A stretch of DNA of 64,000 nucleotides from Blastococcus sp. URHD0036 (lineage in GTDB: Bacteria; Actinomycetota; Actinomycetes; Mycobacteriales; Geodermatophilaceae), in NCBI RefSeq assembly GCF_000701365.1, contig NZ_JNIK01000005.1:62001-126000 (forward strand). Reading direction: 5' to 3'. The translations under genes were made by a program, and so were the position numbers. Each line of letters starts with the position of its first letter. Position 1 is the stretch's first letter. Positions 1 through 64,000 of this stretch are shown in pieces. A model generated the notes under the pieces. That model was not told the DNA's origin and searched no databases. It worked only from the letters and a program-made list of their open reading frames with translations.

Positions 1-1
1 G

Positions 2-313
2 TACCGGCACGTGCCGGACTACACGGACCTGACGCCTGCGGAGGTCGCCGAGCTGGGGTCGTTCACCCAGACGGCGATGCGCGTCGTGCGGTCGGTGAGC
101 GGTGCCCACGGGTTCAACATCGGGATGAACCAGGGGTCGGTCGCCGGCGCCGGGATCGCCGACCACCTGCACCAGCACGCCGTGCCGAGGTGGGGCGGGG
201 ACACCAACTTCATGCCGGTCATCGGGCTGACCCGGGTCCTGCCCCAGGTGCTGCGGGAGACCCGCGACCTGCTGGCCGCCTCCTGGCCGGCCGCCGCGAC
301 CGGGGAGGCCTGA
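2..313 (+). CDS. HIT-family hydrolase/phosphorylase, C-terminal part (5' end outside window)
   Basis: The reading frame is open from the first bases of the window, so only about the last 103 residues are present. It carries the histidine-triad motif HLHQHAVPRW, in which alternating histidines bind the phosphate of a nucleotide substrate. An upstream FNIGMNQG segment is typical of the Ap4A-phosphorylase-like HIT branch. The following pgsA, acyltransferase and pimA genes match the mycobacterial order in which a HIT gene (Rv2613c-like) heads the phosphatidylinositol-mannoside cluster. The stop lies one base before the next GTG start, so co-transcription is likely. The exact nucleotide substrate cannot be told from this fragment. 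Confidence 0.88.
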   Translation, partial: YRHVPDYTDLTPAEVAELGSFTQTAMRVVRSVSGAHGFNIGMNQGSVAGAGIADHLHQHAVPRWGGDTNFMPVIGLTRVLPQVLRETRDLLAASWPAAATGEA

Positions 314-314
314 C

Positions 315-950
315 GTGCTCGGGACCGCCGGCGTCCGGGCGGCCGTCGGGCGGTTCTGGGCGCCCGTGGTGGCGACCCTGCTGCGGGCCGGGGTCACCGC
401 CGACGCGGTGACCGTCGCCGGCACGCTCGGTGCGGTCGCCGGCTCGGTGGGCCTCATCGCGACCGGTCACCTCTTCTGGGGCGCGTTCACCGTCACCGTC
501 TTCGTGCTGCTGGACATGCTCGACGGTGCCCTGGCGCGGGCCCGCGGCGGCGGATCGCTGTTCGGCGCGGTGCTCGACTCCAGCCTCGACCGGGTGGTCG
601 ACGCGGCGATCTTCGGCGCGCTCGTCTGGTGGTTCACCGGCGAAGGCGACAACCGCCTCCTGGCCCTGGTGGCGCTGCTCTGCCTCGTGCTCGGCGTGCT
701 GACCTCCTACGTCAAGGCCCGCGCGGAGGGCGTGGGGCTGCGCTGCGACGTCGGGATCGTGGAGCGCACCGAGCGGCTGATCCTCGTGCTGACCGGCACC
801 GGCCTGTACGGCCTCGGGGTGCCCTACGCCGTCCACGTCGGACTGTGGGTGCTGCTCGCCGGCAGCCTGGTCACGGTGGTGCAGCGGGGGGTCGAGGTCC
901 ACCGTCAGGCGAGCGGCCGGCCGCTGCCGAGCGCGCCGGCGGCGCCGTGA
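315..950 (+). CDS. pgsA: CDP-alcohol phosphatidyltransferase, phosphatidylinositol phosphate synthase type
   Basis: Membrane enzyme that transfers the phosphatidyl group of CDP-diacylglycerol to an alcohol; in actinobacteria the gene at this place (pgsA1) uses inositol phosphate and so starts PI and PIM synthesis. The family signature is complete around residues 67-92: D67, D70-G71, A74-R75, G84, D88 and D92, the two-metal catalytic site. The 211-residue length and several hydrophobic helices (about 35-65, 98-125, 150-190) fit the family. The GTG start at 315 follows the previous stop directly, and the 3' end overlaps the next gene by 4 bases. Inositol phosphate rather than glycerol phosphate as acceptor is inferred from the gene neighbourhood. 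Confidence 0.9.
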   Translation: MLGTAGVRAAVGRFWAPVVATLLRAGVTADAVTVAGTLGAVAGSVGLIATGHLFWGAFTVTVFVLLDMLDGALARARGGGSLFGAVLDSSLDRVVDAAIFGALVWWFTGEGDNRLLALVALLCLVLGVLTSYVKARAEGVGLRCDVGIVERTERLILVLTGTGLYGLGVPYAVHVGLWVLLAGSLVTVVQRGVEVHRQASGRPLPSAPAAP

Positions 951-1864
951 GCGCGACCGCCCGGCTGACCGACCTCGGGTACGCCGCCGGATGGGGCGCG
1001 GTGAAGGCGCTGCCCGAGCCGCTGGCCCGCGGCGGGTTCGACGCCGCGTTCGCCGCGGTGGCGCGGCGGGAGGGGAAGGGCGTCCGGCAGCTGCGCGCCA
1101 ACCTGCGGGTGATCACCGGCGGCGCGCTCGGCGAGCAGGAGCTCGACGCCCTCACGATGCGGGCGATGCGCAGCTACGGCCGCTACTGGCAGGAGACCTT
1201 CCGGCTGCCCCGCATCTCGCCCGAGCGGATCGTCGCCGGCACCGAGGTGTTCGACCGCGAGCACGTCGACCGCGTCCTGGCCGAGGGCCGGCCGGTCGTC
1301 GCGGCGCTGCCGCACAGCGGGAACTGGGACGCCGGTGCCCTCTGGTACGTCGACCTGCTCGGCGGCCCGTTCCTCACCGTCGCCGAGCGGCTGAAGCCGG
1401 AGTCGCTCTACGACCGCTTCCTCGCCTTCCGGGAGTCGCTGGGGATGCGGGTGGTCCCCCTGACCGGCGGGCCGCGGCCCAGCGCGACCGTGCTCCGCGA
1501 GTGGCTGGACGGCGGCGGCTCGGTCGCCCTGCTCTGCGACCGCGACCTCGCCGGCAGCGGCATCCCGGTCACCTTCGCCGGCCGCCCCACCACGATGCCC
1601 GGCGGCCCGGCGCTGCTCGCGGCGCAGACCGGGGCCGCGCTGCTGCCCATGACGTGCTCGTTCACCGAGCGCGGCTGGCGGCTGCGGTGGTGCCCCGAGG
1701 TGCCGGTGGCCGGTCCCGGCCGGTTGCGCGACCGCGTCGTCGCCGCCACCCAGGGCGTCGCCGACGCCTTCGCGGCCACGATCGCCCGGCACCCGGAGGA
1801 CTGGCACGTGCTCGGCCGGATCTGGCCCGACGTGCCGCCGGACCCGGCCGGGGCACGGGCCTGA
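947..1864 (+). CDS. patA: Phosphatidylinositol mannoside acyltransferase
   Basis: Acyltransferase of the LpxL/HtrB superfamily that acylates PIM on the cytosolic face of the plasma membrane. The catalytic HX4D motif is seen as HSGNWD, with H123 and D128. The start chosen is GTG at 947, inside a GTGA overlap with the pgsA stop; the open frame continues upstream, but that part lies inside pgsA in another frame. At 305 residues it has the usual family length. Its position between pgsA and pimA is the conserved order of the actinobacterial PIM cluster and supports substrate assignment better than the motif alone. Confidence 0.88.
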   Translation: MSATARLTDLGYAAGWGAVKALPEPLARGGFDAAFAAVARREGKGVRQLRANLRVITGGALGEQELDALTMRAMRSYGRYWQETFRLPRISPERIVAGTEVFDREHVDRVLAEGRPVVAALPHSGNWDAGALWYVDLLGGPFLTVAERLKPESLYDRFLAFRESLGMRVVPLTGGPRPSATVLREWLDGGGSVALLCDRDLAGSGIPVTFAGRPTTMPGGPALLAAQTGAALLPMTCSFTERGWRLRWCPEVPVAGPGRLRDRVVAATQGVADAFAATIARHPEDWHVLGRIWPDVPPDPAGARA

Positions 1865-1877
1865 TGCGAGCCGGCCC

Positions 1878-3092
1878 ATGCGCATAGGCATCGTCTGCCC
1901 GTACAAGTGGGACCGCCCGGGCGGCGTCCAGTACCACGTGCGCGACCTCGCCGACACGCTGCGCGGCCTGGGCCATCACGTGGAGATCCTGACCCCGGCG
2001 GAGCACGAGGCGTCCCTGCCGGCCGAGCACGTGACCTTCGCGGGGCGCACCGTGCCGATCCCCTACAACGGGTCGATGGCCAGCGTGCAGTTCGGCCCGA
2101 TCTCCGCGGCCCGGGTGCGCCGCTGGCTGCGCGAGGGCCACTTCGACGTCGTCCACGTGCACGACCCCGCCCCGCCGTCCATCGGCCTGCTCGTCCTCAT
2201 GATCGCCAAGGGCCCCATCGTGGCGACGTTCCACGCGGCCACGGTGCGGTCCAAGTTCCTGAGCGCCTGGGGGCCGGTCATCCGGCCGTGGCTGGAGCGG
2301 ATCAGCGGGCGCATCGCCGTCTCCGACTTCGCCCGCCGGCTGCAGGTGGAGCACCTCGGCGGCGACGCGGTGGTCATCCCGAACGGCGTGCACGTCGCCT
2401 CCTTCGCCGACGGTCCGCAGCTGGCCGGGCTGGAGCGGGGGAGCGGCGGACCCACCATCGGTTTCCTGGGCCGCTTCGACGAGCCGCGCAAGGGCCTGCC
2501 GGTCCTGCTGGAGGCCCTGCCCGGGGTGCTCCGTCGGCACCCCACCGCCCGGCTGCTGATCGCCGGCCGCGGCGACCCCGCCGCGCTGCGGGCCTCCATC
2601 CCGCCGGAGCTGGGCGAGCACGTCGAGCTGCTCGGCGAGCTCGCGGAGGCGGACAAGGCGGCGTTCCTGCGCTCGGTCGACGTCTACTGCGCGCCGAACC
2701 TGCTCGGGGAGTCCTTCGGGATCATCCTCATCGAGGCGCTCGCCGCGGGGGCGCCGATCGTGGCCAGCGACCTGGACGCCTTCGCCGCCGTCCTGGAGGA
2801 CGGCGAGGTGGGGGTGCTCGTCCGCCGGGGCGACGCCGGGGCCCTGGCCGACGCGCTGGCCGGCCTGCTCGACGACCCCGACCGCCGGGCGGACCTCTCC
2901 GCCCGTGGGCGGGAGGCGGCCTGGGCCTACGACTGGTCGGTGGTCGCCCGACGGGTGCTGGCCGTCTACGAGACCGTGGTGCCGCCGGGGGGCGGCGTGG
3001 TGACCGCGTCGGAGGACCACGCCGAGGTGGCCGGTCTCCCCGGTGCGGACGTGCCGAGCAGAGCGTCCCTGCGGCGGCGGGTGCGGCGCTAG
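1878..3092 (+). CDS. pimA: GDP-mannose:phosphatidylinositol alpha-mannosyltransferase PimA
   Basis: GT4-family (GT-B fold) enzyme that makes the first mannosylation of phosphatidylinositol. Seen: the N-terminal GIVCPYKWDRPGGVQYHV segment with the nucleotide-binding Gly-Gly at 15-16, the ATFHA histidine H119 in the catalytic region, GRFDEPRKG with R199 and K205 that bind the sugar nucleotide, and the EX7E motif ESFGIILIE (E278, E286). Length 404 residues is close to mycobacterial PimA with a C-terminal tail of about 25 residues. It follows the acyltransferase after 13 bases. The TAG stop forms part of a putative -10 element for the next gene. Confidence 0.92.
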   Translation: MRIGIVCPYKWDRPGGVQYHVRDLADTLRGLGHHVEILTPAEHEASLPAEHVTFAGRTVPIPYNGSMASVQFGPISAARVRRWLREGHFDVVHVHDPAPPSIGLLVLMIAKGPIVATFHAATVRSKFLSAWGPVIRPWLERISGRIAVSDFARRLQVEHLGGDAVVIPNGVHVASFADGPQLAGLERGSGGPTIGFLGRFDEPRKGLPVLLEALPGVLRRHPTARLLIAGRGDPAALRASIPPELGEHVELLGELAEADKAAFLRSVDVYCAPNLLGESFGIILIEALAAGAPIVASDLDAFAAVLEDGEVGVLVRRGDAGALADALAGLLDDPDRRADLSARGREAAWAYDWSVVARRVLAVYETVVPPGGGVVTASEDHAEVAGLPGADVPSRASLRRRVRR

Positions 3093-3095
3093 CCT
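3090..3095 (+). promoter_or_regulatory. Candidate -10 element (TAGCCT) for the LemA-like gene
   Basis: TAGCCT fits the actinobacterial TANNNT -10 pattern and ends 8 bases before the GTG at 3104, so a transcript starting at the usual distance would begin at or next to the start codon. Its first three bases are the pimA stop codon. No convincing -35 hexamer is seen 16-19 bases upstream. Confidence 0.4.
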
Positions 3096-3103
3096 GATCC
3101 GTC

Positions 3104-3643
3104 GTGGGCCTCCCCGTCTGGACGATCGCCGTAGGCGTCGTCGTCCTCTTCCTCCTCGTGTGGACGGCGTGGACGCTGACCCGGCTCCGCCGCCTGGAGG
3201 CCCGGGTGGACCGGGCGCGGACGGCGCTGGAGAGCCAGCTGCGCCGCCGCGCCGCGCTGGCCGCCGAGGTGGCCCGCGAGGGCGGCGTCCCGCTGGAACC
3301 GGCGCGGGCCGCGGGCCTGGCGCGGGCGGCGGCCGGCGCCAGCCTGCCCTGGACGCCGGACCGTGAGCTGGCCGAGAACGTGCTGGGCCGGGAGCTGCGC
3401 GGCCTGGTACGCGAGCTGCCGCGCATGGCGCCGGCGCTGGCCGAGGACCTGACCGGCACCGCCCAGCGGGTGGCGCTGGCCCGCCGGTTCTACAACGACG
3501 CCGTGCGGGACACCGCGGAGCTGCGTGGGCGGCGGCTGACCCGGCTGCTGCGGCTGCACGCCCGCCGGCCGCTACCGCGCTACTTCGACATCGACGACAG
3601 CTTCGGGGAGCTCGCGGGCACCGCAGGGTCCGGGCGGCACTGA
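3104..3643 (+). CDS. LemA-like membrane-anchored protein of unknown function
   Basis: A 179-residue protein with one N-terminal membrane helix (about residues 5-27), a short basic segment ([12 protein letters not shown]), then a mostly helical cytoplasmic or extracytoplasmic domain. The stretch [17 protein letters not shown] resembles the YNDAV region of LemA proteins, and the C-terminal RYFDIDDSF resembles the end of that family. No catalytic motif is visible. The gene sits between pimA and pdxS, where related actinobacteria often carry a membrane or NUDIX protein. It may have its own leaderless promoter. The function is unknown; the LemA relation is a pattern match only. Confidence 0.72.
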
Positions 3644-3651
3644 CCGGCTCG

Positions 3652-3680
3652 TACGATGCAGCGGGCCGTCCGGGCCCGCT
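3652..3680 (+). promoter_or_regulatory. pdxS upstream region: -10 motif TACGAT and an 8-bp perfect stem-loop
   Basis: TACGAT at 3652-3657 fits an actinobacterial -10 box. It is directly followed by an inverted repeat: an 8-base arm at 3660-3667 and its complement at 3673-3680, with a 5-base loop. The hairpin lies 17 bases after the LemA-like stop and 21 bases before the pdxS GTG. It could be a terminator for the upstream gene or a leader structure for pdxS; the sequence does not decide. No T-tract follows. Confidence 0.4.
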
Positions 3681-3701
3681 GTCGACACCTGCGAGGCCAT
3701 C

Positions 3702-4610
3702 GTGACCGTCCCCGACCCGACCACCCCCCGCGCCACCGGCACGGCCGCCGTCCAGCGCGGCATGGCCGAGCAGCTCAAGGGCGGCGTGATCATGGACGTC
3801 GTCACGCCCGAGCAGGCCCGCATCGCCGAGGACGCGGGCGCCGTCGCCGTCATGGCGCTGGAGCGGGTTCCGGCCGACATCCGCGCCGAGGGCGGCATCT
3901 CGCGCATGAGCGACCCCGACATGATCGACGGCATCATCGCCGCCGTCTCGATCCCGGTGATGGCGAAGGCGCGGATCGGGCACTTCGTCGAGGCGCAGGT
4001 GCTGCAGAGCCTGGGCGTGGACTACATCGACGAGTCCGAGGTGCTCAGCCCGGCCGACGAGGCGCACCACATCGACAAGCACGCGTTCACCGTGCCGTTC
4101 GTCTGCGGCGCCACCGACCTGGGCGAGGCCCTCCGCCGGATCGCCGAGGGCGCGGCGATGATCCGGTCCAAGGGCGAGGCCGGCACCGGCAACGTCGTCG
4201 AGGCCGTGCGGCACATGCGGGCGATCCGCGCCGGCATCCGGCGGCTGAGCACGCTCGACGAGACCGAGCTGTTCGTCGCGGCCAAGGAGCTGCGCGCCCC
4301 GCACGACCTCGTCGTCGAGGTCGCCCGCGCCGGGAAGCTGCCCGTCGTCCTGTTCACCGCCGGCGGCATCGCGACGCCGGCCGACGCCGCGATGATGATG
4401 CAGCTGGGCGCCGAGGGCGTGTTCGTCGGCTCGGGCATCTTCAAGTCCGGCGACCCGGCGCAGCGGGCGGCGGCGATCGTGCAGGCCACGACGTTCGCCG
4501 ACGACCCCGACGTGATCGCCAAGGTCTCCCGCGGCCTCGGCGAGGCGATGGTCGGCATCAACGTCGCCACGCTGCCCGAGTCCGAGCGGTTCGCCACCCG
4601 CGGCTGGTGA
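3702..4610 (+). CDS. pdxS: Pyridoxal 5'-phosphate synthase lyase subunit PdxS
   Basis: Synthase subunit of the ribose-5-phosphate/glyceraldehyde-3-phosphate/glutamine route to vitamin B6. It forms the PLP ring in a (beta/alpha)8 barrel, with 12 subunits carrying 12 PdxT partners. Seen: the two catalytic lysines K89 (MAKARIGHF) and K157 (RSKGEAGTG), D32 and the phosphate-binding GGI and GSGIF segments near the C-terminus. Length 302 residues is standard. The start is GTG at 3702; the next gene begins inside its stop codon (GTGA), so the two subunits are translationally coupled. This organism therefore has the DXP-independent B6 pathway. Confidence 0.97.
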
Positions 4611-5248
4611 GCACGCCGACCATCGGGGTCCTCGCGCTGCAGGGCGACGTCCGGGAGCACCTGGCCGCCCTCGCCGCGGAGGGCGCCGATGCGGTCCCGG
4701 TGCGCCGGCCGGAGGAGCTGGCGGCGGTCGACGGGCTGGTGCTCCCGGGCGGGGAGTCGACGACGATCGCCAAGCTCGCCGCCCGCTTCGGGCTGATGGA
4801 GCCGCTCCGGGCCGCGGTGCGCAGCGGGCTGCCGGTCTACGGCTCCTGCGCCGGGATGGTCCTGCTGGCCGACCGGCTGCTCGACGCCCCCGCCGACCAG
4901 GAGACCGTCGGGGGCCTGGACGTGACCGTGCGACGCAACGCCTTCGGCCGGCAGGTGGACTCCTTCGAGTCGACCGTCCGGCTCGGGGAGGCGACGGTCC
5001 CGGCCGTGTTCATCCGGGCGCCGTGGGTCGAGGAGGCCGGGCCGCAGGTGGAGGTGCTCGGCCGGGTCGTCGGCGGGGCGGGCGACGGTAAGATCGTGGC
5101 GGTTCGCCAGGGATCCCTCCTGGCCACCAGCTTCCACCCCGAACTGACCGGGGACCGCCGGGTGCACGCGCTGTTCGTCGAGATCGTGCGCGAGGCCCGG
5201 GGACGCAGGTCCGGCGCCGTCGCCGGGGAGGAGAGGAGTTCGTCATGA
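4607..5248 (+). CDS. pdxT: Pyridoxal 5'-phosphate synthase glutaminase subunit PdxT
   Basis: Class I-type glutamine amidotransferase that hydrolyses glutamine and passes ammonia to PdxS. Seen: the substrate loop LPGGEST near residues 47-52, the nucleophile C81 in YGSCAGM, and the H177-E179 pair in SFHPEL, which together form the catalytic triad. At 213 residues it is slightly longer than the usual 190-200 because of a C-terminal polar tail. GTG at 4607 is chosen because it overlaps the pdxS stop by 4 bases and the alignment of GVLALQGDV to the family N-terminus begins right after it. The stop overlaps the yebC start. Confidence 0.96.
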
Positions 5249-5997
5249 GCGGCCATTCCAAGTGGGCGACCACGAAGCACAAGAAGGCCGGGATCGACGC
5301 CAAGCGGGGCAAGCTCTTCGCGAAGCTGATCAAGAACATCGAGGTCGCCGCCCGCACCGGCGGCGGTGACCCCTCGGGGAACCCCACGCTGTTCGACGCC
5401 ATCCAGAAGGCGAAGAAGAGCTCGGTGCCCAACGACAACATCGACCGCGCGGTCAAGCGCGGGTCCGGTGCCGAGGCCGGCGGCGTCGACTACCAGGGCA
5501 TCACCTACGAGGGCTACGCGCCCGGCGGGGTCGCCGTCCTCATCGAGTGCCTCACCGACAACAAGAACCGGTCGGCCATGGAGGTCCGCACGGCGATGAC
5601 CCGCAATGGCGGGAACATGGCCGACCCCGGGTCGGTGTCCTACCTGTTCTCCCGCAAGGGCGTCATCGTCGTGCCGAAGGCCGACGGTGCCGACGAGGAC
5701 TCGGTGCTCATGGCGGTGCTGGACGCCGGCGCCGAGGAGGTCCGCGACCAGGGCGACTCCTTCGAGGTCGTCTGCGAGCCGACCGACCTGGTCGCCGTCC
5801 GCACGGCGCTGCAGGACGCCGGCATCGACTACGACTCGGCGGACGCGGCCTTCGTGCCCAGCGTGAGCGTCGAGCTGGACGAGGACTCCGCGGGCAAGGT
5901 CTTCCGGCTCATCGACGCCCTCGAGGACTGCGACGACGTGCAGAACGTGTACGCGAACTACGACGTCTCGGACGAGGTGCTCGAGAAGGTCGGCTGA
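5245..5997 (+). CDS. YebC/TACO1-family protein
   Basis: The 250-residue protein starts [21 protein letters not shown], the hallmark of the YebC/PmpR family. These proteins have been described as DNA-binding regulators and, more recently, as factors that help ribosomes through difficult sequences, so the role is not settled. The ATG at 5245 overlaps the pdxT stop (ATGA) and is preceded by a strong GGAGAGGAG ribosome site. The pdxS-pdxT-yebC-ruvC order is the usual actinobacterial one. The last residues VLEKVG end as in other members. Confidence 0.92.
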
Positions 5998-6006
5998 CGC
6001 CGGCGG

Positions 6007-6042
6007 GAGCATCGCAGCGAGCGCCAGCGAGCGGGGAGCGGA
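6007..6042. repeat. 36-bp dispersed repeat, copy A (upstream of ruvC)
   Basis: This non-coding block between yebC and ruvC matches the block at 7380-7415 at 34 of 36 positions (differences at the 11th and 28th base). Each copy holds AGCGAGCG twice with CC between them (6016-6023 and 6026-6033 here). The two copies flank the ruvC-ruvA pair. No terminal inverted repeats or target duplications are seen, so it is better described as an intergenic repeat family than as an insertion sequence. Confidence 0.75.
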
Positions 6043-6117
6043 CCGAGGGCGGAAGCCGACCCACGGGAAGAGTCGGCTGAGCCGCGCGTGTCGCGACTCG
6101 TCGTCGGTCCCGCGGGA

Positions 6118-6143
6118 TAGCCTCGGGTCGAACACCAGTTCGG
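6118..6143 (+). promoter_or_regulatory. ruvC promoter with LexA-type SOS box
   Basis: TCGAACACCAGTTCGG at 6128-6143 matches the Gram-positive/actinobacterial LexA box TCGAAC-N4-GTTCGA at 11 of 12 defined bases. A -10-like TAGCCT lies at 6118-6123, so the expected transcription start falls inside the box, a position where LexA would block initiation. The ruvC ribosome site GGGAGG (6151-6156) and ATG follow. SOS control of ruvCAB is known in many bacteria. The -35 region is poorly conserved. Confidence 0.82.
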
Positions 6144-6160
6144 CAGAGGCGGGAGGCTCC

Positions 6161-6721
6161 ATGCGGGTGCTGGGCATCGACCCCGGGCTGACCCGCTGCG
6201 GGTGGGGGGTCGTCGACGGCCGGCCCGGCGCGCGGCCGCAGGCCGTGGGCGTCGGGGTGATCCGCAGCTCTCCCGAGCTGGACCTGGAGCTGCGGCTGCT
6301 GGAGCTGCACACCGCGGTGACGGCGCTGCTGCGCGAGCACCGGCCCGACGTCATGGCCATCGAGCGGGTGTTCACGCAGAACAACAAGGGCACCGCGACC
6401 GGCACCGCCCAGGCCGCCGGGGTGGCCGCGCTCGCCGCGGCGCAGGCCGACCGGCCCGTCGCGTGGCACACGCCGAGCGAGGTCAAGGCGGCGATCTCCG
6501 GCAACGGCCGGGCCGACAAGGAGCAGGTCACCATGATGGTGACCCGGGTCCTGGGCCTGGTGACGGCGCCCAAGCCGGCCGATGCCGCCGACGCCCTGGC
6601 CCTCGCGGTCTGCCACGTGTGGCGGGGCCCGGCGCAGCAGCGGCTGCGGGTGGCCGCCCTGGCCGGGGGCATCGGTGCGAACATCCAGCCGCGGACGTTG
6701 CCGCGGTGGCAGGGGGTCTGA
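6161..6721 (+). CDS. ruvC: Holliday junction resolvase RuvC
   Basis: Endonuclease that cleaves Holliday junctions symmetrically, acting with RuvAB at the end of homologous recombination. Seen: the first catalytic acid D7 in GIDPG, E68 in AIERVF and the D141/D144 pair in [11 protein letters not shown], the acidic residues of the RNase H-like fold. Length 186 residues is slightly longer than E. coli RuvC, with a basic C-terminal tail. The ATG at 6161 has a GGGAGG ribosome site 4 bases upstream. It is the first gene of ruvC-ruvA-ruvB and stands behind the SOS box at 6128-6143. Confidence 0.96.
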
Positions 6722-6726
6722 ACGCA

Positions 6727-7365
6727 GTGATCGCCAGTGTGAGCGGCCGGGTGGCCGCGGTCTCGCCGGACGGCGCGGTCGTCGAGGTCGGCGGCATCGG
6801 CCTGGCCGTGCAGTGCACGCCGGGCACGATCGCCCGGCTCCAGGTGGGGGAGAGCGCCCGCCTGTCGACCAGCCTGATCGTGCGCGAGGACTCGCTCACG
6901 CTCTACGGCTTCGCCGACGACGACGAGCGCCAGCTGTTCGAGCTGCTGCAGACCGCTAACGGCGTCGGGCCCCGGCTCGCGCAGGCGGTGCTGGCCATCC
7001 ACCCGCCGCGCGAGGTGCGCCGCGCCGTCTCGACGGCCGACGTCAAGTCGCTCATGCAGGTGCCCGGGATCGGCAAGAAGGGCGCCGAGCGGCTCATCCT
7101 GGAGCTCCGGGACCGGCTGGGCGTGACGACCTCAGACACGCAGCTCGACGGGCCGGGGCTGCCGGCCGGTCTCGGGCCGGTGACCCCGGTCGCCCCGTGG
7201 CGCAACCAGCTGACCACGGCCCTCATCGGTCTGGGCTGGAGCGGCAAGGAGGCCGAGACGGCGCTCGGCGCGCTGGAGCCGGTCGCCGAGGAGCAGCAGG
7301 CCGCGGGTGGGGTGGAGATCGCCGTCCTGCTGCGGCAGGCCATCCAGTTGCTGGGGCGTTCATGA
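6727..7365 (+). CDS. ruvA: Holliday junction branch migration protein RuvA
   Basis: Tetrameric protein that binds the four-way junction and loads the RuvB motor. Seen: N-terminal OB-fold MIASVSGRVAAVSPDG, two helix-hairpin-helix motifs (TANGVGPRLAQAVL near 77-90 and VPGIGKKGAERLI near 112-124), an acidic-pin region, and the C-terminal RuvB-binding domain (ALIGLGWSGKEAETAL). Length 212 residues. GTG at 6727 starts 5 bases after the ruvC stop and gives the correct family N-terminus. Confidence 0.95.
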   Translation: MIASVSGRVAAVSPDGAVVEVGGIGLAVQCTPGTIARLQVGESARLSTSLIVREDSLTLYGFADDDERQLFELLQTANGVGPRLAQAVLAIHPPREVRRAVSTADVKSLMQVPGIGKKGAERLILELRDRLGVTTSDTQLDGPGLPAGLGPVTPVAPWRNQLTTALIGLGWSGKEAETALGALEPVAEEQQAAGGVEIAVLLRQAIQLLGRS

Positions 7366-7379
7366 GCGCACAGCGGCGT

Positions 7380-7415
7380 GAGCATCGCACCGAGCGCCAG
7401 CGAGCGAGGAGCGGA
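7380..7415. repeat. 36-bp dispersed repeat, copy B (between ruvA and ruvB)
   Basis: Second copy of the block at 6007-6042, same orientation, 34 of 36 identical. It occupies most of the 79-base gap between the ruvA stop and the ruvB start, separating two genes that are usually tightly coupled. Downstream of the matched part the two loci are only loosely similar (both G- and GCGG-rich). Confidence 0.75.
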
Positions 7416-7444
7416 GCGCCGCGCGGGAGCGGGGGGCGGAGATC

Positions 7445-8569
7445 ATGACCTCGCCGTTCGACAGCGGGCTGACCGGGGACGTGGACGACGACCTCGGGCG
7501 CCAGTTCGCCGTGTCGCCGCAGGCCGGTGACGAGGAGCGCGTCGTCGAGTCGGCGCTGCGCCCGCACTCGCTGCACGACTTCATCGGCCAGCCGAAGGTG
7601 GCCCGCCAGCTGGCGCTGGTCCTCGAGGGCGCCAAGCGCCGCGGCCGGCCACCGGACCACGTGCTGCTGTCCGGACCGCCCGGCCTGGGCAAGACCAGCC
7701 TCGCGCTGATCATCGGCTCGGAGCTGGGCACCTCGGTGAAGATCACCAGCGGGCCGGCCATCGAGCGCTCCGGCGACCTCGCGGCCATGCTCTCCAACCT
7801 CAGTCCCGGCGACGTGCTGTTCATCGACGAGATCCACCGCATCGCCCGGCCGGCCGAGGAACTGCTGTACATGGCGATGGAGGACTTCCGGGTCGACGTC
7901 GTCGTCGGCAAGGGGCCCGGTGCGACGGCCATCCCGCTGGACATCAACCCCTTCACGCTGGTCGGGGCCACCACCCGGGCCGGTCTGCTCACCGGACCGC
8001 TGCGTGACCGCTTCGGGTTCGTCGGCCAGATGGAGTTCTACGAGCCGGCCGAGCTGCAGCTGGTCCTGGCCCGCAGTGCCGAGTTGCTCGGCGTGGAGCT
8101 GACCGACGACGGTTCGGCGGAGATCGCCGGACGGTCCCGCGGCACCCCCCGGATCGCCAACCGGCTGCTGCGCCGGGTGCGCGACTACGCCGAGGTGGAG
8201 GGCGACGGCCGGGTGACCCTGGCGGTCGCGCGTGCAGCCCTGGCGCTCTACGACGTCGACGACCTGGGCCTGGACCGGCTGGACCGCGCCGTGCTCGAGG
8301 CCCTGGTCATGCGCTTCGGCGGCGGGCCGGTCGGGGTCTCCACGCTCGCGGTCGCCGTGGGGGAGGAGTCGCACACCGTCGAGGAGGTGTGCGAGCCGTT
8401 CCTGGTCCGCGCCGGGTTGCTGGCCCGCACGCCGCGCGGTCGCGTCGCCACGGAGGCGGCGTGGCGGCACCTCGGGCAGCCCCTGCCGCGCGGCGGGCTC
8501 CCACTCGGTGGGAGCACTCCCGCCACGCTGGCCCCGCGCCCGGACACCGAACCGCTGTTCGACGCCTAG
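7445..8569 (+). CDS. ruvB: Holliday junction branch migration helicase RuvB
   Basis: AAA+ hexameric motor that pulls DNA through the RuvA-bound junction. Seen: Walker A GPPGLGKT at 77-84, Walker B FIDEIH at 126-131, sensor 1 GATTRAG, the arginine-finger region LRDRFG, and the C-terminal winged-helix domain. At 374 residues it is longer than the usual 335-350, because of an N-terminal acidic segment (about residues 1-30) and a C-terminal tail of about 25 residues ending in PLFDA. The ATG at 7445 follows a GGGGGGCGGAG stretch serving as ribosome site. A dispersed repeat separates it from ruvA. Confidence 0.96.
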
Positions 8570-8730
8570 ACTGCCTGTCGCTGGCGCGCAACTCGACTGC
8601 ACAACGGTCCGGCCTCCGTGCGCTGCACGGTCGGTCGCTGTGCGCGCCGCAGCCGACGTACCCGAGCGGTCCCGTCCCGGACCGCACCCACCGCGCGCAG
8701 GTCCCGGCGCGGTAGAGAGGCACCCCCGCC

Positions 8731-9090
8731 GTGGAGTTCTTTCCCCTGATCCTGCTCGTGCTGGCCTTCGTGCTGCTCATCGTGCTGCCGGCCCGCCAGC
8801 GCAAGCGGGTGGCCGCCCAGCAGCAGACGATGCAGGAGGCGCTGCAGCCCGGGACGCCGATCATGACCACCAGCGGCATCCACGGCACGGTGGCCGGCAA
8901 GACCGACACCACGGTCGACGTGGAGGTCGCCCCGGGCGTCGTCATGACCTTCGTGCGCCAGGCGATCCTCGAGGTCCGGAAGCCGGCCGCCGACCCGGCG
9001 TCGGGGGACGTCGTCGCCGGGGACGACGCGATCCCGGGTGACTCCACCCCCGGCAGCGTCGACGGCGGCCCCGCCGACCCGACCCGCTGA
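8731..9090 (+). CDS. yajC: Sec translocon accessory subunit YajC
   Basis: Small inner-membrane partner of SecDF. Seen: one membrane helix in EFFPLILLVLAFVLLIVLPARQRKR (about residues 2-20) followed by the basic stop and the conserved soluble part LQPGTPIMTTSGIHGTVAG, then an acidic Gly/Ser-rich tail from about residue 85. Length 119 residues. The GTG at 8731 is the only start that keeps the helix at the N-terminus. The 161 bases between ruvB and yajC (8570-8730) hold no gene and no clear promoter beyond a TAGACT at the ruvB stop. secD follows after 12 bases. Confidence 0.92.
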   Translation: MEFFPLILLVLAFVLLIVLPARQRKRVAAQQQTMQEALQPGTPIMTTSGIHGTVAGKTDTTVDVEVAPGVVMTFVRQAILEVRKPAADPASGDVVAGDDAIPGDSTPGSVDGGPADPTR

Positions 9091-9102
9091 GCCGGGGACC
9101 CG

Positions 9103-10782
9103 ATGGCCAACCGAACGACTCCCGCGCGCCGGTACTTCGGCGTCTTCCTGCTGATCGTCGCCGGGCTCTACTCGCTCGTCCTCTTCACCGGTGACAGCCG
9201 GACCCCGCAGCTGGGCCTGGACCTGCGCGGCGGCACGACCGTCACCCTGACCGCGCAGACCCCGGGCGGCGGCGCGCCCGACCCCGAGGACCTCGAGCTG
9301 GCCCGCCAGATCATCGAGCAGCGGGTCAACGGGCTCGGCGTCGCCGAGGCCGAGGTGGTCACCGAGGGCGACTCGAACATCGTCATCTCCGTCCCCGGTG
9401 ACGACGGCGACCAGGCCCGCGAGCTCGGCCAGACCGCCCAGCTGCGCTTCCGGCCGGTGATCTGCCCGTCGGCGACCGACACGACGGGCCTCTGCGCGAC
9501 GCTGGACCCGACGGTCGCGTCCACGCCGACCGACTCCGCCGCGCCCACCGACGCCGCGACCCCGACCGACACCGCCGCGCCCACCGACGCCGCGGCCCCG
9601 ACCGACGGGGCGACCCCCACGGACACGGCGGGCGCGACGACCGGCGACGAGCCGGCCGCGCCGGTCCAGGCGGCCACTCCCGAGGAGGCCGCGCCCGGCT
9701 TCAACGCCCTGCGCTGCGACACCGAGGGCGCGCCGGTCCTGCCGGCCGCTCCCGACTCCTACGTGGCGGCCTGCAGTGACGACGGCTCGCAGAAGTACCT
9801 GCTGGGCCCGGCGATCATCGAGGGCACCGAGATCGACGACGCCCGCGCCGGCACCGAGCCGAGCACCGGCGAGTGGATCGTGCTGCTGGACTTCAACGGC
9901 GACGGCGAGCAGACGTGGGCCGAGTACACCGCGGCCCACCAGCAGGAGCAGGTGGCGTTCACCCTCGACGAGCGGGTGGTGTCCGCGCCGGTGATCCAGT
10001 CGGCCATCACCAGCAACCCGACGACGATCACCGGGTCCTTCGACCAGGAGGGCGCCACCGAGCTGTCCAACCAGCTCAAGTACGGCGCGCTGCCGCTCAC
10101 CTTCGAGCAGGCCACCGCCCAGTCGATCTCGACCGAGCTGGGCGCCGAGCAGCTGCGCGCGGGCCTGATCGCCGGTGCCATCGGCATCGCGCTCGTGTTC
10201 GTCTACGCGCTGGTCTACTACCGGCTGCTCGGGCTGGTGATGATCGCCAGCCTGCTGCTGTCGGCGGTGGTGGTCTACGCCTGCCTGGTGCTGCTCGGCC
10301 GGCAGATCGGGTTCACCCTCAGCCTCGCCGGCATCGCCGGGTTCATCGTCTCGATCGGCATCACCGCCGACTCGTTCGTCGTGTACTTCGAACGCATCAA
10401 GGACGAGATCCGCGAGGGCCGCACACTGCGCTCGGCCGTACCGCGTGCCTGGGTCCGCGCCCGACGCACCATCCTGTCGGCGGACGCCGTCAGCTTCCTG
10501 GCCGCGGCGATCCTCTACTGGCTGGCGATCGGGGACGTGAAGGGCTTCGCCTTCACCCTGGGCATGTCCACCGTGCTCGACCTCGTGGTCGTCTTCCTCT
10601 TCACCCATCCGCTGATGGCGGTCCTCTCCCGCTACAAGAAGTTCGGCGACAGCCGTTTCTCCGGGCTGGGCCGCAACATCGACCGGCCGCGGGTCCCCCG
10701 GCCGGAGGCCGGCGGCGGGCGGCAGCTGGTCGGCGCGGGCGCCGGATCCGGCACCACGGCGACCGACGGGAGCAAGGCATGA
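9103..10782 (+). CDS. secD: Protein translocase subunit SecD
   Basis: Proton-driven membrane protein that helps pull preproteins out of the SecYEG channel. Seen: N-terminal helix (about 11-27), the signature LGLDLRGG at about 37-44, a large periplasmic-type domain, and six C-terminal helices from about residue 350, including the region with TADSFVVYFERIKDE. Between the two ferredoxin-like parts, residues about 138-195 form a Thr-Pro-Ala-Asp low-complexity tract absent from typical SecD. Total length 559 residues. The stop overlaps the secF start (ATGA), so the two are made together. Confidence 0.95.
   Translation: MANRTTPARRYFGVFLLIVAGLYSLVLFTGDSRTPQLGLDLRGGTTVTLTAQTPGGGAPDPEDLELARQIIEQRVNGLGVAEAEVVTEGDSNIVISVPGDDGDQARELGQTAQLRFRPVICPSATDTTGLCATLDPTVASTPTDSAAPTDAATPTDTAAPTDAAAPTDGATPTDTAGATTGDEPAAPVQAATPEEAAPGFNALRCDTEGAPVLPAAPDSYVAACSDDGSQKYLLGPAIIEGTEIDDARAGTEPSTGEWIVLLDFNGDGEQTWAEYTAAHQQEQVAFTLDERVVSAPVIQSAITSNPTTITGSFDQEGATELSNQLKYGALPLTFEQATAQSISTELGAEQLRAGLIAGAIGIALVFVYALVYYRLLGLVMIASLLLSAVVVYACLVLLGRQIGFTLSLAGIAGFIVSIGITADSFVVYFERIKDEIREGRTLRSAVPRAWVRARRTILSADAVSFLAAAILYWLAIGDVKGFAFTLGMSTVLDLVVVFLFTHPLMAVLSRYKKFGDSRFSGLGRNIDRPRVPRPEAGGGRQLVGAGAGSGTTATDGSKA
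9514..9687 (+). repeat. In-frame Thr-Pro-rich low-complexity repeat inside secD
   Basis: The coding sequence repeats short units translating to variations of TPTD and APTDA about seven times (for example AAPTDAATPTDTAAPTDAAA), which makes the DNA internally repetitive with a period of 12-18 bases. It falls in the extracytoplasmic part of SecD and is predicted to be disordered. Such tracts can change length by slippage; nothing here shows that they do. Confidence 0.8.
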
Positions 10783-12194
10783 GCCGCGAGCACGACCGGA
10801 CCGACGAGGAGATCCCGGTCGGCACCGAGGCCGACGAGCGGGCCGATGCCTCCGCGGCGGCCGAGGACGCCGCGGCCGCGGCGGACGACGCGGCGCTGGC
10901 CGACGCGGGCCTGCTGCCCGCCGGGGAGGACGACGGCAGCGGGACCGGGCCGCGCCGGCCGCGGCGCCGCGCATCGCTGGCCCACCGGCTGTACAACGGC
11001 GAGGCCGGGCTGGACGTCGTGGGGCGCAGCCGGCTGATCTACAAGATCACCGCGGTCGTGGTGCTGATCTGCATCGCGTCGATGGTGTTCCGCGGCTTCA
11101 ACTTCGGCATCGAGTTCGCCGGCGGCACGAGCCTCAAGATCCCTGACGGCACCGAGCAGCAGCTCACCGAGGTCCGTGAGGCGGCCGAGGACGCCGGCGC
11201 GGACGTGGCCTCGGCACAGGTCGTGGGCGGCAACACGATCCTGCTGCGCACCGCGGCCCTGGACCGGGACGGCGAAGCGGCGGTCACGGCTGCGGTCGCC
11301 GACGCCACCGGTGTCGACCCGGGGCGGATCAGTGCCGACTCGGTCAGCGCGCAGTGGGGTGAGGACATCACCCAGCAGGCGCTGATCGCGCTGGTGGTCT
11401 TCCTCGCCGCCGTCGTCCTGTTCCTGGCGGTGCGCTTCCAGCCGAAGATGGCGATCGGGGCCATGGTCGCCCTGCTGCACGACATCATCGTGACCGCGGG
11501 CGTCTACTCCCTCGTCGGCTTCGAGGTCACGCCGTCGACGGTCATCGGGTTCCTCACCATCCTGGGCTTCTCGCTCTACGACACCGTCGTCGTCTTCGAC
11601 AAGGTCGACGAGAACACCAAGGGCCTGTCCACGAGCGCGCGCATGACGTGGGGCGAGGCCGCCAACCTGGCGGTCAACCAGACGCTGATGCGGTCGATCA
11701 ACACCTCGGTCATCGCCCTGCTGCCGGTCGCCGGGCTGCTGTTCGTCGGCGTCGGACTGCTCGGCGTCGGCACGCTCGAGGACCTCGCCCTGGTGCTGTT
11801 CGTCGGGCTCGCGGCCGGCACGTACTCCTCGATCTTCCTGGCGACCCCGATCGTGGCCGACCTCAAGGAGCGGGAGCCGGAGCAGATCGCGCTGCGCAAG
11901 CGGGTCATGGCCCGCCGCGCCTCCGCCGCCCGCGAGGGCCGGGGGACGGGTCCGGGTCGCGGGCCGGTCGCCAGCGCGCGGCGCTCGCCGTCGGCGCGCC
12001 GTCAGTCCGCGGTCGGGGTGGCCGAGCGGGTGGAGGACCTCGGTCCCGCCCAGGCCGACGTCGTCGTGGAGTCGCCGTCGTCCGTGCGCCCTTCGGCGCC
12101 GCGCAGCGGTGCCACCGCGGCGCCGCGGCCCGGCGCGCGGCCCCAGCGGCCGGACGGCCGGCGGGGGAGCGGCGGGGGCAAGAAGCGCCGGTGA
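10779..12194 (+). CDS. secF: Protein translocase subunit SecF
   Basis: Partner of SecD in the RND-type translocation motor. Seen: FNFGIEFAGGTSLKI just after the first membrane helix (about 88-107), followed by the C-terminal helices with the family motif LGFSLYDTVVVFDKVDEN. The 471-residue protein is long for SecF: it has an acidic, alanine-rich N-terminal cytosolic extension of about 65 residues and a basic, low-complexity C-terminal tail of about 90 residues ending RRGSGGGKKRR. The ATG at 10779 overlaps the secD stop. The stop overlaps the apt start (GTGA). Confidence 0.95.
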   Translation: MSREHDRTDEEIPVGTEADERADASAAAEDAAAAADDAALADAGLLPAGEDDGSGTGPRRPRRRASLAHRLYNGEAGLDVVGRSRLIYKITAVVVLICIASMVFRGFNFGIEFAGGTSLKIPDGTEQQLTEVREAAEDAGADVASAQVVGGNTILLRTAALDRDGEAAVTAAVADATGVDPGRISADSVSAQWGEDITQQALIALVVFLAAVVLFLAVRFQPKMAIGAMVALLHDIIVTAGVYSLVGFEVTPSTVIGFLTILGFSLYDTVVVFDKVDENTKGLSTSARMTWGEAANLAVNQTLMRSINTSVIALLPVAGLLFVGVGLLGVGTLEDLALVLFVGLAAGTYSSIFLATPIVADLKEREPEQIALRKRVMARRASAAREGRGTGPGRGPVASARRSPSARRQSAVGVAERVEDLGPAQADVVVESPSSVRPSAPRSGATAAPRPGARPQRPDGRRGSGGGKKRR

Positions 12195-12787
12195 CCACCA
12201 GTGCTCCCGGGGCCGAGGTGCCCCTCGACGAGCTCGTCGCCTCCATCGCCGTCGACGTGCCGGACTTCCCCTCGCCGGGGATCGTCTTCCGTGACCTGAC
12301 GCCGGTCTTCGCTGACGGCCCGGCGTTCCGCCGGATCGTCGACGGGCTGGCGTCGGCCGCCTCGGTGGATCCGCGGGTGGCGGCCATGGCGTCGTCCCTC
12401 GACGGCGCGCACCCGGGGTTCGACGTCGTCGTGGGCGTCGAGGCCCGCGGGTTCCTGCTCGCGGCGGCCGTCGCCTTCGATGCCGGCGTCGGCGTGGTGC
12501 CGGTGCGCAAGGCCGGGAAGCTGCCCCGGGCGCGGGTCTCGGCGGCGTACGACCTGGAGTACGGCTCCGCCGAGCTGGAGATGCACACCGACTCGATCAC
12601 TGCGGGCCAGCGGGTCCTGGTCGTGGACGACGTGCTCGCGACCGGCGGCACGCTGGCCGCGACGATCGGCCTGGTGGAGCAGCTCGGCGGTGTCGTCAGC
12701 GCGGTGGCGGTGGTCGTGGAGCTCGCGGAGCTGGGCGGCCGTCAGGTGCTCGCGCCGCACACGGTGCACGCCCTCTGGACCACCTGA
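12191..12787 (+). CDS. apt: Adenine phosphoribosyltransferase
   Basis: Purine salvage enzyme converting adenine and PRPP to AMP. Seen: PDFPSPGIVFRDLTPVF at the N-terminus as in all Apt proteins, the RKAGKLP segment, and the PRPP loop VLVVDDVLATGGT. Residues about 60-75 (SVDPRVAAMASSLDGAHPG) form a short insertion relative to E. coli Apt. Length 198 residues. GTG at 12191 is inside a GTGA overlap with secF. The secF-apt-rel order is conserved in actinobacteria and places purine salvage beside (p)ppGpp metabolism. Confidence 0.95.
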   Translation: MTTSAPGAEVPLDELVASIAVDVPDFPSPGIVFRDLTPVFADGPAFRRIVDGLASAASVDPRVAAMASSLDGAHPGFDVVVGVEARGFLLAAAVAFDAGVGVVPVRKAGKLPRARVSAAYDLEYGSAELEMHTDSITAGQRVLVVDDVLATGGTLAATIGLVEQLGGVVSAVAVVVELAELGGRQVLAPHTVHALWTT

Positions 12788-12855
12788 CCGTGCCGGCCCG
12801 CCTCCGTGAGGGGCAGGTCGCCGCCCGGAGGAGCGGTTCCGCGCCCCCACCCGGC

Positions 12856-12861
12856 TAACAT
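12856..12861 (+). promoter_or_regulatory. Candidate -10 element (TAACAT) for rel
   Basis: TAACAT fits the TANNNT -10 pattern. Transcription would begin near 12868, leaving about 30 bases before the GTG at 12901. The 113-base gap between apt and rel is otherwise featureless, and no good -35 box is visible. Confidence 0.35.
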
Positions 12862-12900
12862 GGGAGCTGTTCTCTCCTCCTCGAGCCCGTGGGAGTGGTC

Positions 12901-15363
<2,463 letters not shown>

Positions 15364-15396
15364 GCGCGGCACGGACCGTCACCCCGCAGCGCCGCC

Positions 15397-15433
15397 GTCA
15401 CCGCGCAGGGCGACAGGAGCGCTGTGCGGTGAC
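15397..15433. terminator. Hairpin between convergent rel and DUF3105 genes
   Basis: A 12-base arm at 15397-15408 pairs with 15422-15433 (one G-T pair) around a 13-base loop. It lies between two converging stop codons and can serve both strands. There is no T-tract, as often in actinobacterial terminators. Confidence 0.7.
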
Positions 15434-15441
15434 AGTGAGCC

Positions 15442-16014
15442 CTACGCGGTCTCGGGATCGGCCAGGAACGCCGGGTTCTCGCAGGTGGCACCCGGCTCCG
15501 GGGTGTTCTCCGGGTCCTGCGTCAGCTGGTCGGCGAAGGCGGCCAGGCGGGGGTCGTCGGCCGAGTCCACCGCCAGCTGGTGGTTCCACGCCTGGATGCT
15601 GATCGCGGAGCCGAGGCCCTCGTACGGCGACAGCAGGCGGTGGGAGACGCCGGCCACGAGCTGCTCGAGGGCCGCGACGTCGTCGGCGGTCGCCAGGGCG
15701 GGGTCGTAGGTGACCCACACGGCGCCGTGCTCCAGCGAGTGGACGGCGTTCTCCGGCCGGATCGGGACGTCGTACACGCTGCCGGTGCAGTCGGCCCAGG
15801 CGGCGGCGTGCGGGCCGCCCACCGGCGGGCTCTCCGCGTACTCGACGTCCCCGGGCTCGTGCAGCTGACCGACCTCGTAGTCGGCGACGCGGGTGTCTCC
15901 CAGCGGCGCGCCGGCTCCGGACGCCGGGGACGCGGCGCCCTCCACGCTCGTGCTGCAGCCGGCGGCCACGAGGGTCGCCGCGCCGGCGAGGAGGGCGGCG
16001 CGCCGCGGGCTCAC
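15442..16014 (-). CDS. DUF3105 lipoprotein
   Basis: Predicted exported lipoprotein of 190 residues. The N-terminus MSPRRAALLAGAATLVAAGCS is a lipoprotein signal with the lipobox cysteine at about residue 20. The mature part carries the DUF3105 features PPVGGPHAAAW, DVPIRPENAVHSLEHG and VWVTYDP. No activity is known for the family. GTG at 16014 overlaps the stop of the upstream cyclophilin gene by 4 bases, and this coupling is the best functional hint: both products sit outside the membrane. Confidence 0.85.
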   Translation of the reverse strand: MSPRRAALLAGAATLVAAGCSTSVEGAASPASGAGAPLGDTRVADYEVGQLHEPGDVEYAESPPVGGPHAAAWADCTGSVYDVPIRPENAVHSLEHGAVWVTYDPALATADDVAALEQLVAGVSHRLLSPYEGLGSAISIQAWNHQLAVDSADDPRLAAFADQLTQDPENTPEPGATCENPAFLADPETA

Positions 16015-16850
16015 TGCACGACCGTCATCGAGGTGATCGTCACCGGGGTGTTCGGGGCGCCGCCGCCGGGGCTCGGCTCGAACGAGCCGTCGTTGCCGGC
16101 CGCCGCGATCTGGTCGAGGACGGCCAGGCCCGCCTCGTCCACGGTGCCGACGGGGGTGTAGTCCGGCGGCAGCTGGGTGTCGACGAAGCACAGGAAGAAC
16201 TGGCTGCCGGTCGAGCCGGGCGCGCCGCTGTTCGCCATCGCGATCGTGCCCCGCGGGTAGGTCGTCCCCTCGGGGGTCTCCTCGTAGAACCGGTAGCCGG
16301 GGCCGCCCTGACCGGTGCCGGTCGGGTCGCCGCACTGCAGGACGCCGAAGGTCGGCTGGTTGACCTCGCGGTGGCACGGGGAGCCGTCGAAGAACCCGAC
16401 CGAGGCCAGGTAGGCGAAGCTCGAGGACGCGCACGGGGCCTTCGCCCGGTCGAGGGTGAAGGTCATGTCGCCCGCCGACGTGGTGACCGCCAGGGCCGTG
16501 GTGCCGGTCGCCGGGGTGGCCGCCTCGTCGGGCGGCAGGCCCACGTCGGTGCCCGAACCGTCGGGAGCGAAGTCGCAGGTGACGGTGCCGTCGGGGTTCA
16601 CCACCGGCGCGACGGGCGACTCGGCGGCTCCCGTCGGCGCCGACGTGGTCGGGTCGGTGGCGGTGCTCTCGTCGTCGTCCCCACCGAGGCCGGTCACCAG
16701 CAGGACGGCGCCGACGACCAGGACGACGGCGACGGCGGTGATGGCGACGAGCAGGTTGCGGCGCCGCTTGCGGGCCAGTTCGGCGCGACGTTCCAGCTGC
16801 CGCTGCAGGTGGCGCTGGGCGGCCTGCCGGCGCTGCTTGTTGCTCGGCAC
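16011..16850 (-). CDS. Membrane-anchored peptidyl-prolyl isomerase, cyclophilin type
   Basis: A 279-residue protein with a basic cytosolic N-terminus rich in Arg and Gln (residues 1-32), one membrane helix (about 33-54), a Ser/Thr/Pro linker, then an extracytoplasmic cyclophilin domain. Domain motifs seen: FDGSPCHREVNQPTFGVLQCGDPTGTG and IAMANSGAPGSTGSQFFLCF, the latter being the cyclophilin core. The HREV and CGDP cysteines are typical of the actinobacterial branch. It matches the gene found opposite rel in mycobacteria (Rv2582/ppiB type). GTG at 16850 has GAGGAG upstream. It should catalyse proline isomerisation in exported proteins. Confidence 0.9.
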   Translation of the reverse strand: MPSNKQRRQAAQRHLQRQLERRAELARKRRRNLLVAITAVAVVLVVGAVLLVTGLGGDDDESTATDPTTSAPTGAAESPVAPVVNPDGTVTCDFAPDGSGTDVGLPPDEAATPATGTTALAVTTSAGDMTFTLDRAKAPCASSSFAYLASVGFFDGSPCHREVNQPTFGVLQCGDPTGTGQGGPGYRFYEETPEGTTYPRGTIAMANSGAPGSTGSQFFLCFVDTQLPPDYTPVGTVDEAGLAVLDQIAAAGNDGSFEPSPGGGAPNTPVTITSMTVVQ

Positions 16851-17063
16851 GGGGGAGAACTCCTCGGGGCGTGCGGCTGCTGCGGGGCCCGGCTCGAGGG
16901 ACTGGGCCCGTCCGACAGCGGCCCCGCTGGTCGGCCGGGAGTCTAGGCCGCCCGGCTGGGGAAGCCCGGATGCCTGCCGGAGCGCGGGTCGTGTCAGCCG
17001 CGGGGCGGCCCGTCCGGTGCCACCGCGGTCCTGCGGCGTGCGGAGCGGTGATCACCCTCCGCG

Positions 17064-17069
17064 TAACCT
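17064..17069 (+). promoter_or_regulatory. Candidate -10 element (TAACCT), leaderless MBL gene; divergent region 16851-17075
   Basis: TAACCT ends 6 bases before the GTG at 17076, so the transcript may start at the codon itself. The 225-base divergent gap between the cyclophilin and MBL genes contains no ORF worth calling, no strong inverted repeat and no clear -35 box. The cyclophilin promoter on the other strand was not identified. Confidence 0.42.
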
Positions 17070-17075
17070 GCACGG

Positions 17076-17768
17076 GTGCTCATCCGCTCGTTCCCGGCCG
17101 GCGCCTTCGGCACCAACTGCTACGCCGTCGCCACCGGTCGCGGCCAGGAGTGCGTGATCGTCGACCCCGGGATGGAGGCCGTCGAACCGCTGGCGCAGAT
17201 CATCGCCGAGGACGGCCTCAAGCCCGTCGCGGTCGTGCTGACCCACGGCCACCTCGACCACACCTTCTCCGTCGTCCCGGTGTGCGAGGGGTACGACATC
17301 CCCGCCTACATCCACCCGGCCGACACCGGCATGCTCGCCGACCCGGTGGCCTGGCACGGGCCGGCCCTGGCGCCGCTGATCCGCGGCGCCCGGCTGCCCG
17401 ACCCGTCGGAGGTCCGGACGCTGGACGACGGCGCCGTCCTGGAGCTCGCCGGGGTCACGCTGACCGTCCGGCACGCCCCGGGCCACACCGAGGGCTCGGT
17501 GATGTTCTCCCTGGACCTGGGGGAGGCGCCCGGCCTGCTCGCCGGTGACGTGCTCTTCGAGGGCTCGGTGGGCCGCGTCGACCTGCCCGGCGGCTCGTGG
17601 GCGTCGATGCTGGCCTCGCTGCGCGACGTCGTCCTCCCCATGGACGACGCGACGGTGGTGTTGCCCGGGCACGGTGGCCTCACCACGATCGGCCGCGAGC
17701 GGGCCACAAACCCCTACCTGGCCGAGGCCGCCGCATCCGGGCCGGCGCCGAGGGGCCGCGGGCTGTGA
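17076..17768 (+). CDS. MBL-fold metallo-hydrolase, glyoxalase II-like
   Basis: Metallo-beta-lactamase fold protein of 230 residues. Metal ligands seen: THGHLDH (HXHXDH motif), the later histidine in [10 protein letters not shown], the aspartate in [14 protein letters not shown], and a final histidine in VVLPGHGG. This is the set of glyoxalase II and related thioester or persulfide hydrolases, but the C-terminal glutathione-binding domain is missing, so the true substrate is unknown. In mycobacteria the homologue also precedes hisS. The GTG start may be leaderless. Its stop overlaps hisS by 4 bases. Confidence 0.88.
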
Positions 17769-19033
17769 GCACGCACCTCACCGCGCCGAAGGGGACGTTC
17801 GACACCCTCCCGCCGGACTCCGCCCGGTTCCTCGCCGTCCGCGACGCCCTGACCGCACCGCTGCGGCGGGCCGGCTACGGCTACGTCGAGACGCCGGTCT
17901 TCGAGGAGACCGCCGTCTTCTCCCGCGGGGTCGGGGAGTCCACCGACGTCGTGACGAAGGAGATGTACACCTTCGACGACCGCGGCGGCCGCTCCCTGAC
18001 GCTGCGTCCCGAGCTCACCGCCGGGCTGATGCGGGCCTTCATCGAGCACCGCCTGCACACCGGTGCGCTGCCGGTGAAGCTGTGGACCGTCGGCTCGGCG
18101 TTCCGCTACGAGCGCCCGCAGGCCGGCCGCTACCGGCACTTCACCCAGGTCGACATGGAGGCCCTCGGGGTCGACGACCCGGCGCTGGACGCCGAGGTGG
18201 TGGCGCTGGGCGTGCAGGGGTTCCGCGACCTCGGGCTGACCGACTTCGACCTGCTGCTCACCTCGCTGGGCGACGACACCTGCCGGCCGCAGTACCGCGA
18301 GCTGCTGGTCGCGTTCCTCGAGAAGCTGGACCTGGACGAGGAGACCCGCCGCCGGGCGGAGATCAACCCGCTGCGGGTGCTCGACGACAAGCGGCCCGAG
18401 GTGCAGGCCCAGCTCGACGACGCCCCGCTGATGGTCGACCACCTGTCGGACTCCACGAGGGCGCACTACGACGCCGTACGCCAGCACCTCACCGACCTCG
18501 GCGTGACCTGGACCGAGGCGCCGAAGCTGGTCCGCGGCCTGGACTACTACACGAAGACGACGTTCGAGTTCGTGCACTCCGGCCTCGGCGCCCAGTCGGC
18601 GATCGGCGGCGGTGGCCGCTACGACGGGCTGTCCGCGGCGCTCGGCGGACCGGACGTCTCCGGCATCGGTTACGCGGTCGGGGTCGACCGGACGCTGCTC
18701 GCGGTGCAGGCGGAAGGGCTGGACATCGCCACCGCCACCGGGGTGCAGGCGTTCGTCGTGCCCCTGGGTGCGGAGGCCAAGCGCCTGGCCGTCCGGCTGG
18801 TCGGCCAGCTGCGTGCGGCGGGGATCTCCGCCGACACCGTCTACGGCGACCGCGGGCTCAAGGGCGCGATGAAGGCCGCCGACCGGTCCGGCGCCACGCA
18901 CGCCGTCGTCATCGGCGACCGCGACCTCGCCGAGGGCGTCGGCCAGCTCAAGGACCTGCGGACCCAGGAGCAGCACCCCGTCCCGGTGGCCGATCTGTTC
19001 GAGGCGCTCAAGCGTGCGACGGTGGGGGAGTGA
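17765..19033 (+). CDS. hisS: Histidyl-tRNA synthetase
   Basis: Class II aminoacyl-tRNA synthetase of 422 residues. Seen: [12 protein letters not shown] at the N-terminus, motif 1 region, [11 protein letters not shown], motif 2 [16 protein letters not shown], the HisRS-specific [15 protein letters not shown], motif 3 GGGGRYDGL, and a C-terminal anticodon-binding domain. GTG at 17765 overlaps the previous stop (GTGA) and gives the expected N-terminus. Nothing suggests a HisZ paralogue, since all catalytic motifs are complete. Confidence 0.96.
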
Positions 19034-19035
19034 GC

Positions 19036-20016
19036 ATGGAACAGCGGCCCCTGGGCCGGACCGGTGCCGAGGTCGGCGTCGTCGGACTCGGCACCTGGCA
19101 GCTGGGCGGCGACTGGGGCGACGTCGACGACGAGACCGCCGAGGCGGTCCTCGAGGCCGCGCTCGATGCCGGGGTGACCTTGCTCGACACCGCCGACGTC
19201 TACGGGGACGGCCGCTCGGAGGAGCGGATCCGCCGGGCGCTGGTGCTGAGGTCGGACCGGCCGTTCGTCGCGACGAAGGCCGGCCGCCGAGCCGACCCGT
19301 TCACCGCCGAGGAGTACACCCCGGAGAACCTCCGCGCCTGGGTCGACCGGTCGCGGAAGAACCTCGGCGTCGAGACGCTGGACCTCGTCCAGCTGCACTG
19401 CCCGCCGCCGGCCGTGTACTCCGACCAGCGCGTCTACGACACCCTCGACGGGTTCGTGGCCGACGGCTCGATCGCGGCGTACGGCGTCTCGGTGGAGACC
19501 GTGGCCGAGGGGCTCACGGCGCTGCAGCACCCGGGCGTCGCCACGATCCAGGTGATCCTCAACGTCTTCCGGCGCAAGCCGCTGGAGGAGCTGCTGCCCG
19601 CCGCGCAGGCCGCTGAGGTCGGCGTCCTCGCCCGGGTGCCGCTGGCCAGCGGGCTGCTCACGGGCAAGTACGACGAGTCGACGACGTTCCCGGCTGACGA
19701 CCACCGGAACTTCAACCGCCGGGGCGAGGCCTTCGACGTCGGCGAGACCTTCGCCGGCGTGCCCTTCGAGGTCGGCGTCGCCGCGGCCCGCGAGGTCGCC
19801 GAGATCGCCGGCGACACCTCGACGGCGGCCTTCGCGCTGCGCTGGGCGATCGACCAGCCCGGCGTCACCTCCGTCATCCCCGGTGCGCGCAACGTCGAGC
19901 AGGTGCGCGGGAACGTGACCGCCGCCGACCTGCCCCGCCTCACCGACGGCCAGCTGAAAGACCTCGAGCGGGTGTACGACGAGCGCATCCGCGCGCACGT
20001 GCACGACCGCTGGTAG
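19036..20016 (+). CDS. Aldo/keto reductase
   Basis: NAD(P)H-dependent oxidoreductase with a TIM-barrel fold, 326 residues. The catalytic tetrad is visible: D51 and Y56 (DTADVYG), K81 (VATKAG) and H121 (VQLHCPP). The C-terminal [15 protein letters not shown] segment fits cofactor binding. ATG at 19036 is chosen because GGGGGAG ends 5 bases before it; a GTG at 19030 overlapping the hisS stop is an alternative. The physiological carbonyl substrate is unknown. It stands between two tRNA synthetase genes with tight spacing, which looks like position rather than function. Confidence 0.9.
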
Positions 20017-20047
20017 TCCCCCTCCCACATCGAAGGAAGAGATCCCC

Positions 20048-21826
20048 GTGCTCCGCACCCATGACGCCGGCACCCTCCGCGGTACCGACGCCGGCTCGAC
20101 GGTCACCCTCGCCGGCTGGGTCGCCCGCCGCCGCGACCACGGCGGCGTGGTCTTCCTCGACCTGCGCGACGCCTCGGGCTACGTCCAGGTCGTCGTGCGC
20201 GAGGAGGAGGCGCACGCGCTGCGCAACGAGTACTGCGTGCTCGTGACCGGAGAGGTGCGCGAGCGCCCGGCCGGGAACGAGAACCCCGAGCTGCCGACCG
20301 GCGCGATCGAGGTCGTCGCCAGCGAGCTGCGCGTCCTCTCCTCGGCCGCACCGCTGCCCTTCCCGATCGAGACCGACCAGGCCGCCAGCGACGACGTCCG
20401 CTACCGGTTCCGCTACCTGGACCTGCGCCGCCAGGACCCCGCCCGGATCATGCGGCTGCGCAGCGAGATCAGCCGCGTCGCCCGCGGGGTCATGGCCGGG
20501 CACGGCTTCACCGAGGTCGAGACGCCGACGCTGACCCGTTCCACCCCCGAGGGCGCCCGCGACTTCGTCGTCCCGGTCCGGCTCCAGCCGGGCAAGTGGT
20601 ACGCGCTGCCGCAGTCGCCGCAGCTGTTCAAGCAGCTGCTGATGATCGGCGGGCTGGAGCGGTACTACCAGATCGCCCGCTGCTTCCGGGACGAGGACTT
20701 CCGCGCCGACCGGCAGCCGGAGTTCACCCAGCTGGACTTCGAGATGAGCTTCGTCGACCGGGACGACGTCCTGGCGATCGCCGAGGACGTCGTCCGCTCG
20801 CTGTGGCGGGAGCTGGCCTCCCACGACGTCCCCGAGATCCCGCGGATGACCTACCGCGAGGCGATGGACCGGTTCGGCTCCGACAAGCCCGACCTGCGGT
20901 TCGGCATCGAGCTCACCGAGCTGACCTCGTACTTCGCCGACACCCCGTTCCGGGTGTTCCAGGCGCCCTACGTCGGCGCGGTCGTCATGCCCGGCGGCGG
21001 CTCGCAGCCGCGGCGGGCGTTCGACGCCTGGCAGGACTGGGCCCGCTCCCGCGGCTCGCGGGGGCTGGCCTACGTGACCATCGCCGAGGACGGCACCCTC
21101 GGCGGGCCGGTCGCCAAGAACATCTCCGAGGCCGAGCGCGACGGACTGGTCGCGGCCGTCGGCGCGAAGCCCGGCGACTGCGTCTTCTTCGCCGCCGGCG
21201 CCCGCCGCACCTCGCAGGAGCTGCTCGGCGCCGCCCGCAACGAGATCGCCAAGCGGCTGGAGCTCATCGAGCCCGGCACCTGGTCGTTCCTGTTCGTCGT
21301 CGACTTCCCGATGTTCGAGGAGACCGAGGACGGCGACTGGACCTTCATGCACCACCCGTTCACCTCGCCCACGCCCGAGTGGCGGGACCGGTTCGCCGAG
21401 GACAAGGGCGCGGCCCTCTCCGACGCCTACGACATGGTGATCAACGGCAACGAGGTGATGAGCGGCTCGGTGCGTATCCACGACGCCGCGCTGCAGGAGC
21501 GGGTGTTCGAGACCCTCGGCATGTCCCGCGAGGAGGCCCGCGAGCGGTTCGGGTTCTTCCTCGAGGCGTTCGCCTACGGTCCGCCGCCGCACGCCGGTGC
21601 CGCCCTGGGCTGGGACCGGCTGACCGCGCTGCTGGCCGGCGTCGACTCGATCCGCGAGGTCATCGCCTTCCCGAAGACCGGCGCCGGCTTCGACCCGCTG
21701 ACCAGCGCCCCGACGCCGATCAGCGACGCGCAGCGCAAGGAGGCGGGCATCGACGCGAAGCCGGAGGAGCCCGCGCTGCCCGGCGAGCCCGGAGCTCCCG
21801 GCCCGACGGACCCGACGAAGGGCTGA
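20048..21826 (+). CDS. aspS: Aspartyl-tRNA synthetase, bacterial type
   Basis: Class IIb synthetase of 592 residues. Seen: N-terminal OB-fold anticodon domain ([21 protein letters not shown]), motif 2 [18 protein letters not shown], the large bacterial insertion (GAD) domain in the middle, and motif 3 [16 protein letters not shown] proline-rich tail follows the conserved end. GTG at 20048 has GAAGGAAGAG just upstream. In related actinobacteria lacking asparaginyl-tRNA synthetase this enzyme can be non-discriminating; the sequence does not settle that here. Confidence 0.96.
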
Positions 21827-21857
21827 CCGCGGGGCGGGCACCGGGGAGAGCGGGGCC

Positions 21858-21872
21858 GCCCGCAGCGCGGGC
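21858..21872. terminator. Short hairpin between convergent aspS and histidine kinase genes
   Basis: GCCCGC, a 3-base loop AGC, then GCGGGC form a perfect 6-bp stem that ends one base before the kinase stop codon. A longer, weaker pairing with upstream GCGGGC (21834-21839) is also possible. Short and without a T-tract, so a modest call. Confidence 0.4.
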
Positions 21873-21873
21873 C

Positions 21874-23268
21874 TCAGGCGTCGCGGATGCTCCCGGTCTG
21901 TGGCGTCCCGGCCGGTCCGACCGGGAGGTCGAGTACCGCGCGGGTCCCGCCCAGCGGGCTCTCGGAGAGCGAGGCGGTGCCGCCGTGCAGGGACGCCTGC
22001 TGGGCGACCAGCGCGAGGCCGAGCCCCGACCCCGGTGCCCGGGCGGTCCGCCCGCGCCGGAACCTGTCGAACACGGCGACGCGCTCGTCGGCGGGGACCC
22101 CGCTCCCGTCGTCGTCCACGGTGAGCAGCACGCGGTCGCCCGCGACCCGGACGGCGGCGACGACGCGGCGGCCGCCGCCGTGGCGCAGCGCGTTGGCGAG
22201 GAGGTTGTCCGTGGCGAGCCGGAGCGACGCGGCGCTGCCGGGCACCCGGACCTCGGCGGCCGGCAGGTCGGCGGTCACCGCCACGCCGTCCGGGGCGGCG
22301 CGGGCCGCGGCGGCCACCGCCGTGGCCACGAGGTCGGTCAGCTCGACGCCGCCCGGGTCGGCGGCGTGGGTGAGCTCGCCGGCCGCGAGCCGGCCCAGGG
22401 CGACCAGCGTCGCCTCCAGCCGCTCCCGGGTCGCGGCCAGCTGGCGGACGACCTCGGCGCGCTCGGCCGCGGGCAGGTCGGGGTGTGCGGCGAGCACCTC
22501 GATGTCGGTGCGCAGCGTGGTCAGCGGGGTCCGCAGCTCGTGCTCGGCGGCGGCGGCGAAGTCGCGGGCGGCGGCCAGCGCCCGCTCGGAGTCGGCGCGG
22601 GCGGCGTCCACCCGCTCCAGCAGGCCGGTCAGGGCGGCGGCCACCTCCGCGGTCTCGGCCGACCGCAGCACCGGCCCGGCGAGGAGCCCGGCGCGCTCGG
22701 CAGGTCCCGGCCGCCCGCCGAGGGCGGCCGTCCGGTCGCGCAGGGCGCGCAGGGGCCGCAGCGCCGGCCCGGCCAGCAGCCAGGCCAGCCCGGCGGCGGC
22801 GGGGACGGCGAGCGCGGCACCCAGGACGACGGAGCGGCGGACCCGCGCCACGGCCCGGTCGGTCGCGCCGGAGGGCAGGCCCACCGTCACCGTGCCGCCG
22901 GGGACCTCCGCCGTGCGGACGCGGTAGCCGCCCGCCGCGCCGTCCCGCGCGGGCAGGTCGGCGGCCGCGCCGTCCACGGACTCCGTCCGGGTGCCGTCGG
23001 CCGCGCGGACCGTGACCACCAGCCCGCCGAGGGCGCTGCCCGGCAGCGGAGCGGCCGGGTCGAGCAGGTCGGCGGGATCGGCGCCCGCGGCGACACGCGC
23101 GGCCACGGCGCCGGTGACGGCGTCCAGTCGCCGGTCCAGCGCCGACTCCTCGCGTCGGGTGAGCAGCGCGGAGAGGACGGCCGCGACGACGACGGCCAGC
23201 ACGACGGCGCCCAGCCCCGCGGCGACCGCGACCCTCGTCCGCAGCGAGCGGGCGCGCCGGTCAGCCAC
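21874..23268 (-). CDS. Two-component sensor histidine kinase (OmpR-partner type)
   Basis: Membrane sensor kinase of 464 residues. Order: N-terminal membrane helix (about 12-35), an extracytoplasmic sensor of about 110 residues rich in Ala, Asp and Gly, second helix (about 146-168), HAMP segment starting [10 protein letters not shown], dimerisation and phospho-acceptor helix with H243 in [14 protein letters not shown], then the ATPase domain with N box [12 protein letters not shown]1 DDDGSGVP and G2 GSGLGLALV. The sensor domain is not recognisable. The ATG at 23268 lies 8 bases inside the response regulator gene, so the pair is translated together. The signal may relate to the secreted protein encoded first in the operon. 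Confidence 0.92.
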
Positions 23269-23956
23269 GGTGCTCGAGGGTGAAGCCGATGCCGCGGACG
23301 GTGTGCACCAGCCGCGGCGCTCCGCCGGCCTCCAGCTTGCGGCGGAGCTGGCTGACGAACACGTCGACGACGTTGGTGTCGACCGCGAAGTCGTAGCCCC
23401 AGACGAGCTCGAGCAGCCGCTCCCGGGCGAGCACCAGCCCGGCGTTGCGGACCAGCGTCTCCAGCAGGTCGAACTCGCGTCGGGTGAGCTCCACGGGCAC
23501 GCCGTCCACGGTTGCGCGGCGGCGCCCGGGGTCGACGGTCAGCGGCCCGACCGACGACCCGGCCGGGGCGGTGGCCGGTATGCGGCGCAGCAGAGCCCGC
23601 AGCCGCGCGACGAGTTCGGCGAGGGCGAAGGGCTTGACCAGGTAGTCGTCGGCGCCGGCGGCGAGGCCCTGCACGCGGTCGTCGACGGCGCTGCGGGCGC
23701 TGAGCACGAGCACCGGCACGCCGACGCCGTCGGTGCGCAACTGCTCGAGCACCGCGATCCCGTCCCGGCCGGGCAGCCCGACGTCCAGGACGATGACGTC
23801 GGGCAGCGCCGCCGCGACCGCCGCCAGGGCCTCCGTCGCGTCGGCGGCTGTCCGCACGGCCAGCCCGGACAGCCGCAGGCCCCGGGACAGCGAGACCCGG
23901 ATGTCCTCGTCGTCGTCGACGACGAGGACGTCCGGCTGGCCCTGGGGTGCGCTCAC
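23261..23956 (-). CDS. OmpR/PhoB-family response regulator
   Basis: A 231-residue regulator. Receiver domain: acidic pocket VVDDDED, phospho-acceptor D58 in [11 protein letters not shown]87 in LVLSAR and K108 in LVKPF. C-terminal winged helix: [18 protein letters not shown], then [18 protein letters not shown] and RTVRGIGF-like ending [12 protein letters not shown], the OmpR/PhoB DNA-binding domain. GTG at 23956 is the start that places the receiver correctly; it lies 19 bases after the stop of the secreted-protein gene. Regulators of this class bind direct repeats about 11 bp apart, and such an array lies at 24543-24586 in front of this operon. Confidence 0.93.
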
Positions 23957-23975
23957 GGAGCGGATGATCTCCTGC

Positions 23976-24494
23976 TCAGCCGCCCGACCGGCAGTCCCGC
24001 AGCCGGTCGCGGGCCTCGCGGCGCGCGTCGCGCAGCTCCTGACGCGCCTCGGGGGAGCCGGCCAGGTACTGCCGCGCCGCCTCGGCGCGCTCGCCGACGG
24101 GGACGTCGGCCAGCTCTCCGGCGAGGTCGGCCAGCGCGGGCGAGTCCTGCAGCGTGGCCGAGAGGTCCCCGGCCAGCTCCCACCACCGGTCGCGGACGTC
24201 GGCCCGGAGGTCACGCAGCGCCGCCGCGACGTCGGGGTGGTCGGTGAGGTACTGCCGCCGCGCGTCGGCGCGCTCGCCGGCCGGCAGGGCGCGCAGCGCG
24301 GCGAGCTCGTCGGTCACCTCCGGGTGGGCGGCGAGGAAGTCGGCCACGGCGAGGCGGACGCCAGGGCCCGCGCAGGCGGCACCCGGCGCCGCGGACGGGC
24401 CGCCGTCGGCGGAGGCGACCGACGCGACGGTGACGGGGACGGCGGCGACGACGACGGCCAGGGCGGCGCCGGTGAGCAGGGAACGGAGGTGCAC
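23976..24494 (-). CDS. Secreted duplicated helical protein, hemophore-like (tentative)
   Basis: Exported protein of 172 residues, first gene of an operon with a response regulator and sensor kinase. The signal peptide is clear (hydrophobic core about residues 5-28, likely cleavage after ASA). The mature part is helical and built from two related units offset by 61 residues: 61-104 and about 122-165, each with PXGER, then RQYL, then an Arg/Asp-rich helix. Two cysteines (C41 and C168) bracket the units and could form a disulfide. The HPEV/HPDV spacing resembles actinobacterial haem-binding hemophore-related proteins, but no haem ligand can be named. GTG at 24494 has GAGGAG 6 bases upstream. It could instead be a periplasmic sensor partner. 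Confidence 0.78.
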
Positions 24495-24542
24495 AGTGGT
24501 CTCCTCGGTCGGGGGGTGTGTGGGACCGAGGCTGTCCGCGGG

Positions 24543-24586
24543 CTGTGAGGCGGCCGTGAGCCGACTCTGAGGAGACTCTGAGGCCG
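24543..24586. promoter_or_regulatory. Operator array: four tandem 11-bp direct repeats
   Basis: On the plus strand the 44 bases split exactly into CTGTGAGGCGG, CCGTGAGCCGA, CTCTGAGGAGA and CTCTGAGGCCG, with TGAG at the same place in every unit. Tandem half-sites at 11-bp steps are what OmpR/PhoP-family regulators bind, and the adjacent operon encodes one. The array lies 49 bases before the secreted-protein start codon on one side and 51 bases before the aminotransferase start on the other, so it could control both divergent units. Confidence 0.7.
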
Positions 24587-24623
24587 CGCCCGGCGGCGGG
24601 GGCGGTCCGGCGCGACTGCTCGG

Positions 24624-24629
24624 TAGGTT
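24624..24629 (+). promoter_or_regulatory. Candidate -10 element (TAGGTT) for the aminotransferase gene
   Basis: TAGGTT ends 7 bases before the ATG at 24637, so a leaderless transcript is likely. The -35 region (about 24600-24606) is GC-rich and does not match TTGAC, which would fit a promoter that needs an activator bound at the repeats 40-80 bases upstream. Confidence 0.5.
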
Positions 24630-24636
24630 GCCAGGC

Positions 24637-25728
24637 ATGCCGTTGCGCGCCCGCACCCTGCTCGGACCCGGCCCCTCCAACCCCTACCCGGAGGCCACGG
24701 TCGCCCTCGGGCAGCCGCTGCTGGGCCACCTGGACCCGGTCTTCCTCGGCGTCCTCGACGAGACGTCGGACCGGCTGCGGCAGCTGTTCGGGACGGCGAA
24801 CCGGCGCACCCTCCCGCTGTCGGCGACCGGCTCGGCGGGCATGGAGGCGGCCTTCGTCAACACCGTGGGGCCGGGCGACGTCGTCGTCGTGGCGGTCAAC
24901 GGCCTGTTCGGCGAGCGCATGGTCGACGTCGCCTCCCGCTGTGGGGCCGAGGTCGTGCGGGTCGACCACGAGTGGGGGCAGCCGGTCGACGCGGAGCGCG
25001 TGCTGGCCGCCCATCCGGCGCCGAAGCTGATCGCCGCCGTCCACGCCGAGACCTCGACCGGCGTCCGCTCCGACCTCGAGCCGCTCGCCGCCGGCAAGGG
25101 CGACGCGCTGCTGCTGGCCGACTGCGTGACCTCCCTCGGCGGCATCCCGGTGCGGCTGGACGACTGGGGCGTCGACCTCGCCTACTCCGGCTCGCAGAAG
25201 TGCCTGGGCACCGCGCCGGGCCTGGCCCCGTTCACGATCAACGACCGGGCCTGGGAGCGGCGGATCGAGAAGCCGCAGAGCTGGTACCTGGACCTCGGCA
25301 TGCTCGGCGGCTACGCCGGTGAGGCCGCCGGCAGCGGCGGGCGGACCTACCACCACACCGCGCCCACCGGCATGGTCGTGTCGCTGCACGCGGCGCTCGG
25401 CCGGATCCTCGACGAGGGCCTGGACGCCGTGCACGCCCGGCACGCCGAGGCCGGCCGGCAGCTGCACGAGGGGCTGGCCGAGCTCGGCCTGGAGCTGTTC
25501 GCCGCCGAGGGGCACCGGCTGCCCGAGCTGACCACGGTGCGGGTGCCCGAGGGCGTGGACTCCGCGGAGGTCCGCGCCGAGCTGCTCGAGCGGTACGACC
25601 TGGAGATCGGCGGCGGCGTCGGCGCCCACGCCTCGACCGTGTGGCGGATCGGCCTGATGGGCGCCAACGCCCGACCGGACCGCGTCACCCTGGTGCTGGC
25701 CGCGCTGCGCGAGGTCCTCGGCCGGTGA
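24637..25728 (+). CDS. Class V aminotransferase (alanine-glyoxylate/serine-pyruvate type)
   Basis: PLP-dependent enzyme of 363 residues. Seen: N-terminal LLGPGPSNPYPEA typical of the alanine-glyoxylate/serine-pyruvate group, SATGSAGMEAAF around the cofactor phosphate, the ADCVTSLGG aspartate that contacts the PLP ring nitrogen, and the Schiff-base lysine K188 in YSGSQKCLG. ATG at 24637 is chosen because the -10 motif sits 7 bases before it; an in-frame TTG lies at 24628. Amino donor and acceptor cannot be read from sequence. It shares the divergent region with the two-component operon, and its stop overlaps the next gene (GTGA). Confidence 0.9.
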   Translation: MPLRARTLLGPGPSNPYPEATVALGQPLLGHLDPVFLGVLDETSDRLRQLFGTANRRTLPLSATGSAGMEAAFVNTVGPGDVVVVAVNGLFGERMVDVASRCGAEVVRVDHEWGQPVDAERVLAAHPAPKLIAAVHAETSTGVRSDLEPLAAGKGDALLLADCVTSLGGIPVRLDDWGVDLAYSGSQKCLGTAPGLAPFTINDRAWERRIEKPQSWYLDLGMLGGYAGEAAGSGGRTYHHTAPTGMVVSLHAALGRILDEGLDAVHARHAEAGRQLHEGLAELGLELFAAEGHRLPELTTVRVPEGVDSAEVRAELLERYDLEIGGGVGAHASTVWRIGLMGANARPDRVTLVLAALREVLGR

Positions 25729-26672
25729 CCTCTCCCGCACCGGCGGTCGCGGCGGGGACCCCGCCGGGGGACACCCCGGAGCGGGCGCGGCGCGGAACCA
25801 CTCTGCCCGCGGTCGCGCTGCTGCCGCTGGCGGCAGCCGTGTGGTGGATCGGCGGGTTCCTCGGGTGGCTGCTGACCCAGGCGGCCCGGGGCGACGCCGG
25901 GAACGCGACCGCGCTGCCCCTGGACCCGTCAGGGCTCGGCGGGCTGGTGGTCGGCGGACTCGTCGGCGGGGTCGCCGCCGGGCTGCTGACCCGGCTCGCC
26001 GCCCGTCGCCGGTGGGGTCTCGCCGCGACCGCCGGCGGGGTGGCGATCGCCGTCGTCGTCACGCTCGCGCAGTCCTCGGCCGTCGTGCGGGACGCGGCCG
26101 CCGGGACCTTCGCGGCCGACCCGGCGGTGCTCACCGGCCTCATGGCCGTGGCGGGCGGTGCGGCGGCGGCCGGCTGGCTGGCCGGTGCCTGCGCCCTCCT
26201 GGGGTCCGGCGGACCGGCCGTGGGGCTGGGACTCCTCGCCGGCCTGGCGCCGTCCTGGGTGTCCGCCGTCGTCTTCGCGGTGAGCGGCCCGCAGTCGCTG
26301 ACGACCCTCGACCGGGTCGCGACCTGGTCCGGTGCCGCCGTGCTCGCGCTGGCGCTCGTCGTGGCCGGGGTGCGTCCGCCGCAGCGGCTGCTCTGGTGGC
26401 CGCTCGTGGTCGTGCTCGCCTGGTTCGCCGGGCCCGCGCTGACCGCGGTCGTCTACCTGGAGCCCCTGCTGCGGCCGGGGGCCGGGCTGCCGGACACTTT
26501 GTTCGACTCGCTGTCCGGGGCGTGGCAGGTGTTCGAGGCGGCCTCGTCGCCGGACGCCCGGGACCTGGTGCCCTGGGGAGTCGCGGGCGTCACCGCCGCC
26601 GTCGTCGCCGGGGCCCTGGCCGCGCGCCGGGTCAGCGGGGCAGCGCCGCCGGCAGGGGGACGGGCCGGATAG
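25725..26672 (+). CDS. Polytopic membrane protein of unknown function
   Basis: A 315-residue protein with about eight hydrophobic helices (roughly residues 23-45, 66-86, 97-117, 135-157, 162-183, 198-217, 222-246 and 288-308), few charged residues and no recognisable motif. GTG at 25725 overlaps the aminotransferase stop by 4 bases, so the two are likely co-expressed. The last 41 bases overlap the 3' end of the MFS gene on the other strand, an arrangement that leaves no room for a terminator. I do not recognise a family. Confidence 0.72.
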   Translation: MTSPAPAVAAGTPPGDTPERARRGTTLPAVALLPLAAAVWWIGGFLGWLLTQAARGDAGNATALPLDPSGLGGLVVGGLVGGVAAGLLTRLAARRRWGLAATAGGVAIAVVVTLAQSSAVVRDAAAGTFAADPAVLTGLMAVAGGAAAAGWLAGACALLGSGGPAVGLGLLAGLAPSWVSAVVFAVSGPQSLTTLDRVATWSGAAVLALALVVAGVRPPQRLLWWPLVVVLAWFAGPALTAVVYLEPLLRPGAGLPDTLFDSLSGAWQVFEAASSPDARDLVPWGVAGVTAAVVAGALAARRVSGAAPPAGGRAG

Positions 26673-28134
26673 CCGGCGCGGCCGCCGCCTCGTCGGAGTC
26701 GTCGTCCTCGTCGACGTCGTCGGCGCGCAGCCGGACGACGGCCAGCGCCGCGACCGCCGCCGCGAGCGACGCGGCGGCGGCGATCCAGAAGACCCCGAGC
26801 AGTGCGTCGCCGTCGGGCACCGCGACACCTCCGACGACGACGGCGCCCGCAGCCACCACCGCGGCCGTCACGGCGCTCGCCAGCGACGTGCCGACCGACC
26901 GCAGCAGCGTGTTCAGCCCGTTCGCCGACGCCGTCTCCGAGACCGGCACCGACCGCAGGATGAGGGTCGGCATCGCCGCGTAGGCCAGCGACGTCCCGAC
27001 GCTGACCAGGAGCGAGCCCACGAGCACCTGCCACACCTCGGCGTACAGCCACGTCCGCGCGGCGTAGGCGGCCGCCATCCACAGGCAGCCGGCGAGCAGG
27101 GCGATGCCGGGCCCGGTCCGCCGGATCACCGTGGCGGCGAGCGGGGCCATCACGCCGAACACGACCGCGGTCGGGGCCATGACGAGGCCCGCCTGCAACG
27201 TCGTCAGCCCGAGGCCGACCCCGGTGCTCTCCGGGAGCTGCAGGAGCTGCGTGGTGACCAGCATGTTGGCGAACATCGCGAAGCCGACGAAGACCGAGGC
27301 GACGTTGACCATCAGCACCCGCGGCCGCGCGGCGACGCGCAGGTCGACCAGCGGGGCCGCGGTGCGCAGTTGCAGCGGCAGCCAGACCGCCAGCAGCGCG
27401 AGGCCGGTCGCGGCGCAGCCCAGCGTCGCCGCGCTCGTCCAGCCCCAGTGCCCGCCCTTGGAGAGGGCGAGCAGCAGCGCGGTCAGGACGCCGGAGAGCA
27501 GGACGGCGCCCCGGAGGTCGAAGCGGCGGGTCGAGCGGACCGTCGACGGGGAGAGCACGAGCGGCACGGCGAGGAGCACGAGCGCGCCGAGCACGGCCGG
27601 CACCCAGAAGAGCAGGTGCCAGTCCAGGTACTCGACCAGGAACCCGGACAGCGGGAGCCCGGCGCCGGCGCCGATCGCGAGCGTCGCGCTCATCAGGGCG
27701 ATCCCGACGGGCACCCGGTCGCGCGGGAGCTCGTCGCGCATCGCGGCGATCCCGACGGGGATCAGGGCGGTGCCCACGCCCTGCAGCGCCCGGGCGACCA
27801 GGACCTGGGGCAGCGACGCGGCCAGCCCGCCGATGACCGAGCCGGCGACCATCAGCGCGAGGCACACCATGACCATCCGGCGCTTGCCGTACATGTCGGC
27901 CAGCCGGCTCACGGTCGGCGTCGCGACCGCTCCGGCCAGCAGGGTGGTGGTGATGACCCACGAGGCGTCGTCGACCGAGGTGTCCAGCAGCCGCGGCAGG
28001 TCCGGGAGGACGGCGATGACGACGGTCTGCTGCAGCGCGGCGACCGTGCCGCACAGCGCGAGGACGGTGATGACCAGGCCGCTGGGTGCCCGGCGGCCGG
28101 CGCGGCGGGTCCCGCCGTCGGGCCGTCGGGGCAT
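26632..28134 (-). CDS. MFS transporter, DHA2-type (14 helices) drug/solute exporter
   Basis: A 500-residue major facilitator with about 14 hydrophobic segments. Seen: LADMYGKRRMVM, the motif A loop between helices 2 and 3; LVARALQGVGTALIPVG in helix 4, as in DHA2 proteins of the EmrB/QacA group; and GAGAGLPLSGFL in helix 5, the antiporter-type motif C region. The C-terminal tail is acidic (DDVDEDDDSDEA). ATG at 28134 has GGAGGA about 6 bases upstream. Substrate unknown. No regulator gene is adjacent, but an imperfect palindrome lies in the promoter region. It converges with the membrane protein gene and overlaps it by 41 bases. Confidence 0.9.
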   Translation of the reverse strand: MPRRPDGGTRRAGRRAPSGLVITVLALCGTVAALQQTVVIAVLPDLPRLLDTSVDDASWVITTTLLAGAVATPTVSRLADMYGKRRMVMVCLALMVAGSVIGGLAASLPQVLVARALQGVGTALIPVGIAAMRDELPRDRVPVGIALMSATLAIGAGAGLPLSGFLVEYLDWHLLFWVPAVLGALVLLAVPLVLSPSTVRSTRRFDLRGAVLLSGVLTALLLALSKGGHWGWTSAATLGCAATGLALLAVWLPLQLRTAAPLVDLRVAARPRVLMVNVASVFVGFAMFANMLVTTQLLQLPESTGVGLGLTTLQAGLVMAPTAVVFGVMAPLAATVIRRTGPGIALLAGCLWMAAAYAARTWLYAEVWQVLVGSLLVSVGTSLAYAAMPTLILRSVPVSETASANGLNTLLRSVGTSLASAVTAAVVAAGAVVVGGVAVPDGDALLGVFWIAAAASLAAAVAALAVVRLRADDVDEDDDSDEAAAAPAIRPVPLPAALPR

Positions 28135-28165
28135 GAGGGGTCCTCCGTCGCTGCGGCACGGAAAG

Positions 28166-28184
28166 TGGATGCATCGTACAACCA
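28166..28184. promoter_or_regulatory. Imperfect 19-bp inverted repeat upstream of the MFS gene
   Basis: TGGATGCATCGTACAACCA is an imperfect palindrome with matching TGG/CCA ends and an inner GATGCATC. On the minus strand it includes TACGAT, a possible -10 for the MFS gene about 40 bases before its ATG. The form resembles TetR- or MarR-type operators, but no cognate regulator lies nearby. Weak evidence. Confidence 0.3.
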
Positions 28185-28250
28185 TCGGGCGGCGGTGGAG
28201 CGGCTCCACCCAGTGGCGTCGACCACGTGCAGCAGGTCGGGCGCGGAGCG

Positions 28251-29105
28251 TCAGCCGAGGCGGGCGAGCTGCTCCTCGGTCAGCCGGAGGTCGGCCGCGG
28301 CCGCGGAGTCGACGATCGACGCCGGGCGGCTCGCGCCGGGGATGGGCAGGACGACGTCGGACTGCGCCAGGTGCCAGGCCAGCGTCACCCGGTACACCGA
28401 GACCCCGAGCTCGGCGGCCACCTCGGCGAAGGCGGGCGCGGTGGCGTCGAGCGACCCGGCGGCGGAGATGCCCCCGAACGGGCTCCAGGGCAGGAACGCC
28501 AGGCCGTGGTCGGCGCAGTGGGCGAGCTCGTCGGCGGAGAACCGCCAGCCGGGGGAGAACTGGTTCTGCACCGCGACCAGCGCGCCGCCGAGCACGGACC
28601 GGGCCACGTCGATCTGCGCGATGTCGGCGTTCGAGATCCCCACCGCCCGGACCAGCCCGGCGTCGTACAGCGCCCGCAACCCCGCCATCGACTCCTCCCA
28701 CGGCGTCTCCGGGTCCGGCCGGTGGAACTGGTACAGGTCGATCGCGTCGACCCCCAGCCGGCGCAGCGAGCCCTCGCAGGCCGACCGCAGGTAGCCAGGA
28801 GAGCCGTCCAGGCCCCAGTCGGTGCCGGACCGGGTGTGCCCGCCCTTCGTCGCGACGAGCACGCCGTCGGTGCTCCCGCCGTAGGAGCGCAGCGCCCGCG
28901 CCACCAGCTCCTCGTTGTGCCCGAACTCCGACTCGTCCCGCGAGTAGGCGTCGGCGGTGTCGATCAGTGTCACCCCGGCGTCGAGGGCCGCGTGGACCAC
29001 CGCCTCGGCCTCCTCGGGCGAGGGCCGATCGGACTTCGTGGACAGCGGCATCGCGCCGAGTCCGATCGCACTGACGGTCCGGTCGCCGAGTCGTCTCTGC
29101 TGCAT
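28251..29105 (-). CDS. Aldo/keto reductase
   Basis: Second aldo/keto reductase in the window, 284 residues and not closely similar to the one at 19036. Catalytic tetrad seen: D49 and Y54 (DTADAYS), K87 (VATKGGH) and H128 (YQFHRPD). C-terminal [16 protein letters not shown] fits the cofactor site. ATG at 29105 is chosen; it stands 36 bases from the divergent rarA start, so the two promoters must be very compact. Substrate unknown. Confidence 0.9.
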
Positions 29106-29127
29106 GGGGACTGTCCTGCCCCGCGGG

Positions 29128-29133
29128 TAGCGT
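29128..29133 (+). promoter_or_regulatory. Candidate -10 element (TAGCGT) for rarA
   Basis: TAGCGT ends 8 bases before the GTG at 29142, predicting a leaderless rarA transcript. The whole divergent gap to the aldo/keto reductase is only 36 bases, so a -35 region would overlap that gene's start codon. Confidence 0.42.
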
Positions 29134-29141
29134 CGGTACCC

Positions 29142-30476
29142 GTGAGCTCGCTGTTCGACGACCCGGAGCCGCCGGACGGCGCCGTGGTCGACCCCGGGGC
29201 GCCGCTCGCCGTGCGGATGCGGCCGCGGTCGCTGGACGAGGTGGTCGGCCAGCAGCACCTCCTCGGCCCCCGGTCGCCGCTGCGCCGCCTGGTCGAGGCC
29301 GACGAACCGATGTCCCTGGTCCTCTACGGCCCGCCGGGCACGGGCAAGACCACCCTCGCCCACGTCATCTCGCTGGCCACCAAGCGGCAGTTCGTGCAGT
29401 TGTCGGCGCTGGACTCCGGGGTCAAGGAGGTCCGCGCGGTCATCACCGCGGCCAAGCGCGAGCTGACCTACGCCGGCCGGCGGACGGTGCTGTTCATCGA
29501 CGAGGTCCACCGCTTCTCCAAGACCCAGCAGGACTCGCTGCTGTCCGCGGTCGAGGACCGGATCGTCAGCCTGATCGCCGCCACCACCGAGAACCCGTTC
29601 TTCTCCGTGGTCAGCCCGCTGCTGTCGCGGAGCCTGGTGCTCGCGCTCCAGCCGCTGGCCGACGACGACGTCCGCACGATGCTGCACCGGGCGCTGACCA
29701 GCGACCGCGGGCTGGACGGCGCCGTGACGCTCAGCCCCGAGGCCGAGGACCACCTGGTGCGGATCGCCGGCGGCGACGGGCGCAAGGCGCTGACCGCGCT
29801 GGAGTCCGGCGCCGGTGCCGCGGTCGCCGCGGGTGTCCCCGAGATCGACCTCGCCACGCTGGAGACCGCCGTCGCCCAGGCGGCCGTGCGCTACGACCGG
29901 CAGGGCGACCAGCACTACGACGTCGCGAGCGCGCTGATCAAGTCGATCCGCGGCAGCGACGTCGACGCGGCGCTGCACTACCTGGCCCGCATGGTCGAGG
30001 CGGGGGAGGACCCGCGGTTCATCGCCCGCCGCCTGGTCATCTCCGCCAGCGAGGACATCGGCATGGCCGATCCGACCGCGCTGCTGACCGCCGTCGCCGC
30101 GGCCGACGCGGTCGCCTTCATCGGCATGCCCGAGGGGCACTTCCCGCTGGCGCACGCCGTCGTCCACCTGGCCACGGCGCCGAAGTCGAACGCCGTCACG
30201 GTGGCGATGGGGGAGTCGGTGGCCGACGTCCGCGCCGGGCTGGCCGGCCCGGTCCCGCCGGGGCTGCGCGACGCGCACTACGCCGGGGCGAAGAAGCTCG
30301 GGCACGGCGGCACCTACCGGTATCCGCACGACGCCCCCGACGGCATCGTCGCCCAGCAGTACCCGCCGGACGCCCTGGTCGGCCGCGACTACTACCGGCC
30401 CACCCAGCGCGGCGCCGAGGGGCCGATCGCGGCGCGGCTCGGCAAGCTCCGGGCCATCATCAGGCGCTCCCGCTGA
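29142..30476 (+). CDS. rarA: Replication-associated recombination protein A, AAA+ ATPase (RarA/MgsA)
   Basis: AAA+ ATPase that acts at stalled replication forks and is related to clamp-loader subunits, 444 residues. Seen: [19 protein letters not shown] at the start, Walker [10 protein letters not shown], Walker B FIDEVHRF, sensor 1 AATTENPFF, and the C-terminal oligomerisation part with SEDIGMADP and [21 protein letters not shown] at 29142 gives the best N-terminus. It precedes the DUF948-alaS segment as in other actinobacteria. Confidence 0.93.
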
Positions 30477-30501
30477 CCGGTCCGTCCCACCCGTCCCGTC
30501 A

Positions 30502-30523
30502 GCCGGGGCGCCCGGAGCCCGGC
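30502..30523 (+). terminator. Possible hairpin after rarA
   Basis: GCCGGG at 30502-30507 and CCCGGC at 30518-30523 can form a 6-bp stem with a 10-base loop, 25 bases after the rarA stop. It is short, has no T-tract, and may be chance in such GC-rich DNA. Confidence 0.3.
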
Positions 30524-30527
30524 CGAC

Positions 30528-30533
30528 TACTGT
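30528..30533 (+). promoter_or_regulatory. Candidate -10 element (TACTGT) for the DUF948 gene
   Basis: TACTGT fits the TANNNT pattern. Transcription would start near 30540 and leave a leader of about 48 bases, containing the AGGAGA ribosome site, before the GTG at 30589. No -35 box was recognised. Confidence 0.35.
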
Positions 30534-30588
30534 GACCACGCCGGGGGAGCCCGGCGAACGCCTCGGGACGACGAACAGGAGACGCCGC

Positions 30589-31014
30589 GTGTCCGCAGGA
30601 GAGTGGGCCGGACTGATCGCAGCCCTCGCGCTGGTGCTGCTGGTGCTGCTGCTGGCCGTTCCGCTGCTCAAGCTGGGCCGCACGCTGGACGAGACCACGC
30701 TGACCATCCGGCAGGTCCGCGAGCAGAGCGCGCCGATCCTGGCGCAGGCGACCACCACGGTCACCCACGTCAACTCCAACCTCGAGCGGGTCGACGACAT
30801 CACCGGCAACGCCGCCAACGTGTCGAGCAACGTCGCCGCGCTGACCAGCGTCGTGGCCGCGACCCTCGGGAGCCCGCTGATCAAGGTCGCCGCCTTCAGC
30901 TACGGCGTCCGGAGTGCGGCGAAGAAGCGGCGCGAGGGCGTGGCGCTCGCCGAGGCCGCGCAGCGGGACAAGGACGCCCGGCGCGCGCGCCGTGCCGCCC
31001 GGCGGGCCGCCTGA
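30589..31014 (+). CDS. DUF948-family membrane protein
   Basis: A 141-residue protein with one N-terminal membrane helix (about 6-27), a long helical stretch with the TVTHVNSNLERVDDITGNAANVSSNVAALTSVV pattern split over the DUF948 region, and a highly basic C-terminus. GTG at 30589 is preferred because AGGAGA lies about 6 bases upstream; an in-frame GTG at 30532 would add 19 polar residues before the helix. Function unknown; related Gram-positive proteins are linked to general stress and the cell envelope. Its stop overlaps the next ATG by one base, and alaS follows. Confidence 0.85.
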   Translation: MSAGEWAGLIAALALVLLVLLLAVPLLKLGRTLDETTLTIRQVREQSAPILAQATTTVTHVNSNLERVDDITGNAANVSSNVAALTSVVAATLGSPLIKVAAFSYGVRSAAKKRREGVALAEAAQRDKDARRARRAARRAA

Positions 31015-31301
31015 TGCGCCGGCTGTTCTGGCTGGCGATGGGCGTGACCATCGGCGCCCTGGTGGTGCGCAAGCTGTCGGCCGCCGCCGAGAAGCTGACC
31101 CCGCAGGGCATCGCCGGCGCGCTGGTCGAGGGGCTGCGCGACCTGGCCGACGCGATCGGCGAGTTCGGCGCCGACGTCCGTGCCGCCGCCGAGGCGCGGG
31201 AGGGCGAGCTGCGGGCGGGCACCGGTCTGGACGCGCCGCTGCCCGAGCGCGGAGCCGCCGAGTTCCCCGGCCGGCACAGCGCGGCGCCCGCCGACCGCTG
31301 A
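31014..31301 (+). CDS. Small membrane-associated protein, DUF6167-like
   Basis: A 95-residue protein starting MRRLFWLAMGVTIGALVVRKL, a short hydrophobic helix, then an amphipathic KLTPQGIAGALVEGLRDLADAIGEFGADVRAA helix region and a polar tail. The ATG shares one base with the DUF948 stop (TGATG). A protein of this kind sits between the DUF948 gene and alaS in streptomycetes, which supports the call. Function unknown. Confidence 0.8.
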   Translation: MRRLFWLAMGVTIGALVVRKLSAAAEKLTPQGIAGALVEGLRDLADAIGEFGADVRAAAEAREGELRAGTGLDAPLPERGAAEFPGRHSAAPADR

Positions 31302-31372
31302 CCTCCGGCGGGGGCTCCAGCACCCCCGGCGCCTCCCGACGCCGTCCCCGCACCCCGAGAGCCGAGTAGGAC

Positions 31373-34057
31373 ATGCAGACCGCCGAGATCCGCCGTCGTT
31401 TCCTGGAGCACTTCGCCGCCCGGGGCCACACCGTCGTCCCCAGCGCCTCGCTGGTCTCGCCGGACCCGTCGCTGCTGTTCACCGTCGCCGGCATGGTGCC
31501 GTTCATCCCGTACCTGACCGGCCGCGAGCCCGCGCCGTTCCCGCGTGCCACCAGCGTGCAGAAGTGCGTCCGGACCCTCGACATCGAGGAGGTCGGCAAG
31601 ACCACCCGGCACGGCACGTTCTTCCAGATGAACGGCAACTTCTCCTTCGGCGACTACTTCAAGGACGGTGCCATCCAGCTCGCCTGGGAGCTGATCACGG
31701 GCCGCGTGGAGGACGGCGGGCTGGGCTTCGACCCGGAGAAGATCTGGGTCACCGTCTACCTGGACGACGACGAGGCCGCCGAGGCCTGGGAGCGCATCGC
31801 CGGCCTGCCGCCCGAGCGCATCCAGCGGCTGGGCATGGAGGACAACTACTGGTCGACCGGCGCGCCCGGCCCGGCCGGCCCCTGCTCGGAGATCTACGTC
31901 GACCGCGGCCCGGAGTACGGGCCCGACGGCGGCCCGGCCGTCGACCGCGCCGGTGACCGGTTCCTGGAGATCTGGAACCTCGTCTTCATGCAGTACGAGC
32001 GGGGCGCCGGGGAGGGCAAGGACTTCCCGATCCTCGGCGAGCTGCCGAAGAAGAACATCGACACCGGCATGGGCCTGGAGCGGGTGGCCTTCCTGCTGCA
32101 GGGCGTCGACAACATGTACGAGATCGACGAGGTCGCCCCGGTGCTGCGCCGGGCCGCCGAGCTCGCCGGGGTCACCTACGGCAAGGACCACGAGGCCGAC
32201 GTCCGACTGCGGGTGGTCGCCGACCACGTGCGCAGCGGGCTGATGCTCATCGGCGACGGCGTCACGCCCGGCAACGAGGGCCGCGGCTACATCCTGCGCC
32301 GGCTGTTGCGCCGCGCCGTGCGCTCGATGAAGCTGCTCGGCGTCGACGAGGCCACGCTGCCCGAGCTGCTGCCGGTGTCCCGCGACGCGATGAGCGCCAG
32401 CTACCCGGAGCTCGCCACCGACTTCGCCCGCATCTCCTCGGTCGCCTACGCCGAGGAGGAGGCGTTCCGCCGCACCCTGGCCTCCGGCACCGCGCTGTTC
32501 GACACGACGGTGCGCGAGGCCAAGGCGAAGGGGACGCCGTCGCTGTCGGGCGAGCAGGCGTTCTCGCTGCACGACACCTACGGCTTCCCGATCGACGTGA
32601 CCCTGGAGATGGCCGCCGAGCAGGGCGTGACCGTCGACGAGGCCGGTTTCCGCGCGCTCATGCAGCAGCAGCGCGACCGGGCCCGGGCCGACGCCCGGTC
32701 CAAGCGCACCGGCGCGGTCGACGTGCTCGCCTACCGCCGGCTGCTGGCCGACCACGGGCCCACCGACTGGCTGGCCTACGAGACGCTGCGCACCGACTCG
32801 CGCGTGCTGGCCGTCGTCTCCGAGCTGACCGACGACGACGGCGCGGAGACGGTCGCCGGCCCGGGCGAGGTCACCCGCGTGGTGCTGGACCGGACGCCCT
32901 TCTACGCCGAGTCCGGTGGCCAGGTGGCCGACGCCGGCGTGCTGACCTGGGACGGCGGCCGCGCGGAGGTGCTCGACGTCCAGCGCCCGGTCAAGGGCCT
33001 GGTCGCCCACCAGGTGCGGGTGCTCGAGGGCGAGCTGCGCGCCGGGGTGACGCTCACGGCCGAGGTGGACCGCGAGTGGCGGCTGTCGGCCTGCCAGGCG
33101 CACTCCGGGACCCACGTCGTGCACGCCGCGCTGCGCCAGGTGCTCGGCCCGCAGGCCCTGCAGTCGGGCTCCTACAACCGGCCGGGCTACCTGCGGCTGG
33201 ACTTCGCCTGGCAGGGCGCGCTGAGCGCCCAGCAGCGCACCGACATCGAGGACGTCGCCAACGCCGCCGTCCGTGCCGACCACGCGGTCACCGCCAGCTG
33301 GATGACCCTGCCCGAGGCCAAGGCCATCGGTGCGCTCGCGCTGTTCGGCGAGACCTACTCCGAGGACGTCCGCGTCGTGGAGATCGGCGGCCCCTGGTCG
33401 CGCGAGCTGTGCGGTGGCACCCACGTCCGCGGCAGCGCGCAGATCGGCACCCTGGCCCTCACCGGCGAGTCGTCGGTCGGCTCGGGCTCCCGGCGCGTCG
33501 AGGCCGCCGTCGGGCTGGAGGGCTTCCGCTACCTCGCCCGCGAGCGCGACCTGGTCCGCCAGCTGGGCGAGCTGCTCAAGGCCCCGGCCGACGGCCTCCC
33601 CGAGCGGATCAGCGGCATCCTCGCCCGGCAGCGGGAGACCGACCGCGAGCTCGCGGAGCTGCGCGCGCAGCAGTCGGTCGCCGCGGCGGGCACCCTCGCC
33701 GCGGGCGCGACGGACGTCGAGGGCGTCGCCGTCGTCACCGGCGCTCCCGAGGGGCTCGGCGGCGGCGACCTGCGCACCCTCGCGCTCGACGTCCGCGGGC
33801 GGCTCGGCGAGCGTCCCGCGGTGGTCTTGCTCGCCTCGGAGTCGGGGGGCAAGGTGGCCCTGGTGGCGGCTCTCACGCCCGCCGCGCAGCAGCTCGGCCT
33901 CTCGGCCGGGGACCTGATCAAGACGGCCGCGCCCGTGGTGGGCGGCCGTGGCGGTGGCAAGGCCGACGTCGCCCAGGGTGGCGGTACCGATCCGGGCGGC
34001 ATCCCCGCGGCCCTGGCGGCCGGCGAGCAGGCGGTCGCGACCGCCGCACGGAGGTGA
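31373..34057 (+). CDS. alaS: Alanyl-tRNA synthetase
   Basis: Class II synthetase of 894 residues. Domains in order: catalytic core from MQTAEIRRRFLEHF with FFQMNGNFSFGDYFK and the motif 3 GMGLERVAFLLQG; tRNA-recognition helices; the editing domain with zinc-type ligands HSGTHVVHA and CGGTHVRGSAQIG; and a C-terminal C-Ala/DHHA1 part (GGGKADVAQGGG). All motifs of synthesis and mischarge clearance are intact. ATG at 31373 is 71 bases from the previous stop. ruvX begins 6 bases after its stop. Confidence 0.96.
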   Translation: MQTAEIRRRFLEHFAARGHTVVPSASLVSPDPSLLFTVAGMVPFIPYLTGREPAPFPRATSVQKCVRTLDIEEVGKTTRHGTFFQMNGNFSFGDYFKDGAIQLAWELITGRVEDGGLGFDPEKIWVTVYLDDDEAAEAWERIAGLPPERIQRLGMEDNYWSTGAPGPAGPCSEIYVDRGPEYGPDGGPAVDRAGDRFLEIWNLVFMQYERGAGEGKDFPILGELPKKNIDTGMGLERVAFLLQGVDNMYEIDEVAPVLRRAAELAGVTYGKDHEADVRLRVVADHVRSGLMLIGDGVTPGNEGRGYILRRLLRRAVRSMKLLGVDEATLPELLPVSRDAMSASYPELATDFARISSVAYAEEEAFRRTLASGTALFDTTVREAKAKGTPSLSGEQAFSLHDTYGFPIDVTLEMAAEQGVTVDEAGFRALMQQQRDRARADARSKRTGAVDVLAYRRLLADHGPTDWLAYETLRTDSRVLAVVSELTDDDGAETVAGPGEVTRVVLDRTPFYAESGGQVADAGVLTWDGGRAEVLDVQRPVKGLVAHQVRVLEGELRAGVTLTAEVDREWRLSACQAHSGTHVVHAALRQVLGPQALQSGSYNRPGYLRLDFAWQGALSAQQRTDIEDVANAAVRADHAVTASWMTLPEAKAIGALALFGETYSEDVRVVEIGGPWSRELCGGTHVRGSAQIGTLALTGESSVGSGSRRVEAAVGLEGFRYLARERDLVRQLGELLKAPADGLPERISGILARQRETDRELAELRAQQSVAAAGTLAAGATDVEGVAVVTGAPEGLGGGDLRTLALDVRGRLGERPAVVLLASESGGKVALVAALTPAAQQLGLSAGDLIKTAAPVVGGRGGGKADVAQGGGTDPGGIPAALAAGEQAVATAARR

Positions 34058-34063
34058 GCTGAG

Positions 34064-34726
34064 ATGCCCGAGCAGCGCTGGGACCCGGAGGAGACCGGCC
34101 CGGTCGGCGAGCGGAAGGTCCAGCGGCCGGCCGTGCCGCCGGCGCGGCCCCGGCCGCCGACGCAGGAGCAGCCGGTCCACCACCCCACCACGGAGATCGA
34201 CCTGCGGGGCGCGGGCTTCCCGCCGGTCCGCAACGAGACGACCGAGATCGACCTGTCCGGCATGCCGGCCGGGCTGCCCCTCCCGCCGCGCCGTTCCCGG
34301 CAGGGCCGGCGGCTCGGGCTGGACGTCGGCACGGTGCGCGTCGGAGTGGCCCTCTCCGACCCGACGGGCCTGCTCGCCAGCCCGCTGGAGACCGTCCAGC
34401 GCGCCCGTGACGAAAGCGACCTGGACCGGATCGCCGCCCTCGTGGTGGAACACGAGGTGACGGAGGTGATCGTGGGGGAGCCGAGGCACCTGTCAGGTGC
34501 GTCGGGGGCTTCCGCACGGGAAGCGCGTGCCTACTCTCGGGCACTGGCCGGGCGCATCGGGGACGTGCCCGTGCATCTCGTCGACGAAAGGCTCTCCACC
34601 GTGACCGCAGCCGGAAGCCTCCGGGCCCGCGGGCTGGACAGCCGCCAGCAGCGCTCCGTGATCGACCAGGAGGCCGCCGTGGTGATCCTCCAGACCTATC
34701 TCGACGCCCAACGGGCGCGCTCGTGA
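34064..34726 (+). CDS. ruvX: Putative Holliday junction resolvase/pre-16S rRNA nuclease RuvX (YqgF) with N-terminal extension
   Basis: RNase H-like fold protein of 220 residues; family members process the 5' end of 16S rRNA and were earlier proposed as junction resolvases. The conserved domain begins at about residue 82 with GRRLGLDVGTVRVGVALSD (D87) and continues with VIVGEPRHLSG and VDERLSTVTA. Before it is an unusual 80-residue proline-rich extension containing TTEIDL twice (42-47 and 59-64). ATG at 34064 is the only good start close to the alaS stop, though an internal start near the domain cannot be excluded. The stop overlaps mltG by 4 bases. Confidence 0.88.
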   Translation: MPEQRWDPEETGPVGERKVQRPAVPPARPRPPTQEQPVHHPTTEIDLRGAGFPPVRNETTEIDLSGMPAGLPLPPRRSRQGRRLGLDVGTVRVGVALSDPTGLLASPLETVQRARDESDLDRIAALVVEHEVTEVIVGEPRHLSGASGASAREARAYSRALAGRIGDVPVHLVDERLSTVTAAGSLRARGLDSRQQRSVIDQEAAVVILQTYLDAQRARS

Positions 34727-36402
34727 CGTTGCCGACCCCGCCCGGTGGGCGGGGCCAGCACGCGGCGCCCGACGCCGCCGGGCAGTCGCTGAGCGCGTGG
34801 GCCGCCGGCCTGCCCCGCCAGCAGGCCCCCGCCCGGCCCGCACCGGCGGAGTGGGCGCCTCCGGCCCCGGCGCCTCCCCGGCGCCGCGCCGGCGTGATCG
34901 ACCGCCACGAGGCGCCCGACTTCCCGATCGCCGACTACGCCCGGCACTCCTCCTCGTCCGCCGACTCCTCCTCGGACGACGCGACCGGGCGCATGCCCGG
35001 GCTGGGCGACGGCACGCCCCCGCCGCCGCCGGGAGAGCCGGCCGGCCCCGGCGCGCCGCTGCCCCCGCGTCCCCGGAGCACCTGGTCCCGGATGCAGCGC
35101 CGCACCGACGGCGCTCCCGTGGACCCCGACGACGCCCCGACCGTGGCCCACCCCGCGGTCGCCGGGACTCCGCCGCCCCCGCCGGTCGACGCCCACGCCG
35201 AGGAGGACGCCGAGTCCCTCTTCGACGACCACACCGGTGGCCTCGAGGTCGTCGTCGCCGACGACCACCCGCGGCGGTCCCGCCGCGCGCGTCGCGCCGC
35301 CGAGCACCACGAGGAGCACGACTCCGCGCACGACGACGACCACGCCGCGGGGGACGACGCCAAGCCGCGCCGCCGCCGTCCGGTCGCCGTGGTCCTGTCG
35401 CTGGTCGTCCTCGCCGCCCTCGTCGCCGGCATCGTCTTCGGCGGCAAGGCGCTGATCGACCTGGTCAACCCCGCCGACGAGGACTACACCGGCCAGGGCA
35501 CCGGCAGCGTGGACATCCGCGTCGAGGAGGGCGACACCCTCAGCGACATCGGGTCGACGCTGGTGGAGGCCGACGTCATCGCCTCCGTCGGGCCGTTCGT
35601 GGACGCGGCGGAGACCCGTCCCGCCGCCACGGGCATCCAGCCGGGCGTGTACGGCATGCGCCAGCAGATGAGCGGCGCGGCCGCCCTCGACCTCCTGCTC
35701 GACCCGGCCACCCGGCTGTTCTCCCGGGTCACGATCCCCGAGGGCTTCACGGTGGCGCGGGTGCTCCAGCGCCTGGCGGAGGAGACCGAGACGCCGATCG
35801 AGGAGCTGAACGCCGTCGCCGCCGACCCGGTCGCGCTCGGGCTGCCGGCCTACGCGAACGGCCTGGCCGAGGGCTGGCTGTTCCCGGCCACCTACGACTT
35901 CGAGCCCGCGACCACGCCGCAGCAGATGCTGCAGGCGATGGTGGCCCGGACCGTGCAGACGCTCGACGAGCTCGGCGTGCCCGAGGACCAGCGCCTCCGG
36001 GTGATCACCGAGGCCAGCCTGGTGCAGGCCGAGGCCGCGTCGCCCGAGGACATGGGCATGGTGGCCCAGGTGCTGGACAACCGGATCGCCATCGGCATGC
36101 CGCTGCAGCTGGACAGCACGGTCAACTACGCCAGCGGCAAGGACGGCGTCACCACCACCGCCGAGGACCGCGCCAACCCCTCGCCCTACAACACCTACTA
36201 CGCCCGCGGGCTGCCGCCCGGAGCGATCGGCAACCCGGGTGAGGACGCGCTCAACGCGGTGCTCAATCCGACCCCGGGTCCGTGGATCTACTTCGTCACG
36301 GTGAACCTCGACACCGGGGAGACCCGGTTCGCGGTGACCGCCGACGAGCACGCGGCGAACGTGGCGCTGTTCCAGCAGTGGCTGCGGGACAACCCGAACT
36401 GA
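34723..36402 (+). CDS. mltG: Endolytic murein transglycosylase MltG
   Basis: Membrane-anchored YceG-family enzyme that cuts nascent glycan strands and sets their length, 559 residues. Layout: a disordered cytosolic N-terminus of about 220 residues, rich in Pro, Ala, Ser and Asp; a His/acid cluster (residues 194-212) and a basic PRRRRP stop; a membrane helix (about 221-243); a LysM-like subdomain (DIRVEEGDTLSDIGSTLVEA); then the catalytic part with ITEASLVQAEA, which carries the catalytic Glu, and NPSPYNTYYARGLPPGAIGNPG. GTG at 34723 overlaps ruvX, and its stop overlaps aroE. Confidence 0.93.
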   Translation: MTLPTPPGGRGQHAAPDAAGQSLSAWAAGLPRQQAPARPAPAEWAPPAPAPPRRRAGVIDRHEAPDFPIADYARHSSSSADSSSDDATGRMPGLGDGTPPPPPGEPAGPGAPLPPRPRSTWSRMQRRTDGAPVDPDDAPTVAHPAVAGTPPPPPVDAHAEEDAESLFDDHTGGLEVVVADDHPRRSRRARRAAEHHEEHDSAHDDDHAAGDDAKPRRRRPVAVVLSLVVLAALVAGIVFGGKALIDLVNPADEDYTGQGTGSVDIRVEEGDTLSDIGSTLVEADVIASVGPFVDAAETRPAATGIQPGVYGMRQQMSGAAALDLLLDPATRLFSRVTIPEGFTVARVLQRLAEETETPIEELNAVAADPVALGLPAYANGLAEGWLFPATYDFEPATTPQQMLQAMVARTVQTLDELGVPEDQRLRVITEASLVQAEAASPEDMGMVAQVLDNRIAIGMPLQLDSTVNYASGKDGVTTTAEDRANPSPYNTYYARGLPPGAIGNPGEDALNAVLNPTPGPWIYFVTVNLDTGETRFAVTADEHAANVALFQQWLRDNPN

Positions 36403-37211
36403 TGCGCGCGGCCGTCCTAGGCCGCCCGGTGACGCACTCGCTCTCCCCCCTGCTGCACCGGGCGGCCTACGCCGCACTGGGTCTCACCGACTGGACCTAC
36501 GACGCGCTCGACGTGGGCGCCGACCAGGTGGCCGACCTCATCGCGGGGCTCGGGCCGGAGTGGCGGGGCTTCTCGGTCACCATGCCGTGCAAGCAGGCCG
36601 CCGTCCGGGCCGCCGACGAGGTGGACCGGCTGCCGGCGCTGCTCGGGGCGGCCAACACGCTGGTGCGCACCGGGGCCGGGGGCTGGCGGGCGGAGAACAC
36701 CGACGTCGGCGGCATCGGCATGGCGCTGCAGCTCGGTGGTGCCGAGCAGGTCCCGCACGCCGCCATCCTGGGCGCGGGCGGGACGGCGGTCGCGGCGGCC
36801 GTGGCGCTGGCGTCCCTCGGGGCCGAGCGGGTCGACGTCGTCGTCCGGGAGCCGGCCCGGGCGGGTGAGGTCACCCGGGTGCTCGACGCCCTCGGCGTCC
36901 CGGCCACGGTCTCCCGCCTGGCCGGTGCGGTCGTGACCGCGCCGGTGGTGGTCAGCACCGTCCCGATCGACGGTCAGCCGGCGCTGGTCGACCTCGGCTG
37001 GCGGGCCGGGCAGACCGTGCTCGACGTGCTGTACGCGCCGTGGCCCACGCCGCTGGCCGGGGCGGTCGGCGCCGCCGGCGGGCAGGTGATCAGCGGCCTG
37101 GAGGTCCTCTTCTGGCAGGCGACCGCCCAGGTGGAGCTCATGACCGGGCACCCGGCGCCGATCGAGGACATGCGCCGGGCGCTGGAGTCGCGCCCGGGAG
37201 CGGGGCACTGA
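36402..37211 (+). CDS. aroE: Shikimate dehydrogenase
   Basis: NADPH-dependent reduction of 3-dehydroshikimate, fourth step of the shikimate pathway, 269 residues. Seen: SLSPLLHRAAY shikimate-binding serines, catalytic K64 in TMPCKQAA (the residue before the lysine is Cys rather than the common Phe or His), NTDVGG with D101, and the dinucleotide loop GAGGTA. The ATG shares one base with the mltG stop. It begins the aro cluster that continues with aroC, aroK, aroB and aroQ, interrupted by one peptidase gene. Confidence 0.94.
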   Translation: MRAAVLGRPVTHSLSPLLHRAAYAALGLTDWTYDALDVGADQVADLIAGLGPEWRGFSVTMPCKQAAVRAADEVDRLPALLGAANTLVRTGAGGWRAENTDVGGIGMALQLGGAEQVPHAAILGAGGTAVAAAVALASLGAERVDVVVREPARAGEVTRVLDALGVPATVSRLAGAVVTAPVVVSTVPIDGQPALVDLGWRAGQTVLDVLYAPWPTPLAGAVGAAGGQVISGLEVLFWQATAQVELMTGHPAPIEDMRRALESRPGAGH

Positions 37212-37231
37212 GCGCCCTCGGCACCCTCGGC

Positions 37232-37897
37232 GTGCCGCTCGACCCGCCGATCGTCGCGGCCGTCGCCGCGGTCTGCGCGCTGGCCGTCGGACCGTGGCTG
37301 GCCCGGCGCGGCGTCCGCCTCGCCCGTGCGGACGAGGACGCGCGGCCCCGGCCGGTCGCCACCCTCGCCGCCGTCGTCGGCCTCGGGGCGCTGGTGGCCG
37401 GGGTGCTGGAGCTGACCGGCGTCCGCCCCGCCGCGGTCGCGCTGGGCTGGGCGGCCGGAGCCGGCCTGGTGCTCGCCGGTGTCGACCTGGCGGTGCACCG
37501 GCTGCCCGACCGGGTGCTGCTGCCCGCGGTCGCCGCGTGCCTCACGGCGCTGGTCATCGACGCGGTCGCCACCGGCAGCTGGCCGGCGCTCGCCCGCGGC
37601 GTCCTCGCGGCGGGCGTCGCCTTCGCGCTCGCCGCGGCGGCGCGGATCGCCTCGCCCGCAGGCCTCGGCTTCGGCGACGTGAAACTGCTCGGGCTGCTCG
37701 GCCTGCTGCTGGGCTGGGCCGGCTGGGGCGTCCTGCTGGCAGGGGTCTTCCTGGGGCTGCTGACCGGAGCGGTGATGTCGCTGCTGCTCCTCGCCACCCG
37801 GCGGGCCGGCTGGCGGACCGCCGTCCCCTTCGGCCCCCCGCTGCTGGTCGGCGCGGCCCTCGCGCTGGCACTCGGCGCACCGCCGCTGGTCGGCTGA
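37232..37897 (+). CDS. A24-family prepilin peptidase
   Basis: Polytopic aspartyl protease that removes leader peptides from type IV pilin-like proteins, 221 residues in this version. The two catalytic aspartates are seen: D85 in LAGVDLAVHRLPD and D149 in GLGFGDVKLLGLLG. There is no N-terminal cytosolic methyltransferase domain, as in short TadV/FlaK-like members. The start is uncertain: GTG at 37232 is the first standard codon in frame after the aroE stop, without a clear ribosome site. A peptidase gene between aroE and aroC is the conserved actinobacterial order; the pilin substrates lie elsewhere. Confidence 0.88.
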   Translation: MPLDPPIVAAVAAVCALAVGPWLARRGVRLARADEDARPRPVATLAAVVGLGALVAGVLELTGVRPAAVALGWAAGAGLVLAGVDLAVHRLPDRVLLPAVAACLTALVIDAVATGSWPALARGVLAAGVAFALAAAARIASPAGLGFGDVKLLGLLGLLLGWAGWGVLLAGVFLGLLTGAVMSLLLLATRRAGWRTAVPFGPPLLVGAALALALGAPPLVG

Positions 37898-37933
37898 GCG
37901 GGCAGCCGTCCGGCTACTGGCAGAATCACGCGC

Positions 37934-39112
37934 ATGTTGCGCTGGCTGACCGCCGGTGAGTCGCACGGCCCCCAGCTCACCGCCATCCTGGAGGGGCTGC
38001 CGGCCGGCGTCGCCGTGCAGACCTCCGACCTCGACCTCGACCTCGCCCGCCGCCGCCTGGGCCACGGCCGGGGCGCGCGGATGACGTTCGAGCAGGACGA
38101 GGTCTCCCTCACCGGCGGCGTCCGCCACGGCCGCACCCAGGGTGGGCCGATCGCGGTGCAGGTCGGCAACACCGAGTGGCCCAAGTGGTCCACGGTCATG
38201 GCCGCCGACCCGGTCGACCCCGAGGTGCTCGCCGGTCAGGCCCGCAACGCCCCGCTGACCCGTCCGCGCCCCGGCCACGCCGACCTGCCCGGGATGCAGA
38301 AGTACGGCTTCGACGACGCCCGGCCGGTGCTCGAGCGGGCCAGTGCCCGGGAGACCGCGGCCCGGGTGGCGCTCGGCGCGATCGCCAAGGCGTTCCTGCG
38401 CCAGGCCCTCGACGTCGAGGTGGTCAGCCACGTCGTCGCGATCGGACCGGTCGTGGTCCCCGACGGCGTCGTCCCGGGGCCGGGGGACAACCCGCGCATC
38501 GACGAGGACCCGGTCCGCTGCGCCGACCCGGCCACCAGCGAGGCGATGACGGCCGAGATCGACGACGTCCGCAAGAACGGCGACACCCTCGGCGGGGTCG
38601 TCGAGGTCGTCGTGCACGGCCTGCCGCCGGGCCTGGGCAGCCACGTGCACTGGGACCGCCGGCTGGACTCGCGGCTGGCCGGCGCGCTCATGGGCGTGCA
38701 GTCGGTCAAGGCGGTGGAGGTCGGCGACGGGCTGGAGACCGCCCGCCGCCGCGGCTCGGTGGCCCACGACGAGATCGTCCTGAGCGACGGCCGGATCCAG
38801 CGGCTGTCCGACCGCGCCGGCGGCATCGAGGGCGGCATGACCAACGGCGACGTGCTGCGGGTGCGCGCGGCGATGAAGCCCATCTCCACCGTGCCGCGGG
38901 CGCTGGCCACCGTCGACGTCGCGACCATGGACGCCGCCGTGGCCATCAACCAGCGCAGCGACGCCTGCGCCGTGCCCCGTGGCTCGGTGGTGATGGAGGC
39001 GATGGTCGCCCTCGTGCTGGCCGACGCCGCCCTGGAGAAGTTCGGCGGCGACTCGGTGGCCGAGACCCGGCGCAACGCCCGCGCCTACCTCGACGCCCTG
39101 CCGATCAGATGA
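37934..39112 (+). CDS. aroC: Chorismate synthase
   Basis: FMN-dependent last step of the shikimate pathway (EPSP to chorismate), 392 residues. Seen: [15 protein letters not shown] at the start, [37 protein letters not shown], and the C-terminal MKPISTVP and [13 protein letters not shown] signatures. ATG at 37934 follows a weak -10-like CAGAAT (37921-37926) by 7 bases, so a local promoter is possible. The stop overlaps aroK by 4 bases. Confidence 0.96.
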
Positions 39113-39657
39113 GCGGGCCCGTGCTGGTCCTCGTCGGGCCGCCCACCTCGGGCAAGACGACGGTGGGCCGGGCGGTGGCTGCGGCGCTGGGCGTCGGGTT
39201 CCGCGACACCGACGCCGACGTCGAGGCCGCCACCGGCAGCCGCGTCTCCGACCTGTTCGTCGACCGCGGCGAGGCGTACTTCCGGGAACTGGAGGAGGCC
39301 GCGGTGGCCCGCGCGCTGGTCGAGCACGACGGCGTCCTGGCACTCGGTGGCGGCGCGGTGCTCTCCGCCGCCACCCGCGCGTTGCTGGTCGCCCACGGCC
39401 GGGCCGGCGGCGCCGTCGTCCGGCTGGACGTCGACCTCGCCACGGCCGCGAAGCGTGCCGGGTTCAACCGCGACCGCCCGCTGCTGGCGGTCAACCCGCG
39501 GGCGATGCTGCGCACCATGCTCGCCGAGCGCGACCCGCTCTACGCCGAGGTCGCCACCGCCACGGTGTCCACCGGGGACCGCCCGTCGCCGGAGGTCGTC
39601 GCCGAGGTGCTCGCCGTCCTCCCCGCCTCCGCGGGCGCGCCGGGGGAGGCCCGGTGA
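39109..39657 (+). CDS. aroK: Shikimate kinase
   Basis: P-loop kinase of 182 residues that makes shikimate 3-phosphate. Seen: Walker [17 protein letters not shown] with the shikimate-binding aspartate, the FRELEEAAV region, [10 protein letters not shown] and the lid NRDRPLL. Both ends overlap neighbours by 4 bases, so it is tightly coupled to aroC and aroB. Confidence 0.95.
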
Positions 39658-40712
39658 GGCGGGTCGGGGTCGCCGGGGACAAGCCGTACGAGGTCGTCAT
39701 CGGCCCCGGCGCGCAGACCGAGCTCGCGCTGCTCCTCGCCGGGACCGCCCGCGCCGTCGTCGTGCACTCGGCACCGCTGGCCGCCCTGGCCGGCGCCGCG
39801 GTCGAGACGCTGCAGACCGCCGGCGTGGCCGCCGAGGCCGTCGTCGTGCCGGACGGCGAGGCCGCCAAGACCGCGGAGGTCGCCGCCGGCGCGTGGGAGG
39901 AGTTCGGCCGGCTCGGGCTGACCCGCACCGACGCCGTCGTCGGGGTCGGCGGGGGAGCGGTCACCGACCTCGCCGGGTTCCTCGCCGCCACCTGGACCCG
40001 CGGGGTCCGCGTGGTGCACCTGCCGACCAGCCTGCTCGGCATGGTCGACGCCGCCGTCGGGGGCAAGACCGGCATCAACACCGGCGCCGGCAAGAACCTC
40101 GTCGGCGCGTTCCACCCCCCGGCCGGGGTGCTGGTCGACACCGACGTCCTCGCCGGGCTGCCGGAGGCGGAGTTCGTGTCGGGGCTGGCGGAGGTCGTCA
40201 AGTGCGGCTTCATCGCCGACGGCCGCATCCTCGAGCTGCTCGAGGCCGATCCGACCGGCCGGCGCGACACCGCCGAGCTGATCGAGCGCGCCGTCCAGGT
40301 CAAGGCCGACGCCGTGGGCGAGGACCTGTTCGACACCGGCCGCCGCGAGTTCCTCAACTACGGGCACACCCTGGCCCATGCGATCGAGCGGGTGGAGGAC
40401 TTCGGCTGGCGGCACGGCGAGGCCGTCGGCGTCGGGCTGGTGTTCGCCGCCGAGCTCGGCGCGCAGGCCGGACTGCTGAGCCGCGCCGAGGCCGACCGAC
40501 ACCGGACGCTGGTCGAGGCGATCGGGCTGCCCGTCCGCTACGCCGGCGACTGGGCGACGCTGCAGGGCGTCATGCGGATCGACAAGAAGGCCCGGGGGGC
40601 GTCGCTGCGCTTCGTCGTCCTCGACGGCATGGGCAACCCGCGCATCCTGACCGACCCCGACCAGGCATGGCTCGACGCGGCCTGGGCCGCCGTCAGTGAG
40701 GAGACAGCGTGA
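39654..40712 (+). CDS. aroB: 3-dehydroquinate synthase
   Basis: NAD- and metal-dependent cyclisation of DAHP to 3-dehydroquinate, 352 residues. Seen: [19 protein letters not shown] (NAD loop), [28 protein letters not shown] with metal-ligand Glu, and [11 protein letters not shown] plus WRHGEAV histidine ligands. GTG at 39654 lies in the aroK stop overlap. No fusion to another aro enzyme. Confidence 0.96.
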
Positions 40713-41143
40713 CGATCCAGGTGCTCAACGGCGCCAACCTCGGCCGGCTCGGCACCCGGGAGCCCGAGGTCTACGGGACGACGACGCACGTCCAGCTGGT
40801 GGAGCTGCTCGAGGCCTCCGCCGCCCAGCTCGGCCTGCACGTGCAGGTGCGCCAGACCGACGACGAGGGCGAGCTGCTGCGCTGGGTGCACGCGGCGACC
40901 GACGCCGGCGACCCCATCGTCGTCAACCCCGGCGGCTGGACGCACACCTCGGTGGTGCTCCGGGACGCCCTGGCCGCGGCCACCGCGCCGGTGGTCGAGG
41001 TGCACATCAGCAACGTGCACGCCCGGGAGGACTTCCGCCGGCACTCCTACGTCTCGCCGGTCGCCTCCGGGGTGATCGCCGGTCTGGGCATCGACGGCTA
41101 CGTGCTCGCCCTGCGGTGGCTCGCCGCCCGGGACGCCCGATGA
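40709..41143 (+). CDS. aroQ: 3-dehydroquinate dehydratase, type II
   Basis: Small dodecameric dehydratase (type II, not the Schiff-base type I), 144 residues. Seen: [19 protein letters not shown] with the catalytic loop arginine and tyrosine, [17 protein letters not shown] and [18 protein letters not shown] with the catalytic His. With aroB and aroE it covers dehydroquinate to shikimate. Overlaps both neighbours by 4 bases. Confidence 0.95.
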
Positions 41144-42246
41144 GCATGGACACCGCCGGCCGCCGGGACCGACTGCGCGCCATCGCCGCCGAGCGCGGGC
41201 TGGACGCCGTCCTCATCACCGAGCTGCTGAACGTGCGCTACCTGACCGGCTTCACCGGGTCCAACGGGGCGCTGCTGCTGCGGACCGATGCCCCCGACCT
41301 GTTCGGCACCGACGGCCGCTACACCACGCAGGCCGCGACCCAGGTGCCCGACGTCGAGGTGCTGGTCGACCGCGCGACGGTGGCCGGGCTCGCCCGGGCC
41401 GCGGTCCGGGGCGGCGCCGGCCGGATCGGCTTCGAGAGCCACGTCGTCACCGTCGACGGGCTCGCCGGCCTGGAGAAGGTGCTGGCCGACGCGGCCGCGG
41501 GCGGCACCGTGCCGGAGCTGACGAGCGTCCGCCGGGCGGTCGAGGCGCTGCGCGCGGTCAAGGACGCCGACGAGGTGGACGCCCTGCGGCGGGCCTGCGC
41601 CGTGGCCGACACGGCCCTGGCCGAGCTGGCCGCCGAGGGAGCGCTGCGCCCCGGTCGCACGGAGCTGCAGGTCGGCCGGGAGCTCGACGCCCGGATGATG
41701 TACCTGGGCGCCGAGGGCCCGTCGTTCGAGACCATCGTGGCCGCCGGCGCCAACTCCGCGATCCCGCACCACCGGCCCGACGCCACCGTGCTGCGCGAGG
41801 GCGACTTCCTGAAGCTGGACTTCGGCGCCACGGTCGACGGCTACCACTCCGACATGACCCGCACGCTGGTCCTGGGGCAGGCGGCCGACTGGCAGCGCGA
41901 GGTGTACGAGCTGGTCGCGGCCGCGCAGGCGGCCGGCCGGGCCGCGCTCGCCGTCGGTGCCGACGTCGTCGCCGTGGACGCCGCCGCCCGCGACGTGATC
42001 GCCGCCGCGGGCCACGCCGAGCACTTCTCGCACGGCCTGGGGCACGGCGTGGGCCTGGAGATCCACGAGGCGCCGGGCATCGGCCCGCTCGGCGCGGGTA
42101 CGCTGACCGCCGGCATGGCCGTCACGGTGGAGCCGGGTGTGTACCTGCCCGGCCACGGCGGTGTCCGGATCGAGGACACCCTGGTCGTCACCGACGACGA
42201 GCCCGAGTTGTTGACCCTCACGAGCAAGGAACTGCTGGTTCTCTAG
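41140..42246 (+). CDS. pepQ: Xaa-Pro dipeptidase/aminopeptidase P-type M24 peptidase
   Basis: Pita-bread fold metallopeptidase of 368 residues, likely cleaving X-Pro peptide bonds in the cytosol. Seen: N-terminal creatinase-like domain (about 1-130) and the dinuclear metal ligands in [17 protein letters not shown] (two Asp), [10 protein letters not shown] (His), VTVEPGVY (Glu) and VRIEDT (Glu). ATG at 41140 overlaps the aroQ stop; a second ATG two codons on is an alternative. efp starts directly after its stop, an arrangement common in Gram-positive bacteria. Confidence 0.92.
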
Positions 42247-42807
42247 ATGGCTACCACCAACGACCTGAAGAACGGCCTGGTCCTCAACCTCGACGGCCAG
42301 CTCTGGGCCGTCACCGAGTTCCAGCACGTCAAGCCCGGCAAGGGCGGCGCCTTCGTGCGGACGACGCTGAAGAACGTGCTCTCGGGCAAGGTCGTGGACA
42401 AGACCTTCAACGCCGGCACGAAGGTCGAGACCGCGACCGTCGACAAGCGGAACATGACGTACCTGTACAAGGACGGCACCGACTTCGTCTTCATGGACGG
42501 CGACACCTTCGACCAGATCCACGTGCCGGAGGCGACCGTCGGCGGCGGCGCGGACTACCTGCTCGAGAACACCGAGGCCGTCGTCGCCGTGCACGACGGG
42601 ACCCCGCTGTACGTCGAGCTGCCGGTGACCCTCGAGCTCGTGGTGCAGCACACCGACCCGGGCCTGCAGGGCGACCGCTCCACCGGCGGCACGAAGCCGG
42701 CCACCCTGGAGACCGGCGCGCAGATCCAGGTCCCGCTGTTCATCAACACCGGCGACAAGCTCAAGGTCGACACCCGGGACGGCCGGTACCTCGGCCGCGT
42801 CAACTGA
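42247..42807 (+). CDS. efp: Translation elongation factor P
   Basis: Relieves ribosome stalling at polyproline stretches, 186 residues with three beta-barrel domains. The functional loop reads KPGKGGAF with K32 at the tip, the residue that is modified in some bacteria and reported unmodified in several actinobacteria. No EpmA/B or deoxyhypusine-type enzyme is in the window. Proline-rich proteins such as MltG, RuvX and PriA encoded nearby are plausible clients. ATG follows the pepQ stop with no gap. Confidence 0.96.
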
Positions 42808-42833
42808 CGCCCTCCCGGACCGACCGACCTCGC

Positions 42834-43238
42834 ATGGCTGCCCGCAGCAAGGCCCGCAAGCGCGCCGTCGACGTCCTCTACGAGGCCGATCTGCGGGGCA
42901 TCGACGCGCTGGTCGTGCTGCGTGACCGCATCGCCGAGGGGCAGCCGCCGGTCGCCGAGCACACGGTGCGGCTGGTCGAGGGTGTGGTGGAGCACGGCGC
43001 CCGCATCGACGGGCTGATCGACACCCACGCGCGCGGCTGGACGCTGCCGCGGTTGCCCGACGTGGACCGCGCGATCCTGCGCATGGCGACCTTCGAGCTG
43101 CTGTGGGCCGACGACGTGCCCGACGCGGTCGTCATCGACGAGGCGGTCGAGCTGGCGCGGACGCTCTCCACCGACGACTCGCCCTCGTTCGTCAACGGCG
43201 TGCTCGGGGCGATCCTCGACGCCGAGGTCCCCGCGTAA
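42834..43238 (+). CDS. nusB: Transcription antitermination protein NusB
   Basis: All-helical RNA-binding protein of 134 residues acting with NusE (S10) at boxA in rRNA operons. Seen: MAARSKARKRAVDVLYEADLRG at the start and the C-terminal VVIDEAVELARTLSTDDSPSFVNGVLG signature. It follows efp by 26 bases, and a perfect hairpin closes the transcript after its stop. Confidence 0.94.
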   Translation: MAARSKARKRAVDVLYEADLRGIDALVVLRDRIAEGQPPVAEHTVRLVEGVVEHGARIDGLIDTHARGWTLPRLPDVDRAILRMATFELLWADDVPDAVVIDEAVELARTLSTDDSPSFVNGVLGAILDAEVPA

Positions 43239-43264
43239 GCCACCGTTCCGTGTCCACGGCCTCC

Positions 43265-43283
43265 GCCGCTGACCCTCAGCGGC
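43265..43283. terminator. Perfect hairpin between nusB and the 50-residue minus-strand gene
   Basis: GCCGCTGA, loop CCC, then TCAGCGGC form a perfect 8-bp stem. It lies 26 bases after the nusB stop, and the right arm contains the stop codon of the minus-strand gene, so it can end transcripts from both sides. Confidence 0.65.
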
Positions 43284-43428
43284 CGGACCGCGGGGCGGCG
43301 GCCGCGAGCATCGCGGCCATCCGCGCGCTGGACTGCCGGCGGTGCACCCGGCGGAGCGCGGCGCGGCGGGAGGCGGCCAGGTAGAGGTCGCGGTCGTCGG
43401 TGGTCGGCGGGGTCAGGGGAGCGGGCAC
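43276..43428 (-). CDS. Small basic protein of 50 residues, unknown
   Basis: A short gene supported by position rather than homology: GTG at 43428 has GAGGAG five bases upstream, as strong as sites of nearby genes, and the stop lies in a terminator-like hairpin. The product starts MPAPLTPPTTDDRDLYLAAS and continues with an Arg-rich helix (RRAALRRVHRRQSSARMAAM), net positive, with no signal peptide. It might bind nucleic acid or a membrane surface, but nothing proves a function. It lies downstream of the ABC permease gene in the same direction, with its own 98-base upstream region. Confidence 0.55.
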   Translation of the reverse strand: MPAPLTPPTTDDRDLYLAASRRAALRRVHRRQSSARMAAMLAAAAPRSGR

Positions 43429-43493
43429 GGGAACTCCTCGATGTCGCGGGCTGTGACTCACCGAGGACGCTAGGTGTACCCACTGACAGTTCC

Positions 43494-43511
43494 CTTGCAG
43501 CCTGCTTGCAG
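43494..43511 (-). repeat. Two 11-bp-spaced CTTGCAG direct repeats upstream of the small gene
   Basis: CTTGCAG occurs at 43494-43500 and again at 43505-43511, start to start 11 bp, in the 98-base gap between the permease stop and the small gene. On the gene's strand these read CTGCAAG, about 65-85 bases before its start. This could be a regulator site; the sample is small. Confidence 0.35.
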
Positions 43512-43526
43512 AAGCCTGTGTGCGGC

Positions 43527-44561
43527 TCAGGAGAGGTCGCGGCGGGCGAACAGCCAGGTGCCGACGCCGATGACGACGACCGTGACTGCGGTGAGCAGCA
43601 GGGTCGCCTGCACGTGACCGACGAGGTACTCGGTGGGCTGGATCGCGGTGTCGTCGAAGAACTGGAGCGTCAGGCCACCGTCCTGCACCAGGCCCACCGC
43701 GTTGGTGGTCAGCAGGAACGGGTCCCAGTGCGGACGCAGGACCCGGACCGCGTTCTCCACGACCACCACGTAGACGAACGCGATGCCGAGCGCGGCGCCG
43801 GTGTTGCGCACCAGGTTGGCCAGGCCGAAGCCGAGCAGGGCGGCGAACACCGTGAGCAGGACCCCGCGCGCCTGGGTCTGCAGCACCGCGGTCCAGAACC
43901 CGTCGGGCAGCGCCTCGTCGGTGCCGACGGCGGCCCGCCAGACGCCGGCCATCGCCAGCCACAGCGCCTGGGTGAGCACCCCGAAGGCGACGGCGGCGAC
44001 GCCGAGCACGGCGAGCTTGGTGCCCACGACCGTCATCCGGCGGGGCACCCAGAAGAGCAGCGCGACGATCGACCGGGTCGACCACTCGGCCCCGATCCAG
44101 GTGGCGCCGATCAGGAAGGCCAGCGCCGCCCCCAGCGCGGCGACGGCCAGGGCGCCGTCGGTCGCGGACTCGGCCAGGTCGAACGGGGCCTCGTCGAGGA
44201 ACGCCTCCGGGCCACCGATCTCCTCCAGGGTCAGCTCGGGGCCGCACCACTCCTCGGGGGTGACGTCGTCCGGGATGCCCGGGTCGGCGAGGCACTGCTC
44301 GCGGAAACCCGCCTGCTCCGAGACAACCCGCTCCGCCTCCGCGCGGGCGTCGGCGTAGTCGGCGTCCGTGGGGCTGCCGAAGTTCAGCAGCCCGATGACC
44401 GTCGCGACGACGAACCCGACGACGGTCAGGGCCACGAGCACCTGGATGAAGCGGCGGGAGCGGAACCGGTGCAGCTCGGCCCGCAGCAGGCCGGCGGCCC
44501 GCGGACGCCGCTCGGTGGGCTCCGGCGGAGCGGGGTGCGGGTGCTCGGCGACGGCGCTCAT
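43527..44561 (-). CDS. ABC-2 type transporter permease
   Basis: Membrane subunit of 344 residues with about six helices: one near 39-60, then a large outside loop (about 61-135, acidic, with C90 and C106 possibly disulfide-linked), followed by helices near 137-160, 177-203, 228-250, 257-275 and 315-337. The conserved IGAEWSTRSIVALLFWVPRR segment is typical of ABC-2 permeases. ATG at 44561 overlaps the ATPase stop by 4 bases, so the two form one exporter. Substrate unknown. Confidence 0.85.
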   Translation of the reverse strand: MSAVAEHPHPAPPEPTERRPRAAGLLRAELHRFRSRRFIQVLVALTVVGFVVATVIGLLNFGSPTDADYADARAEAERVVSEQAGFREQCLADPGIPDDVTPEEWCGPELTLEEIGGPEAFLDEAPFDLAESATDGALAVAALGAALAFLIGATWIGAEWSTRSIVALLFWVPRRMTVVGTKLAVLGVAAVAFGVLTQALWLAMAGVWRAAVGTDEALPDGFWTAVLQTQARGVLLTVFAALLGFGLANLVRNTGAALGIAFVYVVVVENAVRVLRPHWDPFLLTTNAVGLVQDGGLTLQFFDDTAIQPTEYLVGHVQATLLLTAVTVVVIGVGTWLFARRDLS

Positions 44562-45532
44562 GCCGGCGTCCCGGCGGACGGGCCGGCGGCGGACGGCGGC
44601 GTGGGCACGGGATCACCGGTCAGCGCCAGGAACGCGCTCTCGAGGTCGGCGGCCACGGGGGTGAGCTCCTCCAGGTAGATGCCCTGCTCCGCCAGGGCCC
44701 GGGTGATGTCGCCGGGCGCCGGGGCGGAGTGGACGAGCAGGGTCCGGCCGTCGGGGGCCTCGGGCGGGGAGACCGCGAAGTCGGCGGCGCCCAGCACGGC
44801 GGCGGCCGTGGCGGCGTCGGGCACCCGGATCCGGACCGCGCCGCTGGAGCCGCGGGCCAGCACCTCGCTGACCGGGCCGGTCGCGACGCAGCGTCCGCGG
44901 GCGAGGATGGAGACCGAGTCGCAGACCTGCTGGATCTCGGCGAGCAGGTGCGACGACAGCAGCACCGTCGTCCGCCCGTCGCGGCCGAGCCGGCGGATCA
45001 GCTCGCGCACGTCACGGATCCCGGCGGGGTCCAGCCCGTTGCTCGGCTCGTCGAGGATCAGCAGCCGCGGGGACTTCAGCAGCGCGGCGGCGATGCCCAG
45101 CCGCTGCTTCATGCCCAGCGAGTAGCCCTTGAAGCGGTCGGCGGCGCGGTCGCGGAGGTCGACGATCTCCAGGCACTCCTCGACGCGCGTGCGGGGCAGG
45201 CCGGCCGCCTCGGCCAGCAGCTGGAGGTTGAGCCGCCCGGAGAAGCCGGGGAAGAACAGCGGGGTCTCCACCAGCGCGCCGACCCCGCCGATCACGTCCG
45301 GCAGCCCGGCAGGGACCGGCCGGTCGAGCAGCCGGATGTCGGGGCGGCCGTCGGGGGCGACCAGCCCGAGGAGCACGCGGATGGAGGTCGTCTTGCCCGA
45401 GCCGTTCGGCCCGAGGAAGCCGTGCACCCCGCCGCTGTCGACCACGAGGTCCAGGCCGTCGAGCGCCTTCTGTCCCGGCCGGCCGCGTCGCCGGTAGGTC
45501 TTCGACACCGCGGTCATCTGCACGACGGGCAT
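44558..45532 (-). CDS. ABC transporter ATP-binding protein
   Basis: ATPase of 324 residues partnered with the downstream permease. Seen: Walker A GPNGSGKTT, Q-loop region, signature YSLGMKQRLGIAAAL (the LGMKQ variant usual in ABC-2 exporters), Walker B LLILDEPSNGLDP and the switch histidine in LLSSHLLAE, followed by a C-terminal domain of about 100 residues as in NatA/CcmA-like proteins. ATG at 45532 is preferred; an in-frame GTG at 45547 lacks a ribosome site. Genes of this kind export lipids, peptides or drugs; which one cannot be told. Confidence 0.88.
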   Translation of the reverse strand: MPVVQMTAVSKTYRRRGRPGQKALDGLDLVVDSGGVHGFLGPNGSGKTTSIRVLLGLVAPDGRPDIRLLDRPVPAGLPDVIGGVGALVETPLFFPGFSGRLNLQLLAEAAGLPRTRVEECLEIVDLRDRAADRFKGYSLGMKQRLGIAAALLKSPRLLILDEPSNGLDPAGIRDVRELIRRLGRDGRTTVLLSSHLLAEIQQVCDSVSILARGRCVATGPVSEVLARGSSGAVRIRVPDAATAAAVLGAADFAVSPPEAPDGRTLLVHSAPAPGDITRALAEQGIYLEELTPVAADLESAFLALTGDPVPTPPSAAGPSAGTPA

Positions 45533-45604
45533 GCGGCACCCTGGCACAGCCGGGCCGCCGGCGGCCGCAAGCCAGAACGCGGGCGAGCCGGAACCCCGAG
45601 GACG

Positions 45605-45640
45605 ACGAAGGCCCCCGCCGAGATCGGCAGGGGCCTTCGT
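45605..45640. terminator. Long hairpin between bldD and the ABC genes
   Basis: An 11-base arm at 45605-45615 pairs with 45630-45640, and an inner 4-5 bp stem (45617-45620 with 45625-45628) extends it after one mismatch. It lies 24 bases beyond the bldD stop on that strand and before the ABC ATPase start. No T-tract. Confidence 0.75.
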
Positions 45641-45664
45641 GGAGCGCGCAGGAAGGGGGCGGCG

Positions 45665-46210
45665 TCAGCGCGGCGCGCGGCGGCGCTCCCAATTGGGGTT
45701 GAGCTCCTCGTCCTCGTCGCCGTTGCCGGCGATGCCCTCCATGCCGGGGGAGAGGACGCCCCACTCGATGAGCCGGCTGGTCAGCTCGTCGGGGCTCATG
45801 TCGTAGATGATCGCCAGCGACTTGAGGTCCTCGGCCCGGATGCTGAGCACCTTGCCGTTGTAGTCGTGGCGCTGCGCCTGGATCGTCGAGGCGTAGCGGG
45901 CGAGCGGGCCGGCCTCGTCGGCGGGCAGCGAGCCCAGCGACTCCAGGTTCAGCACGATCTTGGTCGTCCCGACGACCGCCGAGCTCGGCCGCGGGTCGGG
46001 CAGCAGCTCGGAGACCGGCACGCCGTAGAACACCGCGAGCTCGGAGAGCCGCTGCACGGTGACGGCGCGGTCGCCGCGCTCGTAGGAGCCGACGACGACC
46101 GCCTTCCAGCGACCGTGCGACTTGTCCTCCACGCCCTGCAGGGAGAGACCCTGCTGGTTGCGGATAGCGCGGAGCCGGGCGCCCAGGGCCCGCGAGTAGT
46201 CGGTGCTCAT
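45665..46210 (-). CDS. bldD: Developmental/c-di-GMP-responsive regulator BldD
   Basis: XRE-type DNA-binding protein of 181 residues. N-terminal helix-turn-helix: RLRAIRNQQGLSLQGVEDKSHGRW and VVGSYERGDRAVTVQRL. The C-terminal domain carries R114-x-D116 and R125-x-x-D128 separated by 8 residues (QRHDYNG and SIRAEDL), the arrangement that binds tetrameric c-di-GMP in Streptomyces BldD (there RGD and RQDD). Acidic tail GNGDEDEELN. BldD represses developmental genes in sporulating actinomycetes. It is read divergently from the pyr operon, as in Streptomyces, but here an ABC pair separates it from nusB. Confidence 0.93.
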   Translation of the reverse strand: MSTDYSRALGARLRAIRNQQGLSLQGVEDKSHGRWKAVVVGSYERGDRAVTVQRLSELAVFYGVPVSELLPDPRPSSAVVGTTKIVLNLESLGSLPADEAGPLARYASTIQAQRHDYNGKVLSIRAEDLKSLAIIYDMSPDELTSRLIEWGVLSPGMEGIAGNGDEDEELNPNWERRRAPR

Positions 46211-46253
46211 CCCGTGTCGCTCACTGTCCGTCGTCGTTCGTGGGGCGCTGTCG

Positions 46254-46266
46254 TCACTCACCGTAC
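46254..46266. promoter_or_regulatory. Possible BldD self-binding site over a -10 element
   Basis: TCACTCACCGTAC resembles the BldD box TNACNCWGNGTNA at all but two defined positions. On the minus strand it covers TACGGT (46260-46265), a likely -10 for bldD about 50 bases before its start codon. Streptomyces BldD represses its own gene, so the position makes sense. Short degenerate match, modest confidence. Confidence 0.38.
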
Positions 46267-46425
46267 TGGTACGTCGGTCCCGGCAACAGCGGGCTCTCCC
46301 TGCGGGACCACATCTTGGACCAGCGGGGACGGTCCCGGGGAGATTGACGCGCGGCGCCCGGACGCGGTTCCCGGGGTCGCTGCCGGCCCCCTCCCGCGCG
46401 ATCGGGGTCACACCGAGGGGTGCAG

Positions 46426-46487
46426 TACGGTGGTCGCCGGTCCAACCCACTCCTTTAACGACCCGTCCGGTGAGGCGGGGAAGGAGG
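46426..46487 (+). promoter_or_regulatory. pyrR leader: -10 motif and PyrR-type RNA hairpin hiding the ribosome site
   Basis: TACGGT at 46426-46431 fits a -10, giving a leader of about 53 bases. In it CTCCTT (46450-46455) pairs with AAGGAG (46481-46486), the Shine-Dalgarno sequence of pyrR, and an inner hairpin has TCC-GGTGA-GGC (46466-46476) closed by CCCG and CGGG. The loop matches the PyrR-binding form UCC-NGNGA-GGC known from Bacillus and mycobacteria. With no terminator hairpin, translational repression by PyrR when UMP is plentiful is the likely mode. The remaining bldD-pyrR gap (46211-46425) holds only promoter elements. Confidence 0.72.
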
Positions 46488-46491
46488 CCTG

Positions 46492-47087
46492 ATGGCCGGC
46501 TCGCCCCCGGCTGCGTCCAGCAGCCGTGACCCTCGTGGTCCCGCAGCGCCCGGAGCGCTGCTCTCCGCCGCCGACGTCGCCCGCGTGGTCGACCGGATGG
46601 CCCACCAGCTGATCGAGAAGGCCGGCAACGGCCTCGCCGATCTGGTCCTGGTCGGCATCCCCACCCGCGGCGCCCCGCTGGCCCGCCGGCTGGCCGCCCG
46701 CGTCGAGGCGTTCTCCGGGACGGCGATCGACGTCGGCACCGTCGACATCACCCTGTACCGGGACGACCTGCGGTTGCGCGGGGTCCGGGCGCTGGAGGAC
46801 ACGGTGCTGCCCGACGGCGGCATCGACGGCCGGCTGGTGGTGCTCGTGGACGACGTCCTCTTCTCCGGCCGCTCGGTGCGCGCCGCCCTGGACGCGCTGC
46901 GCGACCTGGGCCGGCCGCGGGCGGTGCAGCTGGCGGTGCTCATCGACCGCGGCCACCGCGAGCTGCCGATCCGCGCGGACTACGTCGGCAAGAACGTCCC
47001 GACCTCGCGCACCCAGTCGGTCAAGGTGCGGCTGGCCGAGACCGACGGCGCCGACGAGGTCCGCGTCACCGAGCCGGAGGAGAGGCC

Positions 47088-47091
<4 letters not shown>
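46492..47091 (+). CDS. pyrR: Bifunctional pyr operon regulator/uracil phosphoribosyltransferase PyrR
   Basis: RNA-binding regulator that also has uracil phosphoribosyltransferase activity, 199 residues. Seen: [17 protein letters not shown] at the domain start, [15 protein letters not shown], the PRPP loop [17 protein letters not shown], and [23 protein letters not shown] at the RNA-binding face. An N-terminal Ser/Pro/Ala extension of about 25 residues precedes the domain. ATG at 46492 follows AAGGAGG by 4 bases. It opens a nine-gene operon in which almost every stop overlaps the next start. Confidence 0.95.
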
Positions 47092-48004
<913 letters not shown>

Positions 48005-48008
<4 letters not shown>

Positions 48009-49294
48009 GCTCGTACCTGATCAAGGGGGCGCGCGTCCTCGGCGGCGACCCCGCCGACCTGCTGATCAAGGACGGCCGGATCGCCGCCGTCGGCGAGAGC
48101 CTGTCCGCGACGGGCGCCGAGGTCGTCCACGCGACCGGGCTCGTCGCCCTGCCCGGGCTGGTCGACCTGCACACCCATCTGCGCGAGCCCGGCCGCGAGG
48201 ACGCCGAGACGGTCGAGACGGGCAGCCGGGCCGCGGCACTCGGTGGCTTCACCGCCGTCCACGCCATGGCCAACACCGACCCGGTGGCCGACACCGCCGG
48301 CGTCGTCGAGCAGGTGTGGCGGCTGGGCCAGGAGGCCGGCCTGGTGGACGTCGTCCCGGTCGGGGCGGTGACCGTGGGCCTGAAGGGCGAGCGGCTGGCC
48401 GAGCTCGGCGCGATGGCCGACTCCGCCGCCCGCGTGCGGGTCTTCTCCGACGACGGCATCTGCGTCAGCGACCCGGCCCTCATGCGGCGGGCGCTGGAGT
48501 ACGTGAAGGCCCTCGACGGCGTCGTCGCCCAGCACGCCGAGGAGCCGCGGCTCACCGTCGGCGCCCAGATGCACGAGGGGGACCGCTCGGCGAAGCTCGG
48601 CCTGACCGGCTGGCCGGCCGCCGCGGAGGAGGCGATCATCGCCCGCGACGTGCTGCTGGCCCAGCACGTCGGCGCGCGGCTGCACATCTGCCACGTCTCG
48701 ACCGCCGGGTCGGTGGAGATCCTGCGCTGGGCCAAGGCCCGCGGGGTCGACGTCACCGCGGAGGTCACCCCGCACCACCTGCTGCTCACCGACGCCTGCG
48801 CCGAGGGCTACGACCCCGTGTTCAAGGTGAACCCGCCGCTGCGCACCGATGCCGACGTCGAGGCGGTCCGCGCCGGGCTGGCCGACGGGACGATCGACTG
48901 CGTAGCCACCGACCACGCGCCGCACGCCGTGGAGGACAAGGAGTGCGAGTGGGCGCAGGCCCGGCCCGGCATGCTCGGGCTGGAGCAGGCGCTGGCGATC
49001 GTGCAGGACACGATGGTGGAGACCGGCCTGCTCGACTGGGCCGGCGTCGCCGACCGCATGTCGGTCCGCCCGGCCGCCATCGGCCGCCTGACCGGGCACG
49101 GCCGCCCGATCGCCCCGGGCGAGCCGGCCAACCTGGTGCTGCTGGACCCCACGGGCCGGTCGGTCGTCGACCCGGCCGCGCTGGCCAGCCGCAGCCGCAA
49201 CAGCCCGTATGCCGGCCGGGAGCTCCCCGGCCGCGTGGTCGCGACGTTCCTGCGGGGCGTCCCGACCGTTCTGGATGGAAAGGCACAGCGGTGA
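48005..49294 (+). CDS. pyrC: Dihydroorotase, type I
   Basis: Amidohydrolase that closes carbamoyl aspartate to dihydroorotate, 429 residues. Zinc ligands and motifs seen: [28 protein letters not shown], the HVSTAGSVE region, and the late aspartate in [10 protein letters not shown]. Length and motifs place it in the long type I class that often associates with PyrB. Overlaps pyrB and carA by 4 bases each. Confidence 0.95.
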
Positions 49295-50453
49295 GTGACG
49301 CGATCCTCGTGCTCGAGGACGGCAGGACGTTCCGGGGCGACACCTACGGCGCGACGGGGACGACGGTCGGCGAGGCGGTGTTCGCCACCGGCATGACCGG
49401 CTACCAGGAGACGCTGACCGACCCCAGCTACGCCGGTCAGATCGTCACCATGACCGCCCCGCACATCGGGAACACCGGCGTGAACGGCGAGGACGACGAG
49501 AGCTCCCGCATGTGGGTGGCCGGGTTCGTCGTCCGCGACCCGGCCCGGCGGCCGGCGAACTGGCGCGCGACCGGCAGCCTGGACGACGAACTGGTCGCCC
49601 AGGGCGTCGTCGGGATCAGCGGCATCGACACCCGCGCGCTCACCCGGCACCTGCGCGAGCGCGGGGCGATGCGGGCCGGCATCAGCACCGAGCTGGACGC
49701 CGAGGCGCTGCTGGCCCGTGTCCAGGCGGCCGACAGCATGACCGGCGCGGACCTCGCGCCCACGGTCAGCACCGGCGAGGCCTACGTCGTGCCGGCGGTG
49801 GGGGAGAAGCGGTTCACCATCGCCGCCCTCGACCTGGGCATCAAGACCGCCACCCCGCGGCACCTGGCCGAGCTCGGCGTCGAGACGCACGTCCTGCCCT
49901 CGACGGCCACCGCCGAGGAGCTGCTCGCGGCGGGCCCGGACGGGGTCTTCCTCTCCAACGGCCCGGGCGACCCGGCGGCGGCCGACTACGCCGTCCGCGC
50001 GGTCCAGGGCGTCCTCGACGCCGGCCGGCCGCTGTTCGGCATCTGCTTCGGCAACCAGATCCTCGGCCGGGCGCTGGGCCTGGGCACCTACAAGCTGCGC
50101 TTCGGCCACCGCGGGCTCAACCAGCCGGTGCTCGACCGGGTCAGCGGCACGGTGCGGGTGACCAGCCACAACCACGGCTTCGCCGTCGACGCCCCGCTCG
50201 ACCGGCCCACCGACACGCCCTACGGCCCGGTGGAGGTCAGCCACGTCGGCCTGAACGACGACGTGGTCGAGGGCCTGCGGCTCACCGAGGCGCCGGCGTT
50301 CAGCGTCCAGTTCCACCCGGAGTCCGCGGCCGGCCCGCACGACGCGGCGCCGCTGTTCCAGCGGTTCGTGGACCTGATGGAGACCACCCGGAACGGCGGG
50401 ACCGCCGTGACCCCGGCTCCTGTCGTGGAGCACAGCACGGGAGAGCAGAACTG

Positions 50454-50454
<1 letters not shown>
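49291..50454 (+). CDS. carA: Carbamoyl-phosphate synthase small (glutaminase) subunit
   Basis: Provides ammonia from glutamine to CarB, 387 residues. N-terminal CPSase small-chain domain ([32 protein letters not shown]) and C-terminal glutamine amidotransferase with nucleophile Cys in [11 protein letters not shown] and the His-Glu pair in SVQFHPESA. It serves pyrimidine and arginine synthesis alike, but its place in the pyr operon ties expression to UMP. GTG at 49291 overlaps the pyrC stop. Confidence 0.96.
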
Positions 50455-53743
<3,289 letters not shown>

Positions 53744-53747
<4 letters not shown>

Positions 53748-54625
53748 CCTCGTACCTGACCACCCCCGCGCCGAAGGCTGAGCAGCCACCGGTACAGCGC
53801 GAGGTCGAGGTGCTCTCCGCGCGGCCGGTCGGCGCCTACGTGGAGCTGACCCTGGCGGCACCCGACGTGGCGGAGCGGGCGCAGCCGGGTCAGTTCGTCG
53901 CGTTCGCCGTCGGCGGCCCGATGACGGCGAACCTGCTGCGCCGCTCCATCGCCCTCGCCGGCACCGGTCCCGGCACGGTGACCGTCGTCGTCGCCCCGCA
54001 CGGCCCCGGCTCGACCTGGCTGGCCGAGCGCCGGGCCGGGGACGTCGTCGACGTCGTCGGGCCGCTGGGCCGGCCGTTCCCGCTGCCCGAGCCCGGGACG
54101 ACGGCGCTGCTGGTCGGCGGCGGCTACGGGGCAGCGGCCCTGGTCGGGTTGGCCGAGCTGCTGCGCTCCCGGGGCTCCCGCGTGCTCGCGGTGACCGGCG
54201 CTGCCGACGCCGCGCGGCTGTGCTCGGTCGAGGAGCTCGGATCGGTCGCGGACCGGGTCGAGGTCACCACCGACGACGGCAGCGCCGGCCGGGCGGGCCG
54301 TGTGACCCTCGCCGTGGAGGAGTTGATCGGGGAGTCCGGGGTCGCGTACGCCTGCGGGCCGATGCCGATGCTGCGCGCGGTCGCGGACGCCGCCACGGCC
54401 GCGGGCGTGCCGTCCTACGTCGCCGTCGAGGAGTCGATGGCCTGCGGGATCGGGGTCTGCATGACGTGCGTGCTGCCGGTGGTGGGGGAGGACGGGCAGA
54501 CCCGCTTCTCCCGCTCCTGCACCGAGGGCCCCGTGTTCGGCGGGGACCGGGTGCGCTTCGCCGACGTCGGCTCGCTGCCCTGGGACGTCGTCGGCGCCGA
54601 GGCGATGGGGGTGGTGCGACCGTGA
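53744..54625 (+). CDS. pyrK: Dihydroorotate dehydrogenase electron-transfer subunit (PyrK type)
   Basis: Iron-sulfur flavoprotein of 293 residues that links PyrD to NAD+. Seen: the flavin-binding [10 protein letters not shown] (R66-S68), nucleotide-binding [27 protein letters not shown], and the C-terminal [2Fe-2S] cysteines C234, C239, C242 and C259 ([14 protein letters not shown] ... SRSC). The pairing with an adjacent pyrD defines the heterotetrameric class 1B enzyme, unlike the quinone-linked class 2 enzyme of mycobacteria. Overlaps both neighbours by 4 bases. Confidence 0.93.
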
Positions 54626-55560
54626 CCGTGCTCGACACGGCCGTCGACATGACGACGGCGCTCGGGTCGGTGCCGCTCGTGAGCCCGGTGCTCACGGCGT
54701 CGGGCTGCTCGGCGTTCGGCCAGGAGCTGGAGCCGTTCGTCGACCTGACCGCGCTCGGAGCGGTGGTCACCAAGTCCGTGCAGCTGCGCCCGCGCTCGGG
54801 CCGGCCCACGCCGCGGATGGCCGAGACCCCGAGCGGGATGCTCAACTCCATCGGCCTGCAGGGCCCCGGCATCGACGGGCTCCTCGCCGGTGAGCTGCCC
54901 TGGCTGGCCGAGCGCGGGGTGCCCGCGTTCGTGTCCATCGCCGGCACCCGCGTCGAGGACTTCGCCGAGCTGGCCACCCGGCTGCGCGGGGTGCCCGGCG
55001 TGCTCGGCCTCGAGGTCAACATCAGCTGCCCCAACGTGGAGAGCCGGGGCGAGGTGTTCGCCTGCGACCCGGTCGCCGCCTCCGACGTGATCGCCGCGGT
55101 GCGGGCGGCCGCCGATCCGGCGCAGCCGATCTACGCGAAGCTCAGCCCCGACGTCACCGACATCGTCTCGGTGGCCCGCGCGGTCACCGAGGCCGGCGCG
55201 GACGGGCTCTCCATGATCAACACCCTGCTGGGGCTGGTCATCGACCCGGACACCATGAAGCCGGTCCTCGGCGGGGTCACCGGCGGGCTGTCGGGTCCGG
55301 CGGTCCGGCCGGTCGCCGTGCGCTGCGTGTGGCAGGTCCACGCGGCGCTGCCGGAGGTCCCGATCCTCGGCATGGGCGGCATCCGGAGCGGCCTCGACGC
55401 CCTGCAGTTCGTCCTCGCCGGCGCCTCGGCGGTGAGCGTCGGGACGGCGGTCTTCCACGACCCGTCGGCGACCGCGCGGGTGCACCGCGAGCTGGCCGCC
55501 GCCCTGGCCGCGCGGGGCTTCTCGTCGCTCCGCGAGGCCGTCGGGTACGCGCACCGATGA
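54622..55560 (+). CDS. pyrD: Dihydroorotate dehydrogenase, class 1B catalytic subunit
   Basis: FMN enzyme oxidising dihydroorotate to orotate, 312 residues. Seen: PVLTASGCSAFG at the N-terminus, TPSGMLNSIGLQGPG, the active-site loop NISCPNVESRGEVFACDP with the catalytic Cys that marks class 1 enzymes (class 2 has Ser), YAKLSPDVTDIV, and phosphate-binding GGIRSGLDALQF. There is no N-terminal membrane helix, fitting a soluble NAD-linked enzyme with PyrK. GTG at 54622 is chosen from the overlap; another GTG lies two codons on. Confidence 0.94.
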   Translation: MTVLDTAVDMTTALGSVPLVSPVLTASGCSAFGQELEPFVDLTALGAVVTKSVQLRPRSGRPTPRMAETPSGMLNSIGLQGPGIDGLLAGELPWLAERGVPAFVSIAGTRVEDFAELATRLRGVPGVLGLEVNISCPNVESRGEVFACDPVAASDVIAAVRAAADPAQPIYAKLSPDVTDIVSVARAVTEAGADGLSMINTLLGLVIDPDTMKPVLGGVTGGLSGPAVRPVAVRCVWQVHAALPEVPILGMGGIRSGLDALQFVLAGASAVSVGTAVFHDPSATARVHRELAAALAARGFSSLREAVGYAHR

Positions 55561-56447
55561 GTGAGCCCTTCGGACACCGCCTCGCGGATGCCGTGGCCGC
55601 CCGCGGACCGCTGTGCGTCGGCATCGACCCGCACGCGCCGCTGCTGGAGAAGTGGGGGCTGCCGGACTCCCCGGAGGGGCTGGCCCGCTTCACCGACGCC
55701 GTCGTCGACGCCCTGGCCGGCACGGTCGCCGTCCTCAAGCCGCAGCTGGCGTTCTACGAGCGGCACGGGTCGCGGGGGATCGCCGTCCTGGAGGAGGCCG
55801 TCGTCCGGGCCCGCTCGGCCGGCGCCCTGGTGCTGCTGGACGCCAAGCGGGGCGACATCGGCTCGACGATGGACGCCTACGCCGACTACCTCCGTCCCGA
55901 CCACCCCCTGGCCGTCGACGCGCTGACCGTCAGCCCCTACCTCGGGCCCGGCTCGCTGCAGCCGGCGGTCGACACCGCCCGGCAGCACGGCGGCGGTCTG
56001 TTCGTGCTGGCCCGCACGTCCAACCCCGACGCCGGCACCTTCCAGCACGCCGTGGTCAGCGGTTCGCGCGCGCGCGAGCGGTCGGTCGCCCAGGTCGTCG
56101 TCGACACCGTGCGGGCCTGGAACACCCCGGGCTGGGTGGTCGGCGACCCGCTGCCCGACCTCGGCTCGGTGCAGGACCTGGCCAGCCGGTTCGGGCCCAC
56201 GACGGGCTCCTTCGGCGTCGTGGTCGGGGCCACCCTCCGCGAGCTGGACGTCGACCTGACCGGGTTCGGCGGGCCGGTGCTGGCACCGGGTCTCGGCGCC
56301 CAGGGTGGCACGCCCGAGGACCTGCGCCGGCTGTTCGGCCGCGACGCCGCCGTCGTCCCCACCGTCTCCCGGGAGGTGCTGGCCGCGGGGCCGGACCCGG
56401 CCGCCCTCCGGGCCGCGGCCGACCGCTGGACGTCGGCGCTCGCGTGA
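55557..56447 (+). CDS. pyrF: Orotidine 5'-phosphate decarboxylase
   Basis: Last step of UMP synthesis, 296 residues. This is the longer type 2 form found in actinobacteria and myxobacteria: LCVGIDPHAPLLEKWGL, LKPQLAFYERHGS, the catalytic LLDAKRGDIGST with the Lys/Asp charge network, and a C-terminal phosphate site LAPGLGAQGGTPEDL. No pyrE is present in this operon, so orotate phosphoribosyltransferase must be encoded elsewhere. Overlaps pyrD (ATGA) and the next gene (GTGA). Confidence 0.95.
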   Translation: MSEPFGHRLADAVAARGPLCVGIDPHAPLLEKWGLPDSPEGLARFTDAVVDALAGTVAVLKPQLAFYERHGSRGIAVLEEAVVRARSAGALVLLDAKRGDIGSTMDAYADYLRPDHPLAVDALTVSPYLGPGSLQPAVDTARQHGGGLFVLARTSNPDAGTFQHAVVSGSRARERSVAQVVVDTVRAWNTPGWVVGDPLPDLGSVQDLASRFGPTTGSFGVVVGATLRELDVDLTGFGGPVLAPGLGAQGGTPEDLRRLFGRDAAVVPTVSREVLAAGPDPAALRAAADRWTSALA

Positions 56448-56758
56448 CGAGGCGGGTCCTGCCCTGGGCGATCGGGGCGCTCGCGGTGGCCCTCCTCGTC
56501 GCCGGGGCCCTGGTGTTCGCCACCACGGACCCGGCCGTGCCGCTCGACTTCGGTTGGTCGGCCTACGCACCGCTCGCCGAGGAGACGACCACGGCGTACA
56601 GCAGCACGCTCTCGGTGATCTTCGACGACGGCAGCGTGGTGTGGAGCGACGGACAGCTCCTGGGAGCGGGGCTGGGCGTCGGCGGGCTGCTGCTGCTCGC
56701 CGGCCTCGCCGGCTGGGGCGTCGGGCGCCGGGCCCGCGGAGTCGCCCAGGAGGGCTGA
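56444..56758 (+). CDS. Small membrane protein at the end of the pyr operon, unknown
   Basis: A 104-residue protein with two hydrophobic helices (about 6-27 and 75-95) joined by a polar segment of about 45 residues (TTDPAVPLDFGWSAYAPLAEE and following, Thr/Ser-rich) that should lie outside the cell, and a basic C-terminus. GTG at 56444 overlaps the pyrF stop by 4 bases, so it is made with the pyrimidine enzymes. No family is recognised. Its expression would follow UMP supply; a transport or envelope role is only a guess. Confidence 0.7.
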   Translation: MTRRVLPWAIGALAVALLVAGALVFATTDPAVPLDFGWSAYAPLAEETTTAYSSTLSVIFDDGSVVWSDGQLLGAGLGVGGLLLLAGLAGWGVGRRARGVAQEG

Positions 56759-56773
56759 GCCGCACGTCGGCCC

Positions 56774-56805
56774 GCGTGTCGCGTGGGGTTCTGCGGCGTG
56801 TCGCG
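56774..56805. repeat. Direct repeat GCGTGTCGCG twice, 22 bp apart, in the 56759-57080 gap
   Basis: GCGTGTCGCG at 56774-56783 recurs at 56796-56805, spaced two helical turns. A third copy lies at 6086-6095 before ruvC. The same gap also holds the 11-base palindrome GGAACGGTTCC (56842-56852). The 322 bases between the pyr operon and mihF contain no gene I would call. Confidence 0.4.
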
Positions 56806-56961
56806 GCATCCGTCTCCCGGCGCGCCGAGCCGCCTCAGAGCGGAACGGTTCCAGATCGGAAACCCCCTCACCAGGGCGGATCACGCAGCGTCGACCGAGC
56901 GGTGGACGCAGGGTGAACGGTGGCTGGCAGACGGTGCCGCCGAAAATGTCCGGCGGTGGGC

Positions 56962-56991
56962 GTGACCTGCACGGATGCCGGTTACTAGGTT
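56962..56991 (+). promoter_or_regulatory. Candidate promoter of mihF
   Basis: GTGACC (56962-56967) and TAGGTT (56986-56991), with an 18-base spacer, fit a primary-sigma promoter (TTGACN, TANNNT). Transcription would start near 56998 and give a leader of about 83 bases before the ATG at 57081. Confidence 0.48.
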
Positions 56992-57080
56992 GGCCGTCAG
57001 GCTCCAGCCGGAGCTCCACCCACCGAGCTCAGCCACCTGCCGGGTCAGGTCGCCGGCGACGACACGATTGGGTCGCAACG

Positions 57081-57437
57081 ATGCCCCTTCCCAGCCTCTC
57101 TCCCGAACAACGCGCCGCCGCACTCGAGAAGGCGGCCGCCGCCCGCAAGTCGCGCGCCGAACTGCGCGAGAAGCTCAAGACCAAGGGGGCCACCGTCGGG
57201 GACGTCCTCCGTCAGGGCGAGACCGACGAGGTGATCGGCAAGATGCGCGTCAGCGCCGTCCTCGAGTCCCTGCCGGGAGTGGGGAAGGCGCGGGCTGCGA
57301 AGATCATGGAGCGCCTGGAGATCTCCCCGACCCGGCGCGTGCGCGGTCTGGGAGCCAACCAGCGCCGCGCGCTGGAAGCGGAGTTCGGCGGGGACCAGGT
57401 GTCGGCAGAGCAGGTGCCGGCCGACGCCACCAGCTGA
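57081..57437 (+). CDS. mihF: Integration host factor-like nucleoid protein, actinobacterial mIHF
   Basis: Abundant DNA-binding protein of 118 residues, unrelated to the HU/IHF fold despite the name; it bends DNA, supports phage integration and shapes the nucleoid. Seen: LSPEQRAAALEKAAAARKSRAEL (N-terminal helix), a helix-two-turn-helix with VLESLPGVGKARAAKIMERL, and the conserved RVRGLGANQRRALEAEF that grips DNA. ATG at 57081 gives the short form described as the functional one in mycobacteria. mihF-gmk-rpoZ is the conserved order. Confidence 0.94.
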   Translation: MPLPSLSPEQRAAALEKAAAARKSRAELREKLKTKGATVGDVLRQGETDEVIGKMRVSAVLESLPGVGKARAAKIMERLEISPTRRVRGLGANQRRALEAEFGGDQVSAEQVPADATS

Positions 57438-57464
57438 CCCGCACGACCCGGACGAGGACGACGA

Positions 57465-58076
57465 GTGGTGCCCGATGCTCCCGACCGCCCGCCGCCGGCG
57501 CGGCTGACCGTGCTCTCCGGCCCCTCGGGGGTCGGTAAGGGCACGGTCGTGGCCGAGGTCCGGCGCCGGTATCCCGAGGTGTGGCTGTCGGTGTCGGTCA
57601 CCACCCGCCGCCCGCGGCCGGGGGAGACCGACGGCGTGCAGTACCACTTCGTCGACGACGCCGAGTTCGACCGGCTCATCGCCGGGAACGGCCTGCTCGA
57701 GTGGGCCGAGTACGCGGGCAACCGCTACGGCACGCCGGTGGCCCCGGTCCGCGAGCGCCTCGCGGCCGGGGCGCCGGCGCTCCTGGAGATCGAGCTGCAG
57801 GGCGCGCGCCAGGTTCGGGCCCGCGACACCGAGGCCCAGCTGGTGTTCCTCGCCCCGCCCTCGTGGGCGGCGCTGGTCAGCCGGCTGGCCGGGCGCGGGT
57901 CGGAACCGGCGGCCGTCCAGGAGCGTCGGCTGGCCATCGCGCAGGCCGAGCTGGACGCCTCCGGGGAGTTCGACGTGGTGGTGGTGAACGACGACGTCAC
58001 CCGGGCCGCCGACGAGTTGGTAGGATTGCTGACTGCGCCGTCGCCCGACCTCTGCCGGGGCGGCGCGAAAGAGTGA
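57465..58076 (+). CDS. gmk: Guanylate kinase
   Basis: Converts GMP to GDP, 203 residues. Seen: P-loop GPSGVGKGT, the GMP-binding [30 protein letters not shown]-type segment [28 protein letters not shown] and the lid region. Start GTG at 57465 with GAGGA upstream; GTG at 57468 is equally possible. A C-terminal tail of about 15 residues is not conserved. In actinobacteria gmk is next to rpoZ and mihF, and GMP kinase is a known (p)ppGpp target in Gram-positives. Confidence 0.95.
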
Positions 58077-58132
58077 GCCGGGTCCGCCGGCCCGCCCACT
58101 CCCGCTGATCGATCTGAGGAGCACGCCCACCC

Positions 58133-58396
58133 GTGTCCGGAGTCGCACCTGCCCCCGAGGGCATCACCAACCCGCCGATCGACGAGCTGCTCGAGCGTAC
58201 GAGCAGCAAGTACGGCCTGGTGATCTTCGCCGCCAAGCGTGCGCGGCAGATCAACGCCTACTACAGCCAGCTCTCCGAGGGTCTGCTCGAGTACGTCGGC
58301 CCCCTGGTCGACACCGCGCCCCAGGAGAAGCCGCTCTCCATCGCGCTGCGCGAGATCAACGAGGGCCTGCTCACCCACACCGCCGGCGAGAACTAG
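58133..58396 (+). CDS. rpoZ: RNA polymerase omega subunit
   Basis: Small RNA polymerase subunit that helps fold the beta' chain, 87 residues. Seen: [32 protein letters not shown], the actinobacterial omega signature, and [10 protein letters not shown] near the C-terminus. GTG at 58133 has TGAGGAG upstream at a rather long distance of 11-12 bases. A strong hairpin 23 bases after the stop ends the mihF-gmk-rpoZ unit. Confidence 0.94.
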
Positions 58397-58418
58397 ACCG
58401 CCAGCACCCCGTTGTGAT

Positions 58419-58452
58419 GACGACGCCCCCGGCAACCGCCGGGGGCGTCGTC
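58419..58452. terminator. Strong 15-bp hairpin after rpoZ
   Basis: The 14-base arm 58420-58433 is perfectly complementary to 58438-58451 around the loop AACC, and one more pair (58419-58452) extends it. It lies 23 bases before coaBC. No T-tract, but the very stable stem makes termination likely. Confidence 0.85.
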
Positions 58453-58474
58453 GTGTCTGGGGGAGGATGAGCCC

Positions 58475-59686
58475 ATGAGCAGCATCGTGCTGGGCGTCAG
58501 CGGTGGCGTGGCCGCGTACAAGGCGGCCCTCCTGCTCCGCGCGCTGACCGAGTCCGGCCACGACGTGCGGGTCGTGCCGACGCCGAGTGCCCTGCACTTC
58601 GTCGGGGCCGCCACGTTCGAGGCGCTGTCGGGCAACCCGGTCACGACCGACGTCTGGGCCGACGTCCCCGAGGTCGCGCACGTGCGGATCGGCCAGACCG
58701 CCGACCTCGTCGTCGTCGCCCCGGCGACCGCGGACCTGCTCGCCCGGGCGGCCGCGGGCCGCGCCGACGACCTGCTCACGGCCACCCTGCTCACCGCGCA
58801 CTGCCCGGTCGTGTTCGCCCCGGCGATGCACACCGAGATGTGGCTGCACCCCGCGACCCAGGACAACGTCGCCACCCTGCGCCGTCGCGGCGCCATCGTG
58901 CTGCCGCCCGCGGTGGGCCGGCTGACCGGGCCTGACTCCGGCCCGGGCCGGCTGCCCGAGCCCGCCGACATCGCCGCCCTCGCCCAGCTGGTGCTCGACG
59001 CCGGGCCGGCCGCGCTCGCCCAGGACCTCGCCGGCCGGCGCGTGCTGATCAGCGCCGGCGGCACCCGCGAGCCGCTGGACCCGGTGCGCTACCTGGGTAA
59101 CCGGTCCTCCGGGCTGCAGGGGCTCGCGCTGGCGCGCGTCGCCGCGGCCCGCGGTGCCGACGTCGTGCTGGTCGCGGCCAACGTGGACGGGCCGGCGCCG
59201 TTCGGCGTCCGCGTCGAGCGGGTGGGCACCGCGGAGGAGCTGCGGACGGCGATGCGTACGGGGGCCCGCGAGGCCGACGTCGTCGTCATGAGCGCCGCGG
59301 TGGCCGATTTCCGCCCCGAGTCGGTGGCTCCCACCAAGCTCAAGAAGGGCAGCGCCGCCGAGCCGTCGTCGATCCCGCTGGTGCGCAACCCCGACGTGCT
59401 CGTCGAGCTGGTCGCGGAGCGGAGCGCCGGGCAGCTGGTGGTGGGCTTCGCCGCCGAGACGGGGGACGCCGAGGGCGACGTCCTCGCGCACGGCCGCGCC
59501 AAGCTGGCCCGCAAGGGCTGTGACCTGCTGGTGGTCAACGACGTGTCCGACGGCCGGGTGTTCGGCCGCCCGGACAACGCCGCGGTGGTGCTGGGCTCCG
59601 ACGGGTCGGCGACCGAGCTGCCCCCCGGGAGCAAGGACTCCGTGGCCGCGGGCATCTGGAGCGCCGTCGTCCCCCATCTGGGCTGA
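58475..59686 (+). CDS. coaBC: Bifunctional phosphopantothenoylcysteine decarboxylase/phosphopantothenate-cysteine ligase
   Basis: Two consecutive steps of coenzyme A synthesis in one 403-residue protein. CoaC half (about 1-180): flavin-binding [16 protein letters not shown], active-site H69 in [18 protein letters not shown], and PAMHTEMW, where enterobacterial enzymes have Asn in place of the His. CoaB half: [35 protein letters not shown] and [11 protein letters not shown] at 58475 has GGGGGAGG 8-9 bases upstream. The order rpoZ-coaBC-metK-priA is conserved. Confidence 0.95.
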
Positions 59687-59723
59687 CCGGCCGCCTCCGT
59701 ACCCGCAGGCGGGGCACCGCCGG

Positions 59724-59729
59724 TACCGT
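59724..59729 (+). promoter_or_regulatory. Candidate -10 element (TACCGT) for metK
   Basis: TACCGT fits TANNNT and predicts a start near 59736, leaving a leader of about 43 bases before the GTG at 59779. I looked for SAM riboswitch features in this 92-base gap and found none. Confidence 0.38.
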
Positions 59730-59778
59730 GCACGGCGGAATCGTTCGTCACCCGTTCGTCGACCCCCTGGGAGTTCCT

Positions 59779-60975
<1,197 letters not shown>

Positions 60976-61000
60976 GGCGAGGCACCACCACTCCGGCAGT

Positions 61001-61046
61001 GTGCAGAGGGGGCCCGTTCCGATCGCGGACCGGGCCCCTTCTGCAC
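61001..61046. terminator. Very long hairpin after metK
   Basis: Bases 61001-61016 pair with 61031-61046 (one G-T), and an inner 4-bp stem (61018-61021 with 61026-61029) closes a 4-base loop, so the whole 46-base segment folds into one rod. It lies 25 bases after the metK stop and 43 bases before the priA start, and makes a priA start as early as 61048 unlikely. Confidence 0.88.
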
Positions 61047-61089
61047 AGTGCTGCGCGGATCCGTCGGACGCAGCGGAGAGACTGAGCTC

Positions 61090-63051
61090 GTGCTGATCGC
61101 CCGCGTCGTCGTCGACGTGCCGCTGGCGCACCTCGACCGGCCCTTCGACTACGCGGTGCCGCCGGAGCTGGCCGACGACGTCCGGCCCGGCTGCCGGGTG
61201 CGGGTGCGCTTCGCCGGGCAACTGGTCGACGGCTTCGTGCTGGAGCTGGGCGACACCACCGAGCACCAGGGCAGGCTCGCGCCGCTGGCGAAGGTCGTCT
61301 CGTCCGAGCCGGTGCTCACCCCGGAGGTGGCGGCGCTCGCCCGCGCGGTGGCCGACCGCTGGGGCGGCACCTTCTCCGACGTCCTCCGGCTGGCGATCCC
61401 GCCGCGGCGGGCCTCGGCCGAGAAGCGGCCGCCCGCGGAGGCCCCGGAGCCCCCGCCGGCACCAGACCCGGCGGGCTTCGCGCGCTATCCCGCCGGACCG
61501 GCGCTACTGACCGCGCTGGCCGAGGGGCGCCCGGCCCGTGCGGTGTGGACGGCGCTGCCGGGGGAGGACTGGCCGGCCCGGCTGGCCGAGCTCTGCCAGG
61601 CCGCGCTCTCCGGCGGCCGGGGCGCGCTGGTCGTCGTCCCCGACGGGCGCGACCTCGACCGGCTCGAGGCCGCGGCCGCCCGTGCCCTGCCGAAGGGCTC
61701 GTTCGTCGTCCTCCGGGCCGACGCCGCACCCGACGCCCGCTACCGCCGGTTCCTCGACGTCGCGCGCGGCACGGCCACGGTCGTGCTCGGCACCCGGGCG
61801 GCGGTCTACGCCCCGGTCGCCGACCTCGGCCTGGTCGCGATCTGGGACGACGGCGACGACCTGCACGCCGAGCCCCGCGGCCCCTACGCCCACGCCCGCG
61901 ACGTCCTGGTGCACCGCGCGCACCTGGCCGGCTGCGCCGCCGTCGTCGCGGCCACGGCCCGGACGGCGGAGGCGGCGCTGCTGCTGGAGAGCGGGTGGGC
62001 GCACGAGCTGGTCGGGAACCGGTCAGCCCTGCGCGCGGCGTCCCCGCGGGTGCACGCCCTGGGTGCGGACTCGGAGCTGGCACGGGACCCGGCCGCACGC
62101 ACCGCCCGGCTGCCCAGCCTCGCCCACCGCGTCGCGCGGGAGGCCCTGGCCGCCGGGGCCCCGGTGCTGGTGCAGGTGCCCCGGTCCGGCTACGCGCCCG
62201 GGCTGTCCTGCGAGCGCTGCCGCGCACCCGCCCGGTGCGCGGTCTGCGCCGGACCGCTGGGCATCTCGGCGACGCCGGGTCCCGGCGGCTCCCGCGTCCC
62301 GGCGTGCCGCTGGTGCGCCCGCCCGGCCGCCACCTTCGACTGCCCGCACTGCCACGGCACCAAGCTGCGCGCCTCCGTCCTCGGCGCCTCGCGGACGGCG
62401 GAGGAGCTGGGCCGGGCCTTCCCCGGCGCGGCGGTCCGGGTGTCCGGCCGGACGTCCGGGGTGCTGGCCTCGGTGCCGGCCGGGCCCGCGCTCGTCGTCG
62501 CCACCCCGGGTGCCGAGCCCGTCGCCGAGGGCGGCTACGGGGCGGCGCTGCTGCTGGACTCGTGGGCGCTGCTCGGCCGGGCCGACCTGCGGGCGGGGGA
62601 GGAGACGCTCCGCCGCTGGATGAACGCCGCCGCGCTGGTCCGCCCCGCGTCGGCCGGTGGTCAGGTGGTCGTCGCCGCGGACGCCGCCCACCCCGTCGTC
62701 CAGGCGCTCGTCCGCTGGGACCCGGGCTGGCTGGCCGAGCGCGAGCTGGCCGACCGGCGCGAGCTCGGCTTCCCGCCGGCCACCCGGATCGCCTCGCTGT
62801 CGGGCTCCCCGGAGGCGCTGGCCGACTTCCTCGCCGCGCTGCGACTGCCCGCCGACGCCGACCTGCTGGGGCCCGTCCCGGAGCAGCCGCGCCCCGGCCA
62901 GGAGGGCGTCCGCGAGCGCTACCTGGTGCGCACCCCGCGGGGCGAGGGCGCCACCCTCGCGCACGCCCTGGCCGAGGTGCAGGGGGTCCGCAGCGCGAAG
63001 AAGGTGCCCGAGCACGTGCGGGTGCAGCTGGACCCCACCGAGCTGGTGTGA
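61090..63051 (+). CDS. priA: Primosomal protein N' (PriA), actinobacterial form without helicase site
   Basis: A 653-residue protein of replication restart. N-terminal 3'-DNA-binding domain RVVVDVPLAHLDRPFDYAVP and C-terminal parts match PriA, and eight zinc-binding cysteines are present (SCERC, RCAVC, ACRWC, DCPHC). The ATPase motifs are missing: where Walker A should be the sequence reads WTALPGEDWPARL, and the Walker B region reads AIWDDGDDLH. This is the known non-helicase actinobacterial form, so it may act as a structural loader. GTG at 61090 is preferred (GGAGAG 9 bases upstream) over 61048, which abuts the terminator hairpin. Confidence 0.9.
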   Translation: MLIARVVVDVPLAHLDRPFDYAVPPELADDVRPGCRVRVRFAGQLVDGFVLELGDTTEHQGRLAPLAKVVSSEPVLTPEVAALARAVADRWGGTFSDVLRLAIPPRRASAEKRPPAEAPEPPPAPDPAGFARYPAGPALLTALAEGRPARAVWTALPGEDWPARLAELCQAALSGGRGALVVVPDGRDLDRLEAAAARALPKGSFVVLRADAAPDARYRRFLDVARGTATVVLGTRAAVYAPVADLGLVAIWDDGDDLHAEPRGPYAHARDVLVHRAHLAGCAAVVAATARTAEAALLLESGWAHELVGNRSALRAASPRVHALGADSELARDPAARTARLPSLAHRVAREALAAGAPVLVQVPRSGYAPGLSCERCRAPARCAVCAGPLGISATPGPGGSRVPACRWCARPAATFDCPHCHGTKLRASVLGASRTAEELGRAFPGAAVRVSGRTSGVLASVPAGPALVVATPGAEPVAEGGYGAALLLDSWALLGRADLRAGEETLRRWMNAAALVRPASAGGQVVVAADAAHPVVQALVRWDPGWLAERELADRRELGFPPATRIASLSGSPEALADFLAALRLPADADLLGPVPEQPRPGQEGVRERYLVRTPRGEGATLAHALAEVQGVRSAKKVPEHVRVQLDPTELV

Positions 63052-63058
63052 TCGGCGC

Positions 63059-63748
63059 ATGCGGACGATCGGCCTGCTCGGCGGCATGAGCTGGGAGAGC
63101 AGCGCGCTGTACTACCGGCTGCTCAACGAGGCGGTGCGCGACCGCCTCGGCGGCCTGCACTCGGCCCGCTGCGTGCTGCTCTCGGTGGACTTCGCGGAGA
63201 TCGAGCGGCTCCAGGTGGCCGGCGACTGGGATCGGGCCGGGGAGCTCCTCGCCGCCGACGCCCGGAGCGTGCAGGCCGCGGGCGCCGACCTCGTCCTGCT
63301 GTGCACGAACACGATGCACCAGGTCGCCGATGCGCTGACCGCCGTCCTCGACGTGCCGCTGCTGCACATCGGCGACGTCACCGCCGCCGCCGTCCGCGCC
63401 TGCGGGCTGACCCGCGTCGGCCTGCTCGGCACGGCGTTCACGATGGAGCGGCCCTTCCTGGTCGACCGGCTGGCCGGGCACGGGCTGGAGGTCGTCGTGC
63501 CGGGTGTCGCCGACCGGGCGCTGGTGCACCGGGTGATCTACGACGAGCTGTGCCTGGGCGTGGTGCGCGAGGAGTCCCGCGCCGCCGTCGGCGAGGTGGT
63601 CGGGCGGCTGGCCGCCGAGGGCGCCGAGGGGGTGGTCCTCGGCTGCACGGAGCTCGAGCTGCTGCTGGGTCCGGGCGACGTCGGGCTGCCGCTGTTCCCG
63701 ACCACGCAGCTGCACGTGGACGCCGCCGTGGAGGCCGCGCTGGCGTGA
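63059..63748 (+). CDS. Aspartate/glutamate racemase family protein
   Basis: Cofactor-independent racemase fold of 229 residues. Seen: TIGLLGGMSWESSALYY at the start and the two catalytic cysteines in LLCTNTMH (C82) and VLGCTELELLL, the cysteine pair of aspartate racemase-like enzymes. The NTMH wording fits the amino-acid racemase (YgeA/RacX-like) branch rather than MurI. ATG at 63059 starts 7 bases after the priA stop. Substrate not determined; it could supply a D-amino acid or degrade one. Confidence 0.88.
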   Translation: MRTIGLLGGMSWESSALYYRLLNEAVRDRLGGLHSARCVLLSVDFAEIERLQVAGDWDRAGELLAADARSVQAAGADLVLLCTNTMHQVADALTAVLDVPLLHIGDVTAAAVRACGLTRVGLLGTAFTMERPFLVDRLAGHGLEVVVPGVADRALVHRVIYDELCLGVVREESRAAVGEVVGRLAAEGAEGVVLGCTELELLLGPGDVGLPLFPTTQLHVDAAVEAALA

Positions 63749-63761
63749 GCGGGGCGCCGCC

Positions 63762-63767
63762 TAGGAT
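63762..63767 (+). promoter_or_regulatory. Candidate -10 element (TAGGAT) for def
   Basis: TAGGAT ends 6 bases before the GTG at 63774, again predicting a leaderless transcript. No ribosome site lies between the racemase stop and this start, which supports the idea. Confidence 0.45.
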
Positions 63768-63773
63768 CGACCG

Positions 63774-64000
63774 GTGAGCGTGACCCCCATCCGGCTGTAC
63801 GGCGACCCGGTGCTGACCACCCCGGCCGCACCGGTGGCCGACTTCGACGCCGAGCTCCGCACGCTGGTCGCCGACCTGGTCGACACCATGCACGCCGCCG
63901 GCGGTGCCGGGCTCGCGGCCCCGCAGATCGGCGTGGGCCTGCGGGTCTTCACCTGGCACGTCGACGGCGAGGTGGGCCACCTGGTCAACCCCGACGTGAC
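63774..64000 (+). CDS. def: Peptide deformylase, N-terminal part (3' end outside window)
   Basis: The frame is open to the window end, giving the first 75 residues. It starts MSVTPIRLYGDPVLTTPA and contains motif 1, GGAGLAAPQIGVGLRVF, of peptide deformylase, the metal enzyme that removes the formyl group from new proteins. The later EGCLS and HEXXH motifs lie beyond the window. In actinobacteria def commonly follows priA and precedes fmt, so fmt is expected next. The start has no ribosome site but a -10 motif 6 bases upstream. Confidence 0.9.
   Translation, partial: MSVTPIRLYGDPVLTTPAAPVADFDAELRTLVADLVDTMHAAGGAGLAAPQIGVGLRVFTWHVDGEVGHLVNPDV

Follow-up and report, generated by a model that had tools for sequence, protein, structure and literature searches.

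A short array of direct repeats lies between two divergently transcribed genes in the stretch of DNA analysed here (the window, 64,000 nucleotides), and the question it raises is which of these genes it controls, and in what manner. On one side is an operon for a two-component system; on the other is an aminotransferase gene, followed by a gene for a membrane protein. The initial annotation divided positions 24543-24586 into four 11-base units that share TGAG in register (CTGTGAGGCGG CCGTGAGCCGA CTCTGAGGAGA CTCTGAGGCCG), which a reading of the interval bears out. It placed the array about equally far from both start codons, and the distances are indeed 48 nt to the GTG of the operon (24494-24492) and 50 nt to the ATG of the aminotransferase gene (24637). 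On the minus strand the units begin TCAGAG, TCAGAG, TCACGG and TCACAG, head-to-tail at 11 bp. In the register of the operon, the predicted regulator-binding site is the four-unit array at 24538-24581 (minus strand), shifted by 5 from the earlier coordinates, and consists of TCAGAGTCTCC (unit 1, 24581-24571), TCAGAGTCGGC (unit 2, 24570-24560), TCACGGCCGCC (unit 3, 24559-24549) and TCACAGCCCGC (unit 4, 24548-24538), all on that strand. Our answer, to which we give a probability of roughly 0.8, is that the minus-strand operon is controlled from this array, the predicted binding site of the operon's own regulator.

The first gene of the operon (23976-24494, minus strand, GTG start) encodes a secreted MHB, or hemophore-related, protein (PF16525, TIGR04529). 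The PF16525 match scores 54.1 bits against a cut-off of 27.4, and by eye the hydrophobic stretch at the N-terminus resembles a signal peptide that ends near SVASAD. After a gap of 19 nt comes the gene for a PrrA-like response regulator of the OmpR family (23261-23956, minus strand, GTG start), which has a receiver and a winged-helix C-terminal domain (Response_reg and Trans_reg_C; PF00072 and PF00486 are both above cut-off). The gene for a PrrB-like sensor histidine kinase (21874-23268, minus strand) overlaps the end of the regulator gene by 8 bp. An MHB gene directly upstream of regulator and kinase genes on one strand is the layout of the MSMEG_0243-0244-0246 type. Upstream of the MHB gene, GAGGAG (24501-24506, minus strand) is by eye its likely ribosome-binding site, and a putative -10-like hexamer, CAGCCT (24529-24534, minus strand), begins 3 bp after unit 4.

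The regulator and kinase are of the PrrA/PrrB type. Among solved structures, M. tuberculosis PrrA is nearest to the regulator (1ys6, E 3.9e-80), followed by PhoP (7e-52). The homologues of the kinase found in a gene-order search come mostly from one genus, g19, whose PrrA-like sequence points to Mycobacterium. In a scan of genome contigs, the kinase query matches 17 loci, all of them unrelated kinases at 25-33% identity.

The array can be followed into relatives of the operon. In another genus of the same family (genome G064), the region upstream of the MHB gene reads TCAGGATCTCC TCATGATCGCC TGAGAGTCCCC GCACACCGGGT CCC CAGGCT; the regulator there is 79% and the kinase 61-63% identical to those of the window. 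This second operon is flanked by an aldo/keto reductase gene and by rarA, again in the hisS-aspS-rarA neighbourhood; its divergent neighbour differs from that in the window, and its array is weaker. When an MHB protein is used as a query against two genera of another family, g31 and g45, matches are found in 104 of 118 and 30 of 37 genomes, respectively, and the best 30 loci were taken from each genus. A regulator gene stands beside the MHB gene in all 60. At two of these loci (L187 and L195) the contig ends before the promoter, and leaving them out gives 58 operons for comparison.

The shared promoter layout can be written as a module in which four NCA half-sites repeat every 11 bp and are followed by 3 bp and a -10 hexamer, that is, [NCA(N8)] x4, 3 bp, TAnnnT, with 11 key bases of which a match has at least 10. 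An initial version of the module had three units with 25 nt to the -10; comparison of more loci extended it to four units. The module is present upstream of 55 of the 58 operons (26 of 29 in g31 and 29 of 29 in g45). Since the 11-base rule was set after many sequences, the window included, had already been seen, and the loci come from two genera, 55 of 58 is not a count of independent events. The same threshold is reached by 2 of 5,800 first-order Markov sequences of matching composition, with a further 96 at 9 key bases, and setting the period to 9, 10, 12 or 13 gives 0 of 58 in each case. The three misses are L165 (9/11), L171 (7, with a one-base shift from unit 3 to the -10) and L175 (6). 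The site in the window has 10 of the 11 key bases and that in G064 has 9, a level that 98 of the 5,800 simulated sequences attain.

Scoring matrices give a similar picture. With a matrix made from 26 distinct g31 sites, the array ranks first over both strands of the 64 kb, at 37.0 against -12.0. It comes first with a matrix from 28 g45 sites too, but narrowly (-10.0 against -12.6 for the full module, 3.0 against -4.0 for the array only). Ten g31 and g45 loci from the kinase search that have an MHB gene score 18.8 to 62.1, several of them being training loci, and three homologues in these genera that have no MHB gene (L125, L136 and L139) lack the module, with scores of -19.8, -25.4 and -12.1; the best wrong-strand control is -9.0. 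Four g31 loci (L123, L129, L132 and L134) have, in their best register, a degenerate array, in which the letters of the first two units are changed and the spacing to TACGGT is kept. The proposal that OmpR/PhoP-type head-to-tail half-sites belong to the two-component operon thus holds across genera: the half-sites have one orientation and an 11-bp period, as in sites of the OmpR/PhoB type, and are conserved with the operon.

Two further observations were made at these loci. The MHB-like protein that precedes the regulator in g45 (L193-L222) has about 70 residues as annotated and apparently no signal peptide. At L131 (minus strand, oriented 1751) and L128 (oriented 1484), paralogues of the PrrA-like system are preceded by a different secreted-type gene and keep the geometry of the module with TAACGA-type half-sites, TAACGAAACCC TAATGATTCGC TAACGGGCGCC ... 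TACCTT.

Conservation in relatives that keep the operon had been suggested as a check on the array, and the outcome is divided: three other genera have kept the repeats, and the mycobacterial homologues that were examined lack them. In six g19 loci (mycobacterial by the assignment above; L157-L162) with two MHB genes followed by regulator and kinase genes, the module was not found; scores run from 0.0 to -22.2, and those of L157 (-3.2) and L162 (0.0) exceed the wrong-strand maximum of -9.0. Loci of the MSMEG_0243-0244-0246 type therefore do not share the promoter array, the six scoring at most 0.0 against 18.8 to 62.1 for the loci described above. Nor was the module found in 34 PrrA-type loci of the same presumed mycobacterial genus, where the best score is -9.3 and some loci are above and some below the opposite-strand controls (-17.5 to -33.8 among those listed). 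The array is therefore not universal for the family. The recognition helix offers no explanation on its own: DTNVVDVF is identical in the window, G064, g31 and g45 wherever it was read, and the helices of PrrA-like regulators are nearly invariant in systems with and without the module alike.

How the regulator might hold such a site can be considered with PhoP of M. tuberculosis, which binds as a tandem dimer to direct repeats of the 7-bp motif TCACAGC separated by a 4-bp spacer, and binds rows of three and four motifs more tightly than rows of two (PMC4832192). Asn212 and Val213, among the six positions of PhoP that contact bases, touch the TCA part (PMC4832192). The regulator retains the equivalents of these two, and a further two positions carry similar residues (E to D, Y to F); at the positions of Glu215, Ser216, Tyr217 and Tyr220 it has D, V, F and Q. 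The kept Asn and Val together with the altered other contacts would fit a conserved TCA and a changed remainder. We envisage that two tandem dimers of the phosphorylated regulator would line up head-to-tail on the four half-sites, in the manner of PhoP. With CAGCCT taken as the -10, the row would cover about -59 to -16 and stand in for a -35 element. The pho box lies roughly where units 3 and 4 lie. The operon would in this manner control its own level, and of the two possible modes we lean somewhat towards class-II-like activation over repression. The promoter reading carries a caveat in the -10-like hexamer, which is TAnnnT in the g31 and g45 operons, but CAGCCT in the window and CAGGCT in G064. 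A weaker suggestion, made by analogy, is that the secreted MHB protein may feed the kinase its signal (heme or redox); an MHB protein has been proposed as the signal partner of the kinase in the case of MSMEG_0243 (PMC7516205), and HbpS-SenS-SenR is a known pathway of this sort.

Autorepression is a possible mode too, though the less likely of the two. Here the regulator would cover the -35 region, reach the -10 and be released by the phosphatase activity of the kinase. The position of units 3 and 4 suits this, as a row that comes within 3 bp of the -10 could block polymerase, and expression of msmeg_0243 goes up when MSMEG_0244/0246 are deleted (PMC7516205). Against it, a simple scan found no -35-like element that polymerase could use unaided, and the mycobacterial loci examined are without the module, so the comparison with msmeg_0243 may not carry over.

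Four NCA half-sites, 3 bp and TAnnnT might be the first readable DNA code of the MHB-paired branch of PrrA-like regulators, a suggestion we make tentatively: a four-subunit row reaching the -10, in a private feedback loop with nearly a single target. If this is true, the TAACGA-type sisters at L128 and L131 would show a fixed geometry with diverging letters, and with it insulation between paralogues.

The array could instead be bound, and this operon controlled, by a different member of the OmpR family encoded in the genome, for example a PhoP homologue. Unit 4 does begin with TCACAGC, the exact PhoP motif of M. tuberculosis (PMC4832192), PhoP is the second-nearest solved relative of the regulator, and the regulator has 33 matches in the genome at E <= 0.001. 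We consider this unlikely. The module travels with the operon across genera, and the genome has its close form only once, a pattern more in keeping with a private autoregulator than with a global regulator.

The uniqueness of the close form was assessed at several levels. In the window, TGAG(N7) x4 with up to 2 mismatches finds this array only, as one exact match and an overlapping match shifted by 11 bp (2 mismatches). In the whole genome (5,175,939 bases in 19 contigs), exact matches to three TGAG at 11-bp spacing are confined to the array (two overlapping matches); allowing 1 mismatch adds one further place, and the reversed control pattern gives 2. The looser pattern TCA(N8)TCA(N8)TCA has 7 matches besides the one at the array (reversed control, 0), with module scores of -9.2 to -47.6 against 27.1 at the array. 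The best of the 7, L228 (G000:C1:98588-98612), has four NCA units at an 11-bp period and matches 9 of 11 key bases; it scores -9.2 and by eye adjoins a tRNA-like gene. No -10 was found at the matching distance from its four units, and with this and its score we do not claim it as a second target. Judged from these scans, the operon looks to be the only strong target in this genome, and a weaker regulon is possible.

On the other side of the array is a class V aminotransferase gene (24637-25728, plus strand), which belongs with aspS to an old core neighbourhood, followed by a gene for a membrane protein without a family match (25716-26672, plus strand). An MFS efflux-type gene (26632-28120) lies between the membrane gene and an AKR2-rarA pair. 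The array was thought to switch on both the aminotransferase and its membrane partner, and serving the two directions at once would agree with its location 50 nt before the ATG and with a simple scan, in which no sigma-70-type promoter is seen there. The comparison of loci makes this very unlikely. Of 112 genomes in the family, 64 have the aminotransferase (E <= 1e-50) and 2 have the kinase (E <= 1e-60), the latter being the genome of the window and G064. In the 30 best-matching loci from the 64 genomes, the window included, TAnnnT precedes the aminotransferase ATG without exception (by 7 nt in 26 and by 6 nt in 4, the latter 4 read by eye). The array is conserved with the gene in 1 of the 30, which is the window itself, with a matrix score of 30.2 against at most -14.0 in the other 29, all of which keep TAnnnT. 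In the window the hexamer is TAGGTT (24624-24629, plus strand), 7 nt before the ATG and outside the array module, and from its position we take it as the -10 box of a gene that seems to be transcribed leaderless. The initial annotation was right that this -10 has no -35; it took this to indicate dependence on an activator, but the lack of a -35 is the usual state in relatives' loci and hence not a sign of one.

Gene order points in the same direction. In both genomes of the same genus, aspS and the aminotransferase gene are neighbours, 186 and 113 bp apart, and none of the operon genes was found in the 18 kb around them. The distance is about 60 bp in G056 and about 590 bp in G052, where the operon is also absent. 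Conversely, G064 has the operon and the array, and no aminotransferase was found there at E <= 1e-50. Of four neighbourhoods in relatives that hold the aminotransferase, one has the membrane gene, which speaks against that gene as a co-target. As read from these arrangements, the operon is accessory and arrived next to an older gene, whose leaderless promoter predates the operon at this location. A lineage-specific side effect of the array on the aminotransferase may exist in this one strain. Taken together, the module at 55 of 58 operons, the ranking by the g31 matrix and the absence of the array from other aminotransferase loci support the proposed autoregulated response regulator well, and do not support control of the aminotransferase.

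A separate feature was seen upstream of the aminotransferase in other genomes (L033, L046, L048, L053 and others): a palindromic intergenic repeat, TTGATCATCGGCNNGTGGC, facing an inverted copy. There are 13 occurrences of the pattern in the same-genus genome G001, 5 in G078 and 2 in G110 (reversed control, 0), and 0 in the genome of the window and 7 other relatives searched.

That the array is a functionless chance repeat in GC-rich DNA is hardly credible: it is short and imperfect, and the window has 123 other rows of short tandem repeats at a low threshold, but its close form is unique in the genome, TGAG(N7) x4 appears in none of 100 dinucleotide shuffles of the window, and the identical spacing of the module in other genera contradicts the idea.

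The array is well supported, on comparative grounds, as an element of an ordinary kind, the autoregulatory site of a PrrA-like regulator. What is new is the conserved four-unit layout alone, of which no description was found in the literature searched. A binding site for PrrAB was likewise not found in the open-licence literature searched; in passages of PMC6898941, 'binding site' occurs 0 times. PrrAB matters in mycobacteria, and the three-gene signalling operons related to it have received little study; for this group the layout supplies a concrete, testable site and promoter arrangement. The target is corrected as well, as the repeat goes with the signalling operon and not with the neighbouring metabolic gene.

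Several known systems can be compared with this one. The initial annotation knew of no described system with this gene content; the operon proper, however, matches MSMEG_0243-0244-0246 of M. smegmatis, which encodes an MHB protein, a PrrA-like regulator and a PrrB-like kinase and is co-transcribed, as seen by RT-PCR (PMC7516205). Heme binding by MSMEG_0243 has been demonstrated (PMC7516205). The two operons have the same three kinds of genes in identical order, with the secreted MHB protein first and a PrrA/PrrB-like pair after it. In contrast, the mycobacterial loci of this type that were examined carry a further MHB gene upstream and no four-unit module, and the term 'direct repeat' occurs 0 times in the main text of PMC7516205.

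The sites of M. tuberculosis PhoP resemble the array in their 7-bp half-sites, 4-bp spacers, single orientation and 11-bp period, and unit 4 starts with the PhoP motif itself. They differ in that units 1 and 2 here begin TCAGAG, the conserved key is just NCA, and the regulator is nearer to PrrA. In E. coli, the pho box of PhoB consists of 11-bp direct repeats that stand in for a -35 element. The array is predicted to replace the -35 in the same way, but with four units rather than one pair, ending 3 bp from the -10. The PhoB motif is CTGTCAT(A/T)4CTGTCAT (PMC4832192). In Streptomyces, HbpS-SenS-SenR joins a secreted heme-responsive protein, a kinase and a regulator in one pathway (PMC4991794, PMC3754957). 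Similarly, the operon described here would associate a secreted MHB-type protein with a kinase and a regulator, as judged from the genes alone. HbpS is of another protein family and SenR of another class of regulator.
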